Program-made: the position numbers and the translations under genes
In this document: positions 1 through 64,000 of the stretch, piece by piece
Layout: every line of letters begins with the position of its first letter
Numbering within the stretch: the first letter of the stretch is position 1
The notes under the pieces: model-generated
The model's input: only the letters and a program-made list of their open reading frames with translations
What the model was told of the DNA's origin: nothing
Database searches by the model: none
Assembly (NCBI GenBank): GCA_014380365.1
Contig: JACMJZ010000012.1
Span: 434,001 to 498,000 of the forward strand
Length of the DNA: 64,000 bases
Reading direction: 5' to 3'
Origin: Pyrinomonadaceae bacterium
GTDB taxonomy: Bacteria; Acidobacteriota; Blastocatellia; Pyrinomonadales; Pyrinomonadaceae

Positions 1-572
1 AGGTAACTGAGCTCCGCATCGAGGGACGCCATTTCAGTTCTTAACGCAGAGGCCCGCGCCCGCCAGTAGACTTCTGACTCTCTATCGGTAATCAGTTTCT
101 GTTCCAGCGCAGTTCCGGTCACATCCGGGATCGCCGCCGCGCGCTTTCTTGACTCCTCAAGGGTAGGCAGGCCAAGCTGCTTTCTCCTTATCTCGTAAGC
201 CGCCTCACTTTCACGTCGCCGCCGCGAGGACGACTCGAGATCGCGATTCGTTATCGTGCGTGTCCTTATCGAAGCGGCCCGCGCTCCCGAATCTGCTTGC
301 GTGCGTCTCAACAAGCTCCCTGGCTGTTCGTTATTAAGCTTCTCGGTAGCCGGAATATCGATGGCCGCCAGAGCTAACGTGATTTGAATTCCCGGCGAAA
401 CTTCGTAAGTCAAGGTGTTTTGAGTCACGGCAAAACGCGAAGGAATCTCGACGCGTCGCCCGCCGCGCAGCACAATCGTGTATGCGCTCACCGTCGCGGC
501 GAATAGAAACGTGAGGGTGAAAAGCGTGCCAATTCGCATCATGCCGCGCTTTAGCGTACTAATTCCCTCCAT
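1..572 (-). CDS. Secreted hypothetical protein (3' end outside the window)
   Basis: The reverse strand is open from an ATG at 572 to the window edge, 190 codons with no stop. An AGGAGA ribosome binding site lies 8 bases upstream. The N-terminus has two basic residues and then a hydrophobic stretch (IGTLFTLTFLFAATVSA), a good signal peptide; Met11 and Met12 are alternative starts. The mature part begins YTIVLRGGRRVEIPSRF, a short beta-rich piece, followed by a long Arg/Glu/Ala-rich helical region that may form a coiled coil. This looks like an exported envelope protein. I do not recognise the family and give it no function. Confidence 0.75.
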   Translation of the reverse strand, partial: MEGISTLKRGMMRIGTLFTLTFLFAATVSAYTIVLRGGRRVEIPSRFAVTQNTLTYEVSPGIQITLALAAIDIPATEKLNNEQPGSLLRRTQADSGARAASIRTRTITNRDLESSSRRRRESEAAYEIRRKQLGLPTLEESRKRAAAIPDVTGTALEQKLITDRESEVYWRARASALRTEMASLDAELSY

Positions 573-690
573 CGTAATTCTCTCCTGAATCTCTCCAACC
601 GAATCTACCGGGGATGAGTTGAGTATAACACTCAGCAAAAACAACTGAGAATCGGGTGCTAGGGTAGTTGGGTGTTGCCAATCGCGATGC

Positions 691-767
691 GGGGCACTAG
701 CCCGACCGTCAGGGAGGGCTCCATTCATGCACTTCGGAGCCCTCCCTGACGGTCGGGCTAATGCCCC
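691..767. repeat. Family-A palindrome, copy 1
   Basis: Two nearly perfect arms of about 31 bases (691-722 and 736-767) share the core CCCGACCGTCAGGGAGGGC and its reverse complement around a 13-base loop. The same core returns at 17845-17909 and 43457-43534, and in worn form at 29534-29629 and 46005-46063. It is a dispersed REP/BIME-like hairpin. It lies between genes, without the T-run of an intrinsic terminator. Confidence 0.85.
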
Positions 768-916
768 GGAGATTAGCAACTTACTTCTACCCCACTACCT
801 GGAATCACATCCGCTCCTTCAGGCCTAAAAAACATTGCCACCGCTCCGCCAGTTTGATATACATCGCCCCATCAGTTCTGTTCTTAGCGACTCGTGGACC
901 ATTTCGTATTAAAAGC

Positions 917-988
917 TTCAGGTTGCAAGGACGAGTTCCATAAGCCGGCGCACTTGCGCCCACGAACCCGGTAACCTTGCAACCTGAA
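917..988 (-). terminator. Probable terminator of the B12 operon
   Basis: Arms TTCAGGTTGCAAGG (917-930) and its exact complement (975-988) flank a loop of about 44 bases, just past the btuB stop. Read on the reverse strand, the second arm is followed by GCTTTTAATA, a weak T-tract. Position supports a transcription end for btuFCDB, although the long loop and short T-run also fit a plain dispersed palindrome. Confidence 0.45.
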
Positions 989-1005
989 TTTTCGTGTCAG
1001 CAGCG

Positions 1006-3573
1006 CTAAAACTTCAAGCTGACCCCAGCCCTGCCGACGAACCCTGGCGCCAGGAATCCGTTTTCAAAGTAGCGCTGGTTGAGAATATTGTCCGCACCGG
1101 CGAACAGCACCGTAGTCCAACGCTCCGAAAGCTTCTTCTCATAACTTCCGAAAAGATCTGCTTTGGTGTAGCCCTCAAAAGTAAGTTCAGCCATGCGAAA
1201 CGGGAAATCATTTTCGAACAATGGTGCGATGTAGGAGCCCGTCCGATTCAGCTCGAGATTCAACGAGAATGCCCGGTAGCGCTGGTTGAAGTTGAATCCA
1301 AACACATGCATGGCAATCACGTATTCCGGCAGTAAGCCTCCGAAACTACCGGCGCGATCGCTATTGGTGAAAGTGTAGGAGGCGCGAACCTCAGTGCCTC
1401 TCGCGGGCGACACTTCGAAATAGCTTTCCAGCCCACGCGCCAATCCTCCGGGCCGGTTAGCGTAGCCGGCCACGCGTCGCAAGCCGAGGGGATCCGGCAT
1501 CAATCCCGTATATACGATGGCCCGCTGGAGCCGTGTATAAAAATAAGTTGCCCCGAGGCGCACGCGCTCCCCGGCCAGTCGCTGGTCAATCCCTCCATCC
1601 ACACTAATCGACTGTTCAGCTTTCAGTGTGGGGTCTCCAAACCTTCTTATAGACATTCCAAAGGTTCCAAAGCCAAATCTCTCGAATAGCGACGGAGCGC
1701 GAAATCCGTTTCCTACGTGCGCACGAATTTTTGTGTTAGACGACCTGAAGAAATAGGCAACGGAGCCGTCGCCAGTGATTGCAGACTTTGTATTGAGCGC
1801 CTGCAAAGGCCCGGGGCGGTCCGCGGCGTTGAGCCGGAAGAATTGTCCGCGGACTCCGATCGAGAGTTGGAGCCGGTCGTCCAGGAAAGACAACTGATCC
1901 TGTCCGAATATCGCAAAGGTTCGCTGCTTATCCGCGGGAGTGGGCACGGTAGAGAGCCCAAACTCCTGAACCGCTGATTCGTGCTCAAACTCGAATCCGG
2001 CGGTAACCATGTTTGAGCGGCCGAGGCGCGCATTTACGCGCGCGTCCAGTGTGTCAGTCGTTCCCCGGTTGACACTCACGAATTCAAACTCGCCGAAGGG
2101 GTTGAATACCGCCGACCCAGGCTCGGCCCGAGGCCCGTTGTAATTCCGGCGATTGCTTGAAGAACGTTGATAGGCAACCGAGTAGGAAAGACTCTCGTTG
2201 AGTTGCTGCGTTAATCGCACCGACCCGACGAGCAGACGATTGCGGCGGCCCTGATCGGGATTATTGAAGTCCGGCTGGAAATTGACGCCCGCGACAGCTC
2301 GCGGAAATTCGCCGCCCGCACCAAACGCGCCTGGCAGCGGGAGCGGAGAATCGTTCAGACGCGCGTTTGAAAGCGTGCCATAAAGGGTTCCGGTGATCGT
2401 CACCGAAGAGCTCGGATTGAACTGAAATCTACCGCCCCCTGCCGTGTTTCCGTATTGGTCTTCACCGTCAACGCCGTGACGAATATCAGCACGACTCAAC
2501 CCAACAGCAAAACCAGCTCGATACCCGCCGTCGGAAAACTTGAGCCGCTCGCGGAAAGTCCCGAGTCCGCCAGCCTCGGCGCCCAACTCAAAACGCAAGC
2601 CGGTGCCCGCCATCTCCGGCACCAGGTTCACCACACCGCCGATCGCGCTTGACCCGTAGATTGACGACCCGGCGCCGCGCAAAATCTCTATGCGATCCAG
2701 CGCCACCGGCGAGAGGTCGGTGATCAGCGATGACGCCGCGCCGTTGATATCGGCCGCGTCGCGGACGCGCAGCCCATCTAGGAGTATCGCGGTATCAAAC
2801 GTTCGCTGACCGCGCAGGCGTATGCTCGCCAACGCGCCAGGAGAGCCTTGCTGCTGGATGCGCACGCCGGCTGTTCCCCGCAACGCCTCAGAAATTGTCA
2901 TCTCCCGTCTTGCTTCGATCTGCTGTCCGTGAAGCACAGAGACTACTTTGGAAACCTCTTCTTCTCGCTGTGGCGTTCCCGCGCCGACTACCACCACGCT
3001 TTCGCTGATTCCCGCCACCCGCAGCGTAAACTGCACGTGCTTTGATTCTCCACGCGCCAGGCTAATTTCGTCGGACACAAGACCGGAAAAGCCATCCGCC
3101 CTGGCTTCGATCAGATACTCACCCGGCCGCAGGTCTGCGAACTCGAACATTCCCCGTTCGTCCGTCGAGGTTGAAAGTTCCGCGCCTCCGCGCGACCTTG
3201 CGCGAACCTCAGCGCGGGCGACGTTAGCTCCAAGTTCGTCGACAATGGTTCCCTGAATGCTCGAAGGGGTTTGGCTTAATGCAACGGGTGATAACGCGAA
3301 AAGAAGAATCAAGAGGTAACAACCGCGCAGCGGTTGCGTAACACAGCCCAGCGTTGCCGCGAAGCGGCTACGCTGGGTCACGGCACGATTGCCAACCTTT
3401 GCAACCCCATTGGGGTTGCGAAGGTTGTTTATGCCGGTGGTCCCCAGGGTAGTCGCTTCGCGACAACCCTGGGCTCCGATATGTAACCGCTTCGCGGTAA
3501 CAATCAAATCGATTCTAAAAGGAAATCTGGTTGGACAACCTGGACCAAACTCTCGTCGTTCTTTGTTTTTCAT
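1006..3573 (-). CDS. btuB: TonB-dependent outer-membrane receptor, BtuB-type
   Basis: Outer-membrane receptor that imports a ligand with TonB energy. The 855-residue product has a signal core (CYLLILLFALSPVALSQ, about 85-101), a carboxypeptidase-regulatory-like domain (about 105-195), a plug (about 200-325, with ALRGTAGVRIQQQG and ILLDGLRV) and a beta-barrel ending in a C-terminal Phe. The ligand call, cobalamin, comes from context: last gene of the btuFCD operon and directly behind a cobalamin riboswitch. The start at 3573 has a strong AGGAG site 9 bases upstream. Oddly, about 64 residues between this start and the signal core are encoded by a cluster of palindromes (3314-3504), giving a very long, Cys/Arg/Thr-rich leader. 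Confidence 0.88.
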   Translation of the reverse strand: MKNKERREFGPGCPTRFPFRIDLIVTAKRLHIGAQGCREATTLGTTGINNLRNPNGVAKVGNRAVTQRSRFAATLGCVTQPLRGCYLLILLFALSPVALSQTPSSIQGTIVDELGANVARAEVRARSRGGAELSTSTDERGMFEFADLRPGEYLIEARADGFSGLVSDEISLARGESKHVQFTLRVAGISESVVVVGAGTPQREEEVSKVVSVLHGQQIEARREMTISEALRGTAGVRIQQQGSPGALASIRLRGQRTFDTAILLDGLRVRDAADINGAASSLITDLSPVALDRIEILRGAGSSIYGSSAIGGVVNLVPEMAGTGLRFELGAEAGGLGTFRERLKFSDGGYRAGFAVGLSRADIRHGVDGEDQYGNTAGGGRFQFNPSSSVTITGTLYGTLSNARLNDSPLPLPGAFGAGGEFPRAVAGVNFQPDFNNPDQGRRNRLLVGSVRLTQQLNESLSYSVAYQRSSSNRRNYNGPRAEPGSAVFNPFGEFEFVSVNRGTTDTLDARVNARLGRSNMVTAGFEFEHESAVQEFGLSTVPTPADKQRTFAIFGQDQLSFLDDRLQLSIGVRGQFFRLNAADRPGPLQALNTKSAITGDGSVAYFFRSSNTKIRAHVGNGFRAPSLFERFGFGTFGMSIRRFGDPTLKAEQSISVDGGIDQRLAGERVRLGATYFYTRLQRAIVYTGLMPDPLGLRRVAGYANRPGGLARGLESYFEVSPARGTEVRASYTFTNSDRAGSFGGLLPEYVIAMHVFGFNFNQRYRAFSLNLELNRTGSYIAPLFENDFPFRMAELTFEGYTKADLFGSYEKKLSERWTTVLFAGADNILNQRYFENGFLAPGFVGRAGVSLKF
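3314..3504. repeat. Cluster of four palindromes inside the btuB leader
   Basis: Four short hairpins lie side by side: AACCGCGCAGCGGTT, CCCAGCG...CGCTGGG with an inner CGCGAAGCG loop, CAACCTTTGCAACCCCA with its complement, and CCCAGGGT...ACCCTGGG around CGCTTCGCG, followed by TGTTACCGCGAAGCGGTTACA read on the reverse strand. All keep the btuB frame open. The block looks inserted between the start codon and the signal-peptide core. Confidence 0.8.
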
Positions 3574-3614
3574 CTGTAGCTTCTCCTGCCCGTCGCAGTG
3601 CGAGCTGAAATTGA

Positions 3615-3850
3615 AGCGACTCGAAGATGTCCTGACTTGCGAATCTGACCCGCGCAGCTCCGACCATCTGTGATTGTCGTTGCTGCACTAGCCGCCTTTG
3701 CTCCTCGCCTTCCCAGACAAGTTCTACCTCGTCCAGTGGCATAGCAGGAGTTTAGTCATCGCTTACAGTTGCGCGGGCAGTGGCGGATTTTCACCGTCTT
3801 CCCTTCTGAGTCCTTCATCGTTGCAAATTCCGGTGCGCTTCGTGCACCGG
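3615..3850 (-). ncRNA. Cobalamin riboswitch 2, upstream of btuB
   Basis: Reverse-strand sequence carries the cobalamin (AdoCbl-type) consensus in order: GAAGGGAAGACGGUGAAAAU, then CCGC, CUGCCCGCGCAACUGUAAGC, GCCACUGGAC, CUGGGAAGGCGAGGAG and, near the 3' end, AAGUCAGGACAUCUUC. It starts in the last codons of btuD (a GGTGCACGAAGCGCACC hairpin at 3832-3848) and ends about 40 bases before the btuB start. CUGCCCG in the core (3774-3780) is exactly complementary to CGGGCAG (3586-3592), which overlaps the btuB AGGAG, so ligand binding may hide the ribosome binding site. The ends are approximate. A 75-codon frame across it (3515-3742) is not a gene. Confidence 0.85.
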
Positions 3851-4612
3851 CGTGACTCGAGGCACACCCGTTATCGGATGTGCGTCGACTAAAACCCTTA
3901 CCGCAAACACCTCCTTGAGAAGTTCCGGCGTCAGCACCTCGTCTGGCCGTCCAAACGCGACACTCTTTCCGTCTTTCATCAACAACACGTGGTCTGAAAA
4001 CTCGGCGGCCAGATTGATATCGTGGGTGACTACCAGTGCCGACGTCTGGCGACGATTACAACGCTTCCGCACCAGGGCCAGAATTGTTGCCTGGTGGGCC
4101 AGATCCAGATTCGCCGTCGGTTCGTCGAGGAGCAGCACGCCCGCATCCGTCACCAACGCCCTGGCAAGAACCGCGCGCTGGCGCTCACCACCGGCCAGTT
4201 CATTCATGAGACGACTGCTTAGTTCCTCAAGCTGCGTTTCGCGCAGGACCTCACGCGTAGCCTCGATGTCCAGGGTTGTTTCCCAACCCCAGCCCGCGGC
4301 TGCCCACGCGAATCGCCCAGCCAAAACAAACTCGAAGACGGTGACCGGAAAACGCAGCTCGGCTTCCTGGGCCACAACCGCGATTCCCTTTGCTATCGCG
4401 CGCCGCGAATAAGATCTCAGGGGCTTCCCATTCAGCCGAATCACGCCGCCGGCAGGTTCAATCCCGCCATTTAGGGTGCGCAGCATCGTCGATTTTCCGG
4501 CGCCATTCGGGCCAATGATCGCAGTTATTCGACCAGGCTCCAGTTCGAGTGAAACGTTTGAAACAGCCACCCGCTGTCCATATCTAATCGTGATGTCGCG
4601 CGCTTCAAGCAT
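3815..4612 (-). CDS. btuD: Vitamin B12 ABC transporter, ATP-binding protein
   Basis: ATPase that powers the BtuC channel at the inner face of the membrane. The 265-residue product has Walker A GPNGAGKST (34-42), the ABC signature LAGGE (139-143), Walker B VLLLDEPT (159-166) and the switch His in VTHD (His197), all intact and at usual spacing. It follows btuC by 37 bases on the same strand. Its last codons overlap the 5' hairpin of the riboswitch that precedes btuB. Siderophore-type FecE/FhuC ATPases look very similar; the riboswitches and BtuF partner decide for cobalamin. Confidence 0.9.
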   Translation of the reverse strand: MLEARDITIRYGQRVAVSNVSLELEPGRITAIIGPNGAGKSTMLRTLNGGIEPAGGVIRLNGKPLRSYSRRAIAKGIAVVAQEAELRFPVTVFEFVLAGRFAWAAAGWGWETTLDIEATREVLRETQLEELSSRLMNELAGGERQRAVLARALVTDAGVLLLDEPTANLDLAHQATILALVRKRCNRRQTSALVVTHDINLAAEFSDHVLLMKDGKSVAFGRPDEVLTPELLKEVFAVRVLVDAHPITGVPRVTPVHEAHRNLQR

Positions 4613-4649
4613 TTCTGTAAGGGCGTTTCCCCAACTTTACTGACATTTC

Positions 4650-5678
4650 CTAGCGTCGTTTCAGCAAGTAAACGAACAACGGCGCGCCGATCAGCGCGGT
4701 AATGGCTCCGACGGGCAACTCTCGCGGCGCAATAATTGTGCGCGCAACTGTGTCGGCGAGAATCACAAACGCCGCGCCGGCCAGCGCCGACGCAGCAATT
4801 ACAATCCGGTTATCACTGCCAAATGAAAGCCGAACCAAATGCGGGACCACAAGCCCAACGTACCCGACCGATCCGCTCGATGCCACAGAAGCTCCAACGA
4901 GCAAGCTGGCCGCAACGAACACTGTAATTCGCACGCGTCCTACTTCGACGCCAAGATCGAAAGCATCGCGCTCGCCGAGCATCATCAAGTTCAAGGAACG
5001 CGCATTCAGCGCTAAGACTGCGACGCCTATTCCAGCGGCGACAAAAGTGACCGCGAGCAGACTTGAGGTAGTTCCGGAAAGATCACCCAACAACCAAAAT
5101 GTAAACGAGCGGATCCGGGTTGCGTCCATCAGTGTGGTAATGAAAACAATCCCGGAAGAAAGAAACGTCGTTACGATGACGCCAGCCAGTATGAGCCGCT
5201 CGGGCGTTGCACCTGCCCGCCCGCGTGCCAGACGGTAAACGACAAACGTCGCAGCCAATGCGCCGGCAAAAGCCATCACCGGACGGCTCCACTCATGAGT
5301 TCCAAAAAATACCAGCGCCACCATCGTTCCCACCGCCGCGCCATTGGAGACGCCAAGCAGGTAGGGTTCAGCCAGCGGATTGCGGAGTAGTGCCTGGTAG
5401 CCGGCGCCCGCCGTCGCCAGGCAAATGCCGACGGCGCCCGCGAGCAGAATGCGAGGCAACCGAATATCAAAAAGGATGGCTTGTTGTTCGGATGACAATC
5501 CGCAGTCGGATCTGCCAGTCAACGCACAAAGCGACGACGCCAGCGGCAATCGTTGACTTCCCACCACTGCCGCCAGAACGAGAACAACTGCAAGCCCGAC
5601 CAAAAGCAAACCGCAGACAGCGAGCGCCCTGCGCAGCGTCGCGTGTCCCGACTCAATTGATTTCTTTTGCGTGCTCAT
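4650..5678 (-). CDS. btuC: Vitamin B12 ABC transporter permease (FecCD family)
   Basis: Membrane channel of the B12 importer. The 342-residue product is almost wholly hydrophobic, about ten membrane helices, with the FecCD-family signature LPRILLAGAVGICLATAGAG followed by RNPLAEPYLLGVSNGAAVG, and a second conserved block GSVGYVGLVVPHLVRL near residue 270. Length is typical. The start lies 5 bases after the btuF stop with only a weak ribosome binding site, which suggests translational coupling. Confidence 0.92.
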   Translation of the reverse strand: MSTQKKSIESGHATLRRALAVCGLLLVGLAVVLVLAAVVGSQRLPLASSLCALTGRSDCGLSSEQQAILFDIRLPRILLAGAVGICLATAGAGYQALLRNPLAEPYLLGVSNGAAVGTMVALVFFGTHEWSRPVMAFAGALAATFVVYRLARGRAGATPERLILAGVIVTTFLSSGIVFITTLMDATRIRSFTFWLLGDLSGTTSSLLAVTFVAAGIGVAVLALNARSLNLMMLGERDAFDLGVEVGRVRITVFVAASLLVGASVASSGSVGYVGLVVPHLVRLSFGSDNRIVIAASALAGAAFVILADTVARTIIAPRELPVGAITALIGAPLFVYLLKRR

Positions 5679-5683
5679 TGTTG

Positions 5684-6640
5684 CTACTTGGGACGGAAAG
5701 CCTCGGGGTGCAGCGCATGCGCCAACGCCTCGAGGCCGTCGACGAGCCGCGGCCCCGGCCGCGACAGGTGATCGTCATTAATCTTGTAGACTCGGTTGTT
5801 GCGCACTGCCGGAGAATCCCGCAACGGACCCGCGACGGTGGTATTAGCGGTTCCCATGGATCCTCCTGTGGGCAGGATGATCGCCTCGGGTCTTGCGCTG
5901 AACGCCGCTTCGTCGCTGTAACGGGGAAATGCGTCGGGCACATCGGCTGTCACTGAGACTCCGCCCGCCCGCCGCACGAGGTCAGTCAAATACGCTTCGC
6001 GCCCGATCGTGTAGAGCGGCTCTCCTGCGACCTGATAAAAGACTCTGACCGGTGTGACACGGACGAGCGCCGTCGCAACGGCGTCACTGCGCCTGCGTAA
6101 ATCCGCGGCAACCTGAGCTGCTTGCTTGGCGTTACCAAACATCTCACCAAAAACTGTGACTGAACGGAAAATTTCTTCCAGGCTGCGCGGGTTTGTGACG
6201 TAGACCGCGATGCGCTGCTGGTCGAGTTGCTTTGTGAATACCTCAAGCTGAGATGCGGTCGAAACCAAAACGACTTGAGGCTTGAGCGCGATGATTCGCT
6301 CGACGCTCGGGTGCATCGTGTCGCCGATCTTCGCGACCTGCTTCGCTGCCGGCGGATAATCACAGTAGTCGGTATTACCTACCAGACGATCGCCAGCACC
6401 CACGGCGTAGACAATTTCGGTCAGGTTTGGAGCGAGCGAAACGATGCGCTCGATCCTTACCGGGAGCGTTACTTTTCGTCCTGCTTCGTCAACGACCTCT
6501 CTGGTTTCCGCCGCGACGCGAGATATCAATGGCGGATCAGTAGTTCGCTTTGCGCACGCGAGGCTGCTCACGAGGGTGCATGCCAGCAGCGCCACCGCGG
6601 TTGGTCTGAGTTTGGAATTAGAAGAGGGATGTAAAAGCAA
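5684..6640 (-). CDS. btuF: Vitamin B12-binding protein
   Basis: Extracytoplasmic capture protein for cobalamin. It shows the helical-backbone binding-protein fold: EAGRKVTLPVRIERIVSLAP, GAGDRLVGNTDYCDYP, GDTMHPSVERIIALKPQVVL and a C-terminal RPGPRLVDGLEALA block. No ATG fits: the frame runs up into the riboswitch. The chosen TTG at 6640 gives a sensible export signal (KLRPTAVALLACTLVSSLACAK) with a Cys that could be lipidated, although the lipobox is not standard. A GTG at 6595 is the alternative. The TTG sits at the foot of the terminator hairpin, whose last arm (GGCGGG) would also be its ribosome binding site. The start is uncertain; the function is well supported. Confidence 0.88.
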   Translation of the reverse strand: MLLHPSSNSKLRPTAVALLACTLVSSLACAKRTTDPPLISRVAAETREVVDEAGRKVTLPVRIERIVSLAPNLTEIVYAVGAGDRLVGNTDYCDYPPAAKQVAKIGDTMHPSVERIIALKPQVVLVSTASQLEVFTKQLDQQRIAVYVTNPRSLEEIFRSVTVFGEMFGNAKQAAQVAADLRRRSDAVATALVRVTPVRVFYQVAGEPLYTIGREAYLTDLVRRAGGVSVTADVPDAFPRYSDEAAFSARPEAIILPTGGSMGTANTTVAGPLRDSPAVRNNRVYKINDDHLSRPGPRLVDGLEALAHALHPEAFRPK

Positions 6641-6694
6641 AGTCCCGCCGATCTGCTGGTTCTCTCGCAAAAGAGACAGGCGATCGGCGGGACC
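6640..6694 (-). terminator. Intrinsic terminator of riboswitch 1
   Basis: On the reverse strand a GTCCCGCCGATC arm (6682-6693) pairs with GATCGGCGGGAC (6642-6653), and an inner TCTCT/AGAGA pair extends the hairpin; TTTGCTTTT follows at once. It lies between the riboswitch aptamer and btuF, where an expression-platform terminator is expected. Confidence 0.8.
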
Positions 6695-6757
6695 TAAAAC
6701 GATAGTAAACCCGTGCGGCCTGAACGCGTTTCCGCGAGCGTTCACCAGCTGCAAAGC

Positions 6758-6895
6758 ATCGTGGGCAGGTCTCCTGGCTTAAAGCACTTCTGAATTACTA
6801 AACGCAATTCGAAGTCTCATCACAGTGGCGCGACCGCACGGGATTCTCACCCGTTTCCCTATTCTCCCCATCTTCCTGGGGCACCCTGATACTTT
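6758..6895 (-). ncRNA. Cobalamin riboswitch 1, head of the B12 operon
   Basis: Reverse-strand sequence contains CAGGGTGCCCCAGG, GAATAGGGAAACGGGTGAGA, ATCCCGTGCGGTCGCGCCAC, TGTGATGAGACTTC and the hallmark 3' box AGCCAGGAGACCTGCC, in the order of the cobalamin riboswitch family. It lies between a promoter (6931-6958) and a terminator (6640-6694) in front of btuF, so bound B12 should stop transcription of the uptake operon. Ends are approximate. Confidence 0.93.
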
Positions 6896-6930
6896 CAAAT
6901 ACAAAGAACAGTCAGTAATTCGACGCGGAC

Positions 6931-6958
6931 ACTATCACGCGTGCGAAGACGCTGTCAA
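6931..6958 (-). promoter_or_regulatory. Promoter of the B12 operon
   Basis: On the reverse strand a perfect TTGACA (6953-6958) is followed 16 bases later by GATAGT (6931-6936), a four-of-six match to the -10 box. It lies about 35 bases before the riboswitch aptamer. Confidence 0.6.
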
Positions 6959-7044
6959 ACCAAACTCAGATATCCGTCCAGCGATGATTCTGCGTTTGAC
7001 CTGACCGCGCCGGAGTGATACTCAAGAGACGAAGGAGAATCTCT

Positions 7045-7611
7045 ATGCATCCACGAATAGCAGAAGCGCTTGACTATCTCGACACCGAACGAGCCGACCT
7101 GCGCGCCGCAGTCGAACTTCTTCCGCCCGCGTTGCGCGACCAACCGCCGGCCCCCAACCGCTGGTCAGTAGCGCAGGTACTGCAACATCTGACGCTGATC
7201 GAGAGTCGCATAGTGCCCCTTGTCAACAAACTGATTGGCGGCGCGCGGGCTCAGGGACTTGGGCCTGAGCTTGAGACAAGTCCCATTCTAAACACCAGAC
7301 ACGCCGCGAAGATTGCTGACCGAAGTTTTCGTGTCACCGCTCCTGACGAAACTCGCCCGCCAACGGATGTCGACGCGGGCTGCGCGTGGGCGGCGCTGGA
7401 GCAATCGCGTGAAGCCCTGAGAGCGGCGGTGTTGTCGGGTGACGGTTTGGCTCTAAGTGAAGTGAAGCATCCGCATCCGGTGCTGGGTGAGATCAATCTC
7501 TATCAATGGATTCTGTTTGTCGGCAGCCATGAAGTGCGGCACACGGCCCAGGTTCGCGAGATTGCTGACCAGCTCAAGGCGGATCCAACTACCGCATCGG
7601 CGGCGAATTAA
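7045..7611 (+). CDS. DinB family protein
   Basis: A four-helix-bundle metalloenzyme-fold protein of 188 residues. The start at 7045 has AAGGAGA 6 bases upstream; an in-frame ATG at 7015 lacks a site. The sequence shows the DinB pattern: NRWSVAQVLQHLTLIESRI near residue 45, with the first metal His in QHL, and a final FVGSHEVRHTAQVREI with the two later His residues. Bacterial members include bacillithiol- and mycothiol-dependent transferases and many uncharacterised proteins; nothing here tells which. It is followed 18 bases later by mtnA and may share its transcript. Confidence 0.85.
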   Translation: MHPRIAEALDYLDTERADLRAAVELLPPALRDQPPAPNRWSVAQVLQHLTLIESRIVPLVNKLIGGARAQGLGPELETSPILNTRHAAKIADRSFRVTAPDETRPPTDVDAGCAWAALEQSREALRAAVLSGDGLALSEVKHPHPVLGEINLYQWILFVGSHEVRHTAQVREIADQLKADPTTASAAN

Positions 7612-7629
7612 GACAGGATTACTCAACAA

Positions 7630-8697
7630 ATGATTAAGACCATCGAATGGACGGATGAAGGCATTCGCATGCTCGACCAGCGGCTGCTTCCCACCGAAGA
7701 AAAGTATCTCATGCTGCGATCCTATGAAGAGGTCGCGCAGGCGATCAAAAAGATGGTGGTGCGTGGAGCGCCAGCCATCGGCGTTTCAGCGGCGATGGGC
7801 CTCGCCCTGGGCGCCAGCCAGTCGGTAGGTACGTCCGTTGCGGATCTGGAAGATGATTTCAGTTATATGTGCCAGGTGATGTCTCAAACGCGTCCGACTG
7901 CGGTGAATCTCTTCTGGGCGATAGAGCGGATGCGCGAGAAGTTTCAACGCGAGAAGGCGGCGGGCCACGAAACGGAGACGATCAAAGCAAGTTTGATTGA
8001 GGAAGCGCGTAACATCTTTACCGAAGACATCCAGGCTAACAGAGCCATTGGGCACTTCGGCGCTGAATTGATTTCGGATGGCGACACTGTGCTAACGCAC
8101 TGCAATGCCGGCGCGCTTGCAACAGCCGGCGACTACGGTACCGCACTCGGCGTGATCCGAGGCGCACGCGACGCCGGGAAACGCGTAGCCGTTATTGCTG
8201 ACGAGACCCGACCCTTTCTGCAAGGATTGAGATTAACTGCCTGGGAACTCGCCCAGGACAACATCCCCGTCACTGTGATTACCGACAACATGGCCGGCCA
8301 CGTAATGAAGAGCGGAAAGGTTAACGTGGTGGTCGTTGGGGCCGATCGAATCGCCGCAAACGGAGATGCCGCGAACAAGATTGGCACCTACATGGTGGCG
8401 GTGCTTGCCAAAAAGCACGGCATCCCCTTCTACGTCGCTGCTCCCATTACAACGCTGGATCTTTCATTGAAAACAGGCGAGGAAATTCCCATCGAGGAAC
8501 GTGATGGCCGGGAGATAACTCACATTGGCGCGAATCAACTAGGTCCGGATGGAGTGAATGTTCATAATCCCGCGTTTGACGTAACTCCTAACGACCTGAT
8601 TACAGCGATCATTACTGACAAAGGTGTCGCACGTGCGCCCTATGTGGAGAGTTTGAGGATACTGGCTGAAACAGATACGGCCGGCGCTACAGGTTGA
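7630..8697 (+). CDS. mtnA: S-methyl-5-thioribose-1-phosphate isomerase
   Basis: Converts methylthioribose-1-phosphate to methylthioribulose-1-phosphate in methionine salvage. The 355-residue product has [20 protein letters not shown] near residue 40, [19 protein letters not shown] around the catalytic Cys (about 160), and [20 protein letters not shown] with the catalytic Asp (about 240), all as in MtnA rather than in eIF2B subunits. Length is usual. No other salvage gene is nearby. It converges with the epimerase gene on the other strand. Confidence 0.93.
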
Positions 8698-8726
8698 GGG
8701 TTTTGCAGAAGAGTAGCCGGAGGGAA

Positions 8727-9692
8727 TCAACTGTCAGTCTGCGCGAAGCGACTTTTCTTCCACCAATCCATCGTGAGTTGCAGCCCCGCTCGCAAGTCTA
8801 TTTTTGGTTCGAATCCTAAAAACTCACGAGCGCGCGATATGTCTGCCAGACTGTGCGTCACATCGCCAGCGCGCGGCTGTTGATAATCCACCTCTACGCC
8901 TTGCCTGCCGGTGAGTTCTTTCAGTTCCTTAAAAAGCTCGTTCAAGGTGATTCGCTCTCCGTTCGCCACGTTAATAATCTGGCCGATTCCTTTCGTCGTC
9001 TCCGCGGCTCTCAAGTTAGCGTCAACTACGTTGTCGATATACGTGAAGTCGCGAGACTGTTCCCCATCACCGTAGATCACAGGTCTGCGATTACTCAGGA
9101 GGTCACCAATGAAACGTGAGATGACTCCGGAATACTGGGAACTCGGATCCTGACGCGGACCAAATACGTTGAAGTATCTCAGCGACAAAGTTTCCAGACC
9201 GTAGACGCGTGTAAAGACTTGCGCGTAATACTCGCCGACAAGTTTCGCCACCGCGTAGGGCGAAAGCGGCTCCGGCAACATGTCTTCAACCTTGGGCAGG
9301 GTTGGCTTGTCGCCGTAAGCTGAACTCGACGCCGCGTAAACCAATCGCCTTACGCCCTTCTCTTTAGCCGCCAGGAGCAGCGAAAAAGTTGAGTCCACTG
9401 ACGCCACATGGGTCTGCCGAGGATCCTCAACCGATCGCGGTACCGAGGGAATGGCGGCCTCATGAAAAACCAACTCCACATCCTCCAGCGCTCGACGCAA
9501 GGCATTGTCGTCAGCGAGGCTCCCATGGATGAAATCTATCTCACCGCCTATCTCATCAAGATTTTCGCGGTATCCCGTCGACAAGTCGTCGATGATTCGT
9601 ACCCTGGCGCCGTTTGTTGTCAGCGCTGATGCGATATGTGAACCGATAAATCCGGCTCCTCCCGTCACCAACGCGATTCCTGTTAAGGCCAT
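8727..9692 (-). CDS. NAD-dependent epimerase, UDP-glucose 4-epimerase type
   Basis: Extended short-chain dehydrogenase acting on a nucleotide sugar in the cytoplasm. The 321-residue product has the NAD-binding TGGAGFIG (10-17), the catalytic SSS around 122-124 and YAVAK (Tyr146, Lys150), and the RYFNVFGPRQDP block. It resembles bacterial GalE/WbpP-like enzymes that make UDP-galactose, UDP-galacturonate or UDP-GalNAc. The next gene upstream on the strand makes UDP-glucuronate, so a UDP-glucuronate 4-epimerase role is a fair guess; sequence alone does not settle the substrate. Confidence 0.85.
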   Translation of the reverse strand: MALTGIALVTGGAGFIGSHIASALTTNGARVRIIDDLSTGYRENLDEIGGEIDFIHGSLADDNALRRALEDVELVFHEAAIPSVPRSVEDPRQTHVASVDSTFSLLLAAKEKGVRRLVYAASSSAYGDKPTLPKVEDMLPEPLSPYAVAKLVGEYYAQVFTRVYGLETLSLRYFNVFGPRQDPSSQYSGVISRFIGDLLSNRRPVIYGDGEQSRDFTYIDNVVDANLRAAETTKGIGQIINVANGERITLNELFKELKELTGRQGVEVDYQQPRAGDVTHSLADISRAREFLGFEPKIDLRAGLQLTMDWWKKSRFAQTDS

Positions 9693-9765
9693 AGAAACAT
9701 TTGGAGGTTCCTGTGTCAGTTTTCTAACTTAGCCATTCGAAGGTACAGGTTTGGAGCAACTCCAC

Positions 9766-11064
9766 TTATCTGCCAATTCCGACATACTTGAAACCCAGCT
9801 CGCGCATGTGTTCGGGCTCGTAGATGTTGCGTAAATCTGCAATGCTGGGAGACCTCATGAGATCTCGTACCCGGCTCATGTCAAGCGCCCGAAACTGGTT
9901 CCACTCGGTTACAAATACTAGTGCATCAGCATCTGTCACAGCCGCATACTCGTCATCGGAGTAAACTACATCTGGAAGTACCTCGGCAGCCTCAGCCATT
10001 GCGACGGGGTCGTAGGCACGGACGGTAGCGCCGCTTTTCAGAAGGCCCTTTATGATATCGATTGCGGGCGACTCGCGCATGTCGTTTGTTTCGGGCTTGA
10101 ATGCGAGTCCCAGCACCGCGATGGTTTTTCCCTCAAGCGTACCGACCAGCTTCTCAATCTTCGGCAGCATGGCCTGGCGCTGGCGGCGGTTAACTTCAAT
10201 CACCGCGTCCACTATCAGTGAATCGCAGCCAAAGTCTCGGGCCACCGAAGCAAGCGCCTGGGTGTCTTTGGGAAAACATGACCCCCCGAAACCCGGACCC
10301 GGATGAAGAAACTTGCTGCCAATCCGCTTATCCATGCCAATTGCTTTAGCGACGTCATGCACATCACAGCCGATGCTTTCGCACATGTTAGCAATTTCGT
10401 TGATGAATGAAATCTTCGTCGCCAAAAACGCGTTGGCTGCATACTTCGTAAGTTCGGCGGCTTCAAGCGACGTCACGACAAAGGGTGCTTCAATCAGGTA
10501 AAGAGGACGATAAAGGTCACGCATAATTGCTATCGCCTCTTCGTCTCGGCTGCCAATCACCACTCGATCGGGTCGCATAAAGTCATTGATAGCTGCTCCC
10601 TCACGCAAGAACTCCGGGTTGGACACGATTCCGAAGTGTAGCTGAGATTTCTGTCCTTCGCGTATGAGTTTGCGAATATGCTCGCCGGTGCCTATTGGTA
10701 CCGTGGATTTAGTCACGATCACTTTATAGCCGTTCATGTGCTCGGCAACAGAACGAGCGGCAGCCTCCACGAAACTGAGATTAGGTGAGCCATCCGCGTT
10801 GGGCGGTGTGCCAACCGCCAGGAAGATCACGAGGGCTTGTTCGACCGCCTCTTTGATGTCGGTTGTGAATCGCAGCCGGCCGGACTGCATGTTCTTCGTA
10901 ACCATTTGCTCCAGACCGGGTTCATAAATGGGCATTTCCCCGGCGGTGAGTCGCTTGAGCTTGGCGGCGTCTACGTCTACACAGATCACATCCACGCCAA
11001 ATTCAGCGAAACATGCACCAGTCACCAGGCCAACGTAACCGGTGCCAATTACAGCGATATGCAT
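9766..11064 (-). CDS. ugd: UDP-glucose 6-dehydrogenase
   Basis: Oxidises UDP-glucose to UDP-glucuronate with two NAD+. The 432-residue product begins MHIAVIGTGYVGLVTGACFAEFG, the dinucleotide fold, carries the thioester-forming Cys in GFGGSCFPKDTQAL (about residue 260) and ends with the UDP-binding domain (VLGLAFKPETNDMRESPAIDI). Length matches the TuaD/Ugd family. It lies 73 bases upstream of the epimerase on the same strand, so the two likely supply acidic sugars for envelope polysaccharide. Confidence 0.94.
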   Translation of the reverse strand: MHIAVIGTGYVGLVTGACFAEFGVDVICVDVDAAKLKRLTAGEMPIYEPGLEQMVTKNMQSGRLRFTTDIKEAVEQALVIFLAVGTPPNADGSPNLSFVEAAARSVAEHMNGYKVIVTKSTVPIGTGEHIRKLIREGQKSQLHFGIVSNPEFLREGAAINDFMRPDRVVIGSRDEEAIAIMRDLYRPLYLIEAPFVVTSLEAAELTKYAANAFLATKISFINEIANMCESIGCDVHDVAKAIGMDKRIGSKFLHPGPGFGGSCFPKDTQALASVARDFGCDSLIVDAVIEVNRRQRQAMLPKIEKLVGTLEGKTIAVLGLAFKPETNDMRESPAIDIIKGLLKSGATVRAYDPVAMAEAAEVLPDVVYSDDEYAAVTDADALVFVTEWNQFRALDMSRVRDLMRSPSIADLRNIYEPEHMRELGFKYVGIGR

Positions 11065-11103
11065 TGAGATTCCTTCAGGAGACTACGGAGGGGTCTATAT
11101 GAA

Positions 11104-11149
11104 AACCTTGCGGGTCAAACACGACGTGCATCGCGTGACCCGCAAGGTT
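11104..11149 (-). terminator. Probable terminator after the FecR-like gene
   Basis: Perfect 14-base arms, AACCTTGCGGGTCA (11104-11117) and its complement (11136-11149), are followed on the reverse strand by TTTTCATAT. The hairpin lies between the FecR-like gene and ugd. Confidence 0.6.
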
Positions 11150-11217
11150 GTGCATATTTGACCACGGCGCTAAGAAACAGCGCTACGGTGTTTATCTTTG
11201 AACAAGCAAACGAGGAC

Positions 11218-11919
11218 TTACTTCGACGGGCTGATAATGATTGCGTTGCCGCCAAAGTTGAGATCGTTGTCGTGCATGGCGGCGTACAAGATTCCGGCAA
11301 TAGCACCAGCGCCGAGAATCAATAAAGCAGCCGTCTCACCACCACTCAGCTTGTCGTCATCGTCACCGGGATCAGTCTTGGCATCAGGCGTACCCGCCAC
11401 GGCGCTCTCGCCAGCGGCGACCTGCTTCACAGAGCCTCCTTCACGGAGCTCAGCCACGCCAGAATGAGTCGTCAGCGATGTGACACCCTTGACAACGCTC
11501 ACGGTGAACGAAGTCGCCTGGCTTCCATCAACTACCACCACGCCGTCGCTGGTCGTAAAGTTAACGGCGATGCCGGCCACAGTCGAGACGTGGGCACTAC
11601 CATTGTCAAGCAAGCCCATCAGGCTCTTTTCGGTAAAGCTCAATTTCAAGCTCGAGGTAGACGCCAACTCTACACGGCCCAACTTGCTAAGGTTAACAGT
11701 GGCGTTGCTCTTATCGGCGGTTGTGATTGAGCTGTCCGAAAACACCGTGGCACCGGAAACGGTGTTCTCACCGTTGACCGTAACTTGCCCAGTGACGGAC
11801 AACTGTCCGGATGGAGCTTTCGCTGCGGGCGAAGCCAATACTACCATCGAGTAAACACTCAAAATGGCAACTGCCACACAGGCCGCTATAGGTTTGCGGC
11901 TCCAGGTTTTGCTGATCAT
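11218..11919 (-). CDS. FecR-like exported protein
   Basis: The start at 11919 has a strong GGGAGGA 6 bases upstream; a longer frame exists but lacks such a site. The 233-residue product has a signal peptide (KPIAACVAVAILSVYSMVVLAS), a FecR-like beta domain (NGENTVSGATVFSDSSITT, then SKLGRVELASTSSLKLSF) and a short acidic linker, PDAKTDPGDDDDK. A glycine/alanine-rich hydrophobic segment follows (ETAALLILGAGAIAGILYAA) before the tail. The FecR domain here is the stand-alone exported kind, not the anti-sigma partner of FecI. A textbook promoter (12072-12100) lies about 150 bases upstream. The role is unknown; a cell-surface or envelope structural job is likely. Confidence 0.8.
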   Translation of the reverse strand: MISKTWSRKPIAACVAVAILSVYSMVVLASPAAKAPSGQLSVTGQVTVNGENTVSGATVFSDSSITTADKSNATVNLSKLGRVELASTSSLKLSFTEKSLMGLLDNGSAHVSTVAGIAVNFTTSDGVVVVDGSQATSFTVSVVKGVTSLTTHSGVAELREGGSVKQVAAGESAVAGTPDAKTDPGDDDDKLSGGETAALLILGAGAIAGILYAAMHDNDLNFGGNAIIISPSK

Positions 11920-12071
11920 TAACGTTCCTCCCGTAAATTGAAACAATTTCTTGATTGCGTGCCGAGATGGCCTTGATCTCATACGAGGAGCAGGTTTTTA
12001 ACCATGCTTACCTCAATAAGGGCAACGACTAAAAGTCAAAATGCAGTCTACAAAGCGTAAACACCGGGCTG

Positions 12072-12100
12072 TTATTACATGAATGAACCCACTCTGTCAA
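12072..12100 (-). promoter_or_regulatory. Strong sigma-70-type promoter for the FecR-like gene
   Basis: On the reverse strand TTGACA (12095-12100) and TAATAA (12072-12077) are 17 bases apart, close to ideal. It points to the FecR-like gene and leaves a leader of about 145 bases. The rest of the 309-base gap 11920-12228 is AT-richer than its surroundings and holds no gene I can see. Confidence 0.7.
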
Positions 12101-12228
12101 CAGCCATTTGGGCGACTTTGCCACAAAATTGTGCTTTTTTCCGTTGGCAGTGAAGATAACACCAGACAAGGCTGATAGTCCAGACTTTTCTGCCCTTTCA
12201 TGCGGGTAGAAGTATACCAGACGCCGTA

Positions 12229-12786
12229 TTACGGGGAGGTTACGCGTCGGGCGCGAGTGATCGGTCTGGTTTGGACTGGGTTAGCAATGGAACCCGAGTC
12301 ATTAGTAGACGTAATTTGGGTTTTCTCAATGAGCTCCGACTGCTCGTACGGATCGAGTCGGGCAAAGACGTAAAAAGGTTCTCCGGCCCGAACAACCCCA
12401 AGATACCGAAAAGTGGTTTGCAGCACCTCACCGATTCTTAAGGACTCAGAACGCGGAGGTTGTTGGAGAATTAACCGAAATTCATCGGCGGCGACGGCCT
12501 CGAGTTCCGGCAAATAGTCGTTCTGGGTATCCGTAGCGATTCGTGTCGCCATCTGGCGGAGCGCACGGATGCGGTTGGAATTCCTCCTGTAGTAGGCGCG
12601 GTTTACTTCGTGACGGCTCGCGCGATCATCCACGACTTCCTGCTCATTTTTGAGATAACCAAGATAAGCACGCACTACCGGACCGTATTGTTCCTCATCG
12701 TTGCCGGTCTGGGCGGAAACACCCACAGCGGCGCTCAAAATGAAGAGTGCCCCAAGGAGACAACTAAACAAACATCGGGAGTTCAT
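12229..12786 (-). CDS. Secreted hypothetical protein
   Basis: The 185-residue product starts MNSRCLFSCLLGALFILSAA, a clear signal peptide ending near VSAQ; a GTG 12 codons earlier (12822) would spoil it. The mature part is helical and charged (YLGYLKNEQEVVDDRASRHE, then RRNSNRIRALRQMATRIA), followed by a shorter beta-like region (RIGEVLQTTFRYLGVVRAG, then PFYVFARLDPYEQ). No family is recognised. It is divergently arranged with coaBC. Confidence 0.75.
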   Translation of the reverse strand: MNSRCLFSCLLGALFILSAAVGVSAQTGNDEEQYGPVVRAYLGYLKNEQEVVDDRASRHEVNRAYYRRNSNRIRALRQMATRIATDTQNDYLPELEAVAADEFRLILQQPPRSESLRIGEVLQTTFRYLGVVRAGEPFYVFARLDPYEQSELIEKTQITSTNDSGSIANPVQTRPITRARRVTSP

Positions 12787-12940
12787 GTCGTATTCGAGCT
12801 TTCTTAAACAAATTCTGGCCACGGCAAACCAGGCGGATTCGGAGTGAAACGATGGTAAAGGATTCTACCAGAACCAGCGGAGACTCCGTTGCGTGCTCAT
12901 TTCAGCAATGTTACATTGATCTTTAATTTAAGGTAAGCGA

Positions 12941-14227
12941 ATGGCCCAAGACTCTCAGGACATCCCATCCGTCACCCCGAAGGTGGCGCTGGGAATTAGT
13001 GGCGGAATTGCAGCCTATAAAGCGGCTGAGGTGCTTCGCGGATTACAAACTGCGGGGTGCGCTGTAAGAGTCGCGATGACTAAGCGAGCCTGCGAATTTG
13101 TCCAACCGCTTACGTTTCGAGCACTTTCCGGGGCCCACGTCATTGTCGACGACTACGCTCCAGACAATCCCGATCCCATCGCCCACATAACATTTTCCCA
13201 GACAGTTGATCTTTTTCTCGTGGCGCCAGCTACGGCGAACATCATCGCCAAGTTTGCCAATGGAGTAGCTGACGACTTCCTGACGACGACCTATCTCGCC
13301 TCAAATGCTCCAGTCCTGATTGCCCCCGCGATGAACACCACCATGTGGCACCATCCGGCAACACAGCGAAATCTGGAGGTGCTCCGTTCTGACGGCGTTT
13401 ACATTATCGACCCGGATGAAGGCGAGATGGCTTGCGGAACGGTGGGTCCGGGCCGACTTAGCCAACCGGAGAAGATTGTGGCAGCTGCGCTCGAGATTTT
13501 GCGGAGTGCCGGGGGAAAAAGAACTAATGATCTGGCTGGCGAACACCTGCTGCTTACAGTAGGGGCCACGCGCGAAGCTATCGACCCAGTTCGTTTCCTC
13601 TCCAACAATTCCTCCGGCCGGATGGGTTTCGCTATTGCTGAAGCAGCCAGTCGACGCGGCGCTCGCGTAACGGTTATCGCCGGGGCGACTGCCGTTGCGG
13701 CACCGGTCAACATTTCGATGATTAGAGCTTACTCCGCCGAGGAGATGTACGCGGCCGTGATGAAGCACCTTCCTGAAGCTTCAATCTTCATCGGGGCGGC
13801 GGCAGTTGCTGACTATCGACCCGTCCAGCATTCCTTGCAAAAAATCAAGAAGACCTCCTCCTCAATGTCGCTCGAGCTTGAACGCACTCCGGACATACTC
13901 CAGGCAGTTGCGTCTGCGGAGCAGGATAAACTATTAGTGCTCGGCTTTGCGGCAGAGACTGAGAATGTCCTGGCTAACGCTCGGGAAAAACTGCAGCGCA
14001 AGAGTCTCGACGCAATAATCGCTAACGACGTCACGCGCGAAGGAGTCGGTTTCGACACCGTAACGAACGAGGTGACGATTCTGAGTCGGGACAGCCAAGC
14101 CCCAATTCATGTGCCGCTAATCGCAAAGACCAATGTCGCCGACATCATCCTTGACGAAGTTGTCCGGCTCCGTCTGCGGGTCAAACCATTTTCGTTATCT
14201 GAACCGGGAGCGGTAGCGACCGGGTAG
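12941..14227 (+). CDS. coaBC: Bifunctional CoaBC: PPC decarboxylase / PPC synthetase
   Basis: Makes 4'-phosphopantetheine from 4'-phosphopantothenate, cysteine and CTP, in CoA synthesis. The 428-residue product has the flavin-binding decarboxylase half (LGISGGIAAYKAAEVLRGL, then TANIIAKFANGVADDFLTTT and APAMNTTMWHHPA with the catalytic His) and the synthetase half from about residue 200 (LLLTVGATREAIDPVRFLSN, SSGRMGFAIAEAA, and AAVADYRP). The last residues, EPGAVATG, are encoded by the left arm of a family-B palindrome, so the natural C-terminus may have been altered by the repeat. Confidence 0.94.
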   Translation: MAQDSQDIPSVTPKVALGISGGIAAYKAAEVLRGLQTAGCAVRVAMTKRACEFVQPLTFRALSGAHVIVDDYAPDNPDPIAHITFSQTVDLFLVAPATANIIAKFANGVADDFLTTTYLASNAPVLIAPAMNTTMWHHPATQRNLEVLRSDGVYIIDPDEGEMACGTVGPGRLSQPEKIVAAALEILRSAGGKRTNDLAGEHLLLTVGATREAIDPVRFLSNNSSGRMGFAIAEAASRRGARVTVIAGATAVAAPVNISMIRAYSAEEMYAAVMKHLPEASIFIGAAAVADYRPVQHSLQKIKKTSSSMSLELERTPDILQAVASAEQDKLLVLGFAAETENVLANAREKLQRKSLDAIIANDVTREGVGFDTVTNEVTILSRDSQAPIHVPLIAKTNVADIILDEVVRLRLRVKPFSLSEPGAVATG

Positions 14228-14288
14228 TGTTCAACTGTCGTGAGCGTTTTCTTCAGCGCATCATCCGGTCGCTACCCGCTTCCGGTTC
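14201..14288. repeat. Family-B palindrome, copy 1, overlapping the coaBC end
   Basis: Arms GAACCGGGAGCGGTAGCGAC (from 14201) and GTCGCTACCCGCTTCCGGTT (to 14287) pair with few mismatches around a loop of about 40 bases. The same arm sequence, GGTAGCG next to GAACCG, occurs at 28361-28457 and 52398-52445. The left arm supplies the last eight codons and stop of coaBC. Confidence 0.75.
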
Positions 14289-14306
14289 TACAGCAACCAG
14301 GAACAT

Positions 14307-15209
14307 GTGAACCAAATGGCCTCTGAACCTGTCCTGAGTGAACTTGCATCGCTGATAAAAAATGCGCGTGAACAGCTTACTTACTTCCATGAGTTGGGAG
14401 TTGAGAATATCGAGGCCCGCCAGGTTCCTGCTAACTCGACGACGAACGCAGCTGCGCCAAAGCCGGAACTGTCTTTACCTGAATCGACGCGCGTCTCGTC
14501 CGGCCATCCGGTTAAATCGTTTGCTGCCAAAGTCGCACCCGGTCCCGTTGACAGAGCGCGGGAGGATCAACTCCCCGCCATCACCGCTCCTGCATCATTA
14601 TTTGGCGACTTAAACCCGCCCGTCGAATCGCTCCCGAAGTCGTCTGAAACTTTTGCAGAAATCCGGGCGGACATCGGAGACTGCACCCGCTGCCCGCTCT
14701 ATCAAGGGCGGACCACAATCGTTCACACTGATGGTAACCAGCGAGCGCGTCTGATGTTTGTTGGTGAAGCGCCGGGAGCGGACGAGGATGCCCAGGGGCG
14801 TCCTTTCGTGGGGCGAGCAGGCCAGCTCCTGACGAAAATCATCGAAGCAATCGGATTCAAACGAGAAGAAGTCTTGATTGGAAACGTGAACCGCTGCCGT
14901 CCGCCAGCTAATCGGCCGCCGACGCCGGAAGAAGCAGCGATGTGTAAACCGTTCCTGCTTCGCGAAATTGCCGCAGTGCGTCCCGAGGTCATCGTGGTGC
15001 TCGGCAACACCGCGATGAGGAATCTCCTGGATACCAAGATCGGAATAACAAAACTGCGCGGACAGTTTCAGGACTATCAGGGCGCCAAGGTCATGCCCAC
15101 CTTCCATCCCGCCTACCTGCTCCGCGACCCGTCGAAGAAAAAGGAAACATGGGCTGACCTCAAGATGGTTCGGGACTATCTGGAAGCCACTCGCAAGCGG
15201 ACCAATTGA
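14307..15209 (+). CDS. Uracil-DNA glycosylase, family 4 (Fe-S)
   Basis: Removes uracil from DNA. The C-terminal 190 residues carry the family-4 features: cluster cysteines in CTRCPL, NRCRPP and EAAMCKPF, the catalytic GEAPGADEDAQGRPFVGRAG block and the FHPAYLLRDPSKK motif. About 110 Pro/Ala-rich residues precede the enzyme, a common linker-like extension. The GTG at 14307 has an AGGAA site about 5 bases upstream; ATG 14316 is also possible. The gene lies between coaBC and priA on one strand, a likely housekeeping cluster. Confidence 0.92.
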   Translation: MNQMASEPVLSELASLIKNAREQLTYFHELGVENIEARQVPANSTTNAAAPKPELSLPESTRVSSGHPVKSFAAKVAPGPVDRAREDQLPAITAPASLFGDLNPPVESLPKSSETFAEIRADIGDCTRCPLYQGRTTIVHTDGNQRARLMFVGEAPGADEDAQGRPFVGRAGQLLTKIIEAIGFKREEVLIGNVNRCRPPANRPPTPEEAAMCKPFLLREIAAVRPEVIVVLGNTAMRNLLDTKIGITKLRGQFQDYQGAKVMPTFHPAYLLRDPSKKKETWADLKMVRDYLEATRKRTN

Positions 15210-15355
15210 GCGCCAGCTGCTGAAACGCTGCGTCGCCCGCTTCCGACTTTTGCAAATTCCCAATTCGCGATACCTTCTCTCCCGTGCAACACGCCTCGGA
15301 AACTGCTCGCAGTGAAACTCAAATAACCAGACAGACAAGCGCGACTGACTCGGCT

Positions 15356-17821
15356 ATGCCCAGCTACGCCGAGGTGGCTGTACCCGTGCATGTTCCACTC
15401 ACATTTACTTATCGTCTCCCGCCTTCGCTGGGTCGCATTGCGCAGCCTGGCTCGCGAATAATTGTCCCTTTTGGCAGGAGATTTCTAACCGGCTACATCG
15501 TCGGCCTGCATGAGAGGTTGCAAGCTGGAACCGATCTCAAAGAGTCAGATATCAAGGACGCGAAGGAAATCCTCGACGCGATCCCTTTGGTCACACCGGA
15601 ACTTCTCGAACTCACAAAGTGGGTCGCGGAGTATTACCTGGCGCCGTGGGGCGAGGTACTCAAGGCTGCATTGCCTCCGGGCATTAGTCCCACGGTTGAG
15701 CAGTTTCTAATTCTCAGCGATAGGGGACGCGCCGAAGCCAGCGAGCTAGGGTCAAACGACATACCGACGCCTAAACAGCGACTTCTGCGTTTGTTGGCTG
15801 ACTCAGGAGAGATGAGCGCCGCCGTCCTGCCTGACCACTTCGATAGCCGGTCAGCGATTAAGTTGGTCCGGGAACTCGAACGAGACGGCTTGGTGGACGC
15901 GGTTCAACGAACCGGCGGCGACTTTGTGAAAGCGAAGGTTCAGCGCCGGGTGCGTCTCTTGAATTTCGCTGATGAGACGGCGGGGACTGGAGAACAAAAG
16001 TTTACTGCCGCACAGCTAAGAGTGATCGAAGCCTTGCAGGGTCGCGAATCGGTGGCCCTGGCGCAGTTGCTTGCCGCTGCGGAAGTGAGCAGCTCAGTAA
16101 TCAACACGTTGCAGAAGAAGCATCTGATCGAAGTCTTCGAGGAGGAGACGCGACGCGATCCGTTAGGCGATATTACCTTCCCGCCGGTCAAAGATTACAA
16201 ACTCTCGAGCGATCAAGCAGCGGTATTAACCGAGATCAATCGACCTTTGCGAGCTAGAGCTTACGCTCCGTTCCTGCTGCATGGGGTCACCGGAAGCGGC
16301 AAGACAGAAGTCTACATTCGCGCCATGCGCGTGGCGCTGGAAGTTGGCAGGTCAGCGTTAATGCTGGTACCGGAAATTGCCCTGACACCGGTTTTCTCAC
16401 GCCGCTTGCGAGCGCATTTTGGCGACCGGGTGGCGATTTTTCATTCTTCGCTGTCGCGCGGCCAGCGCTTCGACGAGTGGACTCGGGTGCGCAACGGCGA
16501 TGCGCGCATCGTCATTGGAACTCGTTCCGCCGTCTTCGCTCCGATTAAGAACCTGGGACTTGTTATTGTCGACGAAGAGCACGAATCAACTTACCGGCAA
16601 CAGGATTCGCCCCACTATAACGGGCGTGATACTGCAATCGTGCGCGCCCAGAAAGAGTCTGCCGTCGTCATCCTGGGATCAGCTACGCCTTCGCTGGAAT
16701 CGTTTCACAACGCCAGCACCGGCAAGTATCGCTTCCTCGAGCTGCCCACCCGCCTTAATGATCGGCCCATGGCGACTGCCGAGATTATTGACATGCGCGA
16801 GGTGTTTTCGCGTCACCAAAAACCAAAAGTCTTTTCAGACGAGCTGCTCAAAGCCATCGCCGAGACTCATCAGAGAAAACAGCAGTCGATAATTCTATTG
16901 AATCGCCGCGGCTACTCGAGCTTTGTTCTTTGCCGGTCGTGTGGCGAGAGCGTTCAATGTCCCAATTGCGACGTGACGTTGACCTATCACAAGAGCGATT
17001 CAGTAATCATCTGCCACTATTGCGGCCATCGCGAACCTGCTCCTTCGAAGTGCCCGAGCTGCGAGGGCAAGTATATTTACTACGTCGGCGAAGGTACGCA
17101 GCAACTCGAGTCCATGCTCACTAAGTTGTTTCCCTCGATCAATATCGCCCGCGTCGATAGAGACACCACGGCGCGGCGCGGTGCATTCGAAAAGACTCTC
17201 TTCGATTTCAGTGAAGGCAAAATCGACATGCTGGTGGGCACGCAGATTTTGGCAAAAGGACACGACTTCCCCAACGTCACGCTAGTGGGCGTAGTGTCCG
17301 TTGACGCGGGATTGGCGTTGCCCGACTTCCGCGCAGCCGAAAGGACTTTCCAGTTGTTAACCCAAGTGGCTGGTCGCGCGGGGCGCGGCGATCTTCCCGG
17401 CAAAGTTCTAATCCAGACTTATCATCCTTATCACTACGCCCTGCGGCACGCGTGTGCCCAGGACTACGCAGGCTTTTACCAGGAGGAGATGCGTCACCGG
17501 CAAAACCACACGTATCCGCCGTTTGTGGCGCTGGCCTCGCTGATGGTTCATGGGCCCGAGATCACGCGAGTGAGAGCTGACGCGCTTGAACTCCGAAAGG
17601 CGCTGGACCGAGCCAATGGCGATCGCGCGGCCCGCATTCTCGGCCCGGCGCCAGCGCCTTTGGCGAGATTAAAGGGCGAGTATCGGGTGCAGTTGATCCT
17701 CAAGTGTCGCAATCGTCTCCAGTTGCGAACGATTATCGACACCGCGCTCAAGGCTCTTCACGAACGCAAAATTAATCTCAGATCGATAAACGTCGAGATC
17801 GATCCCGTATCGATAATGTAG
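15356..17821 (+). CDS. priA: Primosomal protein N' (replication restart helicase)
   Basis: Reloads the replicative helicase at stalled forks. The start at 15356 gives MPSYAEVAVPVHVPLTFTYR, the normal PriA N-terminus; the frame also opens at a GTG at 15284 but that adds unrelated residues, and neither has a good ribosome binding site. The 821-residue product has the DNA-binding N-domain, Walker A GVTGSGKTEVY, the DEEH box (VDEEHESTYRQ), and eight zinc-binding cysteines (CRSCGESVQCPNC ... CHYCGH ... CPSC) in the helicase core, followed by VGTQILAKGHDFPNV and the QVAGRAGR motif. All key elements are intact. Confidence 0.95.
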   Translation: MPSYAEVAVPVHVPLTFTYRLPPSLGRIAQPGSRIIVPFGRRFLTGYIVGLHERLQAGTDLKESDIKDAKEILDAIPLVTPELLELTKWVAEYYLAPWGEVLKAALPPGISPTVEQFLILSDRGRAEASELGSNDIPTPKQRLLRLLADSGEMSAAVLPDHFDSRSAIKLVRELERDGLVDAVQRTGGDFVKAKVQRRVRLLNFADETAGTGEQKFTAAQLRVIEALQGRESVALAQLLAAAEVSSSVINTLQKKHLIEVFEEETRRDPLGDITFPPVKDYKLSSDQAAVLTEINRPLRARAYAPFLLHGVTGSGKTEVYIRAMRVALEVGRSALMLVPEIALTPVFSRRLRAHFGDRVAIFHSSLSRGQRFDEWTRVRNGDARIVIGTRSAVFAPIKNLGLVIVDEEHESTYRQQDSPHYNGRDTAIVRAQKESAVVILGSATPSLESFHNASTGKYRFLELPTRLNDRPMATAEIIDMREVFSRHQKPKVFSDELLKAIAETHQRKQQSIILLNRRGYSSFVLCRSCGESVQCPNCDVTLTYHKSDSVIICHYCGHREPAPSKCPSCEGKYIYYVGEGTQQLESMLTKLFPSINIARVDRDTTARRGAFEKTLFDFSEGKIDMLVGTQILAKGHDFPNVTLVGVVSVDAGLALPDFRAAERTFQLLTQVAGRAGRGDLPGKVLIQTYHPYHYALRHACAQDYAGFYQEEMRHRQNHTYPPFVALASLMVHGPEITRVRADALELRKALDRANGDRAARILGPAPAPLARLKGEYRVQLILKCRNRLQLRTIIDTALKALHERKINLRSINVEIDPVSIM

Positions 17822-17844
17822 TTACAGGCTCAACGAACTTACCA

Positions 17845-17909
17845 AGCAGAAGCCCGACCGTCAGGGAGGGCCTAGTGGTCGAGCCCTCCCTGACGGTCGG
17901 GCTTCTGCT
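17845..17909. repeat. Family-A palindrome, copy 2
   Basis: Perfect 27-base arms (17845-17871 and 17883-17909) with an 11-base loop; the core is the same CCCGACCGTCAGGGAGGGC as at 691-767. It fills most of the gap between priA and lpxD, ending 11 bases before the lpxD start, so the hairpin could affect lpxD translation. Confidence 0.9.
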
Positions 17910-17920
17910 AAACTTCCGGC

Positions 17921-18958
17921 ATGAAACTTTCTGAACTAGCATCCTTAACCGCGGCAAGCGTCGAAGGTGCTGCCTCGGATATCGAGATTACCGGCGCCGC
18001 GGGACTCGACGAGGCGCGCGCGGGCCACGTCACCTTCCTTGCCAACCCACGTTACACACCGAAGGTGAACTCCACACGAGCCTCGGTCATCTATCTTTCG
18101 GAAGAGGCTGTGATTGATCGGGAAATGCCGGTGTTGCGCGCCAGGAATCCGTACCTCGCCTACACTCGCGCCCTCCGACTGTTTCACCCTGAAACCCAGC
18201 ACGAGCCGTTCATTCACGAGACTGCCGTCATCGATCCGTCGGCCAAGGTCGCCGCAAATGTCTGGATTGGAGCCGGGGCGGTGATCGGCCCATCGAGCGA
18301 CATCGCGGAAGGCGTACGCATTCATCCCAACGTGACGATTTACGAGAACGTAGCCGTAGGAAGAGATTCCATAATCCACTCAGGCGCGGTTATCCGTGAG
18401 CGATCTCAAATTGGCGAGCGAGTCGTCATTCACAATAACGTCGTCGTCGGTTGCGATGGCTTTGGTTACGCCAAAGATGAAGAGCGCCACTGGCTGAAGA
18501 TTCCGCAAACCGGCCGTGTGGTTATCGAGGACGACGTTGAGATCGGCGCCGGCACAACGATCGATCGAGCGTCGGTCGGCGAGTCACGAATTGGACGCGG
18601 AACGAAAATAGACAACCTCGTTCAGATCGGTCACTCCTGCACCGTAGGCGAAGACACTTTGCTATGCGGGCAAGTTGGTCTCGCCGGCAGTTCGCACATC
18701 GGCAGCCGGGTAATTCTTGCCGGTCAGGCTGGGGTTGCGGGTCATCTGACAATCGGCGACGACGTGGTGATAACCGCCAAGAGCGCCACCAGCCACGATG
18801 TGCCCGCGGGGAAAGTCATCTCAGGCATTCCTGCCTTTGATAATAGGGATTGGCTGCGATCGACTGCCGCGTTCAGAAGGCTGGGAGAGATGCAGCGAAG
18901 GATTCGCGAACTGGAGAAGCGACTCGCCGCAATTGAAGAATCGTCTGTCAGTGAATAG
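17921..18958 (+). CDS. lpxD: UDP-3-O-acylglucosamine N-acyltransferase
   Basis: Adds the second acyl chain in lipid A synthesis, in the cytoplasm. The 345-residue product has the uridine-binding N-domain (ITGAAGLDEARAGHVTFLAN), a left-handed beta-helix of hexapeptide repeats from about residue 100 to 300, with the catalytic His in the VVGCDGFGYA region, and a C-terminal helix (LGEMQRRIRELEKRLAAIEE). Length matches LpxD. It shows that this organism makes lipid A. It stands apart from lpxA, lpxB and fabZ, which are not in the window. Confidence 0.94.
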   Translation: MKLSELASLTAASVEGAASDIEITGAAGLDEARAGHVTFLANPRYTPKVNSTRASVIYLSEEAVIDREMPVLRARNPYLAYTRALRLFHPETQHEPFIHETAVIDPSAKVAANVWIGAGAVIGPSSDIAEGVRIHPNVTIYENVAVGRDSIIHSGAVIRERSQIGERVVIHNNVVVGCDGFGYAKDEERHWLKIPQTGRVVIEDDVEIGAGTTIDRASVGESRIGRGTKIDNLVQIGHSCTVGEDTLLCGQVGLAGSSHIGSRVILAGQAGVAGHLTIGDDVVITAKSATSHDVPAGKVISGIPAFDNRDWLRSTAAFRRLGEMQRRIRELEKRLAAIEESSVSE

Positions 18959-19184
18959 CAGACTGTTGAGCGCCGCCGCTGCATTCTCGATGATCATGCC
19001 AAGACAAGGTAGACGAGTAGCAAGTGCTGTCCCTCAGAGTGACTAGATGCACCTTTGGTTGTCCCTGCAAATCAGGTAGAATTCCACATTCTCCGGGTGG
19101 TTAATCGAGCGTTAGGCGTCTCCTCGCGTCAAAGACTTTCCACCGCACGGCAACATAAAGAAACACTAAACAGAAAAGGCCGAT

Positions 19185-19499
19185 ATGCCACCTGGACAAT
19201 CAGTTAGACCACAAAAGTGGAGCAACGTCATCGACCTCTATGACGACGACGAAAATTCTGCGGTATGGGGAAGTTACGAAGAGTCCGCCAGCCGTAGACT
19301 TGGGGTAAGATGGAACGGCCCGGACCATGGATACCCGAACCAAGGCGATAACCCACTCTGGTATGTCGAACCGGATTTCGTGACGAAGAATATTCTCTTG
19401 GAGTTACTCAGCAGAGTCAACGATAAGAGAAGCCGTGGCAACATCGAGAATATCTTATTGGTATTAAGAGAGCACAAAAACCAATCCGGAAACGCCTAA
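19185..19499 (+). CDS. Small hypothetical protein
   Basis: A 104-residue acidic protein starting MPPGQSVRPQKWSNVIDLYD, with aromatic-rich middle (WNGPDHGYPNQGDNPLWYVE) and a helical C-terminal part (FVTKNILLELLSRVNDKRSR). The composition looks like a folded protein and not like a shadow frame. An AAAAGG lies a few bases before the ATG. It sits upstream of a toxin-antitoxin-like pair, in a patch with weaker codon bias. I do not recognise a family; an antitoxin or small regulator is possible but unsupported. Confidence 0.6.
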   Translation: MPPGQSVRPQKWSNVIDLYDDDENSAVWGSYEESASRRLGVRWNGPDHGYPNQGDNPLWYVEPDFVTKNILLELLSRVNDKRSRGNIENILLVLREHKNQSGNA

Positions 19500-19629
19500 C
19501 TATGATGCCGCTAACAGGCTCCACAACTCCGAGCAGCTGCTTGCAGACCAGGAAATCCGCCGGCAGCCGCAGCGCAACGGAGGCTAACGAGAGGCCAACA
19601 AATAGCGACCAATATCATTGAGGTCTGAG

Positions 19630-19893
19630 ATGTCAAAACCAAAGCTGCTGTTCATCGGTCGTTATATCGTAACCGATCCTAAAATTTGCCATGGTAAACC
19701 CACTTTTCGGGGCACGAGGGTACTGGTGTCTGACGTACTCGAACAAGTGGGCAACGGCGTGGCTTGGGAAACAATAATCGAGGAATGGAACGGAAACATC
19801 ACCAGAGACGCAATAACCGAAGCTGTCCAGCTTGCTAGTCAGGCATTGCTAAAGCATGCCGATGAATTCATCTTGCAGCCCGCCACCGCGTGA
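19630..19893 (+). CDS. DUF433 antitoxin-like protein
   Basis: The 87-residue product matches the DUF433 (VapB-like) pattern: GRYIVTDPKICHGKPTFRGT followed by RVLVSDVLEQVGNG and a C-terminal helix (ITEAVQLASQALLKH). The ATG at 19630 has GAGG 6 bases upstream; an earlier TTG at 19618 lacks support. DUF433 proteins usually pair with a DUF5615 PIN-like toxin encoded just downstream with a 4-base overlap. That is the arrangement here: the next start, GTG at 19890, overlaps this stop as GTGA. Confidence 0.85.
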   Translation: MSKPKLLFIGRYIVTDPKICHGKPTFRGTRVLVSDVLEQVGNGVAWETIIEEWNGNITRDAITEAVQLASQALLKHADEFILQPATA

Positions 19894-20304
19894 ATATATT
19901 GGACGAGAACATACCCCGACCTCAGCGAGAGCTCCTTTGAGGGGTGGCGAATTCCGGTTAGGCAAATTGGATTCAACGTAGGCCGCCAGGGGATGCAAGA
20001 TGAGGAGATAGTCCCCTTCTTAATCAAGCAGCGAAGGTCTACGTTCTTCAGTCGCGACGATGACTTTTATAGCCGCCGTCTGTGTCATGCTCATTACAGC
20101 ATCGTCCATCTTGCCGTACACATCAGCGAAGCCGCAATCTTTGTGCGACGCCTGCTCCGCCACCAAGACTTCAACACTCATTCGAAACGTTCCGGCAAGG
20201 TGCTGCGAGTCTCGAGCGGAGGCATATCGTATTGGACGATCAATGAGAATCGGGAAGGGCGCGTTACCTGGAAGCCGGAGTTATCCGCTCGGCCTTCAAG
20301 ATAA
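19890..20304 (+). pseudogene. DUF5615 PIN-like toxin with a +1 frameshift at CTT-TGA
   Basis: The GTG at 19890 opens a frame reading MNILDENIPRPQRELL, the typical DUF5615 start with its first acidic residues, then stops at TGA (19938-19940). One base further on, the frame continues to 20304 as EGWRIPVRQIGFNVGRQGMQ, then the acidic block FFSRDDDFYSRR and a helical tail. Removing one T from CTTTGAG restores a single protein of about 137 residues. The site reads CTC CTT TGA G, the same CTT-TGA slip site used by prfB. It could be a pseudogene, an assembly error or a programmed frameshift; upstream there is only GAGAG, not the strong AGGGGG of prfB. Confidence 0.7.
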
Positions 20305-20307
20305 TGT

Positions 20308-21057
20308 CTAGGTAATCGCGCCGCCGTCAACAATCACAACTTCACCATTCATAAAGCTGTTGCGGTCGCTCACCATGAAGGCGGCATACTCCGCCAGCTC
20401 TTCAGGACGCCCGAGCCGGCCGGCTGAAGCCCAGAAGGCGTGCATCTGTAACAAACGCTCGGGCAGCGCCTGCGCCAGTTCGGTATCGAAAATTCCCGCG
20501 GCGATGGCGTTTACCTTAACGCCAAAAGTCCCGGCTTCGCGCGACAGACACTTGGTAAACCCGACCATCGCAGCTTTGGAAGTTGCATAGTGGACGGCAG
20601 TCGGAAGCGCGCGCAACGCGCCAATGGAAGTAATGTTAAGTATGCTCCCCTTCCGCTGCCGGATCATCTGTTTGTAGATTGGCTTCGTGACGGCGAAAAG
20701 ACTACCGACGTTTGTGTTTATAACTTCGTCCCAGGCGCGATCGGTCGTGGTGGCGAAGTTGTCCCCACGATTGATGGCCGCATTGTTCACCAGAACGTCG
20801 ATGCCCCCCCACTTCTCCACGATCTCGCGCGTGATTCGCTTCAGCCCCAGCCGATCCGTGACGGAGACTTTGAAGGCAAGGGCACGTCTGCCATAGCCTT
20901 CGATCTTGGCGATGATCTCGGCGGCGAGATCGTCTCGGGTGTTGTAGTTGAAAACGACGTCCGCGCCTTCGCGTGCGAAGACTTCACAGATTGCCGCACC
21001 AATGCCGCGCGTTCCCCCACTCACAAAGGCGCGCTTTCCTTCGAGCAATAAACTCAC
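20308..21057 (-). CDS. Short-chain dehydrogenase/reductase (FabG-like)
   Basis: A 249-residue Rossmann-fold oxidoreductase with the cofactor motif SGGTRGIG (14-21), NNAA (about 91), and the Ser-Tyr-Lys site in NITSIGALRA and HYATSKAAM. The end, MNGEVVIVDGGAIT, is typical of 3-oxoacyl-ACP reductases and related SDRs. It starts at a GTG with AGGAG 12 bases upstream. It follows a glycosyltransferase and radical SAM gene on the strand, separated by a terminator, so it is not clearly in their operon. FabG function is possible; the substrate cannot be told from sequence. Confidence 0.85.
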   Translation of the reverse strand: MSLLLEGKRAFVSGGTRGIGAAICEVFAREGADVVFNYNTRDDLAAEIIAKIEGYGRRALAFKVSVTDRLGLKRITREIVEKWGGIDVLVNNAAINRGDNFATTTDRAWDEVINTNVGSLFAVTKPIYKQMIRQRKGSILNITSIGALRALPTAVHYATSKAAMVGFTKCLSREAGTFGVKVNAIAAGIFDTELAQALPERLLQMHAFWASAGRLGRPEELAEYAAFMVSDRNSFMNGEVVIVDGGAIT

Positions 21058-21074
21058 TGTCGGATTGTTCTCCT

Positions 21075-21106
21075 AAAAAGCCCGCATCGAAAATTCCGAG
21101 CGGGCA
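21075..21106 (-). terminator. Intrinsic terminator of the glycosyltransferase transcript
   Basis: On the reverse strand GCCCGC (21100-21105) and GCGGGC (21080-21085) form a hairpin followed by TTTTT (21075-21079). It ends the transcript coming from the glycosyltransferase gene, just before the SDR start. Confidence 0.75.
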
Positions 21107-21210
21107 AAACTATTGAAATCTGGGATTGGATTCGTTTGCCGTGAAATTAGACTCTGAAATCTCCTAACAGTCAAAGAGGGCGTTTCCAGGAACCTTTAGG
21201 CGGGGCGTAA

Positions 21211-22410
21211 TCAGGCGGAGGCTACTTCGGCAAGCACGACTTTTTCAGCAGCGTCAGTCGGAGCGGGGATCAGGGCAGTTATCTCTTCGACGATAAACCG
21301 AGTGGCATTGGGAATCGCTAGTCCGATAGTGGCGGCTCGCATCGCGGAGTAATGCGCTGTGTCTTCGACCATCCGACGGATGACCGGAACGATATCGCTG
21401 GCGCGTTGCAGCAGCACGCCCGCGCCACGCTTAACCAGTAAGCTCGCCGCACCCGCTTCCTGGGGCATCGGCGTGGTGATGCCGTCGGCGATAATCGGCA
21501 GACGGCAGGCGAAGGCTTCAAAAGTGGTGAGCCCGCCCAGCTTGGAGATCATTACATTCGCCGCGCCCATCAGTTGTTCAACATGTTCGGAATAACCAAT
21601 TACCTTGATCGGGAAAGACGCGTCCAGCGCGAGTGCTTCGGCGTCAGATCTCAACTCCTCATTCTTACCGGCCAGGAAAATTGCCTGTACCTCTAACTGA
21701 CCGCGCACCAGCTCACGGAAAATCTGCGGGATATTGCCGCCGCCTTCCCAGCCCGCGTTGACAAAGACAGTGAATTTGTCGGGATCCAAACCCAGCGCTT
21801 GTCGCGCGGCCTGGGCGGCTTCTTCGCCGGGATAGGCAAACTTGTGGTGAACGGGCATACCCGAAATCTTGATCCGCTCAGGCGCAATCCCGTAGTCAAT
21901 CAATTGCCGGCGCGCTTCGTCGCTGGCCACCAGGTAAAGCGTTACGTCGTCGCAGGCCCAGCCTCTCCAGAATCCGTAATACGGATCGGTCACTACCGAC
22001 ACTAGCGGAATGCGGTCGGCGAGTTTCAACTCCTTGAGCACTCGGCCGAAGAGGTGCTGCGTCAAAGGGTGGACACTTACGACGATGTGCGGGCACCAGC
22101 GCTCGAAGATTTCGGTTACGTAGCCGATGCATCGCTTATGGAAAAACTCTCGTGTCTCCGGCCGAAACCTGTTCATGCACCAGTAAAGGTACTTCATCCA
22201 ATGTTGCCGGTTGCGCAAAATCCAATTGTAGATTCCAACCATCCTCGCCGTAATCGCGTGAGACTCTTCCACCGCCTTAACCACGCGCACTGCATACGAC
22301 TGGCCATCAAAGAACTTCTGCACTCCCGCCACGATCGCTGCCGCCGCCGAGCGATGGCCGCCGCCCGTGTCGGACGAGAGAATCAGGATTTTTGGAATGC
22401 GTTGCGACAT
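21211..22410 (-). CDS. MGDG synthase / MurG-like glycosyltransferase
   Basis: A GT28-fold enzyme that moves a sugar from a UDP-sugar to a lipid at the membrane face. The 399-residue product starts (ATG 22410) MSQRIPKILILSSDTGGGHR, with the GGGH motif and SAAAAIVAGVQKFF of the MGDG synthase N-domain, VVSVHPLTQHLFGRVLKELK, and the UDP-binding C-domain (MGAANVMISKLGGLTTFEAF). Plant MGD synthases and bacterial processive diacylglycerol glucosyltransferases share this pattern. A TTG nine codons earlier lies in a repeat and is not used here. It lies directly downstream of a radical SAM gene, so both may act on one envelope lipid. Confidence 0.88.
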   Translation of the reverse strand: MSQRIPKILILSSDTGGGHRSAAAAIVAGVQKFFDGQSYAVRVVKAVEESHAITARMVGIYNWILRNRQHWMKYLYWCMNRFRPETREFFHKRCIGYVTEIFERWCPHIVVSVHPLTQHLFGRVLKELKLADRIPLVSVVTDPYYGFWRGWACDDVTLYLVASDEARRQLIDYGIAPERIKISGMPVHHKFAYPGEEAAQAARQALGLDPDKFTVFVNAGWEGGGNIPQIFRELVRGQLEVQAIFLAGKNEELRSDAEALALDASFPIKVIGYSEHVEQLMGAANVMISKLGGLTTFEAFACRLPIIADGITTPMPQEAGAASLLVKRGAGVLLQRASDIVPVIRRMVEDTAHYSAMRAATIGLAIPNATRFIVEEITALIPAPTDAAEKVVLAEVASA

Positions 22411-22417
22411 GGCTTCG

Positions 22418-22483
22418 ATTTCAATCTGAGATCTCAAATCTAAAATCTCGAATCTCGGATCTGAAATCTGAAATCTGAAACTT
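22418..22483. repeat. AATCTGA-type heptad repeat between two genes
   Basis: About eight imperfect copies of a 7-base unit (AAATCTG and variants with CTC or GAG changes) fill the gap between the radical SAM stop and the glycosyltransferase start. On the reverse strand it reads as repeated CAGATTT. It resembles the 7-base repeats at 48388-48602 and 52936-53123 in design, though not in sequence. Confidence 0.75.
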
Positions 22484-22487
22484 AAGA

Positions 22488-23651
22488 TTACGCTTGAACG
22501 GTCATCCCCTCCGGCTCAGGCTGAAGACGATCCATCTTCTTGCGAGCTTTCTTCATCTCGCGCTCCAACTTCTTAATTTGGATCAAGTGGCCGGGATTGA
22601 ACGGCAGCGACGGGTAATAGCTATTCGACTCGTGCGTACAGAAACAACCATCGAGGGCTTTCTTTCTCCGTTCCTTCATCGCCGGCGACAGCCAGAGCTT
22701 CTGGAAGTTCCAATCGAAGTCGCGCAGGTTTCCAATCGGAGCGAGATTCTCGCAGGAGGAAACCGTGCCTTCATCGTAGATGACTCCGCCGGCAGTTCCC
22801 GCGTAACACTTCATCTGCGCTTGCTGCGTTTCCTGTGTCTTCGCGATCAGGCCGTGCATGTAAATATCGATTGCGGCTTTAAAGAAGCCCTGCTTGCCGC
22901 CGTAGTTATTCTTGATTGCCGCATGACGCGAGTCGTCGTCGATCATGTTCGCCAGCTTCGCATAGCGTGAATGATCGATTTCGAGTTCCACCGGATCGGC
23001 TGATGGCGGACGAATGTAATTGAAGTTAACTTTGTCTGGTCGCAGGTCATACTTCAGGAAGTCGTACCACTCAAAAATCGTGTCCTGATTGGAGTTCATG
23101 AAACAGGTGCACGTCTGCACGTCGAGTTTCGGATACTCCTTCTTGATTGTCTGGAGTTGACGAGCGGTGTCGATGGCGATGTCCCAGGAGCCGGGCTTTT
23201 GGCGAATCTTCTCGTGCGGTGCTTTGAGTCCATCGATACCCAGTGCGACTGTCACGTTCAGATCGGGACACTCCTCGAGTATGCGGGTGATGTCAGGAAA
23301 GATTCGCTTTTGAATCTGTCCGTTAGACATGATGTAGATGGATTCCAGCTTATTGTTTTTGTAAAAAGCGCGGGAGATTTCCGGCAGGTCCTTACGGGTA
23401 AACGGCTCGCCACCAGCAAGAATCAACACACCGAGACTGCCACCCAGCGTTTCCGAGATCTGCTCAATCTCGTGCGTTTTCATCTGCAGCTTCTTGCGCG
23501 GGCGATCGTCAAGCTCCTCCGTGAAAAAGCAGTGGGTGCAACGCATGTCGCAAACTGACGTCACGAGTATGTTAAGCAAAACGGGCGAAAACGGCTGGCC
23601 GATAGCCAGCTTCGCATAACGTTTCAGAAGTTCTTTGGTCGTAAAGTCCAT
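22488..23651 (-). CDS. Radical SAM/SPASM protein
   Basis: Uses S-adenosylmethionine and a 4Fe-4S cluster for radical chemistry. The 387-residue product has the cluster motif CDMRCTHC (about 34-41) and the GGEPF SAM-binding motif (about 81). A SPASM-like set of later cysteines (MKCYAG, SSCENLAP, GCFCTHE) would hold extra clusters, with SCENLAPIGNL typical of the domain. The tail is a basic helix (QIKKLEREMKKARKKMDR). Substrate is unknown. SPASM enzymes often modify peptides, but no short precursor peptide is seen nearby; some relatives act on lipids or carbohydrates, which would fit the glycosyltransferase next door. Confidence 0.87.
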   Translation of the reverse strand: MDFTTKELLKRYAKLAIGQPFSPVLLNILVTSVCDMRCTHCFFTEELDDRPRKKLQMKTHEIEQISETLGGSLGVLILAGGEPFTRKDLPEISRAFYKNNKLESIYIMSNGQIQKRIFPDITRILEECPDLNVTVALGIDGLKAPHEKIRQKPGSWDIAIDTARQLQTIKKEYPKLDVQTCTCFMNSNQDTIFEWYDFLKYDLRPDKVNFNYIRPPSADPVELEIDHSRYAKLANMIDDDSRHAAIKNNYGGKQGFFKAAIDIYMHGLIAKTQETQQAQMKCYAGTAGGVIYDEGTVSSCENLAPIGNLRDFDWNFQKLWLSPAMKERRKKALDGCFCTHESNSYYPSLPFNPGHLIQIKKLEREMKKARKKMDRLQPEPEGMTVQA

Positions 23652-23673
23652 ATAAATGCCTCAACCTTGTCCG

Positions 23674-24237
23674 TTAGCGGGAGCTAAACCCTTTGTTAAA
23701 AAGATCGTCCACCCGCATAGCCCAATCTGGCACTGCGGGTTCGGCCTCTGCGATGCCGCCGCGCCGATAAATGGTTCGCTTTTCGGGCTCATTGCTACGG
23801 TAAACCGTAACTACATCCTCGCTCAGCAAGTCTACATCCCAAACCACCAAGGCGCCGGCAGCAAAGTAATCACGTCGCTTCCTCGCAATCGCAGCCTCAG
23901 CTTTGGTGCCGTAATCTCCCTCGCTCCTCACTTCAACGGCAAAGACAGGAGCGCCATCAAAAAACTTCATTCCCGTCCATTCGCCTAAGTGATAGGCCAC
24001 GTCCGGACTGAATGACCCACGGTTAGGCAGATCAACTCTGAAAGCCGCATTGTCCGTCACAGCCAAACCGATCTTTGTCTTACGACAATGTTCGCGCAGA
24101 CTCACAAAGATCTCTGCCGCTGCATAGCTTGGGGCTGCTCCAGTGGGAGACATAACAACTATTTCTCCATCGACAATCTCGGCCTTGCCGGGCACTTGGT
24201 ACAGGTCTTCGATGGTGGCTTTTACGTTTGTGCTCAT
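23674..24237 (-). CDS. Uma2 family (DUF820) nuclease-fold protein
   Basis: A 187-residue protein of the PD-(D/E)XK-like Uma2 family. The pattern is clear: AEIVDGEIVVMSPTG, PDVAYH, the acidic/Glu core APVFAVEVRSEGD followed by TKAEAAIARKRRDYFAAGAL and VVWDVDL. The active-site residues Asp, Glu and Lys in this block appear intact. Such genes are numerous in cyanobacteria and acidobacteria, and their role is not established. It is a single gene 23 bases upstream of the radical SAM gene. Confidence 0.85.
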   Translation of the reverse strand: MSTNVKATIEDLYQVPGKAEIVDGEIVVMSPTGAAPSYAAAEIFVSLREHCRKTKIGLAVTDNAAFRVDLPNRGSFSPDVAYHLGEWTGMKFFDGAPVFAVEVRSEGDYGTKAEAAIARKRRDYFAAGALVVWDVDLLSEDVVTVYRSNEPEKRTIYRRGGIAEAEPAVPDWAMRVDDLFNKGFSSR

Positions 24238-24374
24238 TGCTTTCCCTGAATGGGAATCTTAACACACGGAACCGATGCGCCGCAGCGATGACTCCAAGTC
24301 CAGCAACTAGCCATTGGCATTGCTCTGGATTGTAAGATTTTGTTAGGTGCTTCTTCGCAATGGACGTGCTTTAA

Positions 24375-25739
24375 CTAGGAAACTGGGGTGCGTTCGCTGC
24401 GACCGGGAATACCCAGCGCTCGCATGCGGCGATAAAGATGGCTGCGGTCAACGCCCATCAACTCCGCCGCGCGTGAAACGTTTCCTTCCGCCTCATCAAG
24501 TTTCCTTTGAATGAACTCGCGGTGATACGCATCGGTCGCTTCTTTAAAGGACGGGAACCGGAACGATGCAGCGGGCGCCTCCTCTTTTCCCTGCGGCGGT
24601 AAGTCTTCGGCGCCCACCTTGACCGCGGGATTCATAATCACGACCCGCTCGATGGTGTTACGCAGCTCTCTAACGTTCCCCGGCCATGAATAATTCTGCA
24701 ACTCACTGATGGCTGCCGGCGCGAATTGCTTCGGTGTCTTCCCATAGGCACGCGAAAAGTTTTGATTGAAATACGCCACCAGCATCGGCACATCTTCCAA
24801 ACGCTCGCGCAGCGGCGGGAGCTCAAACGGAATGACGTTTAGACGATAGAAAAGGTCGGGGCGAAACGTCCCATGCTCCATCTCGTCGTCCAGCCGCTTG
24901 TTCGTGGCCGCAATCACGCGCACGTCAACGCGCACAGAATTTCCGCTACCCACCGGCTCAAACCGCTGCTCCTCAAGCACGCGCAACACTTTCGCCTGGA
25001 CCTTGGAACTCATGTCGCCAATCTCGTCAAGGAAGAGCGTCGCGCCGTCAGCCAGCTCAAACTTTCCTTTCTTCGCCCCGGTGGCGCCGGTAAACGCTCC
25101 CTTGACGTGACCAAAGAGTTCGGACTCGATCAACTCTTCGGGAATCGCCGCGGAGTTCACTTCAACAAAAGGCGCGCCAGCCCGGCGCGACTTGGCATGG
25201 ATCGCGTGGGCGACCAACTCTTTGCCGGTTCCCGATTCGCCGTAGATCAGAACGCGACCGTCAGTGGGCGCAACTATTGAGATTTGCTTCCGCAACGCAC
25301 GCATCGCCACCGACTCGCCCACCATTGTGTACTCCTTCGCAAGTTCGGCGGACATCTCGGCGTTGATTAGTTCGAGCCGCTGTTGGCGCAGGGCGTTGCG
25401 AACTGTCAGTAGGGTCTTCTCGATTGAGAGCGGCTTTTCTATGAAATCAAAGGCGCCGAGCTTGGTCGCGCGCACCGCCGTTTCGACGTTGCCATGTCCG
25501 GAAATGATCACGACCGCCGCTTCCGATCCCGCTTCACGCAGCTGTCTTAACGTCTCGAGTCCATCAATGCCGGGCAGCCAAACATCCAGCAGGATGCAAC
25601 CATAAGCACGACGCTCGACGGCTGCGAGACACTCCTCCCCGGTGGCCACGGCGTCGGCGCTGAAGCCTTCGTCTTCCATCACGCCCCGAAGCGTGTCGCG
25701 AATCCCGCGTTCGTCGTCGACTATAAGTATTGAATCCAT
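24375..25739 (-). CDS. Sigma-54-dependent response regulator, NtrX/NtrC type
   Basis: Response regulator that activates RNA polymerase with sigma-54. The 454-residue product has a receiver domain (SILIVDDERGIRDTLRG, phospho-Asp in LLDVWLPGIDG), an AAA+ domain with Walker A GESGTGKE and the sigma-54 contact loop GAFTGA, and a Fis-type helix-turn-helix at the end (NVSRAAELMGVDRSHLYRRM). An upstream start would add residues encoded by a palindrome; the ATG at 25739 matches the family. Its partner is the histidine kinase gene upstream, from which it is split by a 160-base palindrome. Confidence 0.93.
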   Translation of the reverse strand: MDSILIVDDERGIRDTLRGVMEDEGFSADAVATGEECLAAVERRAYGCILLDVWLPGIDGLETLRQLREAGSEAAVVIISGHGNVETAVRATKLGAFDFIEKPLSIEKTLLTVRNALRQQRLELINAEMSAELAKEYTMVGESVAMRALRKQISIVAPTDGRVLIYGESGTGKELVAHAIHAKSRRAGAPFVEVNSAAIPEELIESELFGHVKGAFTGATGAKKGKFELADGATLFLDEIGDMSSKVQAKVLRVLEEQRFEPVGSGNSVRVDVRVIAATNKRLDDEMEHGTFRPDLFYRLNVIPFELPPLRERLEDVPMLVAYFNQNFSRAYGKTPKQFAPAAISELQNYSWPGNVRELRNTIERVVIMNPAVKVGAEDLPPQGKEEAPAASFRFPSFKEATDAYHREFIQRKLDEAEGNVSRAAELMGVDRSHLYRRMRALGIPGRSERTPVS

Positions 25740-25776
25740 CGTTATTTGCTGACCGGTGACCGCCGACAGGTGACCG

Positions 25777-25936
25777 ATGTGGCTTTGCCACCGCACAGTG
25801 CGGAAAGGCTCCGCCTTTCCGGCGAGCGGTTAGATAGGACCTGAGGCTCCGCCTCAAGTGAGGCATAGCCTCCCGGTATACCTGGGCCGAACGGAAAGCC
25901 AAAGGCTTTCCGCACTGTGCGGTGGCAAAGCCACAT
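25777..25936. repeat. Large palindrome within the two-component operon
   Basis: Arms of about 32 bases pair almost perfectly: ATGTGGCTTTGCCACCGCAC... (25777-25809) with its complement (25905-25936). Each arm is itself made of small hairpins (GGCTTTGCC, GCACAGTGC, GGAAAGGC), and the loop holds another (GAGGCTCCGCCTC). It fills the gap between the kinase stop (25983) and regulator start (25739) and could tune relative expression. Confidence 0.85.
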
Positions 25937-25982
25937 GGGTCGTCTGCGCTCGGTTTGCGGTGGTTGGTCCTCGGCCATTCGT

Positions 25983-28325
25983 CTACCCGTTTATCGCTGG
26001 TAACTCAATCACAAATTTCGCTCCGCGTGGATGGTTCATTTCGGCGCGAATACGCCCGCCGTGTTCCATGATTATTCGCTGCACGATCGCGAGCCCCAGA
26101 CCTGTGCCGCTCCCACGAGTCGAGAAATACGGCTGGAACAGTCGCTGGAAATCGGCTGGACGAATTCCGTGTCCGTTGTCAGATACCTCCGCAATGAGGA
26201 GGCTCCGGCCAGGCTCAAAACTCGTGGAGATACTGATTAGTCGATTTCCCAAAGCATCTGCCAGGGCATTTTTGGCGTTGTCGATCAGATTTACAAACAC
26301 GCGGCGCAACTGCTCGCTGTCCAGCATTGCATTCGGCAAATTCGCGTCGAACTCAGTTCCAATCGCCACTCCATCGAGACGACCGTCATATAAAGCAACT
26401 GCTTGCCTAATGACGTCGTTCAAATTAGCAGCCTCCAACTTCGCCAGCGGCAGGCGCGCGAACCGCGAAAACTCATCAACCATCGCCTTGAGCCCCGCCA
26501 CTTCACGCGCGATGGTTTCTGTGCATTCGTCAATCACCGCGGCAACATGTTGGTCCTCCGCGGTTCTATCTTCGGGCCCGGCCGCTACGCCGACTCGTCT
26601 GGGTTCTGACGGCAGGCCGTGGGAGCCAATTCCATTCTGGCCGTTCTGGTCGCCATTGGCAGCGCGCCGGTAGCTCTTGGCGATGCGTTCGGCTGAAAGC
26701 TGGATCGGCGTCAGTGGGTTTTTGATCTCATGGGCCATGCGCCTGGCAACCTCGCTCCACGCCGCCACGCGTTGGGCTGCCAGCAGTTCGGATAGATCTT
26801 CAATGACCAGGACCACGCCGCGCTTTTCGTCCGACGCTGCGCCGAGGGCCGTGGCATTCAAGGCCACTGGGAGCGAAGCGCCTTCAATGCCCCCGTTAAG
26901 TTGAGCCTGCTCCGCCGACTGTCCCGTACGCCTTGCGCGACGAAGAACGCGATCGAGGACCAGCCAATCGTCCGCACCGATCAGGTCTGGAAGCCTTTGT
27001 GTTTCCTGTTCTGGATTCACGTCGCCAACCGGAGTGCTCAATCGCAACATTCGCAACGCAGCGGCATTGATTGTCGTTACCGAGTCGTTTTCATCGAGTG
27101 AAACTACCCCGGTCGAAAGAGACTCAAGCACCGTCTCGATATAATTTCGGCGCTCCTCGAGCGTGAGGTTCTTTTCACGCAACGCTGCGGATCCGGCTTC
27201 AATACTCGCTCGATTATCTTCGAGCTGAGTGGTCATCTGGTTGAAGGAGTCGGCCAACAGGGCAAGCTCGTCTTCGGCAATAGTCGCGACGCGATGAGAA
27301 AAATTTCCGCGCGCGATTTCCTTCGAGGCTTCCGCCAGCGCCTTAATTGGCGTGGCAATGCCGCGCGCCAGGTAGATCGCCACCCAGCTTGCCACGAAAA
27401 GCAACATCAGGGTCATGAGGCCGAGGGTTGAAAGACCGAGCGAGCGTATCCGGCGCTGTCTGGCGACCAGCTTCTCGTATTCACCTTGTGAGCCGCGAAT
27501 CGTGTCGCCCAGGTCGTTACTTGCCCGCCGCAAAGGCACGACAATCAGTTGCCGGTTGTCTGCGAGCTTTACGGAAACCACATCGAAGTCTTTGCCGTCT
27601 GCAAGCGTGCCGGCATCAGTAACTCCAAGTGCGTAAGCTTCTTTCAAAAGACTCTCCACTTCAGCGGCCGCTGCCGGGGGCAACGCTCCTCTGCTTCGCG
27701 CTATGACGCCGCCAGTTGCGTCAACGATCTCGACTGCTGATATTTGCCCGCCGGCCACCACTCGATCGAGCGTTTGTTGCCTTTCATGGTCTGACTGCGG
27801 ATTCAGAACGACAGCCAGTAGTGCGGCAGTGTCGTGCAGATTGCGAAATTGCGCATCCACCGCGTCGCGTTGAACTTCCTGAGCCTCATTCACCACTCGC
27901 GCGGGCAAACGTCCAAACCACTTCTCCAGCGAGCGGTTAAGAAAGAGGTAAGAGAAGACCGCCATGGCAATGATCGGCAAGAAGCTGATGGCGATAAAGT
28001 AGACGAGCAACCTCGTCTTGATCTTCGATCCCAGCTGGCGTTCACGCCTTTCCAACCGCAGCTTTAGTAAATTGCGGACGAAGATAAACGAGAAAACTAC
28101 GAAAGCGACAAAGTTCAGTGTGGAGAGCGCATATAGAAGCAGCGTGTCTGAAGCTGTGTCGGGCGGGACTAATCTCCACAACCCCAGCTGCTGCGAAACA
28201 ATGATTGAGAGCAGCAGCAGCACGGTGACCCCGAGAACCCAAATAAGGAGACGGCGGCGCCGAGTCGATCTACCTGGACCCGGTTCTTTGAAACGCTCAG
28301 GAGGATTTTCTGGGGTGTCATTCAT
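25983..28325 (-). CDS. NtrY-type sensor histidine kinase
   Basis: A 780-residue membrane kinase. It has three predicted N-terminal membrane helices (LLIWVLGVTVLLLLSIIV, TLNFVAFVVFSFIFVRNLL, LLVYFIAISFLPIIAMAVF), a periplasmic sensor region of about 150 residues, a further helix (LGLSTLGLMTLMLLFVASWV), then HAMP (IATPIKALAEASKEIARGNF), PAS, the phospho-acceptor His in RRMAHEIKNPLTPIQLSAER and an ATPase domain with a VNLIDNAKNA N-box and GTGLGLAIV G-box. NtrY proteins sense nitrogen or redox state in other bacteria; the signal here is unknown. Confidence 0.92.
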   Translation of the reverse strand: MNDTPENPPERFKEPGPGRSTRRRRLLIWVLGVTVLLLLSIIVSQQLGLWRLVPPDTASDTLLLYALSTLNFVAFVVFSFIFVRNLLKLRLERRERQLGSKIKTRLLVYFIAISFLPIIAMAVFSYLFLNRSLEKWFGRLPARVVNEAQEVQRDAVDAQFRNLHDTAALLAVVLNPQSDHERQQTLDRVVAGGQISAVEIVDATGGVIARSRGALPPAAAAEVESLLKEAYALGVTDAGTLADGKDFDVVSVKLADNRQLIVVPLRRASNDLGDTIRGSQGEYEKLVARQRRIRSLGLSTLGLMTLMLLFVASWVAIYLARGIATPIKALAEASKEIARGNFSHRVATIAEDELALLADSFNQMTTQLEDNRASIEAGSAALREKNLTLEERRNYIETVLESLSTGVVSLDENDSVTTINAAALRMLRLSTPVGDVNPEQETQRLPDLIGADDWLVLDRVLRRARRTGQSAEQAQLNGGIEGASLPVALNATALGAASDEKRGVVLVIEDLSELLAAQRVAAWSEVARRMAHEIKNPLTPIQLSAERIAKSYRRAANGDQNGQNGIGSHGLPSEPRRVGVAAGPEDRTAEDQHVAAVIDECTETIAREVAGLKAMVDEFSRFARLPLAKLEAANLNDVIRQAVALYDGRLDGVAIGTEFDANLPNAMLDSEQLRRVFVNLIDNAKNALADALGNRLISISTSFEPGRSLLIAEVSDNGHGIRPADFQRLFQPYFSTRGSGTGLGLAIVQRIIMEHGGRIRAEMNHPRGAKFVIELPAING

Positions 28326-28360
28326 CAGGAAATTAGTGGAAGTTTACCATAGCCGAGCTT

Positions 28361-28457
28361 GCAGAACCGCGAGCGGTAGCGAGCGGATGCCAGAGTCAAT
28401 CCTCGACTCGATGCTGAGTTGAACGAAGCACCGGCTCGCTACCGCTCGCGGTTCTGC
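28361..28457. repeat. Family-B palindrome, copy 2
   Basis: Arms GCAGAACCGCGAGCGGTAGC (from 28361) and GCTACCGCTCGCGGTTCTGC (to 28457) pair perfectly over 20 bases, with several further pairs. The element fills the space between the divergent kinase and CPBP protease genes, so any promoters there must lie beside it. Confidence 0.85.
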
Positions 28458-28578
28458 ACTTATTCTCTGCGATGAGGCAGGCTTTTCATCTCGCACCTTT
28501 GCCGCTTAGAAGATCCCCGGTCATCGTCTAGAATGCGCGAGCACGAACGTTCGCCAAGCGCAGTCTCCCGTTCCTTCA

Positions 28579-29583
28579 ATGAATCTCAAACAAGTCTTCA
28601 TCAACCCAGTAGGTCGCCTTCGCAGCGGATGGCGATTGCTTATCTTCGCGCTTCTCTTTCTCGTGCTCTTGTTTATGGTCGAGACGGTAATTCGACTTGG
28701 GTACGCCGTAGCAGTGCAAATTGCGCCCAACCGCAGCCTGGGCAAATACGCCTTGAACATCGTGTTTCGGACGGCATTCCTGCTGGCGGCGCTGCTGGCC
28801 GCGTTCATCTGCGCACGTTGGCTCGAAGGTCTGCCAACCCGTGCATTGGGTTTGTCGTTCAACGTGCCGTGGCTGCGCGAGTTTCTTGTTGGCTCGGTTC
28901 TGGGAGTTCTCTCCCTGGCTTTAGCCGCGGGCATCGCAACTGCCGGCGGGGGACTCGCATTTACGATTTCTGGCAGCGCAGGACTTCTCCAGGTGGGCCA
29001 AACCCTCGTTTTGTCCGGACTACTCTTCATCATTGCTGCACTCGCCGAAGAGGTTCTCTTTCGAGGTTACCCTTTGCAAACTCTCACGCGAGCGCGCCTG
29101 GTGACGCTTGGTGTTCTGCTGACCTCAGTTCCCTTCGCCGCAGTGCACTTGGATAATCCGAATTCAACGGGAGTTTTTCCATTCATCAACACAGCTCTCG
29201 CTGGGGTCTGGCTTGCCGTCGCTTACCTGCGCACGCGAACCCTCTGGTTTCCACTTGGAGTACATTGGGCCTGGAATTGGGCGCTGGGTTCGCTCTTCGG
29301 CCTGCCCGTCAGCGGCCTGACAGATCTTGCGCCCCATCCTCTTCTGCGAGGTATCGATTCAGGACCGGCCTGGCTAACAGGCGGAAGTTACGGAATTGAA
29401 GGTGGACTCGCCTGCACCATTGCGCTGATCATCTCAACTCTCTTCATCTGGCGAACCGGGCTGGTGGCACCAACAGACGAAATGAAACGGTTGACCTCCC
29501 AGGAAAACCCGAGCGTGGCGGCATTGGTGTCCCGGGGCAGTGGCCCGACCGTGAGGGAGGGCGTCAATGTCCCTGGAACCTAA
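28579..29583 (+). CDS. CPBP family intramembrane metalloprotease
   Basis: A 334-residue membrane protein with about eight helices. The Abi/CAAX (CPBP) active-site motifs are in place: EEVLFR (Glu157, Glu158, Arg162), FAAVH (Phe186, His190) and HWAWN (His229, Asn233). In eukaryotes this family processes prenylated proteins; bacterial members vary and substrates are mostly unknown. The last 18 or so residues (from VSRGSGPTVREG) are encoded by the left arm of a family-A palindrome, so the C-terminal tail was probably added or replaced by the repeat. Confidence 0.88.
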   Translation: MNLKQVFINPVGRLRSGWRLLIFALLFLVLLFMVETVIRLGYAVAVQIAPNRSLGKYALNIVFRTAFLLAALLAAFICARWLEGLPTRALGLSFNVPWLREFLVGSVLGVLSLALAAGIATAGGGLAFTISGSAGLLQVGQTLVLSGLLFIIAALAEEVLFRGYPLQTLTRARLVTLGVLLTSVPFAAVHLDNPNSTGVFPFINTALAGVWLAVAYLRTRTLWFPLGVHWAWNWALGSLFGLPVSGLTDLAPHPLLRGIDSGPAWLTGGSYGIEGGLACTIALIISTLFIWRTGLVAPTDEMKRLTSQENPSVAALVSRGSGPTVREGVNVPGT

Positions 29584-29629
29584 TGCGTATCGGCTCAAAC
29601 GCCCTCGCTGACGCTCGCACGACTGCCTC
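29534..29629. repeat. Family-A palindrome, copy 3, diverged, overlapping a gene end
   Basis: Left arm GGGGCAGTGGCCCGACCGTG... (29534-29564) matches the family core with two changes; the right arm (29599-29629) is more worn. The left arm is the 3' end of the CPBP protease gene. Confidence 0.65.
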
Positions 29630-29710
29630 GCGTTCGCGTTGTTAACACTCTTCCCGTCTCTCCCGTCTTAATCACGTCAGCAGATTGTCAGGAAACTGGA
29701 TGACCGCGCA

Positions 29711-30301
29711 ATGTTTGAGCTCGAAGCCACAGCGGACCTACTGCTCATGAACGGCCAGTCAAAAGCTGCTATCAGGCAACGAAGCGATGAGCTCGCTCCC
29801 GAGGCAGCGTTGATCCAGGCTGTGCTCGAGGGCGATCTCGATAAGTACGGACGGCTTTACAGTCTGTATGCACCGCTTGTCCATGGCATCCTGCTGGCGC
29901 GAGTGCCGCGAAGTGAAGCCGAGGATTTGCTCCAGGACATTTTTCTCCACGCACTCAGAAAGCTAGATACGCTTCGCGATCCGAATGCGTTTGGCCCATG
30001 GATCGGAATGATAGCTCGGAACCGAGCCATGGACTTTCACCGAAAATCTCGAGACACGGTAGAAGTCACTGACGACCTAAAGAGCGGTGAGTCGACTGAA
30101 AACAGGGCCGCGGAAATCCTCGAGATTATTCGTTCACTCCCCGATGCCTACCGCGAAACACTCGTTTTACGATTAGTCGAGGGAATGACCGGACCCGAGA
30201 TCGCTCAACGAACTGGACTGACCCCGGCATCAGTTCGCGTCAATTTGCATCGCGGGATGAAACTCTTGCGCGGGAAGCTCGGATTTAAGGAGGGCTTATG
30301 A
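29711..30301 (+). CDS. ECF sigma factor
   Basis: RNA polymerase sigma subunit of the extracytoplasmic-function group, 196 residues. Region 2 is LYSLYAPLVHGILLARVPRS followed by EAEDLLQDIFLHALRKL, with the WIGMIARNRAMDFHR block; region 4 is LPDAYRETLVLRLVEGMTGP followed by the helix-turn-helix TGLTPASVRVNLHRGMKLLR. It starts a five-gene operon and overlaps the next gene by ATGA, so a membrane partner is made with it. No clear ribosome binding site lies at the usual distance from the chosen ATG. Confidence 0.92.
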   Translation: MFELEATADLLLMNGQSKAAIRQRSDELAPEAALIQAVLEGDLDKYGRLYSLYAPLVHGILLARVPRSEAEDLLQDIFLHALRKLDTLRDPNAFGPWIGMIARNRAMDFHRKSRDTVEVTDDLKSGESTENRAAEILEIIRSLPDAYRETLVLRLVEGMTGPEIAQRTGLTPASVRVNLHRGMKLLRGKLGFKEGL

Positions 30302-30984
30302 AGAACGATATGAACGAAGATTACCTCTGGGATCAAACTGGCAAACCAGATCCTGAAATACAGGAACTCGAGCAGGTGCTGGGCACGCTCGGTTACCAGC
30401 CTCGGCCGTTGGAGATTCCGGCCACTCTGCAGATTGAGTCGCGGAGTTCCTCCTTTCGAAGTTTCAAATCACTCCTGGCTATAGCCGCCACGATCATTCT
30501 GGCTGTGGGCGCTGCCGCGTTATGGCTGAGTTTCGGACGGCAGTCGCCTGAAATGGCGAAGACAGATACAGAGCCCGCCGCCAGTGCCGATTCGAATCGT
30601 GCAGCGGCCACGGTTCCAAACGATGTTCTGGGTGATGTTCCAAAGAATGTACCAGGCGATGTTCCAAACGGTGGACTCGGCCGCGTGGCAACTGATCGAA
30701 GTGGGAACCTGGAACCAAGGAACTGGGCGCCAGGTAACCGCCTGAATACGCCTCGCGGGAAGCGCGATAACCAAACCCAGGCCGTCGAGCGTGCAAATCG
30801 AAGACGCGCTCTGGAACCACAAATGCCCGAGCTAGCCGCAAATGAACTCAAGGAAGCCGAAGCCGGCAAGGCGAAGTTAATGCTGGCGCTGCGCCTGGCT
30901 AGTACAAAGTTGAACTTCGCTTTAAGGAAAGCGCAGGGCAACACTAACACAAACCTGATCCACAATCAGCACAAGATCGGATAA
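30298..30984 (+). CDS. Membrane protein, probable anti-sigma partner
   Basis: A 228-residue single-pass protein: about 55 cytoplasmic residues, one membrane helix (56-78, LKSLLAIAATIILAVGAAAL region), then an outside part with imperfect VPNDVLGDVPKNVPGDVPNG repeats and a basic helical tail. The 4-base overlap with the ECF sigma gene and the topology suggest an anti-sigma factor. There is no zinc-binding HxxxCxxC motif, so if it is one it is of an unusual kind. The VP-rich repeat comes from a short tandem repeat in DNA at 30610-30680. Confidence 0.75.
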   Translation: MKNDMNEDYLWDQTGKPDPEIQELEQVLGTLGYQPRPLEIPATLQIESRSSSFRSFKSLLAIAATIILAVGAAALWLSFGRQSPEMAKTDTEPAASADSNRAAATVPNDVLGDVPKNVPGDVPNGGLGRVATDRSGNLEPRNWAPGNRLNTPRGKRDNQTQAVERANRRRALEPQMPELAANELKEAEAGKAKLMLALRLASTKLNFALRKAQGNTNTNLIHNQHKIG

Positions 30985-31018
30985 CAGGTTCGGACCTGTT
31001 TTTGAATGGAGAAATAGT

Positions 31019-31594
31019 ATGAAATCACTTAGCCAAGTCTCAGCTAATTCAGTTTGGAAAATTGCGGCGCTTGCGATCCTCGTGTGGGGCGCGAGTGCAA
31101 CCGCGACGGCGCAAACTGCCAGGATTCAGACCAGCAGTCTTGACCATCTCGCGGCGAAGGCTTCGGAAAGCGTCGACGTCAATATTGATGAGAGCCTGAT
31201 GCAACTCGCCGCGAAGGTCTTTAACAGCAAGGATCCTGACGAGGCAAAAGTAAAGCACCTTGTCAGTGGTCTGAAAGGAATCTACGTAAAAGTCTTCGAG
31301 TTTGAAAAAGAGGGCGAATACGTCGTCGCCGACCTTGAGTCAATTAGGTCACAACTGCGCGGGCCGGGTTGGAACAAGATAGTCAACGTGCGGAGCAAGA
31401 AAGAGGGCAGTGTTGATGTTTATCTGATGACCAGCGGAAGTCAGGTCCTGGGATTGGCAGTGCTGGCCGTGGATGCGAAGGAGATCGCCGTCGTTAACAT
31501 CCTGGGGAACATCGATCTGGAAAGACTGTCGGCCCTCGAAGGACAGTTTGGTGTGCCCGACCTGAGCATCGAGAAGCCGAAGCGCAAGAATTGA
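31019..31594 (+). CDS. DUF4252 domain exported protein
   Basis: A 191-residue protein with a signal peptide (VWKIAALAILVWGASATATAQ) and the DUF4252 pattern: LDHLAAKASESVDVNIDESL, LVSGLKGIYVKVFEFEKEGE, and a C-terminal strand-rich part (KEIAVVNILGNIDLERLSAL). DUF4252 proteins are common in Bacteroidetes and acidobacteria and are often next to ECF sigma genes, as here. No enzymatic residue set is known. It probably works outside the membrane as an output or sensor of the sigma system. Confidence 0.82.
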   Translation: MKSLSQVSANSVWKIAALAILVWGASATATAQTARIQTSSLDHLAAKASESVDVNIDESLMQLAAKVFNSKDPDEAKVKHLVSGLKGIYVKVFEFEKEGEYVVADLESIRSQLRGPGWNKIVNVRSKKEGSVDVYLMTSGSQVLGLAVLAVDAKEIAVVNILGNIDLERLSALEGQFGVPDLSIEKPKRKN

Positions 31595-31610
31595 TCGGAG
31601 TCAGCAAATC

Positions 31611-32159
31611 ATGATCAAGCGTATGGTTTCGATCGGCATGCTGGCGCTCGCCTGCCTCTGCATTCCATGTTCCCCGGTACAAGCGAAGGACGACAATTTC
31701 AGCGACGCCGTCAAAGTGATCGAGCGTTTCTATCGCGTCAAGCACAAGGGTATTCCCTTTCTCGCGCGCGCCGGCATGAAAACCGTGGTCACGGCCGCGC
31801 GCATTGCCGGCGGACCAAAGCGACGGCTCGCTGAAGTTGGCAGTGTGAAGGTGGCGTACTTCGAGGACCAGGACTTCAGCTCCGGTAACGGCGTAGTCGG
31901 ATTCAGGGCGGCGATAAACGCAGCTCTAGGCGCAACCTGGACTCCGTTGATACAGGTATCGTCGCCAAAGGATGGCGAACAGGTTTACATCTTTCTCCGC
32001 GATGCGGGAGAAAAGTTCAATGTCCTGCTCATCACGATCGAGCGGCGCGATGCGAGCGTAATCCAAGTGACCCTATCACCTTCGACATTAGCGAAGCTGT
32101 TGAAGGATCCGGATGAGATGGGTCGGGCGATTAGCGAGGAAGCCACAAGCGACGAGTAG
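31611..32159 (+). CDS. Secreted protein, DUF4252-like
   Basis: A 182-residue protein with signal peptide (SIGMLALACLCIPCSPVQA) and a layout like its neighbour: a helical part (FSDAVKVIERFYRVKHKGIP), a strand-rich middle and a final helix. It has the DUF4252-like phrase VYIFLRDAGEKFNVLLITIE followed by IQVTLSPSTLAKLL. It is probably a diverged second copy of the upstream gene, 16 bases away, rather than a new family. The role is unknown. Confidence 0.72.
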   Translation: MIKRMVSIGMLALACLCIPCSPVQAKDDNFSDAVKVIERFYRVKHKGIPFLARAGMKTVVTAARIAGGPKRRLAEVGSVKVAYFEDQDFSSGNGVVGFRAAINAALGATWTPLIQVSSPKDGEQVYIFLRDAGEKFNVLLITIERRDASVIQVTLSPSTLAKLLKDPDEMGRAISEEATSDE

Positions 32160-32190
32160 CACGCCAAACCAGGTCAGGAGCGTTCATTCC

Positions 32191-33567
32191 ATGAATTCAC
32201 AAATTAACCTCAGATTTGAGATCGATAAAACCACCGCGCGTCTCCTCCTGATTGTCGCCGCCCTGGTCGTCATTCTGTTAATAACAACAACTCGCGCGGG
32301 GGCACAGGAAGCGGCCGAAACCATCCGCGTGAACACTCGCGTCGTCTTCATGGATGCGCTGGTGAAGGACAAGCGAACCGGCGTTCCCATTGCAGATCTC
32401 AAACCGGAAAACTTTGAGATCCTGGACGACGGCAACGCACGGCCGATTTCATACTTCACGCGCGAAGGTCAGGCCCGCAAGCCGCTGGCGCTAGTCCTGA
32501 TCCTCGACCTGCGCGACAGTGGTGCGGGCAGATACTTGAAGCGACCAGAAGTGTTGAAAGTTGTGGCAGAGGAGCTGGCGAAGCTTTCGCCCCAGGATGA
32601 AGTCGCGATACTTGCAATGGATTTAAACGGCGAGAACGAAAAGCGGCTCTGGCTCAGCGGCTTCACCCGCGACCCTGCCCAATTGGTCGCGGCCCTCGCG
32701 CGCGCGTCGGACTTTATCGAAGTCTCCCCGGAGGAGGCGGATGCGCGAGCAGCGAAAACAAGCCCGCAAGGCGATCCAGATCGTGGCAGCAGCGTGACCC
32801 TGGGCTCGTCTGCGAAAGATCCTAAGAACGAACCGGCGCATGACTCCAGCGGTCCGGGTGCGAGGACTCCCGAGTCTGAAAAGCCTGTGAGCGTGGAAGT
32901 CATCAAAGGCAAAAATGGCTCGGTCATAACTCGTACCACTCGTGAGGACGGCTCCGTTGACGTGAAACGCGTCAATAAAAAGGGCGACGTCACGATGGAG
33001 ATCAACGACATTTACGACCTGGCGGCGGCAGTGAAAGACACAACGCGTAAAGCGAAGGAGGAACGGCCAAACTCACAACTGGCAATCGTCTGGGTGTCGG
33101 ACGGAATTGCTCCAATCTTTTTCGAGGACCGCGATGCGACTGAGCAGTTGCTCATCCGCTCAAACGTAATTTTCAATTCCATGACCGCCGAGATGCGCAC
33201 GCTGTTCAAGTTTCTCATGCCCATCGGGAAGCCTCTGGCCGGCATGATGGGAATCAGCATCTATGGCGCGGCGAAACGTCTGGCGCAGCAAACAGGCGGC
33301 GAAGCCGTGAAGGTCAGCCGAACTAAAGATTTCGCGGCCGGCCTCAGCAAAATCATCGGCAACCTGACCGCACGCTACAGCCTTGGGTTCGCCCTGGCCG
33401 AAAGCGAGAAAGACGACGGGCGTCTGCATGACCTGGAAGTTAGGGTGAAAGCGCCCGACGCCAAAGGCAAGATGCGCAAACTGGAAGTCAGCGCACGCAA
33501 GGGTTACTACATGTCGGAGACCGGCGAGAAAGAAACTAAAGAGACGACGGCTGCGCGAGCACAGTAA
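32191..33567 (+). CDS. VWA-domain protein, acidobacterial type
   Basis: A 458-residue exported protein with a signal anchor (LLLIVAALVVILLITTTRAG) and a von Willebrand factor A domain (VLILDLRDSGAGRYLKRPEV). The usual metal site DxSxS is here DLRDS, so metal binding may be altered. The middle has a charged, low-complexity insert and a KGKNGSVITRTTREDGSVDV beta repeat. The start at 32191 has AGGAG 10 bases upstream; the longer frame overlaps the previous gene. It closes the sigma operon and is likely its envelope product. Confidence 0.85.
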   Translation: MNSQINLRFEIDKTTARLLLIVAALVVILLITTTRAGAQEAAETIRVNTRVVFMDALVKDKRTGVPIADLKPENFEILDDGNARPISYFTREGQARKPLALVLILDLRDSGAGRYLKRPEVLKVVAEELAKLSPQDEVAILAMDLNGENEKRLWLSGFTRDPAQLVAALARASDFIEVSPEEADARAAKTSPQGDPDRGSSVTLGSSAKDPKNEPAHDSSGPGARTPESEKPVSVEVIKGKNGSVITRTTREDGSVDVKRVNKKGDVTMEINDIYDLAAAVKDTTRKAKEERPNSQLAIVWVSDGIAPIFFEDRDATEQLLIRSNVIFNSMTAEMRTLFKFLMPIGKPLAGMMGISIYGAAKRLAQQTGGEAVKVSRTKDFAAGLSKIIGNLTARYSLGFALAESEKDDGRLHDLEVRVKAPDAKGKMRKLEVSARKGYYMSETGEKETKETTAARAQ

Positions 33568-33601
33568 GCACCGCTGACTGTTACGTCGATTCCGCAAGCC
33601 C

Positions 33602-33728
33602 GCGGGGGCAATCCCCCTTCCTGACCTTGAGTTCCACGCAGCTCAATTTCTCCCAGAGCCTTCAAGTCCTAAAGATTAGGAGTCAAATGTAGTTGAGCTC
33701 ACAGGTTGGGAAGGGGGCTTGCCCCCGC
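33602..33728. repeat. Inverted repeat between the VWA and endolysin genes
   Basis: Arms GCGGGGGCAATCCCCCTTCC (33602-33621) and its complement (33709-33728) match 19 of 20. Each arm is partly self-complementary (GGGGGC...CCCCC). It lies between convergent genes. Confidence 0.75.
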
Positions 33729-33758
33729 TCATTTCGTTTGAAGATCGAACCTACACGA

Positions 33759-34571
33759 CTAAGACCACAGCGCGGTCCAGGTTGCGGGTCCGCAACTACC
33801 GTCGCTCGTCAAACCCTTCTTGCCCTGAAAGTCAGCTACAGCGGCGCGTGTGCCTGGCCCAAAGTTGCCGTCTGCACCAATCCCATACCCGAGGTCCGCC
33901 AGTCGTTGCTGCATAGTTTGCACAGCCGCGCCCTTGCTGCCCTGCCGCAAGACTGTCCCCGGATAGGCCGGAGCATCACCCGTAGCCGCGGTCGAGGCCG
34001 CAGGTGCCGCAGGTGCGACTGCCCCAGCAGCGGCGTCGACGGCGTCATCCTTGTTCAGGACCTTCTTCGCCCGTTCGTAGTACTTGATGCGATCGTCCAG
34101 ACCGTTGTATCCGCCGTTGATGCGTTTGGTTATCTGCCGGATATCCTGCTGGTCCGCCAGTGCGTTCAGGCCGTTGAGCTTCCAAAACTGACCGGCGATG
34201 CGAAAACCAACTTCGGGCGTCGCGGCTATCGTCGGGTTGTTAACCAGATCGAGGCCAAGCAGCCCACCATATCTTTCGTAGTTGGCTCGCCCCGTCAGTT
34301 GAATCGGCCCGCGTCCTTTGTAACGCTTGCCGTCGCCGGGTTGCGTATTGCCAAGATTCGCACGACCTTCGTAGGCCGCTCCCGAAGCAATCTCCTCCAT
34401 GTAACGGAGTTCGCCCGACTCATGCGCGAGCTGCGCCAGGAAGGCCGCCTCGCGCAGGTAGCTGGTGACCTCAAACTCCTGCATCGCTTGCTGAATGAAA
34501 GGAAGGTAGGCGTCGCGCTTTGCCGCGGCGCAGTTGGGCATGATTTGTTTCAGTTCGTCATCAGTGACCAT
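33759..34571 (-). CDS. GH19-type endolysin with peptidoglycan-binding domain
   Basis: Cleaves the sugar backbone of peptidoglycan or chitin. The 270-residue product has a GH19/lysozyme-fold domain (about 1-180), with the catalytic Glu in LAQLAHESGELRYMEE and the family signature KGRGPIQLTGRANYERYGG, an Ala/Pro-rich linker, and a C-terminal PG_binding_1 domain (RQGSKGAAVQTMQQRLADLG, then FGPGTRAAVADFQ). There is no signal peptide, unlike a bacterial secreted chitinase; this is how phage endolysins look. The start has GGAGGA at good spacing. No phage genes are nearby, so it may be a captured lysin or a toxin loaded by another system. Confidence 0.88.
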   Translation of the reverse strand: MVTDDELKQIMPNCAAAKRDAYLPFIQQAMQEFEVTSYLREAAFLAQLAHESGELRYMEEIASGAAYEGRANLGNTQPGDGKRYKGRGPIQLTGRANYERYGGLLGLDLVNNPTIAATPEVGFRIAGQFWKLNGLNALADQQDIRQITKRINGGYNGLDDRIKYYERAKKVLNKDDAVDAAAGAVAPAAPAASTAATGDAPAYPGTVLRQGSKGAAVQTMQQRLADLGYGIGADGNFGPGTRAAVADFQGKKGLTSDGSCGPATWTALWS

Positions 34572-34636
34572 GATTTGATCCTCCAGAGGTGAAATTGGAA
34601 AGCAATAACCAAACTGTGGGTTTGGCCGTGAGTCTT

Positions 34637-34700
34637 GTCAGAACCGCCTCCGTTAGCGGGCGGCCAAGCTATCCCACCCGCTCCCGCAGGTGGTTCTGAC
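34637..34700. repeat. Family-C palindrome, copy 1
   Basis: Arms GTCAGAACCGCCTCCGTTAG (from 34637) and its near complement ending CGCAGGTGGTTCTGAC (to 34700) pair over about 25 bases with some mismatches. A related element is at 58127-58216 and a fragment near 45974. It lies between the endolysin and citrate synthase genes. Confidence 0.75.
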
Positions 34701-34705
34701 TACCG

Positions 34706-35851
34706 TTAGCGTTGATTGATCGTTACATACGGCACGTCGCGTTGGCCAATGTATTCCGCGCGAGGCCGAATGAGTTTGTTGTCGGCGTACTGTTCTAGGA
34801 TGTGGCCGGTCCAACCGGAAATCCGGCTGACTGCAAAGATGGGCGTGTAAAGGTCGAGTGGTATTCCCATCATGTAGTAAGTCGAAGCCGAGAAAAAATC
34901 CACGTTCGGGTAGAGACCCTTCTCGCTCATCATCACTTCTTCAACCTTGCGAGACATCTCATACCACTTCGAATCCCCAGCCGCTTCTCCAGCCTCCTTG
35001 GAAAACTTCCGCAGGTGAGTGGCGCGCGGGTCCTCGGTCTTGTAGACAGCGTGGCCGAACCCCATGATCTTTCGTTTTTCCACCAGGGCCTTCTTAACGA
35101 AAGCCTCGGTGTTTTCGACTGAGCCGATCTCCAGCAGCGTCTTCATCACCGCCGTATTTGCGCCGCCGTGAAGTGGGCCCGAGAGGGCCCCGATGGCAGC
35201 CGTGACGCACGCGTACATATCAGCGAGCGTGCCGGCGACGACGCGGGCCGTAAAGGTCGAGGCGTTCAACTCATGATCGGCGTGGAGTATCAGGCAGACA
35301 TCGAAGATGCGTGCATCGCGTTCTGAAGGCGGCTGGCCACGAAGCATGTAGAGAAAGTTTGCGGCGATATTCAAAGAGCCCTCTGGCGCGACGGGTTCGC
35401 GACCCCGGCGAATGCGATCGTTTGCAGCGACCAACGTGCCAAACTGCGCGGTAAGTCTAATAGCAGTCCTGAGGCTTGCCTCGCGCGACAAATCTCGTGC
35501 GGTTGAATCGAAAAACTCCAGCGCGGAAACTGCGGTCCTTAACACGTCAATCGGATCGGCGTCGCGCGGAAACTGCTTCATGAGATCAACGATCTCCTGA
35601 GGCAAGGCGTAAGAACTTCTTAACGATTGCTCGAGTGCGGAAAGTTCCGCTGATGTGGGCAGGCGTTTGTTCCACAGCAGAAAGATGACCTCTTCAAAGG
35701 TTGAGTGCTCTGCCAGGTCGTGGATGTTGTAGCCCTGGTATATCAGCTCGCCCCTGTCACCGTTGACATCGGAGATTGATGAAGTGGCCGCGGCAACTCC
35801 TCGAAGTCCCGCTCCGGAAGTCGCAGCCGGCGCATTTGCTTTGGTAGTCAT
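34706..35851 (-). CDS. Citrate synthase
   Basis: Condenses acetyl-CoA and oxaloacetate, entry to the citric acid cycle. The 381-residue product has the citrate synthase blocks: GELIYQGYNIHDLAEH, FDVCLILHADHELNASTF with a catalytic His, LSGPLHGGANTAVMKTLLEI, the active-site His in MGFGHAVYKTEDPR, and the Asp in YPNVDFFSASTYYMMG. Size and pattern fit the short type II-like/archaeal form and also 2-methylcitrate synthase; the two are hard to separate by sequence. The start at 35851 is chosen because the upstream residues do not match the family. Confidence 0.93.
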   Translation of the reverse strand: MTTKANAPAATSGAGLRGVAAATSSISDVNGDRGELIYQGYNIHDLAEHSTFEEVIFLLWNKRLPTSAELSALEQSLRSSYALPQEIVDLMKQFPRDADPIDVLRTAVSALEFFDSTARDLSREASLRTAIRLTAQFGTLVAANDRIRRGREPVAPEGSLNIAANFLYMLRGQPPSERDARIFDVCLILHADHELNASTFTARVVAGTLADMYACVTAAIGALSGPLHGGANTAVMKTLLEIGSVENTEAFVKKALVEKRKIMGFGHAVYKTEDPRATHLRKFSKEAGEAAGDSKWYEMSRKVEEVMMSEKGLYPNVDFFSASTYYMMGIPLDLYTPIFAVSRISGWTGHILEQYADNKLIRPRAEYIGQRDVPYVTINQR

Positions 35852-36033
35852 GAAAGTTACAGTTGTGAAGCGAAGATAACAAAGAGAACAAAGCGTGACA
35901 AGTTGCCGCACCGATCAAACAGTGGCCCCAAAATCAACAGTAAGGACTCGTCCAACAATTACACTGAGTAACACTAACTGGTTCGTGAATGTTCGTGTAT
36001 GTCGTGGGCTGGCTTGGCCGCGAACTGGTGCGG

Positions 36034-36945
36034 TCATGCCCTGGCAACAGTCACCTCATCGCCGCGTTTCGCCTTCAAGAGTTTTGCCGCCGATTTGTTA
36101 GCGACAGCGATTTCCAGAAACCCTGCGCTTCCCCAAATTCCAAAGAGCTGAGCGCGACTCCCGGCCTCTTCGCTGAAAAAATCTCGAAACGCCTTAACGG
36201 TCTTCCCGTTAACCCGAAGGTTAACGCCGCCCGCGATTATCTCGGCAGGTAACTCGGCCGGAGTAATATTCGTCACGCAGTTTCCAAACCGATCGATGTG
36301 AATTATCCGCGCCTTAATTTCCCCGCTTCGGGAAACCTGCGGAGCGATGGAGGGCAACCGAGTGTAATCCGTAATTCTGGTTCCCAGTTCGTCAGGTCCT
36401 ATTCCAGTCGAAAGCGCGGCAGCGACGGGAGCAAAGACGTCGCGGCCGTGGAACGTTTGGCTTACGGGCTGGCGAAAGTATCTTGCATTATTGAGATGAA
36501 AAACTTCTGGCGCCGGGTGGGCGCCCTCGCAAATGTAGCTGAAGATTCCATTATCCGGGCCAACGAAGTATTGCTGGCGAGTGCGGATCAGTAAACTTCG
36601 ACGCGCAGACCCGACACCGGGATCGACGACGGCAACGTGAATCGTCCCCGCGGGAAACGACGAGCACGCCGCCAGTAACGTGAAAGCAGCCGCTTCAACG
36701 TCGTGCGCGGGAGTCTCATGGGTGATGTCAACAATGCGAGCGATCGGGTTGACCGTGAGGATCACGCCTTTGACAGAGCCGACGAAATAGTCCGCAGTCC
36801 CGAAGTCGGTGAGCAGTGTGATTAGCGGGACACGCGGACGCGGCGAAGCGGAGAGACGGGGAGAGGGCGTTTTATCACCGTGTCCCCGCGTCGCCGTATC
36901 ACCGCTCCGATTTTTCACTTGAGGAGTTTCACTGAAAACGAGCAT
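36034..36945 (-). CDS. SAM hydroxide adenosyltransferase (DUF62)
   Basis: Splits S-adenosylmethionine with water to adenosine and methionine. The family motifs are present: ITLLTDFGTADYFVGSVKG (with the DFG/D residues), VVDPGVGSARR, VGPDNGIFS, FHGRDVFAPVAAAL, and IDRFGNCVTNI. The family usually begins right before ITLLTDFG; here about 38 extra residues (RGHGDKTPSPRLSASPRPRV) are encoded by a GC-rich tandem/palindromic repeat. No internal ATG, GTG or TTG in frame gives a normal start, so the enlarged N-terminus seems real. It overlaps the previous gene by 17 bases. Confidence 0.85.
   Translation of the reverse strand: MLVFSETPQVKNRSGDTATRGHGDKTPSPRLSASPRPRVPLITLLTDFGTADYFVGSVKGVILTVNPIARIVDITHETPAHDVEAAAFTLLAACSSFPAGTIHVAVVDPGVGSARRSLLIRTRQQYFVGPDNGIFSYICEGAHPAPEVFHLNNARYFRQPVSQTFHGRDVFAPVAAALSTGIGPDELGTRITDYTRLPSIAPQVSRSGEIKARIIHIDRFGNCVTNITPAELPAEIIAGGVNLRVNGKTVKAFRDFFSEEAGSRAQLFGIWGSAGFLEIAVANKSAAKLLKAKRGDEVTVARA
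36835..36905. repeat. GC-rich palindrome encoding the N-terminus of the DUF62 gene
   Basis: The stretch holds ACGCGGACGCGGCGAAGCGG on one side and CCCCGCGTCGCCGTATCACC on the other, a hairpin with GACGCGG-type units and a loop near 36865. In frame on the reverse strand it codes for RGHGDKTPSPRLSASPRPRV, a low-complexity tail seen at the starts of many proteins in such genomes. Ends are approximate. Confidence 0.65.
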
Positions 36946-37957
36946 CGGTCGCCGTGCGAATCTTTAGTCGCTGGCCGCGCTCGAGCCTGACGTCCTTGCC
37001 GCGTTGCGTCAGTACGCCTGCTGTTCCGACAGAGCCTCCAACTGCAGCCCCAATCGCCGCTCCTTTACCGCCGCCAAATATCGCTCCGAGGACCGCACCA
37101 ATTCCCGTCGCCGCTCCCACCTTCGACACATCATCTTTGGTTGAGTTTCTTCCCTTCACGCCGCCTTCGGAATCGACCGTGCCGGCTCCTTCCCGGCTAT
37201 TATCCATCTCAACGATGCCCACCACATCGGCGTGGATGCTGGCGGTGCGATTGTCTACTGTCCGGATCGACTCAAACGAAAGTTGAAGTTCGGCAGTCCC
37301 TTTCACCTTCCCCGGCTTCTTCACGCGCGTCACGCGCCCTTCCAAAATCGCTCCTGCGAATTCGCTGGGTTCGACAACCCGCGCCTGAAAACGATCGCCG
37401 AGCTGGGTTGCTTCAGTGGAAAGACTCGATTGCAGCTCCACAACGAGAATGGAATCGCGCGGGATAAATACCGGGCTACTGCGGGTCAGGACATTGGTAT
37501 TACCAGTTGAATTATCGGTTGTGCTTTCGGGATAGTTCGAGGTTGGAGTTGCGTTGCCGGTCTGGCCGGAATCAACTGAACCGCGCCTGGTGAGTCCGGT
37601 AGGGATGGTTGAATTAAAAGGGCCGCGATCGTAGCCGGCGGCATAACCGAGCTCGAAGCCTTGCTGGTAGCCATCGCGATAATCTTCAGCCGTTCCCCAC
37701 GCTTCGTTGTAAGTACGGTCACCGCGCTTGTATTCGTCCTTGTTCTGATAATCGCGAGCTGCGCGGTCAGCAACATCCCGGTAGCCGGCATTGTAGCCGT
37801 CGGAATATCCGGTGCGATAACCGCGCTCCAAAGCGGTTGTCTGATCCTGCGTCGCCGGCTGCATTACCGGAGGCGAGGTCTGCGCGTTTATCGAAGTCGA
37901 CCAGGTAGCCATGCCCAGCACCGCTAAAGCCATCAGAAGCGTTTTTAGATATTTCAT
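36929..37957 (-). CDS. Secreted protein with glycine-zipper region
   Basis: A 342-residue exported protein. The start at 37957 has AAGGA 7 bases upstream and gives a signal peptide (MKYLKTLLMALAVLGMATWS). The N-terminal third is a Tyr/Gly/Asp-rich repeat region (GYRTGYSDGYNAGYRDVADR, then GYQQGFELGYAAGYDRG). The middle is a beta domain starting FIPRDSILVVELQSSLSTEA, with QLGDRFQARVVEP. A glycine-zipper segment (IGAVLGAIFGGGKGAAIGAA) follows. I do not recognise one named family; the layout suggests an envelope-associated protein. Confidence 0.8.
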   Translation of the reverse strand: MKYLKTLLMALAVLGMATWSTSINAQTSPPVMQPATQDQTTALERGYRTGYSDGYNAGYRDVADRAARDYQNKDEYKRGDRTYNEAWGTAEDYRDGYQQGFELGYAAGYDRGPFNSTIPTGLTRRGSVDSGQTGNATPTSNYPESTTDNSTGNTNVLTRSSPVFIPRDSILVVELQSSLSTEATQLGDRFQARVVEPSEFAGAILEGRVTRVKKPGKVKGTAELQLSFESIRTVDNRTASIHADVVGIVEMDNSREGAGTVDSEGGVKGRNSTKDDVSKVGAATGIGAVLGAIFGGGKGAAIGAAVGGSVGTAGVLTQRGKDVRLERGQRLKIRTATDARFQ

Positions 37958-38071
37958 ATGCGTTCCTTCCAGAGGTTTCACGGCAAACGAGCCGCAGTAT
38001 CTGACTTGGGAGAGCCGGTCCTGATTCTGGCGAGATGCTAACATCCAAGCTTCGCCCTAACAATTCGTTTT

Positions 38072-38135
38072 AGGTGGCACGGGCATCCTGCCCGTGACTG
38101 GTGTTCAAGAATCACGCGCAAGATGCGCGTGCCAC
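38072..38135. repeat. Inverted repeat GTGGCACGGGCATC upstream of the cysteine desulfurase gene
   Basis: Arms GTGGCACGGGCATCCTGCCC (from 38074) and its near complement (to 38135) pair 20 of 23. Each arm also forms its own small hairpin (CACGGGCATCCTGCCCGTG). It lies in the 313-base gap between the divergent genes at 37957 and 38271, with no other gene in that gap. A promoter for the isc-like operon should lie nearby but is not obvious. Confidence 0.75.
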
Positions 38136-38270
38136 GTTGACCGTCCCTGTTGCCCGTCCTAGACTCAGATCGTTTCGATGCCCTGGGTTCTACGAGGAAA
38201 ACGACTCGCCCCTCAGATGCTCATTTCGAGTTTCTGGTTGCGAGGTCTATTAATCACACAAAACAATTCC

Positions 38271-39506
38271 ATGGCTGAAATTCGCAAAGTCTATCTGGAC
38301 CACAGCGCCACGACCCCCGTGGACCGGCGCGTCGTAGAGGCTATGCTGCCTTATCTCACGGAAAAGTTTGGCAATCCATCCAGCGTCCACTTCTTCGGTC
38401 AGGAAGCTCGCGCGGCTGTCGACCGGGCACGACGCGAGGTTGCGGCGCTGATCGGGGCGCGCGCGAATGAAATCGTTTTTACTTCGGGAGGCACCGAGGC
38501 CAACAACCTCGCGATTAAAGGGGTCGGCGACGCGGCCGCGGGTCAATCGGGTGCGTCCGGGAGACTTCACCTGATCACGTCCGCTATTGAGCATTCATCC
38601 GTCCGCGGAATCTGCGACGAACTGGAAAAGAATGGGTGGGAGATTACGCGTCTGGCCGTCTACGAAGATGGTGTCGTCAGAACTGCCGACGTGCGCGGAG
38701 CCCTGCGACCAGAAACGGTCCTGATTTCCGTCATGCTGGCAAACAATGAAATCGGCACGATTCAACCCGTTGGCGAGATTGCGGCACTGGTGAAGGAGGA
38801 ACGCGGACAGGGGCGGAAGAGTCTTTGGCTGCACGCTGACGCGGTGCAGGCCGGTGGCCGAATCCCGATTGACGTCGAAACACTCGGCTGCGACCTGCTG
38901 TCACTTTCCGCGCACAAACTCTATGCGCCGAAAGGAACCGGCGCCCTCTTCGTGCGACGCGGCGTGAGGTTAGCGACGCAGAATGTTGGAGGACATCAGG
39001 AGCGAGAGAAGCGCGCGGGAACAGAAGGCGTGCCAGGCATTGTTGCCTTTGGCGCCGCGGCCAAACTCGCGCGCGAAGAATTAACCCAGCGTTCAGAGCA
39101 CGATCGGAAGCTACGCGACCGATTTGAAAGCGCCTTAAGCGCCTCAGTCAGCGATCTGGTTTTCAATGGGGGCCGCCAGCACCGGCTGCCGCACCTTTCC
39201 AACATTTCGTTTCGCTTCATTGAGGGCGAAGGGTTACTAATCAGCCTGGACCTGCAATCGATCGCAGTCTCCACCGGCTCTGCTTGCTCTTCCGGGACGC
39301 TTGAACCCTCGCCCGTAATCCAAGCCCTGGGCCGAAACGATGAACTCGCGCGTGGCTCGATACGATTCAGTTTCGGCAAAGACAACACCGATGCGGACAT
39401 CGACTATGTGCTGGAAGTCCTCCCGCGCGTCGTGGAAAAGCTGCGTCAACTCTCGCCGTTGAATAGAGCGCATCTCTCGAAGCTTAGTGTTAATATTAGC
39501 TCATGA
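38271..39506 (+). CDS. Cysteine desulfurase, IscS/NifS type
   Basis: Takes sulfur from cysteine for Fe-S clusters. The 411-residue PLP enzyme has the PLP-Lys in SLSAHKLYAPKG (Lys216), SGGTEANNLAIKG, SAIEHSSV, ANNEIGTIQP and the catalytic Cys in TGSACSSG (Cys339) on a long flexible loop. The ATG at 38271 gives the standard MAEIRKVYLDHSATTPVD start; an upstream frame adds 31 odd residues. It overlaps the antitoxin gene by ATGA. The operon runs on to an IscU-like gene, supporting a scaffold-loading role. Confidence 0.93.
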   Translation: MAEIRKVYLDHSATTPVDRRVVEAMLPYLTEKFGNPSSVHFFGQEARAAVDRARREVAALIGARANEIVFTSGGTEANNLAIKGVGDAAAGQSGASGRLHLITSAIEHSSVRGICDELEKNGWEITRLAVYEDGVVRTADVRGALRPETVLISVMLANNEIGTIQPVGEIAALVKEERGQGRKSLWLHADAVQAGGRIPIDVETLGCDLLSLSAHKLYAPKGTGALFVRRGVRLATQNVGGHQEREKRAGTEGVPGIVAFGAAAKLAREELTQRSEHDRKLRDRFESALSASVSDLVFNGGRQHRLPHLSNISFRFIEGEGLLISLDLQSIAVSTGSACSSGTLEPSPVIQALGRNDELARGSIRFSFGKDNTDADIDYVLEVLPRVVEKLRQLSPLNRAHLSKLSVNISS

Positions 39507-39751
39507 GTAAAACTGAGATTTTGGAAGAACTCCCAAAGCTCACTTCCGAGGAGCGCCGAGAAATCCGCTTGAAACTCACCGAACTGGATGGTGATGGATG
39601 GCAGGACGCCGCCGATCCGTTAACCCAAACTGAGAAAGAGTTACTGGAGGCGCGTTTGGCAGCTTACGAAAGCGACCCTGATGCTGGCAGCTCCTGGGAA
39701 GAGGTGGAAAGCCGCATCCGGTCGAGGCTCGATGCCCCACTGCATCAATGA
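39503..39751 (+). CDS. Addiction-module antitoxin (PF09720-like)
   Basis: An 82-residue acidic, helical protein: MSKTEILEELPKLTSEERRE, an LDGDGWQD turn and LTQTEKELLEARLAAYESDP, with WEEVESRIRSRL at the end. This is the pattern of putative addiction module components that pair with ParE/RelE toxins. It overlaps cysteine desulfurase by 4 bases (ATGA) and the toxin by 4 bases (ATGA), so it is translationally coupled on both sides, an unusual place for a toxin-antitoxin pair. Confidence 0.85.
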   Translation: MSKTEILEELPKLTSEERREIRLKLTELDGDGWQDAADPLTQTEKELLEARLAAYESDPDAGSSWEEVESRIRSRLDAPLHQ

Positions 39752-40062
39752 GCCGCCGCCTGATTATCCGGCCCGAAGCTGAAGCGGACATTATCAAAGC
39801 CGCAGTTTGGTACGAGGCGCGCGAACCCGGGCTGGGCTTGGGATTCACATCTGAAATTCACGCTGCAATTGAACGCGCCTTTCAAACCCCACTTCTCTAT
39901 TTGCACCTACGCGAAACCCCGCACGTTCGTCGTATCCTTGTGAGGCGATTTCCCTATCGCGCTTTCTACATAGTCCGAGTTGATGCCATCGTTCTCTTTG
40001 CTGTTCTTCATGCCGCGCAACATGAGCGACATTGGGAACAGCGGATGAAGGAACTGCAGTAA
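39748..40062 (+). CDS. ParE/RelE family toxin
   Basis: A 104-residue basic protein of the RelE/ParE fold: LIIRPEAEADIIKAAVWYEA, GLGLGFTSEIHAAIERAF, VRRILVRRFPYRAFYIV and a final VLHAAQHERHWEQRM. The Arg/Tyr/His set near the end is typical of ParE rather than ribosome-cutting RelE, so gyrase inhibition is a reasonable guess. Its stop (TAA) touches the ATG of the IscU-like gene with no gap. Confidence 0.88.
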   Translation: MSRRLIIRPEAEADIIKAAVWYEAREPGLGLGFTSEIHAAIERAFQTPLLYLHLRETPHVRRILVRRFPYRAFYIVRVDAIVLFAVLHAAQHERHWEQRMKELQ

Positions 40063-40425
40063 ATGCCTTACTCCGCAACCTTCAATGACCACATCGAGAA
40101 TCCGCGTAACGCCGGTGAACTCCCGGACGCAGACGCGGTTGGCGAAGAAACGAATCCAGTCTGCGGCGATCGCCTGCGCCTTTCGCTCCGACTCAATGAT
40201 GGCCGCATCGAAGCGGTCGGCTTTCTTGCGTATGGCTGCGCCCCCACGCTGGCCTGCGGATCGGTTTTAACTGAATTGTTGAAAGGAAAGACTGTCGAAG
40301 AGGCTCTGCGGTTGACCCGGAAAGATGTCGTGGACGGTGTAGGCGGGCTACCTTCCAGAAAGCAGCACGCCGCCGCATTGGCTATTGAAACACTGAGATC
40401 CGTGCTAAACAGCGGGGGCAGCTGA
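40063..40425 (+). CDS. IscU/NifU-like Fe-S scaffold protein
   Basis: A 120-residue protein of the NifU N-terminal family. It keeps the first Cys in NPVCGD (Cys34, Asp36) and the second in YGCAPT (Cys59), but where IscU has HC near the C-terminus this protein has QHAA (His102, Ala103), so the third cluster ligand is missing. There is an extra Cys65 (LACGS). The missing Cys suggests a non-standard scaffold or a delivery partner. Partner genes hscA, hscB and fdx are not adjacent. It starts directly after the toxin stop. Confidence 0.85.
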   Translation: MPYSATFNDHIENPRNAGELPDADAVGEETNPVCGDRLRLSLRLNDGRIEAVGFLAYGCAPTLACGSVLTELLKGKTVEEALRLTRKDVVDGVGGLPSRKQHAAALAIETLRSVLNSGGS

Positions 40426-40432
40426 AAGTGGT

Positions 40433-43204
40433 TCACGGAATATTGAGCCCGCGACGCGAGGGCTGAGGCGCGGCGCCGGGTCGATAATGATAGTCGGTTC
40501 CGCAGTATCGTCTTGGTTCAGTTCCCAGCACGAAGGTTCTGGTCCTGATCACCGGACAACTTTCCACCGCGATTAGTCCGGTCGACGGATCGATGTCCAG
40601 GGTTATCGTCCCTTCCAAACGTCCCGCATCGGTACTCTTTGTTTCATACTTCGGCTGCCGCACACGCGGAGAGCTTGCCGGCGCGGGTTCCAACAACGGT
40701 GCCGGAACATATTCGAACTCCGGAATCGGCGTTTCTTCAGTCTCCGGTGTAGGTTCTTCGTCGGGACCTAAATCAGACGATGCATGCGGCGACGTGCCGT
40801 TGATGAACAATTCGATTCGTTTCTCCGGATCGTCTGCCGAGGCGGGGCCGCCGGTCCTGGGATTTATCGGCACCTGCTCGATCCCGGCGGGCATCTGCCA
40901 GTCGCCTTGCCACTCCGGATGTTCCCCAAGGGCCACGCTCATGAAGTCAGTCCAGATCGGCAGCGCCGAATTTGCTCCGGTCAGTCCCAGCTGTGACCCA
41001 TCGTCAAACCCGACCCAGACTACGCACACCAGCTCCGGCGTGTAACCCGCAAACCATCCATCGCGCGACGTGCCGGTCTTGCCCGCAACGTTTGCCTTGA
41101 ACCCACGTGCCCTCACCTTGGCCGCCGTACCGCGATTGACGACGTCCTTCATAAACGAAGTCATCACGTAAGCCACGTCGGGGCGGAATACTTCATTCTT
41201 CTGCGAAACTGGCGCCGCGACAGTCACCCCGTTTCCGGTAGTAATGCGATTGATAGCAATGGGACTCGCTCGCGTACCCAAACTGGCAAATGCGGTATAC
41301 GCCGACGCCACTTGCAAAGGCGTTGCCTCACTAGTGCCTAAAGCCATCGCCGGATACGAACGCGCCGGCTTGGGCAATCCAGCCTTTGCCGCTAGGGCCA
41401 TGACGCGGCCAATCGTGACCTCCATCGCCACGTCGACAGTAATCACGTTCAGGCTATGCACCAACGCATCTCTCAGTGTCACTGGCGCGCGCGTATACGA
41501 ATCGCCAAAATTCCCCGGAGAGTATTCCTGGTTGTCGAAGGTGAAGGTCTTGGGTTCGTCGATGTAGGTTGTCGCGGCGGTGATCACGCGCGGGACGGGA
41601 TCGTAAGCGGTATTGAGCGCGGTGGCGTAGACGAAAGGCTTGAATACTGAGCCCGGCTGACGAGAAGCGTCTGTCGCGCGATTGAGTTGGCTCTTTGAGT
41701 AATCACGGCCTCCGACCATGGCCACGATTTCCCCGGTCCTCGCGTTCATGGCGACCAGCGCCGCTTGCAGTGTTCCCGGCGCAAACCTTTTGCCCTGCAC
41801 TTTGTCCAGCGACGCAAGTTGTTTTGAAACCGCCGCGTACGCCGCGCGCTGCAAATCCAGATCGATCGTGGTGTAAATCCGCAAGTGCTCCGCGGCGCCG
41901 GACCCCGCCACTATATCCGCTAACTGATTCTGAACATGATCGGCAAAATACGGCGCATCGGAAACATCAATGCGACCCTTTGACGATGAAACTTGCAGCG
42001 GCGACTGCTTCGCCTGACTCGCTTCGTCAGCAGTAATCGCGCCGGTTTCCGCCATGCTGTCCAGCACCTGATTGCGCCGCGCGGTTGCCGTTTCGAGTTC
42101 GCGATAAGGGTTGTAACGGTTCGGGCTCCGGATTATTCCGGCGAGAAACGCCGACTCCGGTAACGTGAGCGTCGTGACGTCTTTGCTGAAATAGGCGTCC
42201 GCAGCTTCGCCAAATCCATTGATCGAAAAGCCGGATTGTTGTCCCAGGTAAACCTGATTGGCGTACAGAGAAAAAATCTGCTCCTTAGTCAGCCGCGTCT
42301 CCAGAATCACAGACATGTAGGCTTCGGCGGTCTTACGGCGGTATGTCTTCTCCGGAGACAGCAAAAGATTTTTCACCAGTTGCTGGGTGATACTGGAACC
42401 ACCTTGCCGCGCGATCGGTGAACTGGGATCACTGTCGTAACGGCGCACAAACGCGCGCAGGATGCCGCGCAGGTTTACCCCGTAATGTTCGAAGAAGGAC
42501 CGGTCTTCGGTAACCGTAATAGCTTTGATCAGGTGGGGCGGCAGATCGTTGAATCCAATCACCTTACGTTTGGAACGATCGCGACCGGTGACTGAACTGA
42601 TCAGTTCGGGTTCCAACCAGGCCTTATCCAGTTTTGAATTGTCGTCGAGTTGCGCGAGCGAGCTGATCGATTTTCCGGTCCGCGAGAATTGGACGCGCAC
42701 CCGTTGAAACTGAAGCTGGCCGTCGACAGTTATGTTGTCGCTCGGTTCGACATCGACAAGTCCCGAGCTGACGTAATAACGCCCGCGCGCCTTGTCTGCC
42801 TGTTGAGTCTTTTCCACGTAACCGGCGCGTTTGAGAAACTCAACCAGTCGCTCCGGCGTCATTGCCTGGCCCACCCGGAGTTGTTTGGGCGCCGCATAGA
42901 TCCCCGCCGAGCGCGTGTAGACTTCCCCGGCGAGAAGATTATCAATACGCGCCGAGAAGACCGTCCAATAATAGATCGAGAACCCAACCACGAGGGTCAG
43001 GAGAATAGCTAACGGAATGAGAACGATGGGACTGAGGAGTCGCCGCAGCAGACGCCGCCGGAAACTGGGGCCCGGCTCCGCATAAGAAACGATGCGCGCC
43101 TGCGACCGAGACTGTGACCCAGATCGTGACCGGGATTGCGGCCCGTCTTCTTTCCTCGGCCGCTTTCCGCCTGGCGGTTTTCCTTCAGGGTATTTGATTG
43201 GCAC
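40433..43204 (-). CDS. Class A penicillin-binding protein (PBP1-type)
   Basis: Builds and cross-links peptidoglycan. The 923-residue protein has a short basic/Ser-Arg-Gln tail (about 1-50), a membrane helix (LIPLAILLTLVVGFSIYYW, 75-95), a UB2H-like region, the glycosyltransferase GT51 domain (EDRSFFEHYGVNLRGILRAF and GGSSITQQLVKNLLLSP) and a transpeptidase domain with SVFK, SLN (HSLNVITVD) and KTGT boxes (VAGKTGTSRDGWFAGYTPEL). The C-terminal extension is Pro/Glu-rich. All catalytic boxes are present. It converges with the isc-like operon. Confidence 0.93.
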   Translation of the reverse strand: MPIKYPEGKPPGGKRPRKEDGPQSRSRSGSQSRSQARIVSYAEPGPSFRRRLLRRLLSPIVLIPLAILLTLVVGFSIYYWTVFSARIDNLLAGEVYTRSAGIYAAPKQLRVGQAMTPERLVEFLKRAGYVEKTQQADKARGRYYVSSGLVDVEPSDNITVDGQLQFQRVRVQFSRTGKSISSLAQLDDNSKLDKAWLEPELISSVTGRDRSKRKVIGFNDLPPHLIKAITVTEDRSFFEHYGVNLRGILRAFVRRYDSDPSSPIARQGGSSITQQLVKNLLLSPEKTYRRKTAEAYMSVILETRLTKEQIFSLYANQVYLGQQSGFSINGFGEAADAYFSKDVTTLTLPESAFLAGIIRSPNRYNPYRELETATARRNQVLDSMAETGAITADEASQAKQSPLQVSSSKGRIDVSDAPYFADHVQNQLADIVAGSGAAEHLRIYTTIDLDLQRAAYAAVSKQLASLDKVQGKRFAPGTLQAALVAMNARTGEIVAMVGGRDYSKSQLNRATDASRQPGSVFKPFVYATALNTAYDPVPRVITAATTYIDEPKTFTFDNQEYSPGNFGDSYTRAPVTLRDALVHSLNVITVDVAMEVTIGRVMALAAKAGLPKPARSYPAMALGTSEATPLQVASAYTAFASLGTRASPIAINRITTGNGVTVAAPVSQKNEVFRPDVAYVMTSFMKDVVNRGTAAKVRARGFKANVAGKTGTSRDGWFAGYTPELVCVVWVGFDDGSQLGLTGANSALPIWTDFMSVALGEHPEWQGDWQMPAGIEQVPINPRTGGPASADDPEKRIELFINGTSPHASSDLGPDEEPTPETEETPIPEFEYVPAPLLEPAPASSPRVRQPKYETKSTDAGRLEGTITLDIDPSTGLIAVESCPVIRTRTFVLGTEPRRYCGTDYHYRPGAAPQPSRRGLNIP

Positions 43205-43619
43205 CTTCGGGCTAATTTACTGGCTTTAGCGACTGACGATAGACCGTCGCGGTCTTGCATTACTGTCTGCGGTCAGTCGTCCATCCTCGCAACCCCAGTT
43301 TAGAGTACGCAGTTTGGAGTACCGCCTTCAGGGGGTATTGTTCGGTAAAGCCCGCCTTGAAGGCGGTACTCCAAGCTAAGATGCTAACCGCTGGCATCCG
43401 AGCGTGTCCACCCCGAGCCGCGTTTAGTAATGGCATAACGTGCGTTGACAGTCTACGGGGCACTAGCCCGACCGTTAGGGAGGGCTCCGATGCGATGGAA
43501 TTGAGCCCTCCCTGACGGTCGGGCTAGTCCCGGGGACGTAGCAACACACAACCATCGCCAACCCGCATTGAATCTGGAATCAATTGTCTCGGATAGCAAC
43601 TGTCACTATAGTCGTGGAT
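43205..43619. other. Intergenic region with two palindromes
   Basis: The gap between the PBP start and hicB holds an inverted repeat with arms GAGTACCGCCTTCAGGG and CCGCCTTGAAGGCGGTACTC (about 43316-43373) and a family-A palindrome (43457-43534). No gene is supported here; the small frames are repeat-encoded. Confidence 0.6.
43457..43534. repeat. Family-A palindrome, copy 4
   Basis: Arms start GGGGCACTAGCCCGACCGTT (43457) and end GACGGTCGGGCTAGTCCCC (43532), pairing over about 30 bases with a 15-base loop. One T replaces C in the left core compared with the copies at 691 and 17845. Confidence 0.85.
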
Positions 43620-43814
43620 ATGAATATCAAGATTGTGATCGAGCCGGGCGAGGATGGTTACGTTGTAGCCCATGTCCCAGCACTCAAGAGTTGTTGGTCG
43701 CAAGGCAAGACTCGTGAAGAGGCTTTGGCTAACATTAGGGAAGCAATCGATCTTTATCTGGAGCCTGAGCCCGAGGAGATCCGGGATCGCGAAGTGGTAG
43801 AACTAAGCGTATGA
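43620..43814 (+). CDS. HicB-like antitoxin, without its HicA toxin
   Basis: A 64-residue protein: MNIKIVIEPGEDGYVVAHVP followed by SCWSQGKTREEALANIREAI and DLYLEPEP, the HicB_like fold of an antitoxin. The GTG/ATG region around 43584-43620 offers earlier starts; ATG at 43620 fits the family. Its stop overlaps an ATG (ATGA). That next frame starts MKLPFANPT, as HicA toxins begin MKLP, but runs at once into a palindrome and stops after 20 codons. HicA therefore seems lost. Confidence 0.8.
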   Translation: MNIKIVIEPGEDGYVVAHVPALKSCWSQGKTREEALANIREAIDLYLEPEPEEIRDREVVELSV

Positions 43815-43874
43815 AGCTCCCGTTTGCAAATCCGACACGCCCTGAAAGGGCAAAAGAAAGTAGTCGGGGGTAAG
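43812..43874 (+). pseudogene. Remnant of a hicA toxin gene
   Basis: ATG overlapping the hicB stop (ATGA) begins MKLPF, as HicA proteins do, then reads NPTRPERAKESSRG and stops. From codon 6 on the sequence is a CGCCCTGAAAGGGCG hairpin, so the repeat has replaced the toxin body. The HicA identity rests on position and five residues. Confidence 0.4.
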
Positions 43875-43992
43875 CGCTGCTTCAGCGCGCCACCCCTGGA
43901 TCAGGTTTGTTTAGAGATCGCGCCCTGTGTAGGGGCGCAAGAGATTTTCTGGCACCCTTTTTCAGGGTGCATTCGTTTGATGATTAGTTTCC
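43838..43992. repeat. Cluster of small hairpins after hicB
   Basis: CGCCCTGAAAGGGCA, GCGCTGCTTCAGCGC, GCGCCCTGTGTAGGGGCGC and GCACCCTTTTTCAGGGTGC follow one another. The first resembles CCTGAAAGG with GAAAGTAGCCGG at 46931-46985, so they may be one family. No gene is encoded. Confidence 0.65.
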
Positions 43993-44029
43993 AGCGATGT
44001 AACCAACGGGTAAGCTTTGTGCGCTGCCG

Positions 44030-44500
44030 TCAGCCACCGGCCGGTTTTTCTTTGGGAGCTTCTAGAATCGCGGTGACAGGTTTTAGGCCGAGCTTGTGAG
44101 CCTCTATGGCTGTCTCGTCGGTCTTCGCTTGTGATTTCAGGGAATATCGCATGGATGTCTCTAACAGGCGCAATCCGTGCTCGTTAGTCATGCGCTCTTG
44201 CAGCATTCGTACATAGGCTCCACACACGAGGCAGCCGAAACAGACCATCAGCAAAGCGACGAATTCGGTCTTGCTCATGTCCGCAACTGCCAAACCAAAG
44301 AGTTTGACTTTGAGGACGAGAGCAAAGGCTATTAGGGCCCCTCCCAGAGCAAGCAGGAATGTACTGGCACGCTTGTCCGCGACCTCGGATACTTCCTTTA
44401 TCGTCTGAACGATTTGAGAAAGGCCGAGGATTTGCGGAGGTGCCGTCGCGGCTAGTGAAGGCGATTCTTGTGTTGTTACTGCGTTTTCGGATTCCGACAT
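44030..44500 (-). CDS. Membrane protein of unknown function
   Basis: A 156-residue protein with GGGGAGG at good spacing before the ATG at 44500. It has a polar N-terminus, a helix (IVQTIKEVSEVADKR), two membrane helices (STFLLALGGALIAFALVLKV and FVALLMVCFGCLVCGAYVRM) and a polar, helical tail. Codon use and AT content differ a little from the housekeeping genes. No family is recognised. It may work with the membrane protein encoded just upstream. Confidence 0.7.
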   Translation of the reverse strand: MSESENAVTTQESPSLAATAPPQILGLSQIVQTIKEVSEVADKRASTFLLALGGALIAFALVLKVKLFGLAVADMSKTEFVALLMVCFGCLVCGAYVRMLQERMTNEHGLRLLETSMRYSLKSQAKTDETAIEAHKLGLKPVTAILEAPKEKPAGG

Positions 44501-44619
44501 AGTTGCCTCCCCGAGAGTATGATAACGACTGACTTAGTCATTCAGGCAATGTTAGCTACCATCCAGTTGTGATCTCGTCTGCTACTTGATTAGTCATCGC
44601 TAAATCAATTCGCCTAGGA

Positions 44620-45612
44620 CTAGAATGGCTCATCAAGGGCCCAATCCTCTGACCGGAACCTTCTCAGAGCTTTATCTACATCCTCATCGCTGCCAAATTC
44701 CTCAACTAGGTCCTTCCTGAGACGAACAACGCGAGACCTCTTCCCGTCGAGTCTTTTCCAATACTCCTTCCACACCCCATCAATGTGGCTTTGTCGCTCC
44801 CAACATCTCGCCGCCAGGTAAACGATGAGACCCAGCCAGACCGTTTCAACGGCGAGCGCGACGCTAACCTCTCCCGGCCTAACCACGCCCAGCCGGTAAG
44901 TCGAATAGTAGTCGTACACGACGACGGAGGTGAAAACCAATACGGGCAAAACGCAAATCGCCCTCGGTGATGCGGCCAACCATTGATTCTTCTTTTCCCC
45001 TTTCATATGAGGGACAGTAAAAACTTGCCTCATGGCAACCGCATGATAAAAGCCCGGTAACCGATCGTGGATTACCGCCTCCCTTAAGGATACGTTTAGG
45101 TTTTTTATTTCCCTGGATAAGCTGTATCTCATCATCAGTAAGATCAGGATGAGCGTCACGCCGCCGATAACACCTAAGTCATTGGCGTCGAATGCAATGC
45201 CGAAAAAGGGCGCCCTAATAGAGCGAACATTATCTATATATGCTCTCATCGACTCGTGACGAATTTGATCCCGGAACTTACTTACAGGACTCTTACCACC
45301 GCTCTCTCCAAGCCCAGCCAAGCCAAGGATCTTAATACTTTCGACGTCCTCCTTTTCCTTGAGTTTTGGATTATGAGCACAATCCAGAAGTTCACAAACG
45401 CGTCCTTCGTCCAAATTATATGCTTGTCTTAATCGATGGAGCTGCCATGATGAGCTCAAAGTGTTGTACCAACCGATGCCTATCAACACACTGGCAACGA
45501 CCAGAACTATGGTCACTGTTCTCGTTCGACTGGCGGCGTCACTTGTTACGCTAACGTAGCCATCCAAGTCGAATTCGCGATCGAGGGCGTGGTTTTCTAG
45601 TGAGTCAGACAT
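44620..45612 (-). CDS. Multi-pass membrane protein of unknown function
   Basis: A 330-residue protein with about four membrane helices: VTIVLVVASVLIGIGWYNTL near residue 35, LGVIGGVTLILILLMMRYSL near 150, AICVLPVLVFTSVVVYDYYS near 218 and VSVALAVETVWLGLIVYLAA near 250. Loops are highly charged. The end is an acidic helical tail (EEFGSDEDVDKALRRFRSED). No family is recognised. It stands in the same accessory patch as the other orphan genes. Confidence 0.68.
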   Translation of the reverse strand: MSDSLENHALDREFDLDGYVSVTSDAASRTRTVTIVLVVASVLIGIGWYNTLSSSWQLHRLRQAYNLDEGRVCELLDCAHNPKLKEKEDVESIKILGLAGLGESGGKSPVSKFRDQIRHESMRAYIDNVRSIRAPFFGIAFDANDLGVIGGVTLILILLMMRYSLSREIKNLNVSLREAVIHDRLPGFYHAVAMRQVFTVPHMKGEKKNQWLAASPRAICVLPVLVFTSVVVYDYYSTYRLGVVRPGEVSVALAVETVWLGLIVYLAARCWERQSHIDGVWKEYWKRLDGKRSRVVRLRKDLVEEFGSDEDVDKALRRFRSEDWALDEPF

Positions 45613-45721
45613 CGACGTGGTTCTCCGTGAGATTAGAATCAGACATATGAAGGCCTATGTTCAGGCGCAAAGCAACGACGGCACGAAAGGAAGTTACATT
45701 CTGGGCTCAGGCAAAAGAGCG

Positions 45722-45898
45722 TCACTTAGGAACGCTGAAGATCGCGATGCGTTTGCTCCCCATGTTGATGGTGTGAAGCAACGTGGCAACAAAGACGCGC
45801 TTTCGTCCCGTCGTGGCCGCAAGCCGCCAACCGGTTCCCTTAGTCATCTTCTCGCCCTTCGGTGCCTTCTTGCCTTTGATACTGATTTCGCCTGCCAT
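45722..45898 (-). CDS. Small basic protein of unknown function
   Basis: A 58-residue Lys/Gly-rich product from ATG 45898, preceded by AAGGAG at 8 bases, the strongest ribosome binding site in this patch. It reads MAGEISIKGKKAPKGEKMTK then a beta-like RKRVFVATLLHTINMGSKRI. Some small nucleic-acid-binding proteins look like this, but nothing proves it. The upstream frame to 46027 is repeat-encoded. Confidence 0.6.
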   Translation of the reverse strand: MAGEISIKGKKAPKGEKMTKGTGWRLAATTGRKRVFVATLLHTINMGSKRIAIFSVPK

Positions 45899-46004
45899 GT
45901 TTTTTCTCCTTATCATTAGTCTCGAATGCGAGGAGGGTTCCTCGCTGGCCCTCATCGCGTATCGAGAAGCGTGGCCCACCCGCTGACGCAGGTGGTTTCG
46001 GACA

Positions 46005-46063
46005 AGAGCCCTACCTGACCGTCCCACCCAGCCGGGCTGCCCGGCCCGGGGGCGTCGGGCTAA
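46005..46063. repeat. Worn or broken family-A element
   Basis: The right-arm phrase GAGCCCTACCTGACCGTC is followed by a GC-rich insert and GTCGGGCTAATGACG, the family-A arm end. It appears interrupted by about 25 bases with a GCCGGGCTGCCCGGC hairpin. Confidence 0.5.
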
Positions 46064-46068
46064 TGACG

Positions 46069-46434
46069 TTAGGTTGTTGGTGAGCCCGTTGGTGGTTTGC
46101 GGACGGGTTTCTTACGTTCGCTACGGCGGGTACCGCCTACCAGCTCATACTCGCTGCTGTCGGACCCGTACTGGGCTTCGACTGCTGAAAGAATGCGCCG
46201 GTTCCAGTCAGCCAGGCCGCGCTCGCGCGCATCGAGACGATTTTGTTTGTCGTCCAGAGCGGCGACATCGCCGTTGTAGCTTTCCTGGTCGTCGCTGTAA
46301 CCTGTCACTTCCCCTTCGAATTCAGACTGTTTCAAATTTGGTCCGAAGTCCGCGGGAGTCTGGAATTGCTTAAGTCCGGTAAGCCGCTGCCGGGCGATTT
46401 CGAGAATTTTGGAACTGCGTCTTGGTCTGGCCAT
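46069..46434 (-). CDS. Small charged protein of unknown function
   Basis: A 121-residue protein; GGAGGA lies about 8 bases before the ATG at 46434. Basic start (MARPRRSSKILEIARQRLTG), acidic middle (FEGEVTGYSDDQESYNGDVA), a helix (RLDARERGLADWNRRILSAV) and a basic tail with RKKPVRKPPTGSPTT. Looks like a real, partly disordered protein. I do not recognise it. Confidence 0.62.
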   Translation of the reverse strand: MARPRRSSKILEIARQRLTGLKQFQTPADFGPNLKQSEFEGEVTGYSDDQESYNGDVAALDDKQNRLDARERGLADWNRRILSAVEAQYGSDSSEYELVGGTRRSERKKPVRKPPTGSPTT

Positions 46435-46609
46435 CGTGAGAATCCTCCCCGGATTTACCGTGTGATTGAGTTAAGTAGCAGAGCGAGGCACCTGAGGCGC
46501 GGAAGTATATGCCTATGCCGGAGAAAATCAAGGAAAAAGTGGTATTCCCGAAGGAAAACAAAGAAAGACCCTTGAAAAGCTCGCGATCTTAGTCGCTAAG
46601 GTCGCAAGA

Positions 46610-46805
46610 TTTGTTCTTCCGGTCGCGAGTCAGGTTCTTCCGGTCGCGAGTTTGGTTCTTCGGATTGGCAGATTGGCAATTTAGGTCGCGAGGTTGGCTC
46701 TTCAGATTAGGAGATTGGCAATTTAGGTCGCGAGGTTGGTTCTTCAGATTAGGAGATTGGCGATTTAGGTCGCGAGGTTGGTTCTTCAGATTGGGAGATT
46801 TGTAG
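46610..46805. repeat. 42-base tandem repeat array
   Basis: Three near-perfect copies of a 42-base unit built from GGTCGCGAGGTTGGTTCTTC and AGATTAGGAGATTGGCAATT, preceded by two 21-base partial units (GTTCTTCCGGTCGCGAGT). Further worn units follow to 46907. Copies are regular without spacers, so this is not a CRISPR array. Confidence 0.85.
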
Positions 46806-47003
46806 CCACGGTTGGAATCATATGTGCTCCGCCGCTGAGATGCGTCTTTCCGGTCGCGAGTTTGGTTTTTGAGATTGGAAGGTTGACTCTTGAGATCGCG
46901 AGGTCGGTAGCCACAGTCGCCGATCTTCAGCCTGAAAGGCTGTCAGAAAGTAGCCGGTGGTCGGCGCGGAGCGGAGACCACCGGCGCATCAAGAGATAGA
47001 AAG

Positions 47004-47283
47004 TCGGCAACCCGCAGGGTTGCCAGAAACAACCCTGGCACCTCTACGAAACGGTGTCAGAAACGGTTGCACTCCTCCAGTGTGCAGACAAACTGCTCGG
47101 GCTTTCCGGTGGGCTTCGCTTCGCTGCGACCACCGGACCACGAAAGAACTAGTCAGCAACCCGCAGGGTTGCCAGAAACACCGTGGCACCGCCATGAAAC
47201 TCGTCAGAAACGGTGGCACTCCTCCAGTTGCAGACAAACTGCTCGGGGCTTTCCTGTGGGCTTCGCTTCGCTGCGACCACCGG
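47004..47283. repeat. 130-base direct duplication made of hairpins
   Basis: Two copies (47004-47136 and 47153-47283) are about 85-90% alike. Each starts GCAACCCGCAGGGTTGCCAG, a small hairpin, and ends GGGCTTCGCTTCGCTGCGAC. The second copy runs into the upstream frame of the channel gene. Similar hairpins flank the pair (GCCTGAAAGGC at about 46932). Confidence 0.8.
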
Positions 47284-47329
47284 CTACTGTCTGACATCCC
47301 TTCAGGCTGAATGGGTGCTATTCTTAGGC

Positions 47330-48400
47330 ATGAGCCGATCGTCGTCTCCCGAAGCTCCTTCCCCGTCCGGGTACCAACGCCGAATCCTTTATGCCGTGAC
47401 CGCCGTGGCGATTGCGATTGCCGTTGGCACAGTCGGGTTCCATCTAATCGAGGGATGGTCGCTGCTTGATAGTCTCTACGTCGCAGCGCAAACTGTAACC
47501 ACCGTCGGTTATGGTGACACCACGCCGCGCACTGTAAATGGTCGCATCTTCGCCGTAGTCTTCATGATCGGCGGCGTCGGCGTTGTGCTCTACGCGCTGA
47601 CGACGGCGGTACAAACAATAGTGCAATCGGAAATCATCGCGACGCTGGGCCAGAAACGACAGTCACGAAAAATAGGAAAGATGCGAAACCACTTCATTGT
47701 TTGCGGCGCTGGACGCGTTGGTTCACATCTGGTGCGCGCGTTACTTGGCAGCCAGGAGATTTTCATTGTTATTGAACGGGATCCGCAGCGTGTCGCGGAA
47801 TTGACGGACTTGGGAGTCGCGGTGCTGGTGCGCGATGCGACGCTGGAGGAGAGTTTGCGCGAGGCAGGCGTCGAGAACGCGCGTGGACTGGCTGCGTGTC
47901 TCCCGGACGACGCGGACAACGTCTACGTGGTATTGACGGCCCACGATCTGAATCCGGGACTACACATCGTGGCCCGCGCGGCGGAAGAGCAAGCAGAAGC
48001 CAAACTGATTCGCGCCGGCGCTAACCGGGTAGTCGCTCCGACGATTATCGGCGGCCATCGCATGGCCATGGCGTTGACGAAGCCGGCGGTTGACGATTTT
48101 CTCGGATCGATTACGGCCAACAAGCTGGAGCTGGCATTTGAACAGCTCGAGGTTGCGCCTGAGTCGCATCTGGTGGGAAGGAAGTTGAGTGAGACAAACA
48201 TTCGTTCGGACCTGGACATAGTGGTGGTTAGCATTCGGCGCAGCGGTGGGGAGATATTCTTCAATCCGAGCGGCGAGGCAACTATCGAAAGCGGCGACAT
48301 GCTGATTGCAATTGGACACGTTGAGTCGCTGATGAAACTTACTGCTTTGGCGAAGGGCGACAAAAAGTCCAAAGCCCAAGGTCCAAAGTCCAAAGTCTGA
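47330..48400 (+). CDS. Potassium channel with TrkA-N/TrkA-C domains
   Basis: A 356-residue two-helix K+ channel subunit with cytoplasmic RCK/TrkA domain. It has two membrane helices around the pore loop, with the selectivity filter TVTTVGYGDTTPRTV, an NAD-binding TrkA-N fold (HFIVCGAGRVGSHLVRALLG) and a TrkA-C domain near the end (SHLVGRKLSETNIRSDLDIV). The start at 47330 matches the family; the frame to 47213 is repeat-encoded. The last residues (KSKAQGPKSKV) are encoded by the first arm of a long heptad palindrome, so the original tail may have been changed. Confidence 0.9.
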   Translation: MSRSSSPEAPSPSGYQRRILYAVTAVAIAIAVGTVGFHLIEGWSLLDSLYVAAQTVTTVGYGDTTPRTVNGRIFAVVFMIGGVGVVLYALTTAVQTIVQSEIIATLGQKRQSRKIGKMRNHFIVCGAGRVGSHLVRALLGSQEIFIVIERDPQRVAELTDLGVAVLVRDATLEESLREAGVENARGLAACLPDDADNVYVVLTAHDLNPGLHIVARAAEEQAEAKLIRAGANRVVAPTIIGGHRMAMALTKPAVDDFLGSITANKLELAFEQLEVAPESHLVGRKLSETNIRSDLDIVVVSIRRSGGEIFFNPSGEATIESGDMLIAIGHVESLMKLTALAKGDKKSKAQGPKSKV

Positions 48401-48602
48401 AGATCAGAGGTCAGAGGTCAGAGGTCAGAAGTCAGAAGTCAGGAATTGACCTTCGGCAACGAGCTGGAACAGCTCAATGAACACTCTGACCCCTGATTCG
48501 GACCTCTGACCTCTGACTTCTGACTTCTGACCTCTGACCTCTGACTTCTGACTTCTGACTTCTGACCTCTGACCTCTGACCTCTGATCTTCAGACTTTGG
48601 AC
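48388..48602. repeat. Perfect 55-base inverted repeat of heptads filling the gap
   Basis: Arm 1 (48388-48442) and arm 2 (48548-48602) are exact complements over 55 bases, each holding GTCCAAAGTCTGAAGATC and then repeated CAGAGGT / CAGAAGT heptads. The right-hand side carries extra heptads (from about 48484), so the array has expanded. It fills the gap between the channel and the epimerase genes; arm 1 also codes for the channel's C-terminal tail. Confidence 0.92.
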
Positions 48603-48623
48603 TTTAGACCTTGGACTTTCGAC

Positions 48624-49466
48624 ATGAAGATTCTAGTTACCGGCGGCAGTGGTTACCTCGGCACCCATGTTCGCCGGTTTTTCAATGCCGATGATTTTTC
48701 CCGCCGCTCCGGCTACGACGTCCTTGATAGCGAAGCCGTCAGGACCGTAGCGGGTTATGACGTCGTCATTCACCTGGCGGCACATCTCGACAAGGATCCC
48801 GCCGCGGCAGTCGAGTGCTTTCAAACAAATGCGCAAGGCACCGCGAATGTGATCAGGAACATGCGTTCCGGAGCTGTGATCGTCTACGCGTCTACCAAAG
48901 ACGTTTATGGCGCGCATGCCGCCGCATACGACGAGGTCCCCGAAAGTTGCCCGACCGACTACTGCGGTCAGTCTGCGTTGGAGTGGTCGAAGTTTTTAGG
49001 CGAACGCTACCTGGAATATTACGCGCGGCAGCAAGGAGTTCGCACTTGCATCTTTCGCATGTCCACGGTTTATGCCCGGCCGTCAGACGGCAATGAATAT
49101 GGTTTCGTTACGCACTACACAGAATCGGTTAAGCGCGGCCACGCCATTCGACTTCCCCTCGGCGGCAATCCCATCCGCGACATCATGCATGTAGACGACT
49201 TCTCGCGGGCATGCCAGGCTTTCATAAGGTCGTCTCACGTTTATGGCCTGTATAATCTGGGCGGTGGAAAAGCAAACGCTGCAAGCCTGCGGACTATGGT
49301 CGATACTGTTGGGCGATTGATTCAACTGGAACCCGTAATCATCGAAGATGAGGCTTTGCCGCATCCGGTGCCGGTTAACTATGTTTCTGATTTGAGTCGT
49401 ATACGCGAGCAACTTGATTGGGAACCGGAAATTGGAATCGAAGAGGGACTGCGCAGTCTTGTGTAG
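48624..49466 (+). CDS. NAD-dependent epimerase/dehydratase family protein lacking the catalytic Tyr
   Basis: A 280-residue extended SDR with the NAD motif TGGSGYLG (6-13), YASTKDVYG and the GERYLEYYARQQGVRTCIFR block. Where the family has YxxxK this protein has LEWSK: Leu119 and Lys123, aligned with Glu127 as in the other epimerase of this window (PYAVAKLVGE). The Tyr that moves the proton is therefore missing. It leads a heptose/LPS gene set, so it may still bind a nucleotide sugar. Sugar epimerases without this Tyr may use another residue or be non-catalytic. Confidence 0.8.
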   Translation: MKILVTGGSGYLGTHVRRFFNADDFSRRSGYDVLDSEAVRTVAGYDVVIHLAAHLDKDPAAAVECFQTNAQGTANVIRNMRSGAVIVYASTKDVYGAHAAAYDEVPESCPTDYCGQSALEWSKFLGERYLEYYARQQGVRTCIFRMSTVYARPSDGNEYGFVTHYTESVKRGHAIRLPLGGNPIRDIMHVDDFSRACQAFIRSSHVYGLYNLGGGKANAASLRTMVDTVGRLIQLEPVIIEDEALPHPVPVNYVSDLSRIREQLDWEPEIGIEEGLRSLV

Positions 49467-49545
49467 GACAGGCATTCCTGCCTGTCCATTCATACTTGGG
49501 TAAATAGTTTCGGAGACAAGGACAGGCAGGAATGCCTGTCCTACT
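49464..49545. repeat. Perfect 25-base inverted repeat before the waaF gene
   Basis: Arms GTAGGACAGGCATTCCTGCC (from 49464) and GGCAGGAATGCCTGTCCTAC (to 49545) are exact 25-base complements (49464-49488 with 49521-49545), each with an inner AGGCATTCCTGCCT hairpin. It overlaps the epimerase stop and ends 4 bases before the next gene. Confidence 0.92.
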
Positions 49546-49548
49546 TAG

Positions 49549-50700
49549 ATGGCTGAATTCAATTCAGGAAATGTTAGGCGCATAGTGGTTCGCGGAACCA
49601 ACTGGGTCGGCGATGCGGTGATGACTGTTCCGGCGCTGCGCAAGCTGCGTGCACTTTTTCCGAATGCGCACATCACACTCGCCACTCGTTCGTTAAGCGC
49701 AGACTTGTTCACCGACGCGGATTTTCTCGACGACTTACAAATCCATCTTCATTCCGGAGTTCTGTCAGTCATTGGCCAGGTGCGGGAGTGGCGGAAAGGT
49801 CGCTTCGATCTCGCCGTCGTTTTTCCAAACTCTTTTGAAGCCGCGCTGGTCGCTTTCCTGGCAGGCGTGCCCGCCAGAATTGGTTACGCGACCGACGGAC
49901 GGCGCGCGCTGCTAACGCATCCATTGAATCTGCCCGAATGGCGCCGCTCGCGACCCGAGGTTTTTTACTACCTGGAGATTGTTAATCAGCTTGAGCGGCT
50001 GGGTAAGAACATGGAAGCGAGCGTTACTGATCGGGACCATTCGCACGATCGGTCACCGGATGGTTCACTTCGGGTTAGCGATGCCCGTCGACGCGCAGCT
50101 CTTGATCTACTTCGGCGGCATGAAGCGGGCGGCAATCACGGTGGCGATCTTCAGCGGCGTCCATTGATTGCACTCTGTCCCGGGTCAATAAACAGTCGGG
50201 CCAAGCGGTGGCCGGCCGAACGATATGCGGCGCTGGCGGATCGACTGATTGACGAGATAGGCGGAGAAGTTTTGTTGGTTGGTTCCATTGGCGAGTTGGA
50301 CGTCTCGATGGAAGTCGCGCGTCTCATGAACGGTAAGGCGTTGATGCTTACTGGCAAGACTGATCTGGCGGAGGCGGTCGCGGTTTTGAGTTTGGTTGAC
50401 CTTCTGGTAACGAATGACACCGGACCGGCGCATATCGCATCAGCGCTGGGGCGGCCGACGCTCGTGATCTTTGGACCGACAAATCCCTTGACGACGCGAC
50501 CCTTTTCGCCAGTTGGGCAAATACTGCTCCATCCGCCTGATTGTGCGCCTTGCATGCTGAGAGACTGTCCTATCGACCACCGCTGCATGACCGCCATCAC
50601 TCCCGAGGAAGTTTTCGAACGCGCGACGGCAATGCTGGGGCTACGTTCAAGAAGTTCAGAGTTCAACCTTCAGGTTGCCGGTCCGCAAAGAGCAAGCTAA
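49549..50700 (+). CDS. waaF: LPS heptosyltransferase II-type glycosyltransferase (GT9)
   Basis: Adds the second heptose of the LPS inner core. The 383-residue GT9 protein starts with RRIVVRGTNWVGDAVMTVPA, the sugar-donor domain with LVTNDTGPAHIASALGRPTL, and ends with FGPTNPLTTRPFS followed by a Cys-rich loop (PPDCAPCMLRDCPIDHRCM) typical of WaaF. About 13 final residues look repeat-encoded. It begins the run waaF-gmhB-rfaE1-rfaE2-waaC. Confidence 0.9.
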   Translation: MAEFNSGNVRRIVVRGTNWVGDAVMTVPALRKLRALFPNAHITLATRSLSADLFTDADFLDDLQIHLHSGVLSVIGQVREWRKGRFDLAVVFPNSFEAALVAFLAGVPARIGYATDGRRALLTHPLNLPEWRRSRPEVFYYLEIVNQLERLGKNMEASVTDRDHSHDRSPDGSLRVSDARRRAALDLLRRHEAGGNHGGDLQRRPLIALCPGSINSRAKRWPAERYAALADRLIDEIGGEVLLVGSIGELDVSMEVARLMNGKALMLTGKTDLAEAVAVLSLVDLLVTNDTGPAHIASALGRPTLVIFGPTNPLTTRPFSPVGQILLHPPDCAPCMLRDCPIDHRCMTAITPEEVFERATAMLGLRSRSSEFNLQVAGPQRAS

Positions 50701-50744
50701 AGCTTGTACTCTAAACTGCTAGAGCATCCCGCTGGCAGGAATAT

Positions 50745-51371
50745 ATGGCTATGAACCGACGAGCAGTTTTCATTGACCGCGACGGCACACTTTCGGAAGA
50801 GGTGGGTTACATCAATCACCCTTCGCGCTTTCGTTTGTTTCCCTACGCCGCCGCCGCCATTAAGCATTTGAACGAGAATGGCTGGCTGGCAATCGTCACC
50901 ACAAATCAGGCGGGTGTAGCACGCGGATATTTCTCCGAGGAAATGATTGCTAACGTTCACCAGGGGATGACCAAAGACCTCGAGAGCGCCGGCGCAAGGC
51001 TCGATGCGATTTACTATTGTGCGCATCATCCTTCAGTTGGCGAACCGCCATATCGCTTTGATTGCGATTGCCGCAAGCCGAAACCCGGGCTCATCTCGCG
51101 CGCCGCCCGCGACTTCGAACTCGACCTTAGCGAGAGCTGGATGGTAGGAGATCGCTACAGCGACGTGGAGCTCGCGCGAAACGCGGGTGTGAAATCAGCG
51201 TTTGTGTTAAGCGGCTACGGCCGGGGTGAATGGGAACATCAGCGTGGGACCTGGATCCACCAACCGGACCTGGTCGCGGAAAATTTATTGTCAGCTGTTG
51301 AAGTGATCGTGAAGCGAGGCGCAGAAATCAATGCGGACAGATGTCCGCGCCCCCCAGGAGCAGCAACTTGA
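50745..51371 (+). CDS. gmhB: D-glycero-beta-D-manno-heptose 1,7-bisphosphate 7-phosphatase
   Basis: Removes the 7-phosphate in ADP-heptose synthesis. The 208-residue HAD-family enzyme has FIDRDGTLSEEVGYI (Asp nucleophile), VTTNQAGVARGYF, the zinc-site cysteines in CAHHPSVGEPPYRFDCDC, KPKPG and VGDRYSDVELARNAG. This is the GmhB pattern. Its TGA overlaps the next start as TTGA. Confidence 0.92.
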   Translation: MAMNRRAVFIDRDGTLSEEVGYINHPSRFRLFPYAAAAIKHLNENGWLAIVTTNQAGVARGYFSEEMIANVHQGMTKDLESAGARLDAIYYCAHHPSVGEPPYRFDCDCRKPKPGLISRAARDFELDLSESWMVGDRYSDVELARNAGVKSAFVLSGYGRGEWEHQRGTWIHQPDLVAENLLSAVEVIVKRGAEINADRCPRPPGAAT

Positions 51372-52387
51372 CCCTTGATCGAACAATTTTGCAGGAACGC
51401 CTACTCGGCATTGTGAAGCGTTTTCCGCAGCGGCGAATTCTCGTCGTGGGCGACTCGGTTGCCGACCAGTTTATCTTCGGTGCAATCAGTCGCGTTTCGC
51501 GTGAAGCGCCGGTGTTTATTTTGCGTCACGAGAATACGGACACAGTTCCAGGCGGCGCGGCAAACTGCGCGCTGAATCTGGCCTCGCTGGGTGCCAGTGT
51601 TTCGTTAATCAGCGTTTGCGGGGAGGACGAACCAGGACGAGCTCTGGTGGCTAAGCTCGAAGCGGGCGGCGTGGACTGTAGTGGCTTGCTGATCTCTGAC
51701 AAAGTGAAAACTACGACCAAGGCGCGCATACTTGCGGGACATCTACATTCAACCCGTCAGCAAGTGATCAGAATCGACTATGAATGCAAGCAGCTCAAGG
51801 ATCAGGCGCTGCGTGAGCGTTTGCGGGAGCGCGTACTTGAGCAGGCACAGCCGGCGGATGCGGTGGTGATTTCAGACTACGGCTATGGCGTTGCCGACGC
51901 CGAGATGGCGATGTTTACGCGCGACGCTGCAACTGCTCGTAAGGTTCCCGTGCTCGCTGACTCACGTTTTAGTCTGTCAAACTTTGCTGAGTTTACCTCG
52001 GCTACGCCAAACCAGGATGAAGTTGAGAAGTTGCTGGGCCGGGAGTTTTCAAGTGCCACAGAACTGGAATCGGCTGGTGAGGAGTTGCGCGAACGATTGG
52101 GATATCGCGCATTGCTGATAACGCGCGGCGGTGAGGGTATGCTTCTCCTTGAGGACGGAACTGCCGCCGTTCATATCGACGCCATCGGCGCGCGCGAACC
52201 GGTTGATGTCACCGGCGCGGGCGACACGGTAATGGCGGCTTATGCGCTCGCGCTGGCGTCCGATTCTTCCTACCCGGACGCAGCACGGCTGGCGAATTAC
52301 GCTGGAGGCCTCGTGGTGATGAAGCGGGGCACGGCCTCGATCACTGCCGAGGAGCTGGCGAACTCCGTGCTGCACTCGGAGATGTAA
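51368..52387 (+). CDS. rfaE1: D-glycero-beta-D-manno-heptose-7-phosphate kinase
   Basis: Makes heptose-1,7-bisphosphate, the kinase half of HldE, here a separate gene. The 339-residue PfkB-family enzyme has ILVVGDSVADQFIFG, PGGAANCALNLASLGASVSL, and the ATP-site block VTGAGDTVMAAYALAL with the catalytic Asp. A TTG at 51368 overlaps the gmhB stop (TTGA) and has AGGAG 7 bases upstream, better than the ATG at 51341, which has none. Confidence 0.92.
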   Translation: MTLDRTILQERLLGIVKRFPQRRILVVGDSVADQFIFGAISRVSREAPVFILRHENTDTVPGGAANCALNLASLGASVSLISVCGEDEPGRALVAKLEAGGVDCSGLLISDKVKTTTKARILAGHLHSTRQQVIRIDYECKQLKDQALRERLRERVLEQAQPADAVVISDYGYGVADAEMAMFTRDAATARKVPVLADSRFSLSNFAEFTSATPNQDEVEKLLGREFSSATELESAGEELRERLGYRALLITRGGEGMLLLEDGTAAVHIDAIGAREPVDVTGAGDTVMAAYALALASDSSYPDAARLANYAGGLVVMKRGTASITAEELANSVLHSEM

Positions 52388-52397
52388 CGGGATATTT

Positions 52398-52445
52398 GCA
52401 GAACCGCGATGTGTAGCGTCCGGTCGCTACCGCTCCCGGTTCTGC
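52398..52445. repeat. Family-B palindrome, copy 3
   Basis: Arms GCAGAACCGCGATGTGTAGC (from 52398) and GCTACCGCTCCCGGTTCTGC (to 52445) pair with a few mismatches and a very short loop. It fills the gap between rfaE1 and rfaE2. Confidence 0.8.
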
Positions 52446-52456
52446 ACTACCAAGCA

Positions 52457-52975
52457 ATGACAATTCAACCAATCGATGCGACGTCACTGATCCTCAATCG
52501 CGAGGGGATCGTTGCGCGGGTAAAGAGAGCCAGGACGGAAGGGTTGACCGTCGTTCTGGCTAACGGCTGCTTTGACGTCCTGCACGCGGGCCACGTGCGA
52601 TATCTCAAGGGGGCCCGGGCGCTGGGGGACCTGCTTGTAGTTGCAGTGAATTCCGACAAACAGGTGAACGAATTGAAGGGCGCAGGCAGGCCGCTCCTTC
52701 CCGAAGCTGAGCGAGCAGAGATTATCGCGTCACTGGAAGCCGTCGATCTGGTGACAATATTCGGCGAACCCACCGTGACCGAGTTATTACTCGCGTTAAA
52801 GCCCGACGTCCATGCCAAGGGCACGGATTACACCGAAGAAACGGTTCCCGAGCGCGATGTGGTACGATCTTATGGTGGCCGCGTAGCCATTGTTGGAGAT
52901 CCAAAAGATCATTCAACTTCGGAACTACTTAGGAAAGTGGGCAGTGGGCGCGGAACAGTGAGCAGTGAGCAGTGA
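52457..52975 (+). CDS. rfaE2: Heptose-1-phosphate adenylyltransferase
   Basis: Joins ATP and heptose-1-phosphate to ADP-heptose, the second half of HldE. The 172-residue nucleotidyltransferase has [20 protein letters not shown] with the HxGH motif, [13 protein letters not shown], and [13 protein letters not shown]. The ATG at 52457 is chosen: the frame upstream is a family-B repeat. The end [14 protein letters not shown] is encoded by a heptad repeat. Confidence 0.92.
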
Positions 52976-53123
52976 GCAGTGGGCAGGAAATTATGAACCA
53001 AAGCTGCCTTCTTCTCCGCGCACCATCTACGGCTCTCTTGGAATAATGTTGCTGGGTACCGCTAAACTGGCCACTGCCAGCTGCAACTGCTCACTGATCA
53101 CTGCCCACTGCCCACTGCCCACT
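52936..53123. repeat. GTGAGCA/GTGGGCA heptad palindrome between rfaE2 and waaC
   Basis: The left side has GCAGTGAGCAGTGAGCAGTG heptads (52936-52986), the right side CTGCCCACTGCCCACTGCCC (about 53074-53123), its imperfect complement. The loop of about 85 bases holds no gene. It gives rfaE2 its last residues and ends just before the waaC start. Confidence 0.85.
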
Positions 53124-53128
53124 AACTA

Positions 53129-54193
53129 ATGCGCATTCTTATCGTCAAACTCGGAAGCATCGGCGACATCGTGCATACGCTCCCGTCGTTGGCGGCCATC
53201 CGGAACGCCCTACCGGAAGCAGAAATCTCCTGGGTGGTTGAGCGGCGGTCAGCAGAAATTTTGCGAGACAACCCGATTTTGGATCGCCTCATCGAAGTCG
53301 ACACGAAGGCCTTGAGGCGCGGGCCGGTGTCTGGGGAGACGCTGCGGGCACCGCGCCAGCAGTTACGTCGGCTTCGCGCCTCTGCCTTCGATTTAGCTTT
53401 AGATTTTCAGGGATTACTTAAGTCCGCCACAATCGCGCGCCTATCCGGCGCGCGTCGTGTTTTTGGCTTCTCGCGCGATGGACTGCGGGAGCCGCCCAGC
53501 CGCTTCTTGCTTTCGAAGTCGATCCCCACATCCAAAAATCTGCACGTGATTACGAAAAACCTGACTCTGGTTAGCGGAGCTCTGGGAATTCCTATACCTG
53601 AGCGTTTCGACAATCTCCAGTTTCCCATCGCCACCAGTTCGTCTCACCGAGACGAGGCGGTGGGCGCGGTACTCCACACTGGCGGCAACTACGCCATCCT
53701 CAATCCGGGCGGTGGCTGGCCAACGAAACTCTGGAGTGCCGAGCGCTTTGGCAGGCTGGCTGATGAGCTTTGGTCGCACCACGGTCTTTATTCGCTGGTG
53801 ACGCATGGCCCCGGGGAAGAGGAATTGGCAACTACTGTCCTGCAGGCGAGTCGTTCTGGAAAAGCGCAGGCGGCAAATCTGTCGTTGAAGGGTTTTTACG
53901 AACTGGCGAAACGCGCGCGGGTTTACGTGGGTGGTGATACCGGGCCTACACATCTTGCAATCGCGGCGGGCGCGCCTATTGTTGGACTGTTCGGCCCGAC
54001 TGAATGGTGGCGCAACGGGAGTTTGCGCGAGACAGACATTTGCGTTGATAGGGTAGACATCGGCTGCCGCACGGATTGTCACCGCCGAGCCTGCTCAAAT
54101 TGGATCTGCATGGACATTGAAGTTGATCGCGTGCTGCAAGCGGTGGGACAAAGATTGAAAGTAGAACAGGCATTGCTACCTGTCATTTCGTAG
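53129..54193 (+). CDS. waaC: LPS heptosyltransferase I-type glycosyltransferase (GT9)
   Basis: Adds the first heptose to Kdo-lipid A. The 354-residue GT9 protein starts MRILIVKLGSIGDIVHTLPS, the WaaC N-terminus, with SAFDLALDFQGLLKSATIAR and the donor-binding VYVGGDTGPTHLAIAAGAPI. Near the end is RTDCHRRACSNWICMDIEVD. It closes the heptose gene set. Its ATG lies 6 bases past a heptad palindrome and lacks a good ribosome binding site. Confidence 0.9.
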   Translation: MRILIVKLGSIGDIVHTLPSLAAIRNALPEAEISWVVERRSAEILRDNPILDRLIEVDTKALRRGPVSGETLRAPRQQLRRLRASAFDLALDFQGLLKSATIARLSGARRVFGFSRDGLREPPSRFLLSKSIPTSKNLHVITKNLTLVSGALGIPIPERFDNLQFPIATSSSHRDEAVGAVLHTGGNYAILNPGGGWPTKLWSAERFGRLADELWSHHGLYSLVTHGPGEEELATTVLQASRSGKAQAANLSLKGFYELAKRARVYVGGDTGPTHLAIAAGAPIVGLFGPTEWWRNGSLRETDICVDRVDIGCRTDCHRRACSNWICMDIEVDRVLQAVGQRLKVEQALLPVIS

Positions 54194-54202
54194 TCAAAAG
54201 TC

Positions 54203-54285
54203 GACAGGATTAACAAGATGAACAGGATTAATGAGGGAAACTGTTTGGTGGTTTTCCAATTCTTGTGAATCTTGTTAATCCTGTC
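54203..54285. repeat. GACAGGATTAACAAGAT inverted repeat
   Basis: Arms GACAGGATTAACAAGAT (from 54203) and ATCTTGTTAATCCTGTC (to 54285) pair exactly over 17 bases, with more pairing inside and a loop of about 35 bases. This AT-richer sequence is a widespread repeat in many bacterial genomes. Confidence 0.85.
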
Positions 54286-54313
54286 CAGGTTTAGATCTTG
54301 GAGTGAATCGACA

Positions 54314-54865
54314 TTGCGTAGAGGTGGAACCTGGATTCAGCGTTGGCGCGTGCCCTTCGGATTCCTTTGTGCGGCGTTGTTTCTGCTGCTCGCGCGCCCG
54401 CGTCCAGCGACATTGTTGGCCGGAGCGTTAGTTTCACTTTTCGGACTATCGCTGCGTGCCTGGGCGGCAGGTCACATTAGAAAAAACGACGCCCTCGCCA
54501 TCTCAGGTCCATATGCTTACACCCGCAACCCTCTCTACCTTGGTAGTTTTTTACTGGGACTCGGATTCACCATTGGGTCTGGCCGGTGGTATCTTGGGCT
54601 TCTTTTCGCCGCGCTCTTTCTTGGCATCTATTTTCCGGTAATGCGCGTCGAATCGCGGACGATGCAGCAACTTTTCGGCGATTCGTTTACTCGCTATGCC
54701 GGCGCAGTGCCGCTGTTTTTTCCCAGGTTCACTCCTTACCGCACGGGTGAACCGAAAGTAGGATTTGACCGCAGGCTCTATCTAAGATATCGGGAGTATG
54801 AAGCGGCGTTGGGACTTTTGTTCGCCTGGGGCTTGTTGGTTGTGAAGGCTTATTACCTGCGATGA
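54314..54865 (+). CDS. Isoprenylcysteine carboxyl methyltransferase-like membrane protein
   Basis: A 183-residue membrane methyltransferase of the ICMT/PEMT type, with about four helices and the family tail AISGPYAYTRNPLYLGSFLL followed by a SAM-binding VESRTMQQLFGDSFTRYA. The frame runs upstream through a repeat to 54272 with no ATG. The TTG at 54314, with GGAG about 10 bases upstream, is the likeliest start. Bacterial members methylate various lipids or small molecules; the substrate here is unknown. The stop overlaps the next start by 4 bases (ATGA). Confidence 0.82.
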   Translation: MRRGGTWIQRWRVPFGFLCAALFLLLARPRPATLLAGALVSLFGLSLRAWAAGHIRKNDALAISGPYAYTRNPLYLGSFLLGLGFTIGSGRWYLGLLFAALFLGIYFPVMRVESRTMQQLFGDSFTRYAGAVPLFFPRFTPYRTGEPKVGFDRRLYLRYREYEAALGLLFAWGLLVVKAYYLR

Positions 54866-55770
54866 ACGTTAAGATTCGACAGCTTCTGTTACCCGCCGTC
54901 GTACCAATTCTCCTGATCATGGGCGCGGCTTTCGCTCAGGCGCCACGGCCGAAGAGCGTCCCTGCCAATTCTTCTGCGGTGAGTTCTCGAACGCATTCGT
55001 TTGAGGGGGGCGAGGAACTTGTGTATGTCGCCGAGTTTTCCCGTCTACTTATAAAGAAGATGGACGTCGCCGACTTTCGTTTCTCGGCCAGCCGGCAGGA
55101 GCCCTTGAAGGCTGTGGACTCCGGCTTGTCATCCAATATCAGGGAGCCTTACTCGCTCAAACTTACAGCGGACATTTCAAGTAAGGGTTTTTTTAGCAAG
55201 CTCTTCAATCTCACTTTCCGGGAACGCGTCGAGTCGATCGTCGAGCCCACATCTTTTACGGTTCAAAAAACTAAGCGCACTGATGAACAAGGCAAGCGCG
55301 TGCGTATCAGCGAAACCACGTACGACCGCGGTAAGCTTTTTTGGATTGAGCGCGATCCAAACAATCCCGCACGCGTTCCCAGGACTGCGACAGTCTCTTT
55401 TACAGGACAAGTGCAGGACCTCTTGTCAGCGGTTTACTATTTAAGGATCCAACCGCTCGAAGTTGGAAAGAGCTTTGAGATCACACTGAGCGACTCAGGC
55501 CGCGTCTTTCAAGTGCCAGTTCGAGTGGTCGAGAAGAAGCGAATGAAGACGGTGCTGGGAAAGGTCGAGGCGGTGCGAGTCGATCCCCAACTGCACGGCC
55601 CCAACGGGATGGTTGGAGGCAAAGGTCAGTTTTCGATCTGGCTAACCAATGACAACCGGAGGATTCCGGTGAAGGCTCGCATCAAGCTCGACTATGGCAC
55701 GGTCGACATAAACCTGCGAAAAGTAGTTACTCCTTCCGCAAGAGGCGCTCTGGCTAAGACGACGTTGTAA
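54862..55770 (+). CDS. DUF3108 exported protein
   Basis: A 302-residue protein with signal peptide (LLLPAVVPILLIMGAAFAQA) and the DUF3108 pattern: GGEELVYVAEFSRLLIKKMD, FTVQKTKRTDEQGKRV, VQDLLSAVYYLRIQPLEVGK and a strand-rich end with KGQFSIWLTNDNRRIPVKAR. Such proteins are predicted beta-rich periplasmic proteins, often near envelope genes. No catalytic residues are known. It is coupled to the methyltransferase by ATGA. Confidence 0.85.
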   Translation: MNVKIRQLLLPAVVPILLIMGAAFAQAPRPKSVPANSSAVSSRTHSFEGGEELVYVAEFSRLLIKKMDVADFRFSASRQEPLKAVDSGLSSNIREPYSLKLTADISSKGFFSKLFNLTFRERVESIVEPTSFTVQKTKRTDEQGKRVRISETTYDRGKLFWIERDPNNPARVPRTATVSFTGQVQDLLSAVYYLRIQPLEVGKSFEITLSDSGRVFQVPVRVVEKKRMKTVLGKVEAVRVDPQLHGPNGMVGGKGQFSIWLTNDNRRIPVKARIKLDYGTVDINLRKVVTPSARGALAKTTL

Positions 55771-55838
55771 CGCGCCCGCCTGTTAGTTCGCTGACGGCCC
55801 CTCAGCTGTCGGCCTTAATTGCAAACTAACAGGCGCGC
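55771..55838. repeat. GCGCCCGCCTGTTAGTT inverted repeat
   Basis: Arms GCGCCCGCCTGTTAGTTCGC (from 55772) and GCAAACTAACAGGCGCGC (to 55838) pair with a few mismatches; the loop has GACGGCC...GTCGGCC. It fills the space after the DUF3108 stop. Confidence 0.75.
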
Positions 55839-55899
55839 ATTTCATTGTTCCCTTCCCTTCACCGGCGTTACCTGCGATCCTTGCATCCTTCAAGCGATC

Positions 55900-56709
55900 A
55901 TGGATTCCAACCCACTAATACTCGGCCACCGAGGCGCGTCAGCCGTCGCCCCTGAGAACACGCTGGCTGCATTCTCCCGCGCCATGCGCGACGGCGCGGA
56001 CGGGATCGAGTTTGACGTGCGTCTTTCCCGTGACCATGTGCCGGTGGTTATTCATGACGCAAACCTTAGGCGAACGGGATTGGTAGATAAACTGGTGCGC
56101 GAGTTGACCGCTGAGGAGTTACAACGAATCGATGTGGGTCGTTGGCTTGCGAACCGGTCCAGGTACACCTCGCCCACCGCGCCGAGCGCTGAGAGTCTTG
56201 GAAACGCTGACGAAAAACTGCCAGCCTTCACTGAGGTTTTGGAATTGTTTGGCGGGAATCAGGGTGTGCTGTATGTCGAGATGAAGTGCGAGCCGCGGGA
56301 AGGTGCTGCCCTCGCGGCTGAAGTAGTTCGGCTCACCGACGAATGGGGCATGAAGAATAGAGTTGTCGTCGAAAGCTTCGACCTCGCCGCCATAACCGAA
56401 GTAAAAAGAATTGACGCGAACATTCGCACCGCGGCACTTTTCGAACCTAAACTCTCTCATCCAATTTCGACATTTCGCCGGCTCCGAATGATCGAACGTG
56501 CCAAACAGTGTGGCGCAGATGAGATCGCGCTTCATCACACTCTGGCGAATCCGGGCCTGATCGAGAAAGCCAAAGCGCAGGGATTCGAGGTAGTCGTCTG
56601 GACCGTAGACGATGCAAAGTGGATCCGCCACGCTCGCTCGCTGGGCATTAAGGCCCTCATCGCCAACAATCCCGCCGCGATGGTGCGCGACAGAAATGAA
56701 TTAAGCTGA
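55900..56709 (+). CDS. Glycerophosphodiester phosphodiesterase
   Basis: Hydrolyses glycerophosphodiesters to glycerol-3-phosphate and an alcohol. The 269-residue GDPD-fold enzyme begins LILGHRGASAVAPENTLAAF with the HRG and ENT motif, then GIEFDVRLSRDHVPVVIHDA with the metal/catalytic Glu, Asp and His, and GFEVVVWTVDD near the end. There is no signal peptide, so it acts inside. The ATG at 55900 matches the family; an earlier frame is repeat-encoded. Confidence 0.93.
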   Translation: MDSNPLILGHRGASAVAPENTLAAFSRAMRDGADGIEFDVRLSRDHVPVVIHDANLRRTGLVDKLVRELTAEELQRIDVGRWLANRSRYTSPTAPSAESLGNADEKLPAFTEVLELFGGNQGVLYVEMKCEPREGAALAAEVVRLTDEWGMKNRVVVESFDLAAITEVKRIDANIRTAALFEPKLSHPISTFRRLRMIERAKQCGADEIALHHTLANPGLIEKAKAQGFEVVVWTVDDAKWIRHARSLGIKALIANNPAAMVRDRNELS

Positions 56710-56806
56710 ACCGCTTGAACGTCCCTCCAAAATGGCTCCAGATGACAGCAACCGTCCGCATCTGTATCATTCGCAGCACAACTCGTTGGACAGGAGAATA
56801 GATTAA

Positions 56807-58126
56807 ATGGCAGTTAGACAAGGCGCCGACATTATTGAGCCAAAAGGCAGACTGGGAGTGCTCCTGGTTGGACTCGGCGCAGTTAGCACAACTTTCATCG
56901 CGGGCGTTGAAGCCGTAAAGAAAGGTATAGGCGAGCCGATTGGGAGTCTCACGCAGATGGGAACCATCCGCCTCGGCAAGCGCACCGACAATAAAGTTCC
57001 TTTGATCAAGGACTTCATGCCCCTGGCAAAGCTCGAGGATCTGGTGTTTGGCGCCTGGGATATTTTTGAAGACTCAGCCTACGAAGCAGCGATGCACGCG
57101 GGCGTGCTAGAGAAAGATTTGCTGAAACAACTAAAGGCGCCACTGCAGCGGATCAAGCCAATGAAGGCCGTCTTCGATCAAAACTATGTAAAGCGTCTGA
57201 ACGGAACTAACGTCAAGACCGGCGCTAACAAGTTGAAGCTGGCCCAACAGCTCATCGCCGAAATCGCGGAATGGAAGAAGAAGAACCGCTGCACCCGGCT
57301 GGTAATGATTTGGGCAGCCTCGACCGAGATATTTCTCAAGCCTCACGCGGTACACAAAACGCTTGAATCGTTTGAGCAGGCGATGCGCGACAATCACAAG
57401 TCGATCGCGCCGTCGATGATTTATGCCTACGCCGCGCTGAAGTCGGGAATTCCGTTTGCCAATGGCGCACCGAATCTCACGGTCGATGTGCCTGCGCTCA
57501 GAGTGTTGGCAGAACAAAAGGGACTGGCTATTTGCGGTAAGGATTTCAAGACCGGGCAGACCCTGATGAAAACGATTATCGCGCCGGGACTGAAGGCGCG
57601 CATGCTCGGGTTGAATGGCTGGTACTCAACCAACATTCTCGGCAATCGCGATGGCGAAGTGTTGGACGATCCTGAGTCTTTCAAGACGAAGGAAGAATCG
57701 AAGCTTTCGGTACTCGAATATATTCTTCAGCCGGATGTTTACCCGCAACTCTACAAGGACTTCTCCCACGTAGTTCGCATTAACTACTACCCCCCACGCG
57801 GCGACAACAAAGAGGGCTGGGACAATATTGATATCTTTGGCTGGCTCGGCTATCCCATGCAGATCAAGATCGACTTTCTCTGTCGTGACTCAATCCTGGC
57901 AGCGCCAATCGTTCTGGATCTCGCTCTGTTCCTGGATCTCGCGCAGCGCGCCGGCATGAGAGGTATCCAGGAATGGCTGTCCTTCTATTTCAAATCGCCG
58001 CAGACGGCACCCGGCCTTTATCCCGAACATGATGTTTTCATCCAACTGATGAAACTCAAAAATACCCTGCGATATCTGGGCGGCCAGGAGTTGATTACGC
58101 ACCTGGGCCTCGAATACTACGACTGA
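56807..58126 (+). CDS. ino1: Inositol-3-phosphate synthase
   Basis: Makes 1L-myo-inositol-1-phosphate from glucose-6-phosphate with NAD+. The 439-residue product has the NAD-binding GVLLVGLGAVSTTFIAGVEA, KSGIPFANGAPNLTVDVPAL, GKDFKTGQTLMKTIIAPGLK (with catalytic Lys), and LGLNGWYSTNILGNRDGEVL. AGGAGA lies 11 bases before the ATG. The family is typical of actinobacteria, archaea and eukaryotes, and in other bacteria is linked to inositol lipids. Neither a matching phosphatase nor a phosphatidylinositol synthase is nearby. Confidence 0.92.
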   Translation: MAVRQGADIIEPKGRLGVLLVGLGAVSTTFIAGVEAVKKGIGEPIGSLTQMGTIRLGKRTDNKVPLIKDFMPLAKLEDLVFGAWDIFEDSAYEAAMHAGVLEKDLLKQLKAPLQRIKPMKAVFDQNYVKRLNGTNVKTGANKLKLAQQLIAEIAEWKKKNRCTRLVMIWAASTEIFLKPHAVHKTLESFEQAMRDNHKSIAPSMIYAYAALKSGIPFANGAPNLTVDVPALRVLAEQKGLAICGKDFKTGQTLMKTIIAPGLKARMLGLNGWYSTNILGNRDGEVLDDPESFKTKEESKLSVLEYILQPDVYPQLYKDFSHVVRINYYPPRGDNKEGWDNIDIFGWLGYPMQIKIDFLCRDSILAAPIVLDLALFLDLAQRAGMRGIQEWLSFYFKSPQTAPGLYPEHDVFIQLMKLKNTLRYLGGQELITHLGLEYYD

Positions 58127-58216
58127 GTCGGAACCGCCTGCGTAAGCGATCGGGTCGTCGTTTCATCTCATTGAGTCGGCTTGCAATTGCCTACCCGCTA
58201 ACGCGTTGGTTCTGAC
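58127..58216. repeat. Family-C palindrome, copy 2, after the inositol synthase gene
   Basis: Arms GTCGGAACCGCCTGCGTAAG (from 58127) and CCCGCTAACGCGTTGGTTCT (ending at about 58213) are imperfect complements, related to the element at 34637-34700. The rest of the gap to 58397 holds nothing recognisable. Confidence 0.65.
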
Positions 58217-58397
58217 ATTCGTGAAACCTTTTGGTGGTCGCCCGCGCCAAAAGGTGCACTCGAATTCAAGTTATCCAATTCACACCCACCCGCACAAACA
58301 CTTATTGGCACTCCAAAGCTGACATCGGTTGTCACCGCAAAAATCGTAACATTTTCTCAAGCGCGACCTCGTTTCTATTCCTCCGCAATATTTTGTG

Positions 58398-58426
58398 ATG
58401 ACAAACCGGGTCGTGTCGTATATATA
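58398..58426 (+). promoter_or_regulatory. Promoter of the solo Clp ATPase gene
   Basis: ATGACA (58398-58403, five of six to TTGACA), a 17-base spacer and TATATA (58421-58426). Transcription from here gives a leader of about 170 bases with a possible hairpin (AGCTGGAGCTC ... CCAGCTT, 58448-58482) before GAGGAGGA and the ATG at 58608. Confidence 0.6.
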
Positions 58427-58607
58427 GCATCAGTCACATTTAGGCGAGCTGGAGCTCTGACCGGTAAGAGCGAACCCAGCTTGAGAGCGACACATCTATC
58501 AGATAGCGGATCGTCCTTTGCAACGCGCAGGCTGGCCAATAGCGGCCGAGCCAGAAGAGAGCGGGTCGAGCAGGTAGGAAGCTCTCACGCATGCGAGGAG
58601 GACCAGC

Positions 58608-59822
58608 ATGATTACGGAAATGGAAATAGAGAAACTAAACGAAACCATGGGAACAGTTTTCCTCGATCCTGATCAGAAGAGTCCTCGCGCCCAAGACTTC
58701 GAGGAGCGGCTTTCCGCTCGCATCGTGGGACAGGAGCGCGCCGTGCGCCGCATGAGCGGCCTCTACCAGATATTTCTCGCCGGCATGAACCCGCTAAACC
58801 GGCCTATCGGCACCATGTTGTTTCTCGGGCCAACCGGTTCGGGAAAAACCCGGGTGATCGAAGCCGCAGCGGAAGTGTTGTATGGCGACCCGAACGCGAT
58901 CGTGAAGATCGACTGCGCCGAGTTTCAGCATTCGCATGAAATCGCGAAACTGATCGGCTCGCCTCCGGGATATCTCGGCCATCGCGAGACCGCTCCGATG
59001 CTGACGCAGGAGAATCTCGACCGCATGCACACCGACGATGTGAAGCTGTCTTTGATTCTCTTCGACGAGATCGAGAAAGCGTCGGATAGTCTGTGGCAGC
59101 TACTCTTGGGCATCCTTGATAAGGCAACGCTGACTCTGGGTGACAACCGCCGCGTCGATTTCTCGCGCTGCATGGTCGTGATGACGTCAAACCTCGGCGC
59201 CCGGGAAATGTCAGAATTGATTTCCGGAGGCATTGGGTTTCATTCAGGTAAAGCCGCGAAGAATCCCAACGACACCGAAGTTGATCAGAAGATTTACCGG
59301 ACTGCGGTTGAGTCAGCGCGCCGGAAGTTTTCACCGGAATTCATGAACCGTATTGACAAGGTGGTTGTATTCCGGTCGTTGAAGGAACATCACCTGCGAA
59401 AGATTCTGGATCTCGAGCTCCAGGCAGTTCAGGATCGGATTATGCAATCAGCCGGAACGAAGTTTGTCTTTCAATGTTCCGACACTGCCAAAGACACGCT
59501 CTTGAAGGAAGGTCTGGATCTTAAATACGGTGCGCGGCATCTAAAGCGCTCGGTGGAACGTTTTCTCGTTTACCCACTTTCGAATCTTGTCGCGACCAAT
59601 CAGATTGGCCTCGGCGACCTGGTGCATGTCGATCTGGATGAGTACACCCACAAGCTGATCTTCTCGAAGAGTTCGGGCGGTGCGCTGATTCATGATATGC
59701 CGGCGCCCGTGGAAGAGCCGCAAGCGCTTGAGACACTCTCTGGAGGAGTTGGCTTGCCGATTCCACAAGCTACCAAAGCCGCTAAGAAGGGGCAGAGCCG
59801 TGGAGAGAAAACGGAGAGTTAA
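58608..59822 (+). CDS. Solo AAA+ ATPase of the Clp (ClpA/ClpX-like) type
   Basis: A 404-residue single-module Clp-type ATPase. It has Walker A GPTGSGKT (74-81), a pore loop GYLG (Tyr122), Walker B LILFDE (149-154), MTSNLG (192-197), an arginine-finger region (FMNRIDKVVVF) and a sensor-2 GARHLKRSVER. Between sensor 1 and the finger it carries IGF (209-211) in a loop, where ClpA has IGL and ClpX has IGF for docking on ClpP; ClpB has none. It lacks the N-domain and first ring of ClpA/ClpB and the zinc domain of ClpX. It has its own promoter and terminator. Likely a protein unfoldase with narrow targets; ClpP pairing is inferred. Confidence 0.85.
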   Translation: MITEMEIEKLNETMGTVFLDPDQKSPRAQDFEERLSARIVGQERAVRRMSGLYQIFLAGMNPLNRPIGTMLFLGPTGSGKTRVIEAAAEVLYGDPNAIVKIDCAEFQHSHEIAKLIGSPPGYLGHRETAPMLTQENLDRMHTDDVKLSLILFDEIEKASDSLWQLLLGILDKATLTLGDNRRVDFSRCMVVMTSNLGAREMSELISGGIGFHSGKAAKNPNDTEVDQKIYRTAVESARRKFSPEFMNRIDKVVVFRSLKEHHLRKILDLELQAVQDRIMQSAGTKFVFQCSDTAKDTLLKEGLDLKYGARHLKRSVERFLVYPLSNLVATNQIGLGDLVHVDLDEYTHKLIFSKSSGGALIHDMPAPVEEPQALETLSGGVGLPIPQATKAAKKGQSRGEKTES

Positions 59823-59849
59823 GTACAGCTTGTTTGCCTAGAATGAGTA

Positions 59850-59886
59850 GCGCCGGCCACTTGATCGTGGTCGGCGCTTTTCTTTT
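59850..59886 (+). terminator. Intrinsic terminator after the Clp-type ATPase
   Basis: GCGCCGGCCAC (59850-59860) pairs with GTGGTCGGCGC (59867-59877) around a 6-base loop, with one G-T wobble, followed by TTTTCTTTT. A textbook rho-independent terminator. Confidence 0.9.
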
Positions 59887-59917
59887 GGAGTATAGCTTGC
59901 GAATTCACGAACCGTTG

Positions 59918-60769
59918 TTAACTCTTCAACTTCAGAATCGCTTGAATAGCCTCATGAGCTGCCTTGGAAAGGTATGGGTCGGGTGCGGTGACTGCCAAGC
60001 GAAGAGCGGGAATCGATGAAGGGTCGCCAATCAGGCCCAGTGCACCCGCTGATTCTCGTCTGACGTCATCCTCAGTCTTCTCATTTTGAAGCGCGGCAAT
60101 TAGAGCCGGCACGGCATCCCGGTTACCTATTTGGCCAAGCGAGTGCGCCGCCGCTCGTAGAACGAATGGATTCTGCTCTTTCTTGCTTTTCGAGTTCTTT
60201 TTGGAGCCAGTCAACACCACTTGCGAGCTTAGCACCGCGGCTAAAGTAGATACTGCCGATGCATCAGCAATGTCACCCAGCGCAACGGCCGCCGCGCCTC
60301 TTACGCCGTCTTGCTTGTCCGTAAGGAGCCTTTCAATCAAAGACGCAACCGCACTACGACTGCGAGTCTTACCCAGCGCGTAAGCCGCCTCTCGCCTGAC
60401 AAATTCATCTTTATCACTCAAGAGCGGGATGAGATTCGCCGCGCTCTCCTCGTCCGGCAAATCGAGAATCGACGAGGCGGCCGTGGCGCGAACGCTCGGC
60501 GATGGATCCTTCAGCGCCGATACAGCGACACGAGCGGCGTCAGGGTGATGCATTGCTCCCAACTGCGACACCGCATCGCGTCGTTCTTCTTCTTCGACAG
60601 AGCTTAAGCGCGCGCGCTGCCGTTCGATTTTTAACTGTACCGGGGTTAACGCGGCTGAAGAATCCTGGCTGACACCTGCAACAGCGTCTGTCGCGCAGAT
60701 TGCAATAAAAACCACCATCAGTGTCGCAGCAAACCAGGCCGTGGGTTGTTGGTCTTTATGTGTTCGCAT
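59918..60769 (-). CDS. HEAT-repeat protein
   Basis: A 283-residue protein with a signal peptide or membrane anchor (TAWFAATLMVVFIAICATDA) and a series of HEAT/PBS-like repeats: DAARVAVSALKDPSPSVRAT, ESAANLIPLLSDKDEFVRRE, RSAVASLIERLLTDKQDGVR and DAVPALIAALQNEKTEDDVR. Such solenoids bind other proteins. The ATG at 60769 follows the DnaJ-type gene's stop by 25 bases; a TTG at 60835 would overlap it. The two genes are one transcript, so they probably share a job at the membrane. Confidence 0.85.
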   Translation of the reverse strand: MRTHKDQQPTAWFAATLMVVFIAICATDAVAGVSQDSSAALTPVQLKIERQRARLSSVEEEERRDAVSQLGAMHHPDAARVAVSALKDPSPSVRATAASSILDLPDEESAANLIPLLSDKDEFVRREAAYALGKTRSRSAVASLIERLLTDKQDGVRGAAAVALGDIADASAVSTLAAVLSSQVVLTGSKKNSKSKKEQNPFVLRAAAHSLGQIGNRDAVPALIAALQNEKTEDDVRRESAGALGLIGDPSSIPALRLAVTAPDPYLSKAAHEAIQAILKLKS

Positions 60770-60794
60770 TCGTTTTTGATGATGCGGCGAGAAC

Positions 60795-61628
60795 TCAATC
60801 CATGCGCGAAGCAAGCGAGTGCAATCCGTCGACAATTAGAACTGCAATGGGAGGATATATAACCAGATCAGGAATCAGTAGCACCGTTGACAGCGAAAAA
60901 AACATATTCGACTGCCCCAGCCCGGCACGCTGACGAAACAGCATTGATAAGCCATCGAAGAATTCCTGCGCATGCCAGCCGATGAAAATACCAGCGCCTA
61001 CACTCAGCGCGTACCCAACCAACAAGAAAGTATAAGCGGAGAATCGTGTGTATGGTTGTTCAGGCTTTTCATCGTCAGGATTTCGAACTGCAGCCCGCCG
61101 ATATGTGTAATGTTGGAGGTATTCCCGTAGTCTGGTAGCCAGGTGCCAAACTCCGATAACAAAGAGAGTAAGCACTATTGCGCGACCGGCATAGTTAAAG
61201 TGGCTCCAAAAGTGGGGCCTAATCATTGCGACAAAAAACGTGGAGAGGAAGAGCGCGACAATGGTAAATACAGCGCGCTGACGTTTGCGCGTTTCTTGCC
61301 GGTCCCGCTCTAGCACTTCATCGACCACACGATCCCAACGAGCCTGCATGGCGAGGTCTCGCGCTCTGCGCGCATAGGCGTTGTTTGAACGAAGGATTGA
61401 CTCCCCGGCGCTCGAGACCGCGGTGAGTTGATGATCGTAGTAGGCGCGCTCCTGTGGATCGATGAGGACGCGATAGGCCTTTGAGAGCAGATCGAATTCA
61501 CGAGCAGCTCCTTCTGAACCACCATTGAGGTCCGGGTGACGCAACCTAGCAAGCTTGCGGTAGGCCGACTTCACCTCAGACTTCGACGCCGTTCGTCTTA
61601 CTCCCAGAACTTTGTAGTAATCAGTCAC
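60795..61628 (-). CDS. Membrane J-domain (DnaJ-like) protein
   Basis: A 277-residue protein. It starts with a J-domain ([20 protein letters not shown], with the HPD motif in [10 protein letters not shown]), which stimulates DnaK. The J-domain is followed by a charged helix ([20 protein letters not shown]) and about four membrane helices ([72 protein letters not shown]). There is no zinc-finger or substrate domain. It seems to place DnaK at the membrane. It has an extended -10 promoter upstream. Confidence 0.88.
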
Positions 61629-61688
61629 CGCGTTTCGTGACTCCCATCAGGAAAGGGTTAACCGTTAGGTCGCTGCCGACTTGCCGGA

Positions 61689-61697
61689 ATTATATCA
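61689..61697 (-). promoter_or_regulatory. Extended -10 promoter of the DnaJ-HEAT pair
   Basis: On the reverse strand TGATATAAT is a full extended -10 element with the perfect TATAAT at 61689-61694. The -35 region (TTCCCG) is weak, as allowed for this class. It lies about 60 bases before the J-domain start. Confidence 0.55.
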
Positions 61698-61720
61698 CTT
61701 TTGCGATTAGCGGGAAGGTG

Positions 61721-61797
61721 TGACTCTGATGTGGCGGACGTCTCCTGGGGCACCTAATGTGTGGGCATTTGGAAGGCGCCCGGATCCATCAGAGTGG
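61721..61797. repeat. ACTCTGATG inverted repeat
   Basis: ACTCTGATG (61723-61731) and CATCAGAGT (61787-61795) are exact complements, with a GGCGCC-type hairpin in the loop. It lies in the gap between pepA's stop and the DnaJ-type gene, beside the promoter. Confidence 0.5.
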
Positions 61798-61829
61798 GCG
61801 GATCGTTTTGTCAGCTTAACTTCGCTCTT

Positions 61830-63347
61830 TCATGAACCGCCATCGCACTTGAGTGCGGCGCGGGTAACAATTCGGATCAACGTACGAACCGCAACTCCAG
61901 TGGGTCCCTTCGATCGGTAGGGCTTTGCCTCATCGCCCCAGGCAGTACCCGCAATATCGAGGTGCGCCCATGAAACGCCGTCGGCGAACTCTTTAAGAAA
62001 TGCAGCAGCGGTGATAGTGCCCGCACGGCGTCCGCCCACATTCTTTATGTCCGCAATGTCCGACTTGATTTGCTTGGAGTATTCCTTATCAAGCGGTAAC
62101 TGCCAAAACTTTTCTCCAGCCTCTTTTCCGGCAGCGATCAACTCATCAATCAGCTCTTGATCGGTCCCGAGTACGGCCGTATTCACATCACCCAAGGCGA
62201 CTGAAACCGCGCCGGTCAGCGTGGCCATGTCGATGATTTTTGTGGCGCCGAGCTTCTTCGCATAGGCAATAGCGTCAGCGAGAATCAACCTGCCCTCGGC
62301 ATCCGTATTGATGACCTCGATGGTCTTTCCAGTCATCGCTCTTACCACATCGCCGGGTTTCGTGGCCTTGCCCGAGGGGAGATTCTCAGTACAGGGTATG
62401 ACCCCCAGAACCGGTATGGAAGGCTTCAACTGTCCGATAGCACGCATAGCTCCAATCACCGTCGCGCCGCCGGTCATGTCATACTTCATCAATTCCATAC
62501 TCTCACCCGGCTTGAGCGAAATTCCTCCCGAGTCAAACGTAACGCCCTTGCCGACAAACGCGAGCAACCCATTCTTCGCCTCGTCCGCGTTAGGCGGCGT
62601 GTACTTCAAGACGATCAGCTTCGCGGGCTCTTCTGATCCTCTGGTCACGCTCAACAACGAACCCATGCCTTCCTGTTCCATGCGTGCTTCGTCAAGCACG
62701 TCGATGCTGAGGTTGAATTCAGTCGCCACCTCGCGCGCGCGTTCAGCCATAATCGTCGGCGTCATGTATGCACCCGGTTCGTTCGCCAGGTCACGCGTGA
62801 CGTTCACAGATTCGCCGATGATCCGTCCGCGCTCGACTCCACGTTTGAGGTCGCCCTCATCCGCTCCGTCTATCACCACTACGAGGCGTTCGATCTCTCG
62901 CTCTTCCTTATCGGCGGTTCGATACTTGTCGAGTTCAAATAACGCCAGAAAGGAACCCTCAACCACAGCTGCGGAAACTTCGTCGGCTTTCCCTTCCAGT
63001 CTCGACACGATAGCAATCGACTTAACGCTCTTTCCACGTAACGCTCGCACGGCGGTGCCGGCCATTTGCGAAGCTTGCGCCGCAGTGTATTCTTCACGCT
63101 CGCCTACACCCACCAGCAATATCCGTTGCGCTTTGATTTCACTGTTACCAACCAAATGAAGATAAACCGTTTCAGCTTCCTTACCCTTCAACTCTTCAGA
63201 CTCAATCACCGACTTAACCACGCCGCCTGTGACCTTATCGAGATCCATCAGAAAGCCGTCATCAGCCTTCTCGTCTTTGAAGACCGCGATTGCCAGCGCC
63301 TGAACGCCAATATCCAGATAACTGCCATTTGAACCTTCAACATGCAT
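61830..63347 (-). CDS. pepA: Leucyl aminopeptidase (M17)
   Basis: Cuts N-terminal residues from peptides in the cytoplasm with two metal ions. The 505-residue protein has the M17 catalytic domain from about residue 190: LLAFVGKGVTFDSGGISLKP, the signature NTDAEGRLILADA, and WAHLDIAGTAW. Metal ligands (Lys and Asp in VGKGVTFDSGG, Asp and Glu in NTDAEGR) and the catalytic Lys/Arg are present. The N-terminal domain and total length are normal. It is separated from smpB by about 40 bases on the same strand. Confidence 0.94.
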   Translation of the reverse strand: MHVEGSNGSYLDIGVQALAIAVFKDEKADDGFLMDLDKVTGGVVKSVIESEELKGKEAETVYLHLVGNSEIKAQRILLVGVGEREEYTAAQASQMAGTAVRALRGKSVKSIAIVSRLEGKADEVSAAVVEGSFLALFELDKYRTADKEEREIERLVVVIDGADEGDLKRGVERGRIIGESVNVTRDLANEPGAYMTPTIMAERAREVATEFNLSIDVLDEARMEQEGMGSLLSVTRGSEEPAKLIVLKYTPPNADEAKNGLLAFVGKGVTFDSGGISLKPGESMELMKYDMTGGATVIGAMRAIGQLKPSIPVLGVIPCTENLPSGKATKPGDVVRAMTGKTIEVINTDAEGRLILADAIAYAKKLGATKIIDMATLTGAVSVALGDVNTAVLGTDQELIDELIAAGKEAGEKFWQLPLDKEYSKQIKSDIADIKNVGGRRAGTITAAAFLKEFADGVSWAHLDIAGTAWGDEAKPYRSKGPTGVAVRTLIRIVTRAALKCDGGS

Positions 63348-63386
63348 ATTTAACGATTGCTCCTGCTCGATCTTCGAATGAATTTT

Positions 63387-63854
63387 CTACCGATTTCGCT
63401 CTTTGAGTTGCGCGCGCGTCTCGCGATCGACGGTGCGGCGCATTTCAGTTTCCCGCTTGTCGTACATCTTCTTGCCACGCGCCACCGCCACCTCAATTTT
63501 TATCCGGCGGTGCTTCAAATAGACGCGAGTCGCCACCAGCGTCATTCCCTGCTTAACAGTAGCTTCGCCTAGTTGCTCGATCTCTTTCCTGTGCAACAGC
63601 AACTTACGCGTTCGCAGTGGTTCGTGGTTTTCCCGGTTCCCATGAGCATACGGCGAAATGTGGGCATTGAACAACCACGCCTCGCCATCCCGGACCGCCA
63701 CGTAGCCTTCCTTTAGTTGCACGCGACCGTCTAAAACGCTCTTTACTTCGGTGCCGGTAAGGGCAATCCCAGCCTCGTATTTCTCCAGGATGTGATACTC
63801 GTGATACGCGGCCCGGTTTGACGCGAGCAATTTTTCTTCTTTTGCAACAGCCAT
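63387..63854 (-). CDS. smpB: SsrA-binding protein (trans-translation)
   Basis: Binds tmRNA and brings it to stalled ribosomes. The 155-residue protein has NRAAYHEYHILEKYEAGIAL, TGTEVKSVLDGRVQLKEGYV, NAHISPY, RTRKLLLHRKEIEQL and the basic tail KKMYDKRETEMRRTVDRET. All match SmpB, and the length is right. It follows gpsA by 3 bases. The partner tmRNA (ssrA) is not visible in this window. Confidence 0.95.
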   Translation of the reverse strand: MAVAKEEKLLASNRAAYHEYHILEKYEAGIALTGTEVKSVLDGRVQLKEGYVAVRDGEAWLFNAHISPYAHGNRENHEPLRTRKLLLHRKEIEQLGEATVKQGMTLVATRVYLKHRRIKIEVAVARGKKMYDKRETEMRRTVDRETRAQLKERNR

Positions 63855-63857
63855 TTG

Positions 63858-64000
63858 CTAGTCTTCGCCGGACACTTCTGCGCCAGCATCATACCAATTT
63901 CCTTCGTCTTTCAAAGGCCTGGTCATGAGCGCGTTCGCAGCATCGGCTGCCGGTTTTCTTTCATAGAGGACGGCATGTACCTCATTCGTGATCGGCATCT
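63858..64000 (-). CDS. gpsA: Glycerol-3-phosphate dehydrogenase, 3' end
   Basis: Only the last 47 codons are in the window; the gene begins beyond it. They read MPITNEVHAVLYERKPAADA then ANALMTRPLKDEGNWYDAGA, the usual GpsA C-terminus (MPIT...AVL...LMTRPLK). GpsA makes sn-glycerol-3-phosphate from dihydroxyacetone phosphate for phospholipids. The stop lies 3 bases before the smpB start, so they form one transcript. Confidence 0.85.
   Translation of the reverse strand, partial: MPITNEVHAVLYERKPAADAANALMTRPLKDEGNWYDAGAEVSGED

Follow-up and report, generated by a model that had tools for sequence, protein, structure and literature searches.

Nested inverted arrays of seven-nucleotide repeats between co-directional genes of a Pyrinomonadaceae bacterium

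Introduction

How does the space between two neighboring genes come to be a long palindrome made of short tandem repeats? The question is raised by a locus in a 64,000-nt stretch of a Pyrinomonadaceae genome (contig JACMJZ010000012.1, positions 434,001 to 498,000 of the forward strand). This whole stretch is called the window here, and its positions are counted from its first base. Within it, the end of an ion-channel gene and the start of an epimerase gene are joined by inverted arrays of 7-nt units (heptads), which a first-pass annotation had singled out. In what follows a seed is the sequence of the repeated unit, and the source genome is G000.

Results

The junction is a single palindrome with two layers of heptads

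The junction between the channel and epimerase genes (48364-48623) forms one long palindrome of 7-nt repeats. Its features, and those of two further heptad sites in the window, are as follows.

47213..48400, plus strand: TrkA-N/ion-channel gene, upstream; longest ORF, with its last codons and stop in the left arm
48364..48397, plus strand: outer left heptads, AAAGTCC type, putative older layer (Tandem Repeats Finder); same type at the same site in relatives
48367..48442, plus strand: left arm, 73/76 complementary to 48548-48623 and perfect over 48385-48442
48391..48410, plus strand: seed junction of the left arm, AAAGTCC to TCAGAGG with a 1-nt register slip
48404..48442, plus strand: inner left heptads TCAGAGG/TCAGAAG, putative younger layer, absent at the junction in the other genomes read
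48443..48547, no strand: loop, 105 nt between the arms, including extra right-side heptads
48548..48623, minus strand: right arm, reverse complement of the left arm
48580..48599, minus strand: seed junction of the right arm, mirror of 48391-48410
48624..49466, plus strand: NAD-dependent epimerase gene, downstream; Pfam Epimerase 8.2e-30, same start in orthologues
22423..22480, no strand: heptad array AATCTGA at a co-directional junction, single array
52956..53110, no strand: inverted heptad pair CAGTGAG (AGTGRGC), arms 52956-52980 and 53086-53110, 23/25

The first-pass annotation had reported perfect inverted heptad arms of 55 bases. The palindrome is real but the arms are longer: they are identical without mismatch over 58 nt (48385-48442 and 48548-48605), and the match continues at 73/76 over 76 nt. 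The left arm does encode the last residues of the channel, as had been proposed, since the stop codon (48398-48400) lies inside the arm and the final residues (KKSKAQGPKSKV) are written by the outer AAAGTCC-type heptads. The start of the channel gene (Pfam TrkA_N 1.2e-32, with Ion_trans_2 and TrkA_C) is uncertain and was placed at about 47396 in the gene call. The right arm had been said to run to about 20 bases from the next start; its perfect part ends 18 nt before the ATG, and the wider arm reaches the base immediately before it. The surplus of heptads described on one side was found on the right, at 48484-48547.

Both layers of heptads, together with the register slip between them, recur mirror-imaged in the right arm. 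A search of the 4.98-Mb genome with the 20-nt layer junction, allowing 2 mismatches, gave two matches, one in each arm. Two arms that had grown independently are not expected to share such a junction. These results indicate that one arm arose by local copying of its partner as the reverse complement, and arm copying at this locus is well supported.

Window arrays were sought over lags 2-30 (at least 80% identity over 35 nt) and occurred at lags 7, 14, 21 and 28 only; one of the two lag-21 arrays, at 46600, belongs to an unrelated repeat of 21 nt. Mononucleotide shuffles of the window gave no lag-7 arrays in 20 trials. The two other heptad sites noted earlier in the window, with seeds of their own, also proved genuine. 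The AATCTGA site is one array, for which an inverted partner was sought and none found, and the site at 52936-53123 holds the CAGTGAG pair, which is flanked by a CTP_transf_like and a Glyco_transf_9 gene.

Longer repeats also occur near the channel gene. Upstream of it (46600-46904) lie repeats with periods of 21 and 42 nt (GGTCGCGAG...), 21 being 3 x 7, and at 47002-47283, close to where the longest channel ORF begins, a 147-nt unit is present about twice, the copies being 90% similar.

The outer layer is shared with relatives and the inner layer is not

We read the same junction in relatives, one genome per species. The stop codon directly adjoins the start in G004, G012 and G005 and overlaps it in G018, and short heptad-free spacers were present in G014 and G008. 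Arms of the AGTCCAA type flank both sides of the junction in G006, G007 and G013, and in G009, G001 and G002 such an arm was seen on the left side only. Two loci, L021 (G020) and L022 (G029), were excluded because the epimerase gene does not adjoin the channel gene. The inner TCAGARG arms were found at this junction in none of the relatives read, with each species represented by one genome. Since the outer arms are shared and the inner arms are confined to the source genome, an older palindrome appears to have been enlarged from inside by a younger one. Judged from these junctions, the AGTCCAA layer is the older and the TCAGARG layer would have been added within it in the source lineage. The recent copying suggested by the first-pass annotation thus agrees with the unique mirrored junction and with the lack of inner arms in the relatives read, but recency does not extend to the outer AGTCCAA-type arms, which relatives have at the same site.

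In a member of another genus of the family (G021), 9-nt units (AGAGTCTAG type) make up the junction spacer as a palindrome (38/42). That spot is thus filled differently there. The locus examined there (L020) was also recorded as an inward inverted GGGAGTCTT-type 9-nt array at the orthologue of the window junction.

Inverted heptad arrays form a class with many seeds and fixed polarity

A survey of lags 1-30 showed the excess to lie at lag 7. There were 26 and 39 lag-7 arrays per 400 kb of the source genome and 7 in the window; other lags from 4 to 11 gave at most 7 arrays per 400 kb of the same genome, and mononucleotide shuffles gave none at lags 5-9. A search of the genome for heptad palindromes, as the first-pass annotation had recommended, found 52 inverted pairs in 864 kb, from which we extrapolate that the whole genome probably holds about 300. 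Over eight sets of stretches (1.66 Mb) we defined 98 inverted pairs, and these use 52 distinct seeds, which supports the earlier idea that the same process acts on different seeds.

Pairing was frequent at two periods. An inverted partner was present for 116/153 strong arrays (11 of these by a relaxed match only); by period, 122/184 lag-7 arrays and 9/20 lag-9 arrays had one, and none of 26 arrays at lags 6, 8, 10, 11 and 12 did. The unit is therefore not always 7 nt, as we had supposed, because 9-nt inverted arrays exist. Three inward inverted arrays of 9-nt units (GGGAGTCTT type) were seen in intergenic positions of the fetched C72 stretch of G029 (54662-54842, 74437-74632 and 79472-79647).

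Polarity was fixed for each seed. Among the 16 seeds seen at least twice, 60 of 62 pairs had the same orientation as others of their seed; 20,000 simulations gave a mean of 42.9 and a maximum of 52. A purine-rich 5' arm was a tendency only (33/54 seeds above one half, 19 below), and a shared RRT motif in left arms was contradicted by the seed ACTGAGG. There may be a tendency for unpaired arrays to face away from the nearest gene: 19 did and 9 did not (13 unclassified and 7 genic ones set aside).

Array density differed strongly between genomes, with 43 arrays per 100 kb in G029, 18 in G031, 10 in G004 and 5 in G017 and none in 100 kb each of G015, G023, G033 and G037. No strong array was found in G003 (28 kb read), G008 (25 kb) or G005 (10 kb). 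Because G003, G005, G008 and G015 are congeners of the source genome, the trait varies within the genus.

The heptad GTCAGAR in three exact tandem copies occurred in at least 120 stretches of a species-level collection. Among the matches listed were cyanobacteria, Acidobacteria, Deltaproteobacteria, Nitrospirae, Verrucomicrobia, Kiritimatiellota, members of the Bacteroidetes, Chloroflexi and others. At 80 of these loci we looked for an inverted partner within 250 nt and found 12 inward, 0 outward and 68 without one, against a background of 0.018 per 250 nt. In the phylum of the window, 17/297 genomes carry the triple heptad. By far the most matches of these 297 genomes, 212, were in G269, which belongs to another family of the phylum.

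Perfect arms are known to lead to misassembly, and the palindromes could in principle be assembly artefacts. We consider this scarcely credible, because the same architecture is present in several assemblies, at loci of several phyla and around unrelated loops, and because orthologous places are filled with different letters.

Arrays lie between co-directional genes and begin near the upstream stop codon

We found 257 arrays, of which 250 could be placed relative to genes and 7 could not: 205 lie in co-directional gaps, 15 in convergent gaps, 4 in divergent gaps and 26 in genes. Per intergenic kb this corresponds to 0.90 arrays for co-directional, 0.35 for convergent and 0.06 for divergent gaps. 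The gene calls came from a home-made caller, in which starts are rough, stops are reliable and small genes may be missed; it does not call tRNAs, so arrays between tRNA genes were classed by the flanking protein genes.

Outside a tRNA gene cluster described below, the upstream foot of the hairpin lay a median of 2.5 nt after the stop codon, within 15 nt of it in 53/72 cases, and overlapped it in 26. All 20 feet in G029 fell between -22 and +10 of the stop. The downstream foot lay a median of 25 nt before the next start. Part of this proximity is accounted for by random placement in the same gaps: for 84 pairs, the fraction within 30 nt of a stop was 0.74 observed against 0.51 at random, within 30 nt of a start 0.51 against 0.51, and near both 0.43 against 0.32. 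Where a gap offered 40 nt of slack or more, the stop was preferred 23 to 9 without the tRNA cluster (P=0.02) and 28 to 16 with it (P=0.10).

These positions bear on whether the arrays are selected as intercistronic RNA hairpins, which would protect the upstream message, be cut by RNase III or insulate genes or tRNAs, with different seeds converging on one architecture. The foot at the upstream stop, the preference for co-directional gaps, the occurrence between tRNA genes, the high share of partnered strong arrays and the 9-nt-unit palindrome at the same junction in another genus are all consistent with such a function. The predicted RNA fold of 48360-48630 also fits it, having an energy of -157.4 kcal/mol (z -16) that none of 200 shuffles equaled; if transcribed, the junction would make a very stable stem between two cistrons. 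Sense-strand transition mismatches between arms, however, were G-U in 71 cases and A-C in 85 (P=0.30), and with no G-U excess over A-C, pairing in RNA is not visibly under selection. The stop preference in gaps with slack is modest, and the array-less stretches of G003, G005, G008 and G015 indicate that members of the genus can do without the feature. Matches to Rfam were miRNA models only, below their gathering scores, and were judged to be chance. We regard selection for an RNA hairpin as unlikely, though still to be reckoned with.

The same positions speak to transcription terminators, which are likewise stem-loops just 3' of stop codons. Convergent gaps, however, are under-used (0.35 against 0.90 per kb), the loops are long (median 44 nt, and 105 nt at the window locus), no terminator-like site was found on the window junction, and palindromes stand between adjacent tRNA genes of one cluster. 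It is very improbable that the arrays are terminators. A role in translational coupling, in which the hairpin would join stop and start, was also considered and is weakened by the distance of the 3' foot from the next start and by the fact that tRNA gaps are untranslated.

Sixty-four co-directional junctions are conserved between G000 and G004. Arrays were present at 8 of them in G000, at 11 in G004 and at 4 in both, with different seeds in 3 of these 4.

Palindromes fill gaps of a tRNA cluster that are mostly short in sister genomes

A cluster of 28 tRNA genes (ARAGORN) lies at C5:275.5-282.3 kb of the source genome. It includes 22 gaps that are 60 nt or longer. The strict scan found an inverted heptad pair in 12 of them and an array in another 3 and scored the remaining 7 as empty, although in three of these (Tyr-Trp, Val-Arg and Lys-Ile) heptad arms that are shorter or not as regular can be made out by eye. 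Arm matches are as high as 30/30 in the Asn-Lys gap and 27/27 in the Met-Ala gap, and extend to odd units. Filled gaps are mostly 77-103 nt. A near-identical arm of 31-32 nt occurs in the Pro-Gly, Phe-Val and Ile-Gln gaps, as the right arm in two and the left arm in one.

The tRNA genes follow a largely similar order in the sister genomes G003 and G005, where 16/20 and 10/11 gaps, respectively, measure 1-21 nt; G007 has other seeds in other gaps. Seven palindrome-bearing gaps of G000 (Tyr-Trp, Arg-Leu, Leu-Leu, Glu-His, Gly-Cys, Phe-Val and Met-Ala) had a counterpart read in G003, G005 or G007. These counterparts measure 1-14 nt except for Glu-His, which is 80 nt in G003 and 76 nt in G005 and free of heptads, and Leu-Leu in G007, which is 87 nt and has another seed. 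The arrays at these gaps and at the G000/G004 junctions look like separate additions to short spacers.

A spacer of 93-97 nt between tRNA-Ser(gct) and tRNA-Arg(gcg) is heptad-free and looks conserved between G000 (C5:275969-276065, in L072) and G007 (L243). It is perhaps a candidate small RNA.

Mobile elements account poorly for the class

Clean differences between filled and empty gaps, similar sizes in the tRNA cluster and constant polarity of each seed would also be expected if a palindromic element, MITE- or ERIC-like, were moved whole by an enzyme encoded elsewhere in the genome. Such an element should carry its loop with it, and one same-seed pair with homologous loops was found in G029. 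In the comparison of loops, however, same-seed pairs exceeded the shuffled maximum in 0/32 cases in the source genome, 1/43 in G029, 0/2 in G004 and 0/2 in G031, and different-seed pairs in 6/433, 1/167, 2/34 and 0/19, respectively. The highest different-seed scores in the source genome came from overlapping loops or from loops with heptads or tRNA genes inside. The number of seeds, 52 in 98 pairs, also argues against an element moved whole. No target-site duplication was seen by eye between filled and empty gaps, sequences that are too divergent for the comparison. We consider this origin quite doubtful. The G029 pair, at 44944-45129 and 16551-16687 of the fetched C72 stretch, is the sole instance of same-seed hairpins with homologous loops above the shuffled maximum, and its two members are in opposite orientation.

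A more specific form of mobility is that of REP sequences spread by RAYT, a Y1 transposase. Matches to Y1_Tnp are common in array-rich genomes, with at least 4 in each of 12. A heptad array, however, lay within 600 nt of 0/20 Y1 genes (0.16 for random placements), G008 has 15 Y1 matches and no strong array in its 25 kb, and G023 has 9 matches with none in 100 kb of one contig and 2 strong arrays in a further 10 kb. Spread by RAYT is therefore hardly plausible.

Arm mirroring is strong at the window locus and weak elsewhere

If copying within a locus were general, each arm should resemble its own partner more than arms at other loci. In the source genome an arm was the best match to its own partner in 2/42 testable pairs (mean rank 0.61, P=0.011), so that strict mirroring was not borne out as a genome-wide rule. 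In G029, with 20 pairs, this was never the case and the mean rank was 0.43, that is, no mirroring. Shuffling the order of units gave mean ranks of 0.56 in 51 pairs of the source genome (P=0.03) and 0.64 in 22 pairs of G029, and this test reached P<0.05 at the window locus only. Genome-wide mirroring is thus weak, and within-locus copying is not established for most loci.

Two candidate factors showed no relation to the arrays. No match to the SbcD model TIGR00619 (E<=0.001) was found in the source genome, and among 14 genomes of the genus 12 had none, G014 a weak match and G015 a full one. Loss of SbcD, a palindrome nuclease, as a permissive factor found no support, since matches were also lacking in the array-poor G003, G005, G008 and G011 and a full one was found in G029, the densest genome. 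Reverse transcriptase (RVT_1) was present in 11/20 genomes with no pattern relative to arrays.

Discussion

We lean, with modest confidence, toward the view that intercistronic inverted arrays of short units arise and change at the DNA level, by slippage combined with template switching. Units of 7 nt, less often 9 nt, would first multiply head to tail; the excess at period 7 is what points to replication slippage as their source. A polymerase would then switch template on the folded-back strand and lay down the reverse complement of the arm nearby. Template switching can generate and maintain hairpins, according to the available part of one report (PMC8794818). At the window locus the outcome of reverse-complement copying is shown by the unique mirrored junction, and the enzymatic step is what we infer from it. 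The product would survive where it does least harm, between co-directional cistrons, where it would often begin at a stop codon or tRNA 3' end and leave the next start or tRNA free. The positions themselves are observed, and tolerance is the presumed reason for them. New seeds would in turn grow within old arms and give nested palindromes; at the window locus a new seed is nested in the old arms.

Against this DNA-level origin stands the constant polarity of each seed, also across phyla, which random template switching does not predict. The near-identical arm in several tRNA gaps indicates that arms move between loci as well, by some other route, and the uniform size of the filled tRNA gaps looks more like insertion of a unit than growth in place. 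It is possible, if less than probable, that a process indifferent to the letters but faithful to the architecture (tandem 7-nt, sometimes 9-nt, units in inward arms of about 30 nt between cistrons, including tRNAs) both makes and inserts palindromes, and cross-phylum polarity may hint at a shared enzyme or replication habit.

Within one genus, some genomes are rich in arrays and others have no strong array in the parts that were read, and junctions can be compared in their filled and empty states. Together with the many seeds and the tRNA cluster, this allows direct tests of how heptads and their inverted partners originate. There is also a warning for annotation: in genomes of this kind, protein tails and 'structured RNAs' between genes may have arisen as by-products of repeats.

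Several families of intergenic repeats are already known. REP/BIME and ERIC sequences are palindromic, intercistronic and transcribed. The arrays described here share the first two properties and presumably the third, and differ in having neither the fixed, heptad-free sequence of those elements nor heptads near the 20 Y1 genes examined. STRR heptamers form arrays between genes in heterocystous cyanobacteria, and there is direct overlap, since the GTCAGAR heptad itself was found in Nostoc and other cyanobacteria. A search of open-licence papers on heptanucleotide or palindromic intergenic repeats of Acidobacteria, on heptamer inverted repeats at stop codons and on palindromes of tRNA operons found no account of the present variant.

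Hairpins made by template switching are alike in that a single event of reverse-complement copying yields perfect arms; the available part of that report makes no mention of heptad arrays (PMC8794818). The TAACTGA repeats of Beggiatoaceae, Cyanobacteria and Bacteroidetes resemble ours in having a 7-nt unit, in being intergenic and in their scatter over distant lineages. As far as the available text describes them, they differ in having one seed, in lying mostly upstream of starts and in being nearly all direct, with a single inverted set among 170 in the genome examined (PMC4679880).

The closest likeness is to the intergenic heptamer repeats of Xanthomonas (GGGAATC) and Nostoc (GGGGA(C/T)T), which have been studied as G-quadruplexes (PMC4692102). 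In the part of that work available to us, convergent neighbors numbered 70 and 75 among the 186 and 183 arrays of two Xanthomonas genomes, and the commonness of 7-nt repeats was guessed to reflect the polymerase footprint (PMC4692102). Those repeats share with ours the 7-nt unit, the intergenic position near the 3' end of the upstream gene, convergent pairs, and scarcity between divergent genes. As described there, they use one G-rich seed, whereas here 52 seeds make up 98 pairs, a 9-nt version exists, arrays lie between tRNA genes, and seeds are nested with a mirrored junction. The window heptads TCAGAGG, TCAGAAG and AAAGTCC lack a GGG tract, which some other seeds have (AGGGTTC in G029). Heptamer repeats with convergent pairs are thus already known from Xanthomonas, and it is in its many seeds, its nesting and its placement between tRNA genes that the form described here differs.
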